DNA of 37,173 nt from Actinomycetes bacterium. GTDB lineage: Bacteria > Actinomycetota > Thermoleophilia > BMS3ABIN01. Both the position numbers and the translations under genes were made by a program. This document shows positions 1 to 37,173 of the stretch, one piece after another; position 1 is the first letter of the stretch; every line of letters starts with the position of its first letter. Where the stretch lies: contig JAJZQT010000005.1 of the NCBI GenBank assembly GCA_021803005.1, forward strand, positions 10,359-47,531, in the 5' to 3' direction. The notes beneath the pieces were generated by a model. The model had not been told where the DNA came from. It was given only the letters and a program-made list of their open reading frames with translations, and searched no databases.

Positions 1-201
1 AAGGTCGGCAAGGCCAAGGAGAAGAAGGGCGCGGTTCAGTTCCTGCGCGAGGTCAGGGTGGAGATGGGCAAGGTCACCTGGCCTTCTCGCGAAGAGCTGA
101 TCCAGTCGACGATCGTGGTCCTGATCGCGGTCGCCATTTCCGGAGTTTTCATCGCCATCCTGGACGCAATCTTCTCCAGGCTTGTGGGCCTGGTCAGCTA
201 A
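1..201 (+). CDS. secE: SecE, protein translocase subunit (5' truncated by window)
   Basis: The frame is open from base 1 to TAA at 199-201 and gives 66 residues, the C-terminal part of SecE. SecE is the small clamp subunit of the SecYEG channel in the inner membrane. The visible part has a basic stretch, the conserved amphipathic segment with the family signature V-x-W-P-S-R-E-E, and one C-terminal membrane helix (VVLIAVAISGVFIAILDAIF) followed by a short tail. This single-helix architecture is normal for SecE outside Enterobacteria. It sits 21 bases before nusG, the near-universal secE-nusG pairing. The start and any N-terminal extension lie outside the window. Confidence 0.95.
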   Translation, partial: KVGKAKEKKGAVQFLREVRVEMGKVTWPSREELIQSTIVVLIAVAISGVFIAILDAIFSRLVGLVS

Positions 202-222
202 CGGTTAAGGGAGCCGGGATCA

Positions 223-747
223 ATGCCATTTAACTGGTACGTCATCAATACTTATTCGGGTCATGAGAACAAGGTCCGCCTCAACCTGCTGCAACGGATC
301 AAATCCATGAGCCAGGAGCAGAACGTCAAGGAGATAGTGGTCCCCACCGAGCAGGTGGTCGAGACCAAGAACGGCCAGAAAGTACAGACCGAGAAACGGG
401 TCTTCCCGGGTTATGTGCTGGTGAACATGCTCATGACCGATGACTCCTGGTCGCTGGTGAAGAACACTCCTGGCGTCACCGGCTTCGTCGGCTCGGCCAA
501 CAAGCCGATCCCGCTGAGCGCCCAGGAAGTGGACCGTATTCTTCATACCTCCACCGTCGAGAAGCCCAAGGCGGTGGCGATGTTCAGCGTCGGCGAGACC
601 GTCAGGGTCATGTCCGGCCCGCTCTCGGACTTCAACGGCGAGATTGCCGAGATCAGCGAGGACCAGAGCAAGCTCAAGGTTCTGGTCAACATCTTTGGCC
701 GCGAGACGCCGGTTGAGCTCAGCTTCGACCAGGTAAAGAAAGTCTAG
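223..747 (+). CDS. nusG: NusG, transcription elongation/termination factor
   Basis: This 174-residue protein has the standard NusG length. The N-terminal NGN domain (about residues 1-110) opens with W-Y-V-I-N-T-Y-S-G-H-E-N-K-V and contains the V-F-P-G-Y-V-L-V motif. The C-terminal KOW domain (about 121-174) begins F-S-V-G-E-T-V-R-V and includes the G-P-L-S-D-F-N-G-E loop. NusG binds the RNA polymerase clamp through the NGN domain, and the KOW domain contacts Rho or ribosomal protein S10. The ATG at 223 follows a Shine-Dalgarno AAGGGAG near 207-213. No actinobacterial-type long N-terminal extension is present. A terminator-like hairpin follows the gene. Confidence 0.97.
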   Translation: MPFNWYVINTYSGHENKVRLNLLQRIKSMSQEQNVKEIVVPTEQVVETKNGQKVQTEKRVFPGYVLVNMLMTDDSWSLVKNTPGVTGFVGSANKPIPLSAQEVDRILHTSTVEKPKAVAMFSVGETVRVMSGPLSDFNGEIAEISEDQSKLKVLVNIFGRETPVELSFDQVKKV

Positions 748-763
748 CGAAGGATATCCGGCC

Positions 764-797
764 CGGCCCGCGAGGCTTGCGGTGCGGGCCGTTTTTG
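764..797 (+). terminator. Rho-independent terminator-like hairpin between nusG and rplK
   Basis: The arms CGGCCCGC (764-771) and GCGGGCCG (784-791) form a perfect 8-bp GC-rich stem with a 12-base loop. TTTTTG follows directly at 792-797. This is an intrinsic terminator by form. Only 41 bases separate it from rplK and I see no clear promoter there. It may therefore act as a partial terminator or attenuator, or rplK may be served by a promoter inside nusG. Confidence 0.8.
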
Positions 798-838
798 CTG
801 TATCCTTCTTGATTGCGCCGTAAACGGACAGGAAGATA

Positions 839-1261
839 ATGGCTAAAAAAGTAATGACACTCATAAAGTTGCAGATCCCCGCCGGGCAGGCGAACCCCGC
901 CCCGCCGGTCGGCCCCGCTTTGGGCCAGCACGGCGTCAACATCATGGACTTCTGCAAGGCTTTCAACGCCAAGACCCAGCAGGAAGGCAACACGATCATT
1001 CCGGTGGAGATCACCGTCTTCGAGGACCGCTCCTTCACTTTTATCACCAAGACCCCGCCGGCAGCGGTACTTTTGAAGCAGGCCGCCGGCATCGAGAAGG
1101 GCTCAGGCGAGCCCCATCGCGAGAAGGTGGCGACAGTGCCGAGCTCCAAGGTGCGCGAGATCGCCGAGCTGAAGATGAAAGATCTTAATGCCAACGACGT
1201 CGAGGCGGCCATGAAGATCATCGCCGGCACCGCCCGCAGCATGGGAATCGTGGTGGAATAA
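839..1261 (+). CDS. rplK: 50S ribosomal protein L11
   Basis: This 140-residue protein matches L11 in length and sequence. The N-terminal domain (about 1-70) carries the proline-rich [21 protein letters not shown] thiostrepton-region motif. The C-terminal rRNA-binding domain (about 75-140) contains [11 protein letters not shown]11 forms the GTPase-associated stalk base with 23S rRNA helices 43/44. The ATG at 839 is preceded by AGGAAG near 830-835. The stop overlaps the rplA start (TAATG at 1259-1263), so translation is probably coupled. Confidence 0.98.
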
Positions 1262-1968
1262 TGACAACCAAGACCAGCAAGAGGATGAATGAGGCGCGCT
1301 CGCAGGTGGAGCGCGAGAAGCTTTATACGCCGCTCGAGGCGGTCAAGCTCATGAAGAGCCTGCCGGCGGCCAAGTTCGATGAAACCGTCGAGGTCCATTT
1401 TCGCCTGGGCGTCGATCCGCGCAAGGCCGATCAGATGATCCGGGGCACGACCATGCTCCCGCACGGCACCGGCAAGGAGATGCGCGTGGCTGTTTTCGCC
1501 GAGGGCGACAAGGAAAAGGAAGCCCGTGACGCCGGCGCCGATGTAGTCGGCGGCGAGGATCTGGCCAAGAAGATTGAAGGCGGCTGGTTCGAGTTCGACG
1601 TCTGTATCGCCACGCCGGACATGATGAAAGTCGTCGGCCGTCTGGGCCGGGCGCTGGGCCCGCGGGGCCTGATGCCGAACCCCAAGGCTGGAACCGTGAC
1701 CTTCGACATCGGCAAGGCTGTCGAGGACGCCAAGGCCGGGAAGGTGGAATACCGCACCGACCGCACCGCCATCGTGCATCTGGCGATCGGCAAGGTCTCA
1801 TTTTCCGAGGCCGATCTGCTCGACAACTATGGCACCGTCATCGACGAGCTGATCAAAGCCAAGCCCGCGTCCGCCAAGGGCCGCTATATCAAGAGCATCA
1901 CACTGGCAACAACCATGGGTCCGGGACTGCACGTCGATTCGTCGATCGTCCGCGACTTCATGGACTAG
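1261..1968 (+). CDS. rplA: 50S ribosomal protein L1
   Basis: This 235-residue protein is a full-length L1, the large-subunit L1-stalk protein and in many bacteria a translational repressor of its own operon. The family signature [14 protein letters not shown] lies near residues 137-150, with a V-E-Y-R-T-D-R segment after it. The N-terminus [18 protein letters not shown] is also typical. The ATG shares one base with the rplK stop. The TAG stop (1966-1968) forms the outer end of a 32-bp inverted repeat, which is unusual. Confidence 0.98.
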
Positions 1969-2062
1969 GGACGTTCGTTTCCTATGTTTCCTAACTTTGG
2001 GAAACACGGGAAACTGCGGACCTGGCCGGTAAGTTAGGAAACATAGGAAACGAACGTCCCTA
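1966..2062 (+). repeat. Perfect 32-bp inverted repeat (REP/MITE-like) containing the rplA stop
   Basis: The left arm (1966-1997, beginning TAGGGACGTTCGTTTCC) is the exact reverse complement of the right arm (2031-2062). A 33-base loop separates them. The left arm contains GTTTCCTA twice in a row, and the loop contains GGGAAAC twice, so the element is internally repetitive. The first three bases are the rplA stop codon. There is no T tract, so it does not look like an intrinsic terminator. A similar 16-base half-arm occurs at 10240-10255. I infer a dispersed palindromic repeat of the kind mobilised by REP-associated Y1 transposases; no such transposase is in the window. Confidence 0.85.
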
Positions 2063-2212
2063 TAGCACCAGAGAAAGCCGGTGCCCATTCCCGCCGGGGA
2101 TGAGCCCAAGGGGCCGAAGGCCCGCCCGCCGAGGTGAGATGAAGGAACGATGCGCTGCAAGGCGGCATCGGCTCCGGCAGTCTGCCTCGCGGGGCAGACT
2201 TTTTTATTTTGC
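2063..2212 (+). promoter_or_regulatory. L10-type ribosomal protein leader RNA upstream of rplJ
   Basis: The transcript before rplJ has the hallmarks I know from the L10 leader family. There is a CACCAGAGAAAGCCGGTGCCC hairpin region at about 2065-2085 and a GCCGAAGGCCC hairpin near 2113-2123. The conserved GCCGAGGTG strand follows near 2128-2136. Downstream is a distal segment and an intrinsic terminator (2180-2210) just before the Shine-Dalgarno. In this family the L10-(L12)4 complex binds the leader and favours termination. The assignment is by pattern recognition; a covariance search was not possible. Confidence 0.75.
2180..2210 (+). terminator. Attenuator terminator in the rplJ leader
   Basis: The arms GTCTGCC (2180-2186) and GGCAGAC (2193-2199) form a 7-bp stem with a 6-base loop. 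TTTTTTATTTT follows at 2200-2210. This is a good intrinsic terminator only 15 bases before the rplJ start and overlapping the end of the leader. That is the expected position for autogenous attenuation of rplJL. Confidence 0.85.
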
Positions 2213-2225
2213 CGGGAGGTGAGAG

Positions 2226-2747
2226 ATGAAAAAGGAAGATAAGGCGGCCAAGGTGGCTGAACTGGCCGACAGGGCCAAAGCCAGCACCGCCATGCTCGTC
2301 GCCGACTACCGCGGCATTTCCGTCGCTGAAGCCCGTACACTGAGGACCGAGATGCGTGAGGTTGGTGCCCACTTCGAGGTTACCAAGAACACGCTGATGA
2401 TGCGCGCCGTCGACGAGGCCGGCGCCGCCGAACTCAAGGAGTATCTGGTGGGGCCCAGCGCCATCGCTTTTTGCGACGGGGATGCGGTCGAGCCCGCCAA
2501 GGTGCTCGTCAAGTACGCCAAGGAGCTTAAGCCGCTGGAGATCAAGGGCGGCCTGCTAGAGGGCAAGCTCATCGACGTCGCCAAGATCAAGTTTCTGGCA
2601 TCGCTGCCGCCGCGCGAAGTTCTGCTGTCACAGCTGCTGGGCGCCATGCAGGGTCCGATTCGCGGACTGGCGACAGTCTGTGCCGGTCCCATCCGCGGGC
2701 TGGTGACGGTGCTGCAGAGGGTTCAGGAGCAGAAGGAAGCTGCTTAG
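2226..2747 (+). CDS. rplJ: 50S ribosomal protein L10
   Basis: This 173-residue protein is L10, the stalk protein that anchors L7/L12 dimers to the GTPase-associated centre. The N-terminal rRNA-binding domain shows V-A-D-Y-R-G-I-S-V-A-E-A and V-T-K-N-T-L. The C-terminal helix that binds L12 dimers ends with a small internal duplication, G-P-I-R-G-L-A-T-V and G-P-I-R-G-L-V-T-V. The ATG at 2226 follows GGGAGGTGAG (2213-2222). A 20-base tandem duplication spans its stop codon. Confidence 0.97.
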   Translation: MKKEDKAAKVAELADRAKASTAMLVADYRGISVAEARTLRTEMREVGAHFEVTKNTLMMRAVDEAGAAELKEYLVGPSAIAFCDGDAVEPAKVLVKYAKELKPLEIKGGLLEGKLIDVAKIKFLASLPPREVLLSQLLGAMQGPIRGLATVCAGPIRGLVTVLQRVQEQKEAA

Positions 2748-2772
2748 CCGCTGAAGAAGCTGCTTAGCCGCT
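2733..2772 (+). repeat. 20-bp tandem duplication across the rplJ stop codon
   Basis: The 17-mer GAAGCTGCTTAGCCGCT occurs at 2736-2752 and again at 2756-2772, a 20-base period. The first copy carries the rplJ TAG, so the second copy is untranslated. It looks like a recent slippage or unequal-exchange event. Confidence 0.85.
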
Positions 2773-2821
2773 AAAGAAACGGCCCGCGCGTCTCATTCAA
2801 ATAGTAAATTCAGGAGGAAAC

Positions 2822-3199
2822 ATGGCAGTTGATTCACTCATAGAAGAAATCAAGAAGCTCAGCGTCACCGAGCTGGCCGAGCTGGTCCACGCTCTGGAGG
2901 ATGAGTTCGGTGTCAGCGCCGCCGCTCCCGTAGCCATGGCCGCAGCGCCTGCCGCCGGTGGTGGCGAAGCCGCCGCCGAAGAGGAGCAGACCGAGTTCGA
3001 CGTCGTGCTCGCCGCGGTCGGCGACAAGAAGATCCAGGTCATCAAGGTCGTGCGCGCCGTCACCGGCCTGGGTCTCAAGGAAGCCAAGGAGGTCGTTGAC
3101 AGCGCTCCCAAGCCTGTCAAGGAGAAGGTCTCCAAGGAAGAGGCCGAGGACATCAAGGGCAAGCTGGAAGAAGTCGGCGCCACCATCGAAGTAAAATAG
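2822..3199 (+). CDS. rplL: 50S ribosomal protein L7/L12
   Basis: This 125-residue protein has the three parts of L7/L12. The N-terminal dimerisation helices (about 1-33) bind L10. An Ala/Gly-rich hinge (about 36-58) follows. The C-terminal factor-binding domain contains K-I-Q-V-I-K-V-V-R and [12 protein letters not shown]. It recruits EF-Tu, EF-G and IF2 to the ribosome. The ATG at 2822 has a strong AGGAGG at 2812-2817, which suits the multi-copy stoichiometry of this protein. A large hairpin follows the gene. Confidence 0.98.
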
Positions 3200-3221
3200 C
3201 AAACGCGTTCTCGAAGTATGT

Positions 3222-3258
3222 GGGGCGGCGCTGCCGAAGGCAGCGCCGCCCCTGCTTT
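3222..3258 (+). terminator. Strong hairpin downstream of rplL
   Basis: GGGGCGGCGCTGCC (3222-3235) and GGCAGCGCCGCCCC (3239-3252) form a perfect 14-bp stem with a 3-base GAA loop. The tail is TGCTTTG, a weak T tract. It probably ends or strongly attenuates the rplJL transcript and separates it from the following cassette. Confidence 0.7.
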
Positions 3259-3265
3259 GCACCCC

Positions 3266-3329
3266 GAAAGATTGCTGTCGATCGCCATCATGAAAGATTG
3301 CTGTCGATTTACATCGAAAATTTCTGTTG
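3266..3329 (+). repeat. Short direct repeats in the rplL-cassette gap
   Basis: GAAAGATTGCTGTCGAT occurs exactly at 3266-3282 and 3292-3308. A degenerate third copy, GAAAATTTCTGTTG, lies at 3316-3329. The spacing is 26 then 24 bases. The repeats start a roughly 200-base AT-rich stretch unlike the GC-rich surroundings. They could be regulator-binding iterons or remains of an insertion; nothing here decides. Confidence 0.7.
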
Positions 3330-3359
3330 CCCGCACGCGCAAATTTTCTCAGGAAATTG

Positions 3360-3481
3360 AATGCATGCCACTTCTTTGTTTTTCCGGAATAATGGGTAAT
3401 AAAGGGATTGAGCAGCAAAACGATGTATAATTTTTATTGTATGTTAAATCCTGAATGTTTCAATATTAGACGTTTGGTCTT
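3360..3481 (+). promoter_or_regulatory. AT-rich region with promoter-like -10 upstream of the cassette
   Basis: A perfect TATAAT lies at 3426-3431, 50 bases before the first cassette ATG. No good -35 sits at the usual distance. TTGAGC at 3408-3413 is too close. The stretch is much richer in A and T than its surroundings and holds no convincing gene. It is the only plausible promoter region for the accessory cassette. Confidence 0.4.
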
Positions 3482-4720
3482 ATGGCCATAAACGCCGTCG
3501 ACAATCGCGATGAGGACGAAGATTTCCCGGTCCCCGAGGGGAGAACTCCGCTTGCCAAGGTAAGGAACTATCTGGCTGACCGCCGCTCGGCCCTGGCCGA
3601 TCAGCGCACGGCCATGTCGCGTGGCCGCACCGGTCTGGCTTTCTTCCGTACGGGCATCGCGCTGGTGGCGATTGCCGTCACCCTGCTGAGGACATTCGGC
3701 TTCGGAATTTTCCTTCCCTTTGATGTGGTGCTCATTGCTGGTGGAGCCGCCGCCATCTATGACGGCCTGCGCTGGTACCTGCCCGTGCGCCGGGACGCCG
3801 CCAGGGATCTCGCCTATATCCCGCCGGCCAGGCCGCCAGGCATCTCGGTGCTGCAGACCGAAGACAAAGGCGAGACCGGCGTACCTGAATTTTTTCGCAG
3901 CACCGCTGTCGATGAAGCCGAGGCCATGCGCGGCGACTGGAGCAGCTTAAGCCCGGTCGAGCGGCGGCGATTCCTCGCCAACGACCGCACCGACCTGGCG
4001 GAGGAGCGCGCACACCTTTCCTCTCTGCGGACAACCATGGCCAAATCGCGTATGGGCCTCGCCTTCACGCGCTCAGGTGTGGCGTTCGCCGGCCTCGGCA
4101 TCGCCCTGGTCAGGAAATTTCCGGCCACAGGCTGGAACTATTTCAATTACTTTCTCATCGCCGTCGGCACATTGATGGCGCTCGAGGGTTTTTACTGGTA
4201 CCTGCCCGGCTACCGGGCCGGCCTCGAGGGCTTGGGCCGGTTCAAGCGCTCGCTGCAGGAACCGGGCATATGGGGCGAGCTGTTTCCGCCGCTCAGGACT
4301 TCCCGCAAGAGCTATCCTCCCCTGAAAGCATCGCAGGCGCCGGGCATCTGGGGGACCACCGGCCTGGCGCTGGAGCGCACGGTGCTGGCAGACCGCCGCA
4401 ACCTGATGTCGCGGCTGCGGACCGTCATGGCCCATTCGCGCACCGGCCTGGCCTTCGTGCGCACCGGCATGAGCATCTCGGCGGTGGGCGCGGGCCTGAT
4501 CGCCTTTCTCACCGTGAGCCCTGCCTGGGGAATATTTGACCTGGCGCTGATTCTGACGGGCGGTGTTCTTATAATCGACGGCCTGCGCTGGTACCGGTAT
4601 TCCGAACGAACGCGCCGGCAGTTCCCTTACTGTTACGGCGACCTCGAGATCAACATTCCGGATTACGGCATTCCCCGCAGCAGGTGGGGCAAGGTGATGT
4701 TCAGCCATGACGACCTCTAA
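3482..4720 (+). CDS. Membrane protein with three DUF202/YidH-like modules
   Basis: This 412-residue protein consists of three similar modules at about residues 29-104, 164-245 and 296-378. Each has an Arg-rich amphipathic stretch (ADRRSALADQRTAMS; ERAHLSSLRTTMA; ADRRNLMSRLRTVMA). The signature R-T-G-L-A-F-x-R-T/S-G then leads into a hydrophobic helix, followed by a second helix ending in G-L-R-W-Y or G-F-Y-W-Y. This resembles DUF202/YidH proteins (short membrane proteins, function unknown) but tripled. Six membrane helices are likely, with cytoplasmic charged linkers; P-G-I-W-G occurs twice in the second linker. The ATG at 3482 has no clear Shine-Dalgarno. The gene overlaps the next one by 14 bases. 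The family call is by motif; the function is unknown. Confidence 0.8.
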   Translation: MAINAVDNRDEDEDFPVPEGRTPLAKVRNYLADRRSALADQRTAMSRGRTGLAFFRTGIALVAIAVTLLRTFGFGIFLPFDVVLIAGGAAAIYDGLRWYLPVRRDAARDLAYIPPARPPGISVLQTEDKGETGVPEFFRSTAVDEAEAMRGDWSSLSPVERRRFLANDRTDLAEERAHLSSLRTTMAKSRMGLAFTRSGVAFAGLGIALVRKFPATGWNYFNYFLIAVGTLMALEGFYWYLPGYRAGLEGLGRFKRSLQEPGIWGELFPPLRTSRKSYPPLKASQAPGIWGTTGLALERTVLADRRNLMSRLRTVMAHSRTGLAFVRTGMSISAVGAGLIAFLTVSPAWGIFDLALILTGGVLIIDGLRWYRYSERTRRQFPYCYGDLEINIPDYGIPRSRWGKVMFSHDDL

Positions 4721-5774
4721 CCCGGCGGGCAAACACGAGGCCATGGCGGACGCGAGCGCGATCGAGTACGACGAACGGCTGCCGGTGCCGCCGCAGCTGC
4801 TCGATGGCCTCGACCCCGAAGTGCTCTCACGCGAACTGATATTTCCCGTTTTCCTGGAAGCGGGGACCGTCGTGCTGGCGGCCGCCGATCCCGGCCGGGT
4901 CCCGTCCGCGGAGATCGGCAGGATCACGCATGGGGCTCCCTATCAGCTGCGCCGGGCGGCGCCCGAGGACATCCGCTGGTTCATCGAGGATTTTATGAGC
5001 GACCGGCCCGGCAGGATTATCGGCACCGAGCGCACCGGCCTGGCATTCTGGCGCAACACCATGGCTGCCTGGCGGACCCGGATGGCGTGTTACCGCAACG
5101 ATCTGGCCAAGGCGAGGGTGTCGCTGAGTATCCTGCGCTGGGGCCTCGGGTTCATCACCGTCGCCAGCGCCTCGGCCGTGCTGGAGCTGAATCTGTCTTT
5201 GACCACATTAATGTATTGGAGTCTGTTAATCACGGGCGGGGCAGTCACCGTGCTCGGCCTCTTCCATTACCTGCGCATCCGCCGCTCGATGATGAAGGCT
5301 CCCGGGCCGCAGACGCTGGTGGAGGTGACCACCGCCACGGTGAGCTTCCTTGAGAACTACGAGCTGCAATGCACGTTCAAACCCAGGGTCAAGGGGACGA
5401 TGCTATCGCGCCTGGCTGACTTCCTGCCCAACTATTGCAGCGTGCTGAGGCCCGAGCCCGCCAGCCGCGAGCGCACCCATCTGGCCCGCGAGCGTGACAT
5501 GCTGGCGGCGCACCGGACCCTGGCAGCCTGTTACCGGACCCTTTACGCCCGCGGCCGGACCGGCCTGGCGTTTATCCGGACGGGAATCGTCTTCCTGGGA
5601 ATCGGAGCCGGACTGGTGCAGTACTTCCAGGTCAATCCGTTGGCGCTCTGGGGCTTGCTGCTGTTCGCGGCGGGCGTGCTCATGATCACCGACGGTCTGC
5701 TCTGGTATGTGCCTGCCAGGAAGGAAGAGCCGGACCTGCGGCGCCTCATGACCACCCCTGCGCGCCAGGCATGA
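4707..5774 (+). CDS. GspE/MshE N-terminal-like domain fused to two DUF202-like modules
   Basis: This is a 355-residue protein. Residues 24-97 resemble the T2SSE_N/MshEN domain of type II secretion and type IV pilus ATPases: L-P-V-P-P-Q-L-L-D-G-L-D-P-E-V-L, then V-V-L-A-A-A-D-P, then E-D-I-R-W-F-I-E. The RLG-type c-di-GMP-binding repeats of full MshEN domains are not visible, so nucleotide binding is uncertain. Two DUF202-like modules follow at about 104-193 (divergent, A-R-V-S-L-S-I-L-R-W-G-L) and 252-340 (canonical, G-R-T-G-L-A-F-I-R-T-G). About four membrane helices are predicted. The ATG at 4707 lies inside the end of the previous gene, with AAGGTG near 4691-4696, so the two are coupled. 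No secretion ATPase domain is present. The function is unknown. Confidence 0.75.
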   Translation: MTTSNPAGKHEAMADASAIEYDERLPVPPQLLDGLDPEVLSRELIFPVFLEAGTVVLAAADPGRVPSAEIGRITHGAPYQLRRAAPEDIRWFIEDFMSDRPGRIIGTERTGLAFWRNTMAAWRTRMACYRNDLAKARVSLSILRWGLGFITVASASAVLELNLSLTTLMYWSLLITGGAVTVLGLFHYLRIRRSMMKAPGPQTLVEVTTATVSFLENYELQCTFKPRVKGTMLSRLADFLPNYCSVLRPEPASRERTHLARERDMLAAHRTLAACYRTLYARGRTGLAFIRTGIVFLGIGAGLVQYFQVNPLALWGLLLFAAGVLMITDGLLWYVPARKEEPDLRRLMTTPARQA

Positions 5775-5817
5775 GTGCCAGGCATGAGGGCAATGCTGAC
5801 ATGAAACCACACCCGGC

Positions 5818-7227
5818 ATGAGAATCGAACGCAAGATAATCCTCTCCAACACCATTTACCTGGTGCTCATCCTGATCATCGGGGGCTTCGCGGTCCAGTC
5901 GCTGAACAGCGTCAGTGGCAAGCAGCGCTTCCTGGAGATTGCCGACGACCTCAACACCTCCTTCCTGACCATGAGGCTGGCCGAGAAAAACTATTTTCTT
6001 TTCAACGATAACCAGGCACTTACGGATATGCAGAGCAACATAGCCCAGACCCGCGACATCATGGACTCGGTCCGGGGCGACATCATCCCCGTCATCGGCG
6101 AGCAGAGCTACAACGATCTTAGGAACGGGCTCAATGATTACGCCGCCGCCATCGACGAGGCTGCCGCCAGCCACGCCCGCGACCAGCAGACGGCGGCCGA
6201 CATCCGTGGGAAAGGGCGAACCCTCGAGAACACCTCCAACCACATCATCCAGCTCGAGCGCTCCCGCATCAGCGACATCATTACCCGCTCAAAATGGCTG
6301 CTGTTCTCCTCGTTCTTTGCCGTGCTGGTGGCGGCTCTGATCGCCAGCCGCTCGGTTACGAAGAAGATCCTCGGCCCGATCAAGCAGATTGAGCGCCTGG
6401 CGCGGTCCATCTCCGCCGGTAACTTCAAGAAGATCGAGACGGCCAGGCCCAAGGACGAGTTCGGGCCGGTCATCGACGCCATCAACTCGATGTCGGAGGA
6501 GCTCGAGGAACGTGAGGAAGAGCTGATCCAGTCCAAGAAGCTCGCTTCTATCGGCGTGCTCGTGGCCGGCGTCGCCCACGAACTCAACAACCCCGTCAAC
6601 AACATCTCCATGATCGCGCAGACTTACGACGAAATGTATGTAAAGCTGAGCGAGGAGCAACGCATCGAATTCATGCGCAAGATCGACCAGGAATCGGAGC
6701 GGATCAAGGGGATCGTCAACAACCTGCTTGATTTTGCACGCCCCAAGGAACCCAAGCCGCGGCGGATCGATGTCAACGCGCTGCTGACCAAGGCGCTGGT
6801 GCTGGTGCAGAACACGCTCAATGTTTCCAGCATCGAGACCAATCTCGACCTGGACGATGGTTTGCCGGATATCTTTATCGATGACAACCAGGTGCAGCAG
6901 GTGTTCGTCAACCTCTTTCTGAACGCCGCCCAGGCGATGGCGCCCGGGGGACGGCTGTTCGTAAGCACCAGGCTACAGCCTGACGGGAAAATGGTGGACA
7001 TCATTATCCGGGACACCGGGAAAGGCATTCAGCCAGAGTATCTTCCCCATATCTTCGATCCGTTTTTCAGCACCAAGGAGGCGGGCGGCACCGGCCTGGG
7101 GCTCTCGGTGAGTTACAGCATCATCAAAAATCACGGGGGGAACATCCGGGCGGAGAGCCGCCCCGGAATCGGCACCACTTTCACAATCCAGATGCCAGTC
7201 AACCACATCGAGAAAGGAAGCACATGA
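5818..7227 (+). CDS. Membrane sensor histidine kinase with helical sensor and HAMP
   Basis: This 469-residue kinase has a membrane helix at about 8-28 and an extracytoplasmic all-helical sensor at 29-159. A second membrane helix at about 160-177 leads into a HAMP linker at about 178-231. The HisKA domain follows, with phospho-acceptor H254 in V-A-H-E-L-N-N-P. The HATPase domain has an N box at about 357-373 with N369, a G1 box D-T-G-K-G-I at 399-404, an F box at 411-417 and a G2 box G-T-G-L-G-L-S at 424-430. The sensor motif M-R-L-A-E-K-N-Y-F-L-F resembles 4HB/HBM-type ligand sensors of chemoreceptors. The catalytic core resembles NtrB/AtoS-type kinases. The ATG at 5818 has a weak ribosome site. 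The stop overlaps the response regulator start (ATGA), so this pair is cognate. Confidence 0.95.
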   Translation: MRIERKIILSNTIYLVLILIIGGFAVQSLNSVSGKQRFLEIADDLNTSFLTMRLAEKNYFLFNDNQALTDMQSNIAQTRDIMDSVRGDIIPVIGEQSYNDLRNGLNDYAAAIDEAAASHARDQQTAADIRGKGRTLENTSNHIIQLERSRISDIITRSKWLLFSSFFAVLVAALIASRSVTKKILGPIKQIERLARSISAGNFKKIETARPKDEFGPVIDAINSMSEELEEREEELIQSKKLASIGVLVAGVAHELNNPVNNISMIAQTYDEMYVKLSEEQRIEFMRKIDQESERIKGIVNNLLDFARPKEPKPRRIDVNALLTKALVLVQNTLNVSSIETNLDLDDGLPDIFIDDNQVQQVFVNLFLNAAQAMAPGGRLFVSTRLQPDGKMVDIIIRDTGKGIQPEYLPHIFDPFFSTKEAGGTGLGLSVSYSIIKNHGGNIRAESRPGIGTTFTIQMPVNHIEKGST

Positions 7228-7592
7228 GCGCAAGGATAATGGTCATCGATGACGAGAAAATCGTCGGCGACATGGCGAAGATATCGCTCGAGGAAGAGGG
7301 CTATGAGGTTGAGACTTTTCTCAATGCCGACCCGGCCCTCAAGCGCCTGCATGAGACCGTCTTCGACGTTGTGGTCACGGACCTGAAGATGAAAGGCATC
7401 GACGGGCTCGAGGTGCTGCGGACAGTGAAACAGACGCACCCGGACACGAAGGTGATCATGATCACCGCTTTTGCCGACCTCGACGTCGCCATCGAGGCGA
7501 TCAAGGGCGATGTCTTCGATTTCTTCCCCAAGCCGGTGAGGATCAAGGACCTCAAGGAATCCATCAGCAAAGCGCTCGCGGAAGAATCGTAA
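7224..7592 (+). CDS. Receiver-only response regulator
   Basis: This 122-residue protein is a single receiver domain with all the expected residues: acidic pair D9-D10, phospho-acceptor D53 (V-V-T-D-L-K-M), T81 and K103 (K-P). There is no DNA-binding or enzymatic output domain. It must act through protein contacts or as a relay, like CheY or Spo0F. It starts inside the kinase stop and ends directly against the GTG of the phosphotransferase gene. An effect on that enzyme is a reasonable inference but unproven. Confidence 0.96.
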   Translation: MSARIMVIDDEKIVGDMAKISLEEEGYEVETFLNADPALKRLHETVFDVVVTDLKMKGIDGLEVLRTVKQTHPDTKVIMITAFADLDVAIEAIKGDVFDFFPKPVRIKDLKESISKALAEES

Positions 7593-10130
7593 GTGACGCT
7601 GAGGCAGAAAATGTTATCCCTGGTGGGAAGGCATACCGGCCGGCGCGAGTCAGCATCGGTCGATGTCCGCTCGGCTTTTGCCGCCTACAAGAAGATCATG
7701 GACGACAACAGCCGCGCCCTGGAGATCATCACCGACATGGGCGAGACCATGAGCGGCGGCTACCTGTTCGACATCGTCTACCTGCGAAAAGCCTACTCCG
7801 ACCTGGCCGTCAGCATGCGCGTCTGCCTGAAAGATTTCAATCAGCTGACCGCGGGGCGCTACCCTGGGCTCGCAAGCGCCTTCGAAGAGATCGATGAGCG
7901 CATCGATGGCCTGGTTTCAGGCACCGTCCGGCCGCTGGAGCGGCTGACCGTTCGCCTCGGGGATATAACGCCGCCCATGGCGCGGGAAGTGGGGGGCAAA
8001 AGTTTTCATCTGGCAGAGATCAAAAACAGCCTCGGGCTCGCGGTCCCGGACGGGTTTGCGCTGACGATCTTCGCCTTCGAGGAATTCATCCGCCACAACC
8101 GGCTTGGAGAAGCCATAGCCTCGCTGGAGAGCGATGGCGATGAACCCGGGCGCCGCCGCGGGTTGCGCGAGCAGATCCTGGCCGGGGGCTTCCCGCCTTC
8201 ACTGGAAAAAGATCTTGCCGGCTCGCTGGAGTGGCTGCGGGGCCGTTGCGGTGATTGCCGCCTGGCGGTGCGAAGCAGCGCCGAGGAGGAAGACGGGATC
8301 TTTTCCTTTGCCGGGCAGTTCGAGACCGTGCTGAACGTTCCGGCCGAAGCCGGGGCTGTTGAGGATGCCTACCGGCGCGTGGTGGCCAGCCTCTTTTCCG
8401 AAGAGGCCATGGCCTACCAGCGGCGGCTGGGTTACCATCCCGGGAGCCTGAGGATGGCGGTGGGCTGTGTCGCCATGGTCGATGCCGCCGTCAGTGGCGT
8501 TGCCTACACCGCCGATCCGCTCGGCGGCGACCGCGGCGTCATGGTCATCAACTCTTCCTGGGGGTTGGGCAAATCCGTCGTCGAGGGGGCTGTGGACGCG
8601 GACCGGTTCGTTGTGGAAAAGACCCCTCCCTACCAGGTGACCGAGCGGGTACTGGGCAGAAAGGAAACCATGACGGCGCCGATGACCGAAGCCGGGGTGC
8701 AGGAGGTCGAAACCGCCGGCGACAGGCGCCATGCTTCTTCCCTGGCGCCCAAGGAACTCGAGGAGATTGTCCGCCAGGCACTGGCCATCGAGGCATACTA
8801 CAAGCGGCCGCAGGACATTGAGTGGGCCGTCGATGGGAACGGACGCGTTGTGATATTGCAGGCACGGCCGCTGAGGATGAAGGAAACAGCGCCCGCGGAA
8901 AACAAAGCTGCGGCCGCCGGGCGCCCGGTGCTCATGCGCAACAAGGGCAGCGTGGTGCAGCCGGGCGCCGTGGGTGGCAGGGTCTTTTTTGCCAGCTCGC
9001 CGGAGGCGCTCGATGAATTCCCCAGGGACGCTATTCTGGTGGCCCGTCATGATTCACCCCAGTATGTGCGGGTCATGCCCTACGCCTCGGCTATCATCAC
9101 CGATGCCGGCAACACCACCAGTCACATGGCCTCGATCAGCCGGGAGTTCCGGGTGCCCACCGTGGTCAACACCGGCGTCGCCACCAGCGTGCTGAAGCCC
9201 GGCGCCGAGATTACCCTTCAGGCCGGCGAAGACGGCGGCATGACCGTGTACGAGGGAATCGCCCGCGAGATCATCGACGAGCAGCACGACACTTTCCTCA
9301 AACTCGAAGAGCTGTACGAGTTCCGGCGCCGCAAATACGTGATGACATATATCACGCCTCTGAACCTGGTCAATCCCTTCACCGACGACTTCGCGCCTGA
9401 GAACTGCCGCACGATTCACGATATCCTGAGATTCATCCATGAAAAATCGATGCGGGAACTGATCGAGGCCTCGCGGCATACGGAACGCGGCTCCTCGCTG
9501 AAGCGCCTGGACATCCCCTTCATGGACACCATCCACGTAATCGATATCGGGGCCGGGCTCGCCGCCGGCGCCGGCGGCGTCATCACTGTCGAGCAGGTGG
9601 TCTCGGTGCCTTTCAAGGCGATCCTGGAAGGAATGTCATTCCCCGGAGCCTGGCGTAAGGGAGGGGTTCCCATCAGCCTCTCGGATTTCTTCACGGCCAG
9701 CATGCGCACCGGTTCCCTGCTTGAAGACATCGATATGAATCTGGCGGTGATTTCCCATTTCTACATGAACCTGGCTGTCCGCTTCGGTTATCACTACACC
9801 GTGGTCGACTGTTTCGCCAGCCAGAGGGCGGCCAGCAACCACATATATTTTCGCTTCCTGGGTGGCGCCGCCGACCTGTCCAAGCGGCTGCGGCGCATCG
9901 AGATGCTCGAGATAATCCTCGATCATCTGGGGTTTGCCTCCCGGGCCAAAGGCGATCTCATCACCGCCACGATCACGAATATCAGTCAGGAGGAGGCTGT
10001 TCGCATCCTCGACCAGTCGGGCCGGCTGATGGCATTCACCCGCCAGCTGGACGCCATGCTTACCAGCGACAGCGCCGTCAAGGAATATGCCCGGAAATTC
10101 ATCGAAGGCGAGTACGAGCTTTTCGGGTAA
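7593..10130 (+). CDS. PEP-synthase/PPDK-like phosphotransferase with novel C-terminal domain
   Basis: This is an 845-residue protein. Residues 1-110 are helical and unrecognised. Residues about 130-430 form the PPDK/PEP-synthase ATP-grasp domain, with V-G-G-K136-S-F-H-L-A-E, R227-S-S-A-E-E-E-D-G, Q407-D-I-E-W-A and Q423-A-R-P. Residues about 445-565 form the swivelling phospho-histidine domain, with T-D-A-G-N-T-T-S-H511-M-A; H511 is the expected phosphorylated residue and the second Gly of the usual G-G is Asn. The last roughly 280 residues do not resemble the PEP/pyruvate TIM barrel. The enzyme should move phosphate from ATP to H511, but the final acceptor is unknown. The GTG at 7593 abuts the regulator stop, with GGAAG near 7579. 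Rifamycin phosphotransferase has a different domain order. The PEP-synthase label would be misleading. Confidence 0.88.
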   Translation: MTLRQKMLSLVGRHTGRRESASVDVRSAFAAYKKIMDDNSRALEIITDMGETMSGGYLFDIVYLRKAYSDLAVSMRVCLKDFNQLTAGRYPGLASAFEEIDERIDGLVSGTVRPLERLTVRLGDITPPMAREVGGKSFHLAEIKNSLGLAVPDGFALTIFAFEEFIRHNRLGEAIASLESDGDEPGRRRGLREQILAGGFPPSLEKDLAGSLEWLRGRCGDCRLAVRSSAEEEDGIFSFAGQFETVLNVPAEAGAVEDAYRRVVASLFSEEAMAYQRRLGYHPGSLRMAVGCVAMVDAAVSGVAYTADPLGGDRGVMVINSSWGLGKSVVEGAVDADRFVVEKTPPYQVTERVLGRKETMTAPMTEAGVQEVETAGDRRHASSLAPKELEEIVRQALAIEAYYKRPQDIEWAVDGNGRVVILQARPLRMKETAPAENKAAAAGRPVLMRNKGSVVQPGAVGGRVFFASSPEALDEFPRDAILVARHDSPQYVRVMPYASAIITDAGNTTSHMASISREFRVPTVVNTGVATSVLKPGAEITLQAGEDGGMTVYEGIAREIIDEQHDTFLKLEELYEFRRRKYVMTYITPLNLVNPFTDDFAPENCRTIHDILRFIHEKSMRELIEASRHTERGSSLKRLDIPFMDTIHVIDIGAGLAAGAGGVITVEQVVSVPFKAILEGMSFPGAWRKGGVPISLSDFFTASMRTGSLLEDIDMNLAVISHFYMNLAVRFGYHYTVVDCFASQRAASNHIYFRFLGGAADLSKRLRRIEMLEIILDHLGFASRAKGDLITATITNISQEEAVRILDQSGRLMAFTRQLDAMLTSDSAVKEYARKFIEGEYELFG

Positions 10131-10131
10131 C

Positions 10132-10215
10132 TCGGGGGTTTCCCCGATATCAGGGATGCGCCTTCTTCGGCTCGGCGTCCCAGGTTTCAAACCCGGGCCT
10201 CCGGGTAACATTTTC
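10132..10215 (+). terminator. Possible weak termination region after the cassette
   Basis: TCGGGG (10132-10137) pairs with CCCCGA (10142-10147) directly after the stop codon. Further on, ACCCGG (10191-10196) pairs with CCGGGT (10201-10206) and is followed by AACATTTT. Neither is a strong intrinsic terminator. Read-through into rpoB is possible. Confidence 0.4.
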
Positions 10216-10239
10216 GGGTACGCTCGAGTATTTCAACAA

Positions 10240-10255
10240 AGGAAACCAACGTCCC
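10240..10255 (+). repeat. Half-arm of the rplA-type palindromic repeat
   Basis: AGGAAACCAACGTCCC matches 15 of 16 bases of the right-arm segment at 2045-2060. The complementary arm is missing here. It lies just upstream of the rpoB promoter candidate. It is probably a degraded copy of the same repeat family. Confidence 0.6.
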
Positions 10256-10260
10256 CGGCC

Positions 10261-10289
10261 TTGCTTCCGAAAACCAGTTATGTTATATT
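10261..10289 (+). promoter_or_regulatory. Candidate sigma-70-type promoter for rpoBC
   Basis: TTGCTT (10261-10266) and TATATT (10284-10289) are 17 bases apart, the ideal spacing. Transcription would start near 10296 and give a leader of about 50-60 bases. An own promoter fits the separation of rpoBC from rplJL by the cassette. Confidence 0.55.
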
Positions 10290-10346
10290 TCCTTGTTCGT
10301 GCCTCAGCACGGTCCTATTACCCTGCAATAATCCCATCCGCGAGGG

Positions 10347-13300
10347 GTGAGCCTTTTGGAGCAACTGTCTGACTACGCTGTAAGTCCCCGCCAACGGAGA
10401 TCCTTCTCCAAACTCGAAAAGATTTTAGAGGTCCCCAACCTCATCGATATTCAGAAAAGTTCCTACGAGTGGTTCCTTGATGAAGGTGTGCGCGAGACCA
10501 TCGCCGACATCTCACCGATTGAGGACTATACCGGCACGCTGGCCGTCGAGTTCGGCGAGCATCATTTCGAGCCGCCGACCAGCAGCATCGAGGAGTGCCG
10601 CGACAAGGACGGCAACTACTCGGCTCCGCTGTTCATGACCGTGCGGTTTATCAACAAGGAGACCGGCGAGATCCGTGAGCAGTCAGTGTTCATGGGCGAC
10701 TTCCCCATGATGACCGAGTGGGGAACCTTCATCATCAACGGCACCGAGCGTGTCGTCGTCACCCAGCTGGTCCGTTCCCCGGGCGCCTACGTCATGGAGC
10801 CCAAGGACCCGGCCAAGCAGATGTTCATCGCCAACCTCATGCCATCCCGCGGGTCCTGGCTGGAGCTCGAGATCGACAAGAAGGGCGTCGTCAACGTCCG
10901 CATCGACCGCAAGCGCAAGCTGCCGGTGACGGTGCTGCTGCGCGCGCTGGGTTACGGCAACGATGACGACATCCGCAAGCTTTTCAGCCTGGAGAAAAAG
11001 ACCAGGAAAAAGGAAGGCAGGGAAGAGACGGAATGGATCTGGGGCAAGGGCAAGAATTCCATCTATATAGACAAGACCCTGGACAAGGACACGACTGAAA
11101 GCCAGGAAGCGGCGATGGTCGAGCTCTTCAAGAAGCAGCGCCCGGGCGAGCCGCCCAGCCTGGAGAGCTCCAAGTCGCTGATCAAGGCGCTGTTCTTCGA
11201 TCCCAAGCGCTACGACCTCACCAAAGTCGGCCGCTACAAGCTCAACACGCGCCTGAACTTGAACGTCAAGCCGGACGTGCGCACGCTGACCAACGACGAT
11301 ATCCTCGAGCTGATCCGCGCTCTGATCATCCTGCCGGAGAAGCTGGAGATCCCCGAGGACACGGTCGATTTCGCGGCCGAGGCCAAGGGAATGCCCCGCG
11401 AGGAGATCACCCACGACCTCGACGAGTACGAGCATTTCGGCAACCGCCGGCTGCGCACCGTCGGCGAGCTGGTGCAGGAAGCTTTCCGCATCGGCCTCTA
11501 CCGCATGGAGCGCGTGGTCAAGGAGCGCATGACTACCGAGGACGTGGACGCTATCACGCCTCAGCATATTATCAATATACGGCCCGTGGTTGCGGCGCTC
11601 AAGGAGTTTTTTGGCTCCTCACAGCTGTCGCAGTTCCTGGACCAGACCAATACCCTGGCCGCCCTGACGCATCGCCGCCGCTTAAGCGCCCTGGGCGCCG
11701 GCGGCCTGACGCGTGAGCGGGCCCCGATCGAAGTCCGCGACGTGCATCCGACCCACTATGGCCGCATGTGCCCGATCGAGACTCCTGAAGGCCCGAACAT
11801 CGGCCTCATCGGCTCACTCTCGTCCTTTGCCACGGTAAATGAGTTCGGTTTCATCCAGACTCCTTACCGCAAGGTGGAGAAGGGCAAGGTAACCACCGAG
11901 ATCGTTTACCTGGACGCCAGCGAGGAAGACAAGTACGTCATCGCCCAGGCCAACGCCGAGTTCAATCCCAAGACCGGCAAGTTCCCGGACAACATGAACG
12001 TGCTGGCCCGTACCCGCGACGGCGAGGTAGTTACTGTCAAGCCCAAGGAAGTCGACTTCATGGACGTCTCGCCGCAGCAGATCGTTTCGGTGGCGACGGC
12101 ACTGGTTCCCTTCCTCGAGCATAACGACGCCAACCGCGCCCTCATGGGCTCGAACATGCAGCGCCAGGCGGTACCGCTACTGGTGTCACAAGCGCCGCTG
12201 ATCGGCACCGGCATCGAGTTCCGCGCCGCCATCGACACCGGCGACGTCATCCTGGCCAAGAACTCCGGTAAGATCAAGGAAGTCGACGCCGAGCACATCA
12301 TCATCGAGACCAGCAAGGGCGAGGATGTTTACGTGCTCAAAAAGTTCACCCGTTCCAACCAGGGTACGCTGATGCACCAGAAGCCGCTGCTGGTCGAGGG
12401 TGACCGCGTCAAGAAGGGCGCGGTGCTGGCCGACGGCGCCTCCACCGACATGGGGGAGATGGCGCTGGGCAAGAACCTGCTGGTCGCCTTCATGAGCTGG
12501 GAAGGTTACAACTTCGAGGATGCCATCATCCTCAGCGAGCGCCTGGTCAAGGACGACGTGCTCTCTTCCATCCATATCGAGGAATACGAGGTCGAGGCCC
12601 GCTCCACCAAGCTGGGCGACGAGGAGATCACCCGTGATATCCCCAACCGCAGCGAAGAGTCGCTGGCCGACCTCGATGAAGACGGCATCATCCGTATCGG
12701 CGCCGAGGTTAACGCCGGCGATCTGCTGGTGGGCAAGGTCACGCCCAAGGGCGAGACCGAGCTGACCGCCGAGGAAAAGCTGATCCGCGCCATCTTCAAG
12801 GAGAAGGCCCGCGAAGTGCGCGACACTTCGCTCAAGGTCCCCCACGGCGAAGGCGGCCGCATCATCGACGTCAAGATATTCTCCCGCGACAACGGCGACG
12901 ACCTCGCCCCGGGAGTCAACAAGCTGGTCCGTGTCTACGTGGCCAAGAAGCGCAAGATCGCCGAGGGCGACAAGCTGGCTGGCCGCCACGGCAACAAGGG
13001 CGTCATCTCCAAGATCGTCCCCGAGGAGGACATGCCCTTCCTCGAGGACGGCACGCCCGTGGACATCATCCTCAATCCCCTGGGCGTACCTTCCCGGATG
13101 AACATCGGGCAGATCCTGGAGACGCACCTGGGCTGGGCCGCTTCGCGCGGCTGGGATGACGGCAACGGTTTCCGGGCGCCGGTTCACGTGGCGACGCCGG
13201 TATTCGACGGCGCCAGCCTCGGCGAGATCGAGGAAGCGCTGATCAAGTGCTACGATCACGACCCGGAGAAGAAGATCACTTATTCCTACAACAACGATGA

Positions 13301-13955
13301 GCCCAACCCGGCCGCCGGCAAGGTGAAGCTGTTCAACGGCCTCACCGGCGAGCCTTACGGCGACAAGATCACCGTGGGCTACATGTATATCCTCAAACTC
13401 CTGCACCTGGTGGACGACAAGATCCACGCGCGTTCCACCGGACCCTACTCGCTGGTGACGCAGCAGCCACTGGGCGGCAAGGCCCAGTTCGGCGGGCAGC
13501 GATTCGGCGAGATGGAGGTCTGGGCGCTGGAGGCTTACGGCGCCGCCCATACGCTGCAGGAGATGCTGACGATCAAGTCCGATGACACCATCGGCCGCGT
13601 CAAGGCCTACGAGGCGATCGTCAAGGGCGAGAACATCCCCGAGCCGAACATCCCCGAGTCGTTCAAGGTGCTGCTGAAGGAGATGCAGAGCCTGGGGCTC
13701 GACGTCGGCATCGAGACCGAGGCCGGCGAGAGCGTCGAGATGATCGAGGAAGACGACGAACTCCGCCGCGCCGCCGAGGAGCTTGGCATCGATCTGTCAC
13801 AGGGCCTGAAGAAGAAGGAAGGCCCGGGCGTGGAGGGAGAGGAAGCAGCCGAGCTGCTTGCGGCCGACCAGGAGCTCTCGGTGGAAGAGGGAGCCGAAGA
13901 GGAAGAGGAAGAGGAAGCGGAAACAGAAGCAGAGGCGGAGGTCGAGGTAGAATGA
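10347..13955 (+). CDS. rpoB: DNA-directed RNA polymerase subunit beta
   Basis: This is full-length RpoB, 1202 residues from GTG 10347. GAGGGGTGA (10342-10350) is better placed for TTG at 10356, which gives 1199 residues and is likely the true start. The rifamycin pocket runs from S424 to L454. It keeps the equivalents of E. coli D516 (D432), H526 (H442) and S531 (S447). It has Thr at the usual Pro520 (T436) and Ala at Pro535 (A451). The catalytic-centre blocks [16 protein letters not shown] and G-R-H-G-N-K-G are intact. No large lineage insertions are seen. The last roughly 55 residues form a very acidic Glu/Ala tail. RpoC follows after 82 bases. Confidence 0.98.
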
Positions 13956-14037
13956 GCCGCGCCATTGATAAAACGCCGTTTCATGATATAACGGCAGGAA
14001 ATATTCCCAGACAAAATTCCAGACTCCGGGAGGAACG

Positions 14038-17964
<3,927 letters not shown>

Positions 17965-17988
17965 AAGCGGCATAACAGTATAAATTAC

Positions 17989-18027
17989 GCTCCGGCCCCG
18001 CGGTTCCCGCGGGGCCGGAGCTTTTTT
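17989..18027 (+). terminator. Intrinsic terminator after rpoC
   Basis: GCTCCGGCCCCGCGG (17989-18003) and CCGCGGGGCCGGAGC (18007-18021) form a perfect 15-bp stem with a TTC loop. TTTTTT follows at 18022-18027. This is the best intrinsic terminator in the window and separates rpoBC from the str cluster. Confidence 0.95.
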
Positions 18028-18038
18028 CAGTCATCGCC

Positions 18039-18067
18039 TTGACTCCACCTCCGCCTTTCGCTATACT
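18039..18067 (+). promoter_or_regulatory. Strong sigma-70-type promoter for the str cluster
   Basis: TTGACT (18039-18044) and TATACT (18062-18067) are 17 bases apart, five of six matches in each box. Transcription should start near 18074, only 47 bases after the rpoC terminator. This leaves a 5' leader of about 140 bases before rpsL. Confidence 0.85.
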
Positions 18068-18075
18068 CCCGTCTT

Positions 18076-18185
18076 GCGCCCCAAAGAAGGGCGCTTGAGT
18101 CTGTAAAGAACTGGGTAAGTTGATCCGAGCTGCAGACTTCTCCGTACGCCACGGCGAACGGGGAATGGGAGTCTGCTGCTCTTTT
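18076..18185 (+). promoter_or_regulatory. rpsL leader with mutually exclusive hairpins
   Basis: A small hairpin GCGCCC/GGGCGC lies at 18076-18081 and 18089-18094. GCAGACT at 18132-18138 can pair downstream with AGTCTGC at 18170-18176, which is followed by TGCTCTTTT. It can also pair upstream through AGTCTG at 18098-18103, extended by wobble pairs. The two pairings exclude each other, a terminator/antiterminator-like layout. The ligand is unknown; a str-cluster ribosomal protein such as S7 or S12 would be an obvious candidate, by inference only. Confidence 0.5.
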
Positions 18186-18215
18186 GCGTGTGAAAAAAGG
18201 CAACCAAAGGAACCA

Positions 18216-18584
18216 ATGCCGACAGTGAACCAGCTGGTGAGGAAGGGCCGCAAGGCCGGTATCGAGAAGACTTCGACGCCGGCGCTCAAGGGCGCGCCGC
18301 AGCGCCGCGGCGTCTGCACCCGCGTCTATACGACCACTCCCAAGAAGCCGAACTCGGCGCTGCGGAAGGTCTGCCGCGTCCGTCTCACCACCGGCATCGA
18401 GGTAACCGCTTATATTCCCGGCATCGGCCATAACCTCCAGGAGCACTCCGTGGTCCTGGTCAAGGGGGGCCGCGTCAAGGATCTGCCGGGCGTGCGTTAT
18501 AAAGTCGTCCGGGCCGCTCTGGATACCGCGGGGGTCACCGACCGCCGCCAGGCCCGTTCCAAATACGGTGTGAAGACCCCTTAA
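18216..18584 (+). CDS. rpsL: 30S ribosomal protein S12
   Basis: This is 122 residues from ATG 18216, chosen because it gives the conserved [10 protein letters not shown] start after AAAGG at 18206-18210. The open frame upstream to 18120 lies in the leader. The decoding-site loops [12 protein letters not shown] and [12 protein letters not shown] are intact, with the lysines linked to streptomycin sensitivity unchanged. S12 acts in the decoding centre. rpsG follows with its ribosome site overlapping this stop. Confidence 0.97.
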
Positions 18585-18592
18585 GGAGTTAA

Positions 18593-19063
18593 ATGCCCCG
18601 CCGAGCCGCAGCCCAGAAACGGGAGACCACTCCCGACCCCATCTATAACAGCAAGCTGGTAGCCCAGTTTGTGAACAAGGTGATGCTGGGCGGCAAGAAA
18701 TCGACGGCGGAGAAGATTACCTACCGCGCCCTCGAGATCATGGGCGAGAAGAAGGGTGACGACCCGGTCGCGGTCTTAAAGCAGGCCGTCGACGCCGTGA
18801 CGCCGTCGCTGGAGGTCAGGTCCCGTCGGGTCGGCGGCGCCACCTACCAGGTGCCGGTCGAGGTTCCTTCCCGCCGGGCGCGCACTCTTGCAATTCGCTG
18901 GATCGTGGGCTATGCCCGCGATCGCCGCGAGAAAACGATGGCCGAGAGGCTGGCCAACGAGTGCCTCGAAGCGCTCGGCAACCAGGGTTCCGCCTGGAAG
19001 AAGAAGGACGATATTTACCGCATGGCTCAGGCAAACAAGGCCTTTGCACATTACCGCTGGTAG
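18593..19063 (+). CDS. rpsG: 30S ribosomal protein S7
   Basis: This 156-residue protein is a full-length S7, the primary 16S binder that nucleates the 30S head. The N-terminus M-P-R-R and the rRNA-binding segment [17 protein letters not shown] are typical. So are the motif [11 protein letters not shown] and the C-terminal F-A-H-Y-R-W. AAGGAG (18583-18588) overlaps the rpsL stop and lies five bases before the ATG. Confidence 0.98.
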
Positions 19064-19242
19064 GGCGCGGGCAGCCGGCGCCGGTTGAAGCGGCAGGTGT
19101 AAGGATCGAAGCCCGGGGGAAGAAACATATGAATGTCAATAAAAATGTCCGGTGACCGTTAGAGGGTTTCCCGGAACGAAAAGTTTGGATTTTGATGAGC
19201 ACTCAGGCAGCTGTTAACACTAACAACAAGAAGAGCCAGGAC

Positions 19243-21327
19243 ATGACACGCAAGTTTTCCTTGGAGAAAACCAGAAATATCGGCATTATGGCCCATATCG
19301 ACGCCGGCAAGACGACTACCACCGAGCGCATCCTGTTCTACACCGGCAGAACGCACAAGATCGGCGAGGTCCACGAAGGCGCCGCGGTCATGGACTGGAT
19401 GGAGCAGGAGCAGGAGCGGGGAATCACCATTACCTCCGCCGCCACGACCTGCCAGTGGAAGGATTACCGGATAAACGTTATAGACACGCCCGGGCACGTG
19501 GACTTTACCGTCGAGGTGGAGCGCTCGCTGCGGGTCCTCGACGGCGCCATCGCCTTGTTCTGTTCCGTGGGCGGCGTCGAGCCCCAGTCGGAGACCGTCT
19601 GGCGCCAGGCCGACAAGTATCATGTGCCGCGTATCGCCTATGTAAACAAGATGGACCGCATGGGCGCCGACTTCTTCCAGGTGCTGGATATGATGATCAA
19701 GCGCCTGGGCGCGCATCCGGTGGCCGTACAGCTTCCCATCGGCCGCGAGGATGCCTTCCGGGGCGTCATTGACCTGGTCGAGATGAAAGCTCTTGTATGG
19801 GAAGACGACAGCGACATGGGCGAGACCTGGAGGGTCGAGGATATCCCCGAAGACATGGCCGAGTTCGCGCAGGAATGGCGCAGCCACATGATCGAGACGC
19901 TCGCCGACCATGACGAAACGCTCATGGAAGCCTATGTCGAGGGCAAGGATATCGAAAAGAAGCACCTCAAGGAAGTCATCCGCAAGGCCACCAACGCTAT
20001 CGCCATTACTCCCGTCCTCTGCGGCACCGCCTTCAAGAACAAGGGCGTGCAGCCGCTTCTGGACGCGGTCATAGATTACCTGCCCTCGCCGCTGGACGTG
20101 CCCCCGATCAAGGGCATCAGCTCCGACAGGGGCGAGGAGATCCGCAACGCCTCCGATGACGAGCCCTTCGCGGCGCTCGCCTTCAAGGTCATGACCGATC
20201 CCTTTGTCGGCAAGCTCACATATTTCAGGGTCTATTCCGGCACGCTCAAATCGGGCAGCCATGTTTACAACGCCACCAAGGACCGCAAGGAGCGCATCGG
20301 CCGCATCCTGCAGATGCACGCCAACCGCCGCGAGGAGCGCGACGCCATCTACGCCGGCGAGCTCGCCGCGGCCGTGGGTCTCAAGTACACGACCACCGGC
20401 GACACCCTTTGCGACCAGAGCGATCCGATCATTCTCGAGTCGATGGACTTCCCCAACCCGGTTATCGCCGTGGCCATCGAGCCCAAGACCAAGGCCGACC
20501 AGGAGAAGCTGGGCGCCTCGCTGCACAAGCTGGCCGAGGAAGACCCGACCTTCCAGGTCCGCACCGATGAGGAGACCGGCCAGACCGTCATCTCCGGCAT
20601 GGGCGAGCTGCACCTGGAGATCATCGTCGACCGCCTGCTGCGCGAGTTCAAGGTCGACGCCAACGTCGGCAAGCCGCAGGTCGCCTACCGCGAGACCATC
20701 CGCAAGCCGGTGGAGAAGGTGGTCGGCAAGTTCGTGCGCCAGTCCGGCGGCCGCGGCCAGTACGGCCACGTCGTCATCAACCTCGAGCCTTCTGGCCCGG
20801 GCGAGGGCTACGAGTTCGTAGAGAAGATCTCCGGCGGCGTCATTCCCAAGGATTACATCCCCTCGGTCAACGAGGGCATCAAGGAGGCCATGGAAAACGG
20901 CGTCCTGGCCGGGTACCCGATGGTGGGCGTCAAGGTGACGCTCGTCGACGGCTCCTATCACGACGTCGACTCTTCGGAGATGGCCTTCCGCATCGCCGGT
21001 TCGATGGCGCTCAAGTCAGGCGTCGCCAAGGCCAAGCCGGTTCTGCTGGAGCCGGTCATGGAGGTCGAGGTCGTCGTCCCGGAGGAATACATGGGCGACA
21101 TCATCGGCGACCTGAATTCCCGCCGCGGCAAGATCGAGGGCATGGAGCCCCGGGGCAAGGCCCAGGTCATCCGCGCCCGCATCCCCCTGGCGGAGATGTT
21201 CGGTTACGCCACCGACCTGCGCTCGCTGAGCCAGGGAAGGGCGGTTTACACAATGCAGTTCGACCGTTACGAAGAGGTCCCGAGCTCGATCGCCACCGGC
21301 ATCGTGGAGCAGGTCAACGGCAAGTAG
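19243..21327 (+). CDS. fusA: Elongation factor G
   Basis: EF-G, the GTPase that drives ribosomal translocation, is 694 residues from ATG 19243. This start gives the usual M[13 protein letters not shown] beginning. The frame stays open upstream to ATG 19195 and TTG 19192, but those add an atypical Asn/Gln-rich stretch and have no good ribosome site. G motifs are P-loop A-H-I-D-A-G-K-T (17-24), D-T-P-G-H (81-85) and N-K-M-D (135-138). Domains II to V follow, with [10 protein letters not shown] in domain IV. Only one fusA is seen. Confidence 0.97.
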
Positions 21328-21337
21328 CCCGCCGGCC

Positions 21338-21367
21338 TTGCCCTGCCGTGGTGGTTTGATATATAGT
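21338..21367 (+). promoter_or_regulatory. Possible promoter for tuf
   Basis: TTGCCC (21338-21343) and TATAGT (21362-21367) are 18 bases apart in the 147-base gap between fusA and tuf. The start would be near 21374, about 100 bases before tuf. A separate tuf promoter would fit the high demand for EF-Tu. The match is moderate, and the rest of the gap shows no other clear element. Confidence 0.4.
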
Positions 21368-21474
21368 AACTCGCTCTTTAGGAAGAAATAACAGGAACAC
21401 AAGCTATACGGTGGGTCTAAAGCAGGGCTTTTACCAGGTTTTGCTCAGCGTATTTGGAGAGGAGAGGAGCAAGG

Positions 21475-22680
21475 ATGTCAAAGCAAAAATTTGAAAGAAA
21501 CAAGCCGCACTTGAATGTAGGCACAATCGGCCATATCGATCATGGCAAGACGACCCTGACCGCCGCCATCACGGCCTGCCTGGCCGGACACGGCGAGAAC
21601 GTCGAGGTCAGGAGCTTCGATTCCATTGATAACGCCCCGGAAGAGCGCGAGCGCGGCATCACCATTGCCACCGCCCACGTCGAGTACGAGACCGAGAAGC
21701 GTCATTACGCTCACGTCGACTGCCCGGGCCACGCCGACTATATCAAGAACATGATCACCGGCGCGGCGCAGATGGACGGCGCCATACTGGTGGTAAGCGC
21801 GGCCGACGGCCCCATGCCGCAGACCCGCGAGCACATCCTTCTGGCCCGCCAGGTAGGCGTGCCCTACATCATCGTCTTCCTCAACAAGGTGGACATGGTG
21901 GACGATCCCGAGCTGCTTGAGCTGGTCGAGATCGAGGTGCGCGAGCTGCTCTCCGAGTACGAATTCCCCGGGGACGACATTCCCATCGTGGCCGGCTCGG
22001 CCCTGAAGGCCCTGGAATGCGCCTGCGGCAAGGCCGAGTGCCCCGCCTGCAACCCCATCCTCGAGCTCATGCACGCGGTGGATGAGTATCTGCCCGAGCC
22101 CGAGCGCGACATCGACAAGCCCTTCCTGATGCCCGTCGAGGACGTTTTCACCATCACCGGCCGCGGCACCGTCGCCACCGGCCGTGTCGAGCGCGGCATC
22201 GTCAAGGTCGGCGAGGAAGTCGAGATCGTCGGCATGCAGGAGAAGGTCGACAAGACCGTCTGCACCGGCGTCGAGATGTTCCGCAAGCTGCTCGACGAGG
22301 GACGCGCCGGCGACAACATCGGCGTGCTGCTCCGCGGCACCAAGCGGGAAGACATCCAGCGCGGCATGGTTCTGGCCAAGCCGGGTTCGATCACGCCGCA
22401 CACGCACTTCAAGGCCCAGGTCTACGTGCTCTCCAAGGAAGAAGGCGGCCGCCATACTCCCTTCTTCACCAATTACCGGCCGCAGTTCTATTTCCGCACG
22501 ACTGACGTGACCGGCAGCATCACCCTGGAAGAGGGCGTCGAGATGGTCATGCCTGGTGACAACACCAACATGGAAGTCAAACTGATCACGCCGATCGCCA
22601 TGGAAGAGGGCCTCCGCTTCGCTATTCGTGAAGGCGGCCATACCGTGGGCGCCGGCGCCGTAATCGAGATCATCGAATAA
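21475..22680 (+). CDS. tuf: Elongation factor Tu, with a four-cysteine insertion
   Basis: EF-Tu is 401 residues from ATG 21475, after GGAGAGGAGAGGAG. The open frame to 21454 upstream is ribosome-site sequence. It delivers aminoacyl-tRNA to the ribosome as a GTPase. G motifs are G-H-I-D-H-G-K-T (19-26), D-C-P-G-H (82-86) and N-K-V-D (137-140). After G-S-A-L-K-A-L-E the G domain carries C182-A-C184-G-K-A-E-C189-P-A-C192, a compact metal-site-like insertion absent from E. coli EF-Tu. Similar inserts occur in some other phyla, from memory. Domains II and III are normal. Confidence 0.98.
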
Positions 22681-22711
22681 CTAGAAACCAGAAACTAGGA
22701 ACCGGGTTTAT

Positions 22712-23020
22712 ATGGCTCAGCAAAAGATACGTATAAGACTTAAAGCGTACGACCATGAACTAATCGATCGCAGTGCGCGGTTGATCGTCGAGCAGGCGCA
22801 GCGCACCGGCGCCACCGTGGTCGGCCCCGTGCCGCTGCCGACTGAGAAGAATGTTTACTGCGTCATCAAGAGCCCGTTCAAGGACAAGGATTCGCGCGAG
22901 CACTTCGAGATGCGCACGCACAAGCGGCTGATCGACATCCATCAGCCGACGCCGAAGACGGTCGACTCGCTCATGCGGCTGGACGTACCCGCTGGCGTCG
23001 ACATCGAGATCAAACTCTAA
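22712..23020 (+). CDS. rpsJ: 30S ribosomal protein S10
   Basis: This 102-residue protein opens the S10 cluster. The N-terminus [15 protein letters not shown] is typical. So are G-P-V-P-L-P-T-E-K and the loop segment [14 protein letters not shown]10 sits in the 30S head and also partners the KOW domain of NusG (NusE). The ATG at 22712 has only a weak ribosome site (AGGAACC). No terminator is seen between tuf and rpsJ, so the str and S10 clusters may be co-transcribed. Confidence 0.98.
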
Positions 23021-23040
23021 GAGGGATATTCCGGAACCTG

Positions 23041-23931
23041 ATGGCAGCGATACTTGGAAAGAAACTGGGCATGACCCAGATATTCACCGACGACGGCGAC
23101 CGCGTCGTGGTCACGGTCATCGAGGCCGGCCCCTGCGCCGTGACCCAGGTCAAGACCAGGGCCCGCGACGGTTACCAGGCCGTGCAGATGGGTTTCGGCG
23201 AGCTGAAGAAGAACAAGGTCATCAAGCCGCAGGCAGGCCATTTCAAGAAGGCCGGCGTCGAACCGCGGCGGCACCTGGCGGAGATCCGTGTCGAGGCCGA
23301 GGTGGCCGAGGGCGGCTCCGAGGAAGAGGCCATCCTGAAGCTGGTTGTTCCGGCCGCGGCAACCACCGTCGCCGGGGAGCCTACCGAAGAAGCAGCTAAA
23401 GAAGCAGCCGGAGCGTCTGCCGAGCCTGCGGAAGAGTCAACCGAAGAGCGGGCCGCTGAGGCTGGGGAAGCCGCGGAAGAGACGGCTGAGCCCGCTGGTG
23501 AGGCCAAGGCTGAAGCCAAAGCAGAGGCCAAAAAGGAAGAAAAAAAGTCTACCAAGAAGTCAAAGAAGAAAGCCAGGGCCCCCGAGGCGAAGCCGGAGAT
23601 CACGGTCAACGCTTTTGAGGCCGGCCAGAAGGTAAAGGTAACCGGAGTTTCCAAGGGGAAGGGATTTGCCGGCGTCATCAAGCGCCACAACTTTGCCGGC
23701 GGCCCCGCTTCCCATGGCGCGCATTTTCACCGCGCCCCCGGTTCGATCGGCGCCAGCGCCTATCCCTCGCGGGTGTTCAAGGGTCTGAAGCTGCCGGGAC
23801 AGATGGGCAACAAGAAGTCGACACAGCTGGGACTGACCGTTGTGGGAATCGATGGGGAGAAGAACCTCCTGTTTCTCAAGGGCGCGGTTCCAGGTTCAAG
23901 CAACGGCATAGTTTTCATCCAGACCCAGTAA
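23041..23931 (+). CDS. rplC: 50S ribosomal protein L3 with a large low-complexity insertion
   Basis: L3 is usually about 210 residues; this one is 296. The N-terminus [15 protein letters not shown] and the C-terminal half from about residue 187 are normal. That half includes [17 protein letters not shown] and the P-G-S-I-G loop. Between them, about residues 90-186, lies an Ala/Glu-rich segment that turns Lys-rich towards its end ([14 protein letters not shown]). The insertion falls in the globular part, away from the loop that reaches the peptidyl-transferase centre. The frame is intact on both sides. Confidence 0.97.
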
Positions 23932-23950
23932 CCATAGGCAAATAAATTTT

Positions 23951-24769
23951 ATGGCTGATAAAGAAGAAAAAACCGAAGAGACCAAACCGGAAGCGGCAGA
24001 GGAAGCCAGTGCCGGGGCAGAAGCCAAGGCCGGGGTAGAGCCCAAGGCCAAGGCTGAAGAAGCCAAGCCCAAGGCCAAGCCTGAAGAGCCCAAGGCCAAA
24101 GCGGCGCCGAAGAAGAAGGCCAAGAAGAAGGCCGTGGAAAAACCTGCCATCAAGGTTCCCGAGATCAAGGCGCTCGGCGAGAAGGAAGCAAAGCTGAGCC
24201 CGGCGGTCTTCGCGATCGAGCCCAAAGTCGGCGTCTTGCACGAAGCGGTGCGCGCCGAGCTGGCGGCCCGCCGCAGCGGCAGCGCCTCCACCAAGAAGCG
24301 CGGTGAGGTCAGCGGCGGCGGCGCCAAGCCCTGGCGCCAGAAAGGCACGGGCCGTGCCCGGGCCGGCTCCAGCCGCATGCCGCACTGGACCGGCGGCGGC
24401 ATCGCCTTCGGCCCCAAGCCGCGCGATTACGGTTTCAAGGTCAACCGCAAGGTCCGCGCCAAGGCGCTGAAGATGGCACTGTCGGCGCGAGCCAGCGAGG
24501 GCAGCATCAAGGTTATCGACGGACTTCCCTTCGACGAGCCCAAGACCGCCGCGGCGGCCGCGGTGCTGGCGAATCTGGATATCAACTACCCGCTGCTGGT
24601 GCTCGTGGGCGAGGATGACGGCAATGCCGCCATGTCCTTCCGCAACCTGCCGCAGGTTACCGTGGTGAGCGCCGGCGAGCTCGGCGTCGCCGATGTCATG
24701 GCCACGCGTTCGGTCCTGCTGACAAAACAGGTTCTGGAGCAGCTCAACGGCCTGGGAGAATCCAGATGA
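23951..24769 (+). CDS. rplD: 50S ribosomal protein L4 with a low-complexity N-terminal extension
   Basis: L4 is usually about 205 residues; this one is 272. Residues 1-65 are a Lys/Ala/Glu/Pro-rich extension. The canonical protein begins near A-I-K-V-P-E-I. It includes [14 protein letters not shown] and [16 protein letters not shown], the loop that lines the exit tunnel. The start at 23951 has a poor ribosome site. Its stop overlaps the rplW ATG (ATGA). Confidence 0.97.
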
Positions 24770-25053
24770 GAGACCCGCACTCCATCATCCTGGGTCCGGT
24801 CATCTCGGAGAAGAGCTATGAGCTCATCGAGCACAACAAGTACACCTTCAAGGTGGACGCGCGGGCCAAGAAGCCGGCGATCGCCAAGGCGGTAGAGGAG
24901 ATCTTCAGCGTCAACGTCGTCGGAGTCAATACGATCAAGACCAGGTCCAAGCCCAAGCGGCGGGGCATGGTCAGGGGCAGGACCAGCGCCGGCAAGAAGG
25001 CCATAGTGGAATTGTCGGAAGGCCAGAAAATCGAATTCTTTGAAACGATGTAG
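24766..25053 (+). CDS. rplW: 50S ribosomal protein L23
   Basis: This 95-residue protein is a typical L23, located at the polypeptide exit where it docks trigger factor and SRP. It shows P-V-I-S-E-K-S-Y-E-L, K-Y-T-F-K-V-D and V-N-T-I-K-T-R-S-K-P-K-R-R-G. The ATG overlaps the rplD stop by four bases, indicating coupling. Confidence 0.97.
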   Translation: MRDPHSIILGPVISEKSYELIEHNKYTFKVDARAKKPAIAKAVEEIFSVNVVGVNTIKTRSKPKRRGMVRGRTSAGKKAIVELSEGQKIEFFETM

Positions 25054-25059
25054 GAGCAG

Positions 25060-25896
<837 letters not shown>

Positions 25897-25906
25897 GAGG
25901 AACCAA

Positions 25907-26191
25907 ATGAGCAGATCGATCAAAAAAGGGCCTTTTGTCAGCGAGAAGCTGTTCGCCCGCATCGAGAAGATGAATGACTCGGGCAAGAAGCAGATGATCA
26001 AGACCTGGTCGCGCTCATCGACGATCTTCCCGGAGATGGTGAGCCACACGATCGCGGTCTACGACGGCCGCAAGCATGTGCCCATCTTCATTACCGAGAG
26101 CATGGTGGGGCACAAGCTGGGCGAGTTCGCCCCGACGCGGACATTCCGCGGGCACGGACATCATACCGAGCGCAGCGTCGGGCTCAAATAA
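25907..26191 (+). CDS. rpsS: 30S ribosomal protein S19
   Basis: This 94-residue protein begins [11 protein letters not shown]. It contains [15 protein letters not shown] and [15 protein letters not shown], all S19 hallmarks. S19 forms part of the 30S head near the A-site finger. A strong AGGAGG precedes the ATG. Confidence 0.98.
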
Positions 26192-26200
26192 GGGAATTTG

Positions 26201-26608
26201 ATGGCTGCTGATACCGCTACGAAGAAAAAGAAGGCCAATGAGGAGCCCGCCGGGGTGGAAGAGCTCCGGACCGCTACGGCGACGGCCAAGTACGTGCGGG
26301 TCTCCGCGCGCAAGATGAGGCTGGTCGCCGACATGGTGCGCGGCAAAGGCATCGCCGACGCCCGCACGGTGCTCGCCTTCTCAACCAAGCACGCCGCCCG
26401 CGTGGTCGACAAGGTCGTGGCCTCGGCCGTGGCCAACGCCGAGAACAACCACGACATGGACGTCGACGAACTCTTTGTCAGCAGCATCTGCGTGAACGAA
26501 GGGCCGACGCTCAAGCGCATCCGGCCGCGGGCCCAGGGAAGGGCTTTCCGCATCCGCAAGCGGACCTGTCACGTAACGGTCGAGTTAACAACGAGAAAGG
26601 AGGGATAG
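26201..26608 (+). CDS. rplV: 50S ribosomal protein L22
   Basis: This is 135 residues from ATG 26201, with AAGGGA at 26190-26195; an in-frame TTG directly upstream is less likely. The first roughly 22 residues are a charged extension with K-K-K-K. The conserved protein then starts at [15 protein letters not shown]. The C-terminal hairpin that reaches the exit tunnel includes [14 protein letters not shown]. The extension fits the pattern of low-complexity additions in L3, L4 and S5. Confidence 0.97.
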
Positions 26609-26609
26609 T

Positions 26610-27305
26610 ATGGGTCAGAAAGTGCATCCGGGAGGAATGCGGCTGGGAATCATCCATGACTGGAAATCCCACTGGTACAGCGAGAAAGATTTTGCCAACT
26701 TTTTAATAGAGGATCTGAAGATCCGGGAGCATATCCGCAAGAAGCTCCGTCACGCGGCTCTTTCTGACATCCACATCAAGAAAGACGCGCAGAAGATAAC
26801 CATTGACATCCACACCGCCAGGCCGGGCATCGTCATCGGCAAGAGCGGCGCCGAGGTCGACGCGCTCCGGCGCGAAGTGCACGACATGACCGGCAAGGCA
26901 GTACAGGCCAACATCATCGAGGTCAAGCGCCCCGAACTGGACGCAAACCTGGTGGCGCAGTCGATCGCCGAGCAGCTCGAGGGCCGCGTGGCCTTCCGGC
27001 GGGCGATGAAGCGGGCCATCACCTCGGCCATCCGTTCCGGCGCCGAGGGCATCAAGGTAGCCTGCGCCGGCCGCCTGGGAGGCGCCGAGATGGCGCGCAC
27101 CGAGGGTTACAGCGAGGGCCGGGTGCCGCTGCATACGCTGCGCGCGGATATAGATTACGGTTTCACCGAAGCCCGCACGACCTTCGGCCGCATCGGCGTC
27201 AAGGTCTGGATCAACAAGGGTGAGATCATGCCCGAGGGCTTCAACATGGACAAACTGAAAGCCGACCGCCGCCTGGGTGAAGTTGACGCCCAGAGGCGCA
27301 AGTAA
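26610..27305 (+). CDS. rpsC: 30S ribosomal protein S3
   Basis: This 231-residue protein opens [14 protein letters not shown]. It carries the KH domain motif [10 protein letters not shown] and the C-terminal S3 domain with [13 protein letters not shown]3 sits at the mRNA entry with helicase activity together with S4 and S5. AAGGAGGGA lies just before the ATG. Confidence 0.98.
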
Positions 27306-27331
27306 GAGAAAGGCCAAGGCAGGAAGCGACA

Positions 27332-27757
27332 ATGCTTTTACCCAAGAAAACCAAGCACCGCAAACAGCACCGGGGACGCATGGAAGGCGCCACCAAGGGC
27401 GGCTTCCGTGTCGAGCACGGCGAGTACGGTTTGAAGGCGATGGAGCCGGGCTGGATCACGAACCGCCAGATCGAGGCGGCCCGTGTCGCCATGACCCGCC
27501 ACATCAAGCGCGGCGGCAAGGTCTGGATAAATATTTTCCCGCACAAGCCGGCGACCGAGAAGCCGGCCGAGACCCGCATGGGTGGCGGCAAGGGCTCTCC
27601 GGAGCAGTGGGTGGCCGTGGTCAAGCCGGGCCGCGTCATGTTCGAGCTGTCGGGCGTGGCGGTTCCGGTCGCCAAGGAAGCCATGAGGCTGGCGGCGCAC
27701 AAGCTGCCGATCAAATGTAAATTTGTGACCCGCGAAGGTGATCTCTTTGAAGGCTAA
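27332..27757 (+). CDS. rplP: 50S ribosomal protein L16
   Basis: This 141-residue protein begins [15 protein letters not shown] and contains [21 protein letters not shown]16 shapes the A-tRNA binding site. It overlaps the rpmC start region. The conserved Arg of the R-M-G-G-G-K-G motif, hydroxylated in E. coli, is present. Confidence 0.98.
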
Positions 27758-27965
27758 CGAGCTGCGTGATCTGTCGGACGAGGAGCTGGTCGAGCGCATG
27801 CGCGAGACGCGCAAGCAGCTGTTCAACCTGCGGTTCCAGCACGCCACGGGCCAGCTGGACAATCCGCGCAAGCTGCGGCTGGTCCGGCAGGATATCGCAC
27901 GCATCATGACGGTCCAGGGAGAGCGCGAGCGTAGCGCCGCCGGGGCAGAGGGCCAGGAGGCTTAA
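27747..27965 (+). CDS. rpmC: 50S ribosomal protein L29
   Basis: This is 72 residues from TTG 27747, giving [10 protein letters not shown], the usual L29 beginning. GAAGGTGA at 27734-27741 is correctly spaced for it. GTG 27738 would add three residues but sits inside that ribosome site. The L-F-N-L-R-F-Q motif and two-helix hairpin are typical. It overlaps the end of rplP by 11 bases. Confidence 0.95.
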
Positions 27966-28253
27966 GTGAGCGCCAAAGCAAAGGAAGAAAACAAGGTTTA
28001 CCAGAGCGGCAACCGCAAGGAACGCCGCGGCATCGTCACCAGCGACAAGATGGACAAGACCATCACCGTGCGCATCGATACCGCCAAGGCGCACCGGCTC
28101 TACGGCAAGACCGTGCGCCGGTCCCGCAAGCTGGCGGTCCATGACGAGAACAACGAGGCCGGTATCGGCGACACGGTAAGGATCATCGAGACCAGGCCGC
28201 TATCGAAGAACAAGCGCTGGCGGCTGGCAGAGATCCTCGAGAAAGCTAAATAG
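27966..28253 (+). CDS. rpsQ: 30S ribosomal protein S17
   Basis: This 95-residue protein has a GTG start directly after the rpmC stop, with AGGAGG at 27954-27959. A short charged N-terminal extension precedes [35 protein letters not shown] is the conserved end. S17 is a primary 16S 5'-domain binder. It ends the S10 cluster. Confidence 0.97.
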
Positions 28254-28292
28254 ACCGGGAAGCTTCCGGAAATTACAGAAACGGTTGAATAA

Positions 28293-28661
28293 GTGATACA
28301 GGTAGAGACCAGACTCAAAGTGGCAGACAATACCGGCGCCCGCGAGCTCCTGTGCATCAGGATCAAGGGCGGCTCGCACCGCCGCTATGCCCGCGTCGGC
28401 GATACCATCATCGGCACGGTCAAGGCAGCGACTCCGGGCGGCGCCGTCAAGAAGGGCGAGGTCGTGACCGCGGTTGTCGTCCGCTGCAAGAAGGAGCTGG
28501 GCCGCAAGGACGGCACCTATATCGCCTTTGACGAGAACGCGGCCGTGCTCATCGACGCCGCCAAGAATCCGCGCGGGACCCGCATCTTCGGCCCCGTGGC
28601 GCGGGAGCTGCGCGACAAGAGTTTCATGAAGATCGTTTCGCTGGCTCCGGAAGTCCTCTAG
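28293..28661 (+). CDS. rplN: 50S ribosomal protein L14
   Basis: This 122-residue protein starts at GTG 28293 with [18 protein letters not shown], the classic L14 beginning. It ends [17 protein letters not shown]14 forms the inter-subunit bridge B8 with 16S rRNA. The ribosome site is poor, so coupling to rpsQ 39 bases upstream may matter. Confidence 0.97.
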
Positions 28662-28688
28662 GGCCGGATTGTTGAGGAGATAACAGAT

Positions 28689-29006
28689 TTGTCCAGTAAA
28701 ATGAAAATCAAAAAAGGTGACACGGTGATGGTTATCGCCGGCAAGTCACGCGGCAAGACCGGCAAGGTCCTGCGAGTGGATCCCGAAAAGGAGCGGGTGG
28801 TCGTCGAGCGCCTGAACATGATCAAGCGCCACAAGCGGCCTTCCCCGCAGAACCCCCAGGGGACCCTGGAAAAAGAGGGACCGATCCATGTCTCGAACGT
28901 GATGTTTTACTGTCCGCGTTGCAGCGACGGCGTCAAGCTGGGCGCCAGGCGGACCGACTCGGGCCGCCTGCGCGTCTGCAGAAGCTGCGGCTCGGAATTC
29001 GATTGA
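28689..29006 (+). CDS. rplX: 50S ribosomal protein L24, zinc-ribbon form
   Basis: This is 105 residues from TTG 28689; GAGGAG near 28674-28679 fits this start better than ATG 28701. The KOW domain has K-I-K-K-G-D-T-V-M-V-I-A-G-K-S-R-G-K-T-G-K. The C-terminus holds C-P-R-C and C-R-S-C, a four-cysteine zinc-ribbon site found in many L24 proteins. L24 helps start 50S assembly. Confidence 0.96.
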   Translation: MSSKMKIKKGDTVMVIAGKSRGKTGKVLRVDPEKERVVVERLNMIKRHKRPSPQNPQGTLEKEGPIHVSNVMFYCPRCSDGVKLGARRTDSGRLRVCRSCGSEFD

Positions 29007-29026
29007 TAAGGGACTGACAGGAAACC

Positions 29027-29569
29027 ATGGCAAGACTAAAAGACCAGTTTGAAAAGGAATTTCTCGGCCAGCTCCAGGAAGAGCTGAAACTGAGCAACCC
29101 CATGGAAGTGCCAAGGGTCTCCAAGATCTCGGTGAACATGGGCGTGGGCGAGGCCAAGACCGACGCCAAGCTGCTCGATGACGCCGTGGCCGAGATGACC
29201 ATCATCACCGGCCAGAAGCCCAAGCTGACGCGGGCCCGGAAGTCCATCGCCAATTTCAAGCTGCGCGAAGGCATGGCGGTCGGCTGCACCGTCACCCTGA
29301 GGGGCGCCCGCATGTATGAGTTCCTGGACCGCCTGATCGCTATCGCCCTGCCGCGAATCCGGGACTTCCGCGGCATCAAGCGCAAATCTTTCGACGGCCG
29401 GGGCAATATGTCCCTGGGCGTCAAGGAACAGATCATTTTCCCGGAAATCGATTACGACTCGATTACCCAGACCAGGGGCATGGACATCACCATAACCACT
29501 ACAGCCCGCAACGACGACGAGGGACGGGCCCTGCTGACCAAGCTGGGCATGCCGTTCCGCGAGCGTTAG
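29027..29569 (+). CDS. rplE: 50S ribosomal protein L5
   Basis: This 180-residue protein shows [16 protein letters not shown] and [29 protein letters not shown] is also present. L5 binds 5S rRNA and contacts P-site tRNA. It is followed after eight bases by rpsN, the usual spc order. Confidence 0.98.
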
Positions 29570-29577
29570 GAGATTGA

Positions 29578-29763
29578 ATGGCTAAGAAATCACTACAGGT
29601 CAAGGCCGGCCGCGAACCAAAGTACCAGTCCCGCGGCTATCATCGCTGCCGCCGCTGCGGCCGCCCGCGGGGCTACTACCGCAAATTCGGCATCTGCCGC
29701 ATTTGCCTGCGCGAACTGGCCCACCGGGGCGTCATTCCCGGGCTGACCAAGTCCAGCTGGTAG
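29578..29763 (+). CDS. rpsZ: 30S ribosomal protein S14, zinc (type Z) form
   Basis: This 61-residue protein is the short zinc-binding S14. The site is C24-x2-C27-x12-C40-x2-C43, within C-R-R-C-G-R-P-R-G and C-R-I-C. The end [12 protein letters not shown] is diagnostic. AGGAG sits before the ATG, next to the rplE stop. The zinc-free long paralogue is not in this window. Confidence 0.98.
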
Positions 29764-29775
29764 GAGGAGTTTGAG

Positions 29776-30174
29776 ATGACCATAACCGATCCTATCGCCG
29801 ACATGCTGACACGCATCCGCAACGCCAACAACGGCGCCAAGGACACTGTCGAGATGCCGGCATCAAAAATGAAGATGGATATAGCCAAGCTTCTCAAGGA
29901 AGAGGGATATATCACCGACTACGCCCTGCTGCGCGGCGAGAGTTTCGACAACATCGTCGTCGATCTCAAGTACGGCAAGGACCGCCAGAAGGTGATCTCG
30001 GGACTGCGGCGGATCAGCAAGCCGGGACGCCGGGTCTACGCCCGCAAGGACGCCATCCCCAGGGTGCTGGGCGGCCTGGGCACGGCGGTGCTGTCGACAT
30101 CCTCCGGCATCATGACCGGCAGGGACGCGGAAAAGAAGGGCGTCGGCGGCGAAGTAATCTGTTTCATCTGGTAA
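29776..30174 (+). CDS. rpsH: 30S ribosomal protein S8
   Basis: This 132-residue protein begins M-T-I-T-D-P-I-A-D-M-L-T-R-I-R-N-A. It ends with the conserved S-T-S-S-G-I-M-T-G-R-D-A-E-K-K-G-V-G-G-E-V. S8 binds the central domain of 16S rRNA and represses spc translation in E. coli. GGAGGAG precedes the ATG. Confidence 0.98.
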   Translation: MTITDPIADMLTRIRNANNGAKDTVEMPASKMKMDIAKLLKEEGYITDYALLRGESFDNIVVDLKYGKDRQKVISGLRRISKPGRRVYARKDAIPRVLGGLGTAVLSTSSGIMTGRDAEKKGVGGEVICFIW

Positions 30175-30217
30175 TCACGGAAACTGATAAAACGGCAACA
30201 GCCGGGAGAAAGATAAA

Positions 30218-30751
30218 TTGTCAAGAATCGGAAGAGCGCCAATAACCGTACCTGACGGAGTCGAGGTCACCATCGACGGCAGCGACGTCACCGTCAAGGG
30301 ACCGAGGGGCAAGCTGGCGGGAAGTTACTCGCCCGAGATGGAGATCGTCCGCGAGGACGGCGCCATCCTGGTGAAGCGGCCCACGAACCAGAAGCATCAC
30401 CGGTCCCTGCACGGGCTTACCCGGACACTGATCGCCAACATGGTCGAGGGCGTGACCAACGGTTTCAAGCGCGAGCTGGAGATCAACGGCGTCGGTTACC
30501 GGGCGACGCTCAAGGGCAACGATCTGGAAGTTCTGGTGGGCAAGTCCCATCCGGAACTGGTGAAGCCGGAGCCGGACACCTCGTTTGAGGTTCCCAAGCC
30601 GACCCAGGTAATCGTGCACGGCATCGACAAGCAGGTCGTCGGCCACCTTGCCGCCAAGATCAGGGCGCTCAGGCCGCCGGAGCCCTACAAGGGCAAAGGC
30701 ATCAAATACGTTGAGGAACACATCCGCAGAAAGGTTGGCAAGAGGGCTTAA
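30218..30751 (+). CDS. rplF: 50S ribosomal protein L6
   Basis: This is 177 residues from TTG 30218, with GGGAGAAAG at 30204-30212. It starts [12 protein letters not shown] and ends [12 protein letters not shown], the L6 signature. L6 lies near the sarcin-ricin loop. The stop shares a base with the rplR start (TAATG). Confidence 0.97.
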
Positions 30752-31119
30752 TGGCCAAGACGACTACAGAACTTTTAGCGAGGCAGAAGGTACGGGCGCG
30801 GCGTCACCGGCGTGTGCGGCGTAAGGTCATGGGCATGCCCGACCGTCCCCGTCTGACTGTCTTCCGCTCCAACAAGGGAATCTACGCCCAGATGATCGAC
30901 GATCTCGGGGGCACGACCATCGTCTCCGCCTCGAGCCTGGACGTGAAGGAATCAGGCATCAACAAGACCCAGGTAGCGGAGAAGGTCGGCGAACTGCTGG
31001 CCGCAAGAGCCAAAGAGAAAAACATTGACAAGGTCGTTTTTGACCGCGGCGGCTATCTGTACCACGGCCGCGTCAAGGCGCTGGCCGATGGAGCTCGCAA
31101 GGGAGGAATAAAGTTCTGA
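30751..31119 (+). CDS. rplR: 50S ribosomal protein L18
   Basis: This 122-residue protein contains [23 protein letters not shown] and the C-terminal [17 protein letters not shown]18 binds 5S rRNA with L5. It overlaps rplF by one base and is followed by rpsE after one base. Confidence 0.98.
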
Positions 31120-31120
31120 T

Positions 31121-31900
31121 ATGGCAGACGCATACGAGAAAATCGAATTAGGCAGGCGGGCGCCGGAAATGCAGGAAAAAGTCGTGGCGATCAACCGCGT
31201 CGCCAAGGTGGTCAAGGGCGGGCGCCGTTTCTCCTTCACGGCGCTGGTGGTCGTAGGCGACACCGTCAACCAGGTGGGTGTCGGCTACGGCAAGGCCAAG
31301 GAAGTGCCGCTGGCCATCCAGAAGGCTGTCGAGGATGCCAAGAAGAATCTGTTCCGCGTCCCCAAGTACAAGAATACGATCACGCACAAGGTCGTCGGAC
31401 GTTTCGGCGCCGGCCGCGTGTTGATGAAACCTGCTTCTCCCGGTACCGGCATCATCGCCGGCGGCGGCGTCCGCGCCGTGTTCGAGCTCGCCGGAGTACA
31501 CGACGTGCTGGCCAAGTGTCTGGGAACCACCAACCCGATCAATATGGTCAGGGCCAGCATCGAGGGTCTGAAGTCGCTCAAGGACCCGCGTGAAGTCGCG
31601 ATGCTGAGGGGCAAGACGGTAGCAGAGATTTTGGGCACCGACAGAGCGGACAAAGCTGCGGCCGAGGCCGCGGTGGCCAGGACGGCCGCGGCAGAGAAAA
31701 CCGCTGCGGCCAAACCGGCCGCCAAGGCAAAGCCCGCGGCAGCGAAGCCCGCGGCAGCGAAGGCAAAACCGGCAGCGAAGGCGCCGGCAGCCGCCAAATC
31801 AAAACCGGTGGCCGCAAAGGCGCCGGCAGCCAAGGCCAGGCCCGCGGCAAAATCCGCAGAAAAAGAAAACGCTGACAAGCCCGCGGAGAAGAAAGATTAA
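31121..31900 (+). CDS. rpsE: 30S ribosomal protein S5 with a long Ala/Lys/Pro-rich tail
   Basis: S5 is usually about 165-200 residues; this one is 259. The conserved part ends near residue 174. It has [23 protein letters not shown] and [12 protein letters not shown]. About 85 residues follow as a repetitive tail of A-A-A-K-P-A-A-K-type units, ending in a mixed charged stretch. S5 acts at the mRNA entry, so a flexible cationic tail on the solvent side is plausible. The repetitive DNA (31643-31897) is prone to length change. Confidence 0.97.
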
Positions 31901-31903
31901 AGC

Positions 31904-32098
31904 ATGAGCCAGATCAAGGTCACACAGACAAAAAGCATAATCGGCCGGCGGGCGGACCATCGCCGGACCGTGCGCGCCCTGGGGCTCAAGCGGATCAACC
32001 ACAGCGTCGTTCACAATGACACTCCCCAGATCAGGGGGATGATCCACCAGGTGCGCTACATGGTCGAGGTCGAGGAAGTCAAAGGGAGCAGCAAGTGA
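31904..32098 (+). CDS. rpmD: 50S ribosomal protein L30
   Basis: This 64-residue protein has the L30 pattern [12 protein letters not shown] and [23 protein letters not shown] follows. L30 is absent from some bacteria but present here. The stop overlaps the rplO GTG (GTGA). Confidence 0.97.
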
Positions 32099-32601
32099 GC
32101 CAGGAAGAAAAGGGCACAGAAGAGGCTCGGTATCTGGGCCTCCATAATCTCAGCCCGGAGCCGGGGTCCAAGCATCCGCGCAAGCGGGTCGGGCGCGGCC
32201 ACGGCAGCGGCCACGGCAAGACATCCGGCCGCGGCCACAAGGGTTTCAACAGCCGTGCCGGCGGCGGCGTGCGCGCCGGTTACGAGGGCGGCCAGATGCC
32301 GCTCTACATGCGGCTGGGCAAGCTGCGCGGCCCCAACAAGAAAATGAGCATGCCCTTCGGTCCTTTCCGGACCCATACGACGGGCGTCAACATATCCCGC
32401 CTGGCGGACAAGTTCGAGGCCGGCGCCGAGGTCACGCCGGACGCCCTGGTGGAAAAGGGAATCATTAAAAACACCAAGACGCCGGTCAAGATACTCGGCA
32501 ATGGTGAAATTGGCAAGGCCATGACGGTCAGGGCCAACGGCTTCAGCAAGTCGGCTCGCGAAAAGATCGAAGCCGCCGGCGGCAAGGCGGAGGTCATCTA
32601 G
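32095..32601 (+). CDS. rplO: 50S ribosomal protein L15
   Basis: This 168-residue protein starts at GTG 32095 inside the rpmD stop. About 14 acidic residues precede the normal L15 start [12 protein letters not shown]. The Gly/Arg/Lys-rich [20 protein letters not shown] is characteristic. The C-terminus has [11 protein letters not shown]15 is a late 50S assembly protein. Confidence 0.97.
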
Positions 32602-33852
32602 TTGCTCGCTTCTCTGGCCAACGCCTGGAAGGTACCTGAACTCAGGGGCAAGCTCATCTTCACCGCCGTCATGATTGTCATCTACCGCATCGGCGCCGCT
32701 ATACCGGCCCCGGGCATCGACGTCGCCGCCCTCCAGAACCTGATCAATCAGGGCTCCGCCGGTGTGCTCGGGTTCCTCAACCTTTTCTCGGGAGGGGCGC
32801 TTTCAAAGTTTGCCATCTTTGCATTGGGAATCATGCCCTACATCACGGCATCGATTATTTTGCAGCTTCTGACCATGGCTTTCCCGGCGCTCAAGGAACT
32901 TGCGCGCGAGGGCGAGGCTGGGCAACAGAAGATCACCCAGTACACCCGTTATCTCACTGTGGTCCTGGCGCTGGCCCAGTCGGTTGGCTACACGGTGCTG
33001 TTCCGGCAGCAGGGAGCCATTCCCGACCTGGGGCCGCTCAAGCTTTACGAGATCGTCATTACCCTGACCGCGGGCACGACGCTGCTGATGTTCATCGGCG
33101 AGCTCATCAGCCAGCGCGGCATCGGCAACGGCATCTCGCTGCTGATTTTCGCCAGCATCGTCTCCAGCCTGATTCCGGGCATCGTCAAGTTCCGGACCCT
33201 GGACATCGTCACCATCGTCATCTTCCTGGCCATCGGCGCCTTGGTGATCGCCGCCATTGTCCTGGTTCAGGAAGGGCAGCGGCGGATTCCCATACAGTAC
33301 GCCAAGCGGCAGATAGGGCGGCGCATGACCACGGGCGGCAGCACTTATCTACCGCTGTCGATCAACATGGCGGGAGTCATCCCGGTCATCTTCGCCTCGT
33401 CGGTGTTGATGATCCTGCCGACGGTCGCCCAGCTCTTTCCCAACGAATCGATCCAGAGCCTGGCCAATGGCTGGCTGCGTCCTTCCGGCCCGCTGTTCAT
33501 GGTGCTGGAAACGATATTCATCATCGGTTTCACATATTTTTACACAGCCGTGCAGTTCGATCCGATCGAGCGGGCCAACGATCTCAAGAAGTACGGCGGG
33601 TTCATTCCCGGCATCAGGCCGGGCAAACCTACCGCCGTCTATCTGGACCGGGTGCTGACCAGGCTGACACTGCCGGGCGCGTTGTTCCTGGCGGCGATCG
33701 CGGTGCTGCCCCAGATCCTGATCTCGGCCCTGAACATTCCGTTTTATTTTGGCGGCACGTCGATCCTGATCGTAGTGGGCGTCGCCCTGCAGACCATGAA
33801 GCAGATGGAATCGCAACTGCTGATGCGGCATTACGAAGGTTTTCTCAAGTAA
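32602..33852 (+). CDS. secY: SecY, protein translocase channel subunit
   Basis: This 416-residue protein is a full SecY with the expected ten membrane helices. The N-terminus has A-W-K-V-P-E-L-R-G-K, then a first helix followed by G-A-A-I-P-A-P-G-I-D. The plug and second helix include L-N-L-F-S-G-G-A-L-S-K-F and G-I-M-P-Y-I-T-A-S-I-I. The C-terminus ends M-R-H-Y-E-G-F-L-K. The TTG at 32602 directly follows the rplO stop, with GGAGGT at 32589-32594. It works with the SecE at the window start. It is followed by map, not adk. Confidence 0.98.
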   Translation: MLASLANAWKVPELRGKLIFTAVMIVIYRIGAAIPAPGIDVAALQNLINQGSAGVLGFLNLFSGGALSKFAIFALGIMPYITASIILQLLTMAFPALKELAREGEAGQQKITQYTRYLTVVLALAQSVGYTVLFRQQGAIPDLGPLKLYEIVITLTAGTTLLMFIGELISQRGIGNGISLLIFASIVSSLIPGIVKFRTLDIVTIVIFLAIGALVIAAIVLVQEGQRRIPIQYAKRQIGRRMTTGGSTYLPLSINMAGVIPVIFASSVLMILPTVAQLFPNESIQSLANGWLRPSGPLFMVLETIFIIGFTYFYTAVQFDPIERANDLKKYGGFIPGIRPGKPTAVYLDRVLTRLTLPGALFLAAIAVLPQILISALNIPFYFGGTSILIVVGVALQTMKQMESQLLMRHYEGFLK

Positions 33853-33867
33853 CGACCGGGACTGGTA

Positions 33868-34659
33868 ATGATCGGCCGCAAATCTCCAGCCCAAATAGAG
33901 AAGATGGCCAGGGCCGGAGAGATCGTCGCCGGATGCCTGGAGATGTTGAAGGAAATGTGCCGGCCGGATGTTGCCACGGCGGAGCTCGACCGGGCGGCGG
34001 AGAAGTTTATCAGGGAGCATGGCGGTATTCCGACTTTCAAGGGATACCGGGGCTATCCGGCCTCGATCTGCGCCTCTCCCAATGAGATGGTAGTGCACGG
34101 CATCCCCGGGGAATACCGGCTTGCCGGCGGCGATATCGTCAGTCTCGATGTCGGCGTGACCCTGAAAGGGTGGGTCGGCGACTCGGCCATTACCGTCGAA
34201 GTGGGTGACGCCGGCAAGCTGGCGGAGCGCCTGATGGAGGTCACTGAGGCTTCCCTCTGGCGGGCGATAGCAAAGTGCCGGCCGGGGAACCACCTGGGAG
34301 ATGTTTCCCACGCGGTGCAGGAGTACGTCGAGGCCAATGGCTTTTCGGTGGTACGCACCCTGGTGGGGCACGGCATCGGCCGCAAGATGCACGAGGAGCC
34401 GCAGATTCCCAATTACGGGACATCGGGCGCCGGGCCGGAGCTAAGGGAAGGGATGGTCTTCGCCATCGAGCCGATGGTGAACGCCGGCAGCCACAAGGTT
34501 GTCGTGGGTGACGACCATTGGGCCGTCTCGACCGCGGACAGCTGCCTGTCGGCCCACTTCGAGCACACGGTGGCAGTAACCGCCGCCGGTCCGAGGGTGT
34601 TGACCGCAAGAGCGGGCGAGAAAAATAAAAGTTTGGAGGCTGTGTCATTAGTATGGTAA
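33868..34659 (+). CDS. map: Methionine aminopeptidase, type I
   Basis: This 263-residue enzyme removes the initiator methionine from new proteins. The dinuclear metal ligands are all visible: D94 (S-L-D-V-G-V), D105 (G-D-S-A), H168 (G-H-G-I-G-R), E201 (I-E-P-M) and E232 (F-E-H-T-V). H77 is the conserved substrate-site histidine. It lacks the N-terminal zinc-finger or SH3-binding extension of some type I enzymes. It sits 15 bases after secY where adk usually intervenes. Confidence 0.98.
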
Positions 34660-34662
34660 AAT
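34633..34662 (+). promoter_or_regulatory. Possible promoter for infA inside the end of map
   Basis: TTGGAG (34633-34638) and TAAAAT (34657-34662) are 18 bases apart. The start would be near 34669, about 19 bases before infA. The -10 is good and the -35 moderate. An own promoter for infA-rpmJ and the alpha cluster is plausible. Confidence 0.35.
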
Positions 34663-34687
34663 GCGCGGTTGGCCGCGAACGGAGATC

Positions 34688-34909
34688 ATGAGTCAAAAAG
34701 AAGAAGCCATAGAACTTGAGGGAGAGGTCGTAGAAGCCCTGCCCAACACGATGTTCAGGGTAAGGCTTGATAACGACCATGAAGTTCTGGCGCACATATC
34801 CGGAAAGATGCGGATGCACTACATCCGCATCCTCCCGGGAGACAGGGTCAAGGTCGAACTTTCGCCGTACGATCTGACCAGAGGCAGGATTACTTACAGG
34901 TTCAAATAG
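34688..34909 (+). CDS. infA: Translation initiation factor IF-1
   Basis: This is 73 residues from ATG 34688, after GGAG at 34681-34684. An upstream in-frame ATG at 34661 would add nine atypical residues. The OB-fold protein shows [18 protein letters not shown]. The end is [20 protein letters not shown], the family hallmark. IF-1 blocks the A site during initiation. Confidence 0.97.
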
Positions 34910-34911
34910 TT

Positions 34912-35025
34912 ATGAAAGTACGCTCATCGGTAAAACCTATGTGTGAGAAGTGCAAGCTGGTCCGGCGGCACGGCAAGCTGCTGGTCATCTGCACCAACCC
35001 GAGGCACAAGCAGCGCCAGGGTTAA
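34912..35025 (+). CDS. rpmJ: 50S ribosomal protein L36, zinc form
   Basis: This is a 37-residue gene, too short for many gene finders. It reads [14 protein letters not shown] and ends R-H-K-Q-R-Q-G. The zinc ligands C11, C14, C27 and H32 are all present. It starts two bases after the infA stop. L36 is a small 23S domain-bridging protein. The gene order infA-rpmJ-rpsM is the bacterial standard. Confidence 0.97.
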
Positions 35026-35096
35026 ACGCGGCTTGGCGCCGGGGCGCAAGTGGCGTCCGGCTATGCCGTCATGGATAAAACCTGGAGGTTATTGGT

Positions 35097-35468
35097 TTGG
35101 CACGAATCGCTGGAGTAAATATTCCCCGCGAGAAGCGGGCGGAGATCGGACTCACCTATATATACGGCGTGGGGCGCTCGACCGCGGGCAAGGTCCTCGA
35201 CGATCTGGGGATCGACCGCGACACGTACGTCCGTGACCTCACCGACGACGAGGTCTCGCAGCTGCGAGAGTATCTCGACCGCAACCTCACGGTGGAAGGC
35301 GATCTGCGCCGCGAGCGCTCGCAGAACATCAAGAGGCTCATGGAGATCGGCTGTTACCGTGGCCTGAGGCATCGCCGCGGCCTGCCGGTAAGGGGCCAGC
35401 GCACCAAGACCAACGCCCGCGGGCGCAAGGGACCGCGCCGCACCGTCGGCGTCAAACGCAAGAAGTAA
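35097..35468 (+). CDS. rpsM: 30S ribosomal protein S13
   Basis: This is 123 residues from TTG 35097, with GGAGGT at 35083-35088. It begins [14 protein letters not shown]. It includes Y-G-V-G-R-S-T-A and the C-terminal [14 protein letters not shown] tail that reaches P-site tRNA. It opens the alpha cluster. Confidence 0.98.
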
Positions 35469-35480
35469 TCGAGGGCAGAG

Positions 35481-35876
35481 ATGGCAGCTCCAAAATCAAA
35501 AGCGCGTACGCGCCGCAAGGTCAAGAAGAACATCCCTGTGGGCCAGGCTCACATCAAGACCTCGTTCAATAACACCATCGTTTCCCTGTCTGACAAGGAA
35601 GGGAACGTGATCGCCTGGGAGAGCGCCGGCTCCGCCGGTTTCAAGGGCTCGCGCAAGTCGACTCCTTTCGCCGCCCAGGTGACCGCCGACGCCTGCGCCA
35701 AGAAGGGCATGGAGCACGGGCTCAAAAAGGTGGATGTTTTCGTCAAGGGGCCGGGTTCCGGCCGCGAAACCGCCATTCGCTCGCTTCAGGCTGCCGGCCT
35801 CGAGGTCATGAGCGTCAAGGACGTGACGCCGGCGCCGCACAATGGCTGCCGTCAGCGCAAGAGAAGAAGAGTATAG
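35481..35876 (+). CDS. rpsK: 30S ribosomal protein S11
   Basis: This 131-residue protein contains [12 protein letters not shown] and [14 protein letters not shown]. It ends [16 protein letters not shown]11 forms the platform next to the E site. It follows rpsM after 12 bases. Confidence 0.98.
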
Positions 35877-35887
35877 GAGAGAATTCA

Positions 35888-36508
35888 TTGGCCAAGGATA
35901 CGTCACCAGCCTGCAAGCAGTGCCGCCGCGAGGGTTTGAAACTTTACCTCAAGGGGGAACGTTGCCTCACCGACCGCTGTGCCATCGATCGGCGCTCTTA
36001 CGCGCCGGGCGAACATGGACGCCGCCGGACCAAGCAAACCGAATATCTGACCCAGCTGCGCGAGAAGCAGAAGGCGCGCCGTTACTACGGACTATTGGAA
36101 AAACAGTTCCGCAATTATTACGAGCGGGCCAACCGCCAGACCGGCATCACCGGCGAGAACCTGTTGCGGCTGCTTGAGATCCGGCTCGACAACGTCGTTT
36201 ACCGGCTTGGCTTCGCCGTATCCCGCCGCCAGTCGCGGCAGCTGGTCATGCACGGGCATTTCATGGTCAACGGCCGCCGGGTAGACATCCCGTCGTATCG
36301 CGTCAAGCCCGACGACATCGTCGCGGTCATGGCCAGTTCGTCGGCGCGCGACCTGATCAAGGAAGCCACCGACCTGACGGCGTCGGTCTCGCCCTGGCTG
36401 CAGGCCGACCATGACAACCTTTCCGGGAAAATCCTGAAATATCCGGAACGCGAGGAGATCGATGTTCCGGTGCAGGAACAATTGATAGTGGAGCTGTATT
36501 CTAAGTGA
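35888..36508 (+). CDS. rpsD: 30S ribosomal protein S4, zinc form
   Basis: This is 206 residues from TTG 35888, with AGGAGA at 35876-35881. The N-terminus has four cysteines, C9, C12, C26 and C31, the zinc-binding form of S4. The S4 RNA-binding domain (about 95-160) shows [12 protein letters not shown] and [21 protein letters not shown]4 nucleates 16S 5'-domain assembly. A structured gap separates it from rpoA. Confidence 0.98.
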
Positions 36509-36525
36509 GGCAGTTTTCGAGGCAG

Positions 36526-36589
36526 GGATCGTGAACCCGGCGCTCACGATCCAACAAGCTGTGCCTTCCGGTGCAGGTTCACAATTTTT
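36526..36589 (+). promoter_or_regulatory. Alternative hairpins between rpsD and rpoA (attenuator-like)
   Basis: GGATCGTGA (36526-36534) pairs perfectly with TCACGATCC (36544-36552). GTGAACC (36531-36537) can pair instead with GGTTCAC (36576-36582), which is followed by AATTTTT (36583-36589). The two stems share GTGA and cannot form together. The second looks like a terminator. The layout suggests controlled read-through into rpoA. Confidence 0.5.
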
Positions 36590-36605
36590 AGAGACGGAGG
36601 ACGAT

Positions 36606-37173
36606 TTGCTCACATTTCAGGTCCCCAAGATCACACACGAGCAGGTAAAGGACAACAAAGGCGTTTTCGTCGTAGAGCCCCTCGACCGGGGTTTCGGCCA
36701 CACCTTTGGCAACTCGCTGCGGCGGGTGCTGCTGTCGTCGCTGGAAGGCGCGGCTGTGAGCTTGGTAAAGATAGAGGGAGTTTCTCACGAGTTTTCCACC
36801 ATCCCGGGCGTCAAGGAGGACGTGACCGACATCGTCCTCAACCTCAAGCGCCTCACCTGCCTTCTGCACGGTGAGATGGGCGAGGTCGAGGTGAGACTGG
36901 TCAAGAGCGGTCCCGGGGAAGCCACCGGCGCTGACATCGAGTGTCCCGCCGAGCTGGAGATCATCAACCCGGATCTGCACATTGCCAGCCTGGGCAAGAA
37001 GGCCAAGCTCGAGATAACCCTGACTATCAGGCGCGGACGCGGCTACGCCTCGGCCGAGAGCAACAAGGCCGCCGGCGCCGCTATCGGCGTCATTCCCATC
37101 GATTCCAATTATTCACCGGTGACCCGCGTTTCCTACGTGGTCGACCGCGCCCGGGTCGGGCAGCGTACCGACT
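36606..37173 (+). CDS. rpoA: DNA-directed RNA polymerase subunit alpha (3' truncated by window)
   Basis: The gene starts at TTG 36606, with ACGGAGGA just upstream, and is open to the window end, about 189 residues. The N-terminal dimerisation domain shows V-E-P-L-D-R-G-F-G-H-T-F-G-N-S-L-R-R-V-L-L-S-S. G-V-K-E-D-V-T-D-I-V-L-N-L-K follows. This domain assembles alpha2 and recruits beta and beta'. The C-terminal domain lies outside the window. Confidence 0.97.
   Translation, partial: MLTFQVPKITHEQVKDNKGVFVVEPLDRGFGHTFGNSLRRVLLSSLEGAAVSLVKIEGVSHEFSTIPGVKEDVTDIVLNLKRLTCLLHGEMGEVEVRLVKSGPGEATGADIECPAELEIINPDLHIASLGKKAKLEITLTIRRGRGYASAESNKAAGAAIGVIPIDSNYSPVTRVSYVVDRARVGQRTD

Follow-up and report, generated by a model that had tools for sequence, protein, structure and literature searches.

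A conserved five-gene cassette combining arginine-ladder DUF202 membrane proteins with a two-component pair and a predicted phosphoenolpyruvate-synthase-type phosphotransferase

The five genes that lie between rplL and rpoB in an Actinomycetes genome (Thermoleophilia; BMS3ABIN01) are a real conserved unit, common to distant bacteria. Two of them (A and B) encode membrane proteins of the DUF202 type in which arginines recur every seven residues, C and D encode a histidine kinase and a lone receiver, and E encodes a predicted ATP-dependent phosphotransferase. Our preferred reading is that the cassette forms an arginine-lined path or binding device for anions, placed under two-component control and accompanied by a partner that uses ATP. 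We hold this tentatively, at a probability of about 0.45.

The window is a stretch of 37,173 nucleotides from contig JAJZQT010000005.1. The gap between rplL and rpoB contains five open reading frames, all on the plus strand, as an earlier note on this DNA had described (Table 1). The spacing of the genes is also as reported there: A and B overlap by 14 bases (4707–4720), C and D are joined by an ATGA overlap (7224–7227), and the TAA of D is followed directly by the GTG of E (7592/7593). The earlier note took such a junction usually to hold only an attenuator. In the host family it looks instead like a terminator followed by the rpoB promoter, and this arrangement would constitute an operon boundary rather than attenuated read-through. 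A hairpin resembling that following rplL is found after rplL in most readable relatives; since it lacks a strong run of T, its role as a terminator is putative. The motif of the rpoB promoter is matched upstream of rpoB in every one of the 16 family genomes in which that region can be read.

Table 1. Features of the rplL–rpoB junction, in coordinates of the window. G002 is a second species of the same genus.
Feature	Position	Strand	Remarks
rplL	2822..3199	+	Left neighbour, outside cassette; 97.6% identical in G002
GC-rich perfect hairpin 3′ of rplL	3222..3252	+	Likely L10/L12 operon terminator
TATAAT, common to G002	3426..3431	+	Possible −10 element of the cassette's own promoter, without a good −35
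Gene A	3482..4720	+	412 aa; membrane protein of three two-helix modules, DUF202 type, each with a heptad ladder of arginines
Gene B	4707..5774	+	355 aa; partial MshEN domain and two DUF202-type modules
Gene C	5818..7227	+	469 aa; membrane sensor histidine kinase
Gene D	7224..7592	+	122 aa; receiver-only response regulator
Gene E	7593..10130	+	845 aa; PPDK_N ATP-binding domain, swivelling His domain, acceptor-type C-terminal domain
rpoB promoter, TTGCTT-N17-TATATT	10261..10289	+	Right boundary; motif matched in family genomes
rpoB, GTG start	10347..13955	+	Right neighbour, outside cassette; 97.9% identical in G002

A and B are multi-module DUF202-like membrane proteins, as had been proposed, with three modules in A and two in B. 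A matches DUF202 (PF02656) over three stretches at 47.9 bits, against a Pfam gathering cut-off of 23.4. B falls just under the cut-off at 21.9 bits, with one stretch found by Pfam; its second module is recognized from homology and the arginine pattern. Thus A and B together provide five modules, in each of which the long first helix bears an arginine every seven residues, giving ladders of five or six arginines at R21–56, R162–197 and R299–327 in A, and at R109–144 and R256–291 in B. Every ladder runs directly into a membrane helix. In 15–16 sequences from two phyla, not one of the 29 ladder arginines varies, and among the other spacings between 3 and 11 there is no ladder of at least four arginines. 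The earlier note overlooked the ladders, though they are the most striking feature of the cassette.

B also carries a partial MshEN domain at residues 23–100 in the Pfam scan, matching positions 9–87 of the 90 in the profile; the match begins past the region that usually holds the c-di-GMP-binding motif of the N-terminal half-domain. MshEN-type sequence is present on A in relatives, and has been lost from the A of this window. The domain is shared with the N-terminal region of type IV pilus ATPases (PilF, PilB), but here it is joined to membrane modules and there is no ATPase.

The signalling and phosphotransfer content proposed earlier is borne out by the domains of the remaining genes. C has two transmembrane helices flanking a periplasmic region, followed by HAMP, HisKA (His254) and HATPase domains. 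D is a lone receiver with the conserved residues D9, D10, D53, T81 and K103. E comprises an N-terminal region (1–120), PPDK_N (132–439), a swivelling domain with His511, and a C-terminal domain of about 556–845 that bears a CxxxHDxxRxxHE motif; about 290 residues of the protein match no Pfam family. Like phosphoenolpyruvate synthase, PPDK and rifampicin phosphotransferase (PDB 2ols, 8a8e, 5hv1), E has ATP-binding and swivelling His domains with the key residues conserved, and K136, R227, E410, Q423, R425 and H511 align and are invariant in the host family. However, the third, substrate-binding domain of those enzymes is replaced by one without a significant relative in the PDB. The description of E as PPDK-like therefore holds for its PPDK_N and PEP-utilizer (His) domains, but the Pfam scan found no C-terminal domain binding PEP or pyruvate. 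E also falls short of the curated scores for phosphoenolpyruvate synthase and PPDK (300.8 against 598 bits, and 289 against 740 bits). An ordinary PEP synthase can be rejected, since the third domain is absent and another protein encoded elsewhere in the genome (766 aa) is homologous to the ATP and His domains. As judged from its sequence, E is an ATP/His phosphotransferase of the phosphoenolpyruvate synthase type with a different acceptor domain. The AF2 model of that domain (pLDDT 79, pTM 0.69) matched nothing in the PDB below E = 0.01; weak matches to 2plg, 4h5b and arginine-kinase fragments were not trusted as fold relatives.

How general is the cassette? A second species of the genus (G002) has the identical order rplL-A-B-C-D-E-rpoB, with identities of 97.9% for rpoB and 83% for E, and this rules out an assembly artefact at the junction. 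The earlier note had proposed looking for co-occurrence of the five families, and for the same order away from rplL–rpoB; both are found. The A-B-C-D-E order occurs in the host genome (G000) and in G002, G003, G011 and the Desulfobacterota G305, G306 and G567. It lies away from rplL–rpoB in G003 and G011, in G012 across a contig break, and in the three Desulfobacterota, where the copies sit in larger clusters that also carry a TauE-type anion transporter. Full-length A is found in 7 of 297 genomes in the Desulfobacterota sample, and all seven have E, which is present in 107 overall (P = 7e-4, with kinship ignored). In a tree of E, the copies adjoining A-B-C-D form one clade with a support of 1.0. 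A genus of the host family (g3) has nevertheless kept A-B, with D present or absent, without C and E, so E is optional. Across phyla the genes that stay together most tightly are A-B-C-D, whereas E may be located apart from them. The suggestion that at least the last three genes act together has to be modified accordingly.

Related proteins suggest where the receiver acts. Upstream of orthologues of C and D lie DUF202 proteins with 22–38 ladder arginines; in three loci (L233, L234, L235) the long-ladder protein is followed by orthologues of C (38–42%) and D (56–58%). In a fourth (L237) a ladder DUF202 protein and a D-type receiver form a single fusion protein, and E is the next gene. These neighbourhoods and the fusion point to an action of D on the ladder membrane protein.

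A structural analogy is provided by yeast VTC, a 3:1:1 pentamer whose channel is made by five TM1 helices, lined by the Vtc1 residues K24 and R31, which are spaced by seven (PMC9911596). A and B likewise encode five DUF202-type modules, with basic residues at the same spacing. In contrast to VTC, the modules are fused in tandem, the ladders are longer, and there are two membrane helices per module rather than three. The Pfam scan found no TTM polymerase or SPX domain in the five proteins, and no VTC chain was recovered with sequence profiles of A and B. A modelled alone (pLDDT 72, pTM 0.71) gave no significant fold match in the PDB; the matches were mainly long-helix ABC exporters, and VTC was absent among those listed.

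We envisage a horizontally acquired, self-contained cassette that would combine membrane signalling with a transport-type function. The module arithmetic and the VTC analogy suggest that A and B may assemble into a pseudo-pentamer, in which the five ladder helices would together line a path or cradle for an anion or polyanion with arginines, in the manner of TM1 in VTC. C would sense a signal at the membrane and phosphorylate D, and D-phosphate would act directly on the A/B assembly. E would spend ATP through His511, phosphorylating an acceptor held by its C-terminal domain; this acceptor could be what the device carries, or something that regulates it. A more elaborate version, which we regard as unlikely, supposes that in cells lacking the usual polyphosphate kinases the ladder helices form a conduit or rod for a polyanion made or loaded by E, gated by phosphorylation and with a capacity set by ladder length.

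A possible though doubtful alternative is a pure signalling relay without transport, in which C and D regulate E, or E phosphorylates D or another protein, while A and B act in sensing or as a scaffold, with partners or lipids bound by their arginine-rich coiled coils. In 63 of 75 E loci the first E is followed by D, the N-terminal region of E could dock a partner, and the longest ladders, of up to 38 heptads, resemble rigid coiled-coil rods. Yet a TauE-type exporter lies directly upstream in 56 of the 61 E loci with enough upstream sequence; there is none among the five cassette genes, and it is seen upstream of related E copies (E1). The 29 strictly invariant arginines, and the paucity of lysine (45 R and 8 K in A), argue for a chemical role. 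A transport role is also favoured by Desulfovibrio vulgaris, where insertions in TauE (DVU0251), a lone receiver (DVU0247) and a PPDK-like enzyme (DVU0246) of one cluster each permit normal growth at 100 mM nitrate; the authors proposed a leaky thiosulfate transporter (PMC4001038).

That cluster (DVU0251–DVU0245 / Dde_0597–0605; Korte 2014, PMC4001038) resembles the cassette in its adjoining histidine kinase, lone receiver and PPDK-like enzyme, and in having a membrane transport component, as we propose here. It differs in that its membrane part is TauE and not an arginine-ladder DUF202 protein, and it has in addition a PtxB-like protein and a dual-specificity phosphatase. Look-alike clusters (L191, L193, L194) carry full-length relatives of E, which belong to another clade than the cassette E; these clusters, rather than its own sequence, suggest that DVU0246 may belong to the E family. 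Our literature search found no paper joining TauE, universal stress protein and PEP synthase.

It is improbable that the cassette is a VTC-like polyphosphate machine, with E as an unconventional polyphosphate maker and A/B as an export or storage channel. The five modules have channel-type basic residues, and formation of phosphohistidine by E is predicted by homology. Canonical enzymes can be set aside: PPK1 exceeds the cut-off in none of 16 host genomes and PPK2 is found, marginally, in one, which leaves room for another polymerase, but equally suggests that the hosts make little polyphosphate. Moreover, the polymerase and SPX domains of VTC are missing, characterized relatives of E pass phosphate to other acceptors, and E relatives sit beside TauE. 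Arginine-rich repeats in other proteins bind RNA and DNA, and the ladders might by analogy bind nucleic acid or the ribosome with no link to transport; we think this improbable, as each ladder leads into a membrane helix, in repeated modules, and the partner genes are those of membrane signalling and TauE-type transport.

The earlier note had also suggested a growth-linked system tied to rpoBC by co-location. Two species do have the cassette between rplL and rpoB, but G003, of the same genus, and G011 carry it elsewhere. In other relatives the junction holds unrelated cargo in five genomes (a group II intron maturase gene, another two-component pair or beta-helix proteins) and is empty in seven. 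Given these locations and cargoes, and the conserved promoter of rpoB itself, we reject growth coupling as highly improbable; that the cassette lies next to the RNA polymerase genes is incidental. The host family does vary at the junction, but a chance gathering of unrelated genes at a permissive insertion site is scarcely credible in the face of the same gene order in a second phylum, a dedicated subclade of E and the co-occurrence of the genes.

DUF202 proteins are common in bacteria. In the literature searched, no title among papers mentioning DUF202 had the function of a bacterial DUF202 system as its subject, and nothing joined DUF202 to phosphoenolpyruvate synthase and two-component systems. 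The cassette gives these proteins a definite kinase, receiver and ATP-phosphotransferase as partners, and leads to a sharp structural prediction of five helices lined by arginines every seven residues. It also provides a framework in which to place the nitrate-resistance genes of sulfate reducers, so far unexplained and relevant to the souring of oil wells.

The five open reading frames between rplL and rpoB called in the earlier note, with their overlaps and positions, were all confirmed on the window sequence. A domain scan finds DUF202 in three stretches of gene A, DUF202 plus a partial MshEN domain in B, HAMP-HisKA-HATPase in the kinase C, a receiver alone in D, and PPDK_N plus a PEP-utilizer histidine domain in the phosphotransferase E; the Pfam scan returned no family for the final 290 residues of E. 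The window sits within a contig of 47.5 kb; the genome, 1.77 Mb in size, has as its named relatives in the genome collection Actinomycetota MAGs ('Thermoleophilia bacterium', 'Bacterium BMS3Abin01', 'Actinomycetes bacterium'). BMS3Abin01 we take to be Actinomycetota, partly from companion record titles.

How general is the cassette? Scanned with the C-terminal domain of E, the GTDB genome collection gave 286 relatives, with Desulfobacterota the majority among the best 80 of these. Of 299 genomes in the source organism's class, 11 have this domain and 12 have A, every one a member of the source organism's own family, a restriction that fits acquisition from outside. Away from rplL-rpoB, A-B-C-D-E stands at the end of a shorter cluster in one Desulfobacterota genome (G305), and A-B-C-D-E4 closes the cluster of another (G306; sigma54 regulator, USP-position gene, TauE, small membrane protein, E1, D, kinase, E2, E3, A, B, C, D, E4), whose right half recurs in a third (G567). 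A tree of 170 E sequences unites the copies adjoining A-B-C-D, whichever of the two phyla they come from, in a single clade (support 1.0), and the Actinomycetota family is a single group in the A tree (support 1.0). Full-length A is present in seven of 297 sampled Desulfobacterota genomes, and all seven carry E, compared with 107 of the 297 overall (hypergeometric P = 7e-4, the relatedness of genomes being ignored). Genus g3 of the Actinomycetota family keeps A-B, with D adjoining in three of six genomes and neither C nor E in any of the six. The block is modular, C and E being either both present or both absent within this family. Co-occurrence and gene order bear out the earlier reading of a system: the cassette is real and conserved, and apparently undescribed so far.

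The setting between rplL and rpoB is less constant. G002, of the same genus, also has this cassette at this junction; in a further genome of that genus (G003) and in one of a different genus (G011) it lies elsewhere, with rplL and rpoB on different contigs from it, and G012 and G014 have cassette parts on contigs lacking both genes. Among 14 genomes with a readable rplL-rpoB interval, this measures 0.16-0.32 kb in seven, holds the cassette in the source genome and G002, and carries unrelated cargo in G003 (a group II intron reverse transcriptase/maturase gene and an RDD-like protein), G004 (a HisKA_3 kinase and LuxR-type regulator), G008 (a beta-helix protein), G013 (a protein without family) and G015 (beta-helix and TMEM260-like proteins). 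Insertions at this site vary from one member of the family to another. In most of the readable junctions rplL is followed by a GC-rich hairpin, and TTGnTT-N17-TATATT lies immediately 5′ of rpoB in all 16 genomes whose upstream region could be read. Given the hairpin, this promoter motif, the varied cargo and the cassette's occurrence elsewhere, the junction is most simply an operon boundary tolerant of insertions, which requires no functional link to rpoBC; the possible growth connection that the earlier note raised from co-location is not supported.

The arginine-ladder DUF202 protein family is the most unusual element of the cassette. Each DUF202-type module of A and B opens with a helix having arginine at every seventh residue. 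All 29 ladder positions are arginine throughout (16 A and 15 B sequences, both phyla), and neither protein has a ladder of at least four arginines at spacings of 3-6 or 8-11. In a structure model of A three unbroken helices of 50-55 residues span the ladders, a second helix following each. Searching Desulfobacterota with A retrieved further ladder relatives. In one (L237) the ladder protein is fused to a D-type receiver, with E the next gene, and this fusion links D directly to the membrane protein.

Positions of arginine ladders, ladder relatives and other features
Feature	Position	Description
A ladders	21-56, 162-197, 299-327	
B ladders	109-144, 256-291	
L233	3287-4393	Single-anchor DUF202 protein, 38 consecutive heptad arginines; then C, D orthologues
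L234	2394-3347	Single-anchor DUF202 protein, 29 consecutive heptad arginines; then C, D orthologues
L235	3257-4069	Single-anchor DUF202 protein, 22 consecutive heptad arginines; then C, D orthologues
L237	4726-5778	Ladder-receiver fusion, 12 arginines
L041 (G004:C5)	4895-11586	Divergent E copy and neighbours
L047	6243-6767	174-178 aa protein without Pfam family, 5′ of A (genera g3, g7)
L048	4610-5146	As L047
L050 (G003:C248)		Junction maturase gene
rpoB leader	window 10290-10346	Short inverted repeat, CGTGCC...GGCACG type, conserved in family

Residues K136, R227, E410, Q423, R425 and H511 of E match PEP synthases in alignment and never vary within the family, so that E likely forms phosphohistidine from ATP. 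Its acceptor domain, the predicted fold of which has no significant PDB relative, contains a C-H-D-R-H-E cluster that is invariant and fits within 13 residues, along with other H, D, N and R positions that never vary, and these look catalytic. A TauE-type exporter is encoded directly upstream of E in 56 of 61 E loci, and the first E is followed by a D in 63 of 75. The TauE-kinase-receiver-E clusters at L191, L193 and L194 (Halodesulfovibrio and others) are similar to the nitrate cluster of D. vulgaris, where insertions in the TauE, receiver and PPDK-like genes each permit growth in 100 mM nitrate (PMC4001038); the likeness suggests that DVU0246 is an E-family enzyme. A second D. vulgaris transporter cluster, DVU0539-0545, which also encodes a DNA-binding regulator, a kinase and USPs, is molybdate-responsive (PMC10102598); it is without an E gene. 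Together the upstream TauE, the nitrate-cluster likeness and the molybdate-responsive cluster point to oxyanion handling. The divergent E copy at L041, with a TauE-type neighbour, adjoins RACo, CooC-like and FolD-like genes, which may point to a tie with carbon-fixation clusters.

In yeast, the VTC complex is a 3:1:1 pentamer built of DUF202-type subunits, and its channel lining includes K24 and R31 of Vtc1 (PMC9911596); against its five subunits, A has three modules and B two. Suggestive as the analogy is, neither fold search nor profile searches confirmed it. A polyphosphate role is possible, but canonical PPK1 was not found in 16 genomes checked (G000, G002, G003, G305-G307 and others), 15 of which carry A or ladder-DUF202 genes, and canonical PPK2 is essentially absent from the same 16; this cuts both ways, counting both for and against such a role.

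Domain assignments, residues, co-occurrence and the fusion are the observed parts of a mechanism whose A/B assembly, gating, cargo and acceptor we infer. C would be the sensing component, and D would bring phosphate to the A/B assembly. The assembly itself may provide an arginine-lined path or cradle for an anion, while E would supply ATP-derived phosphate to an acceptor.
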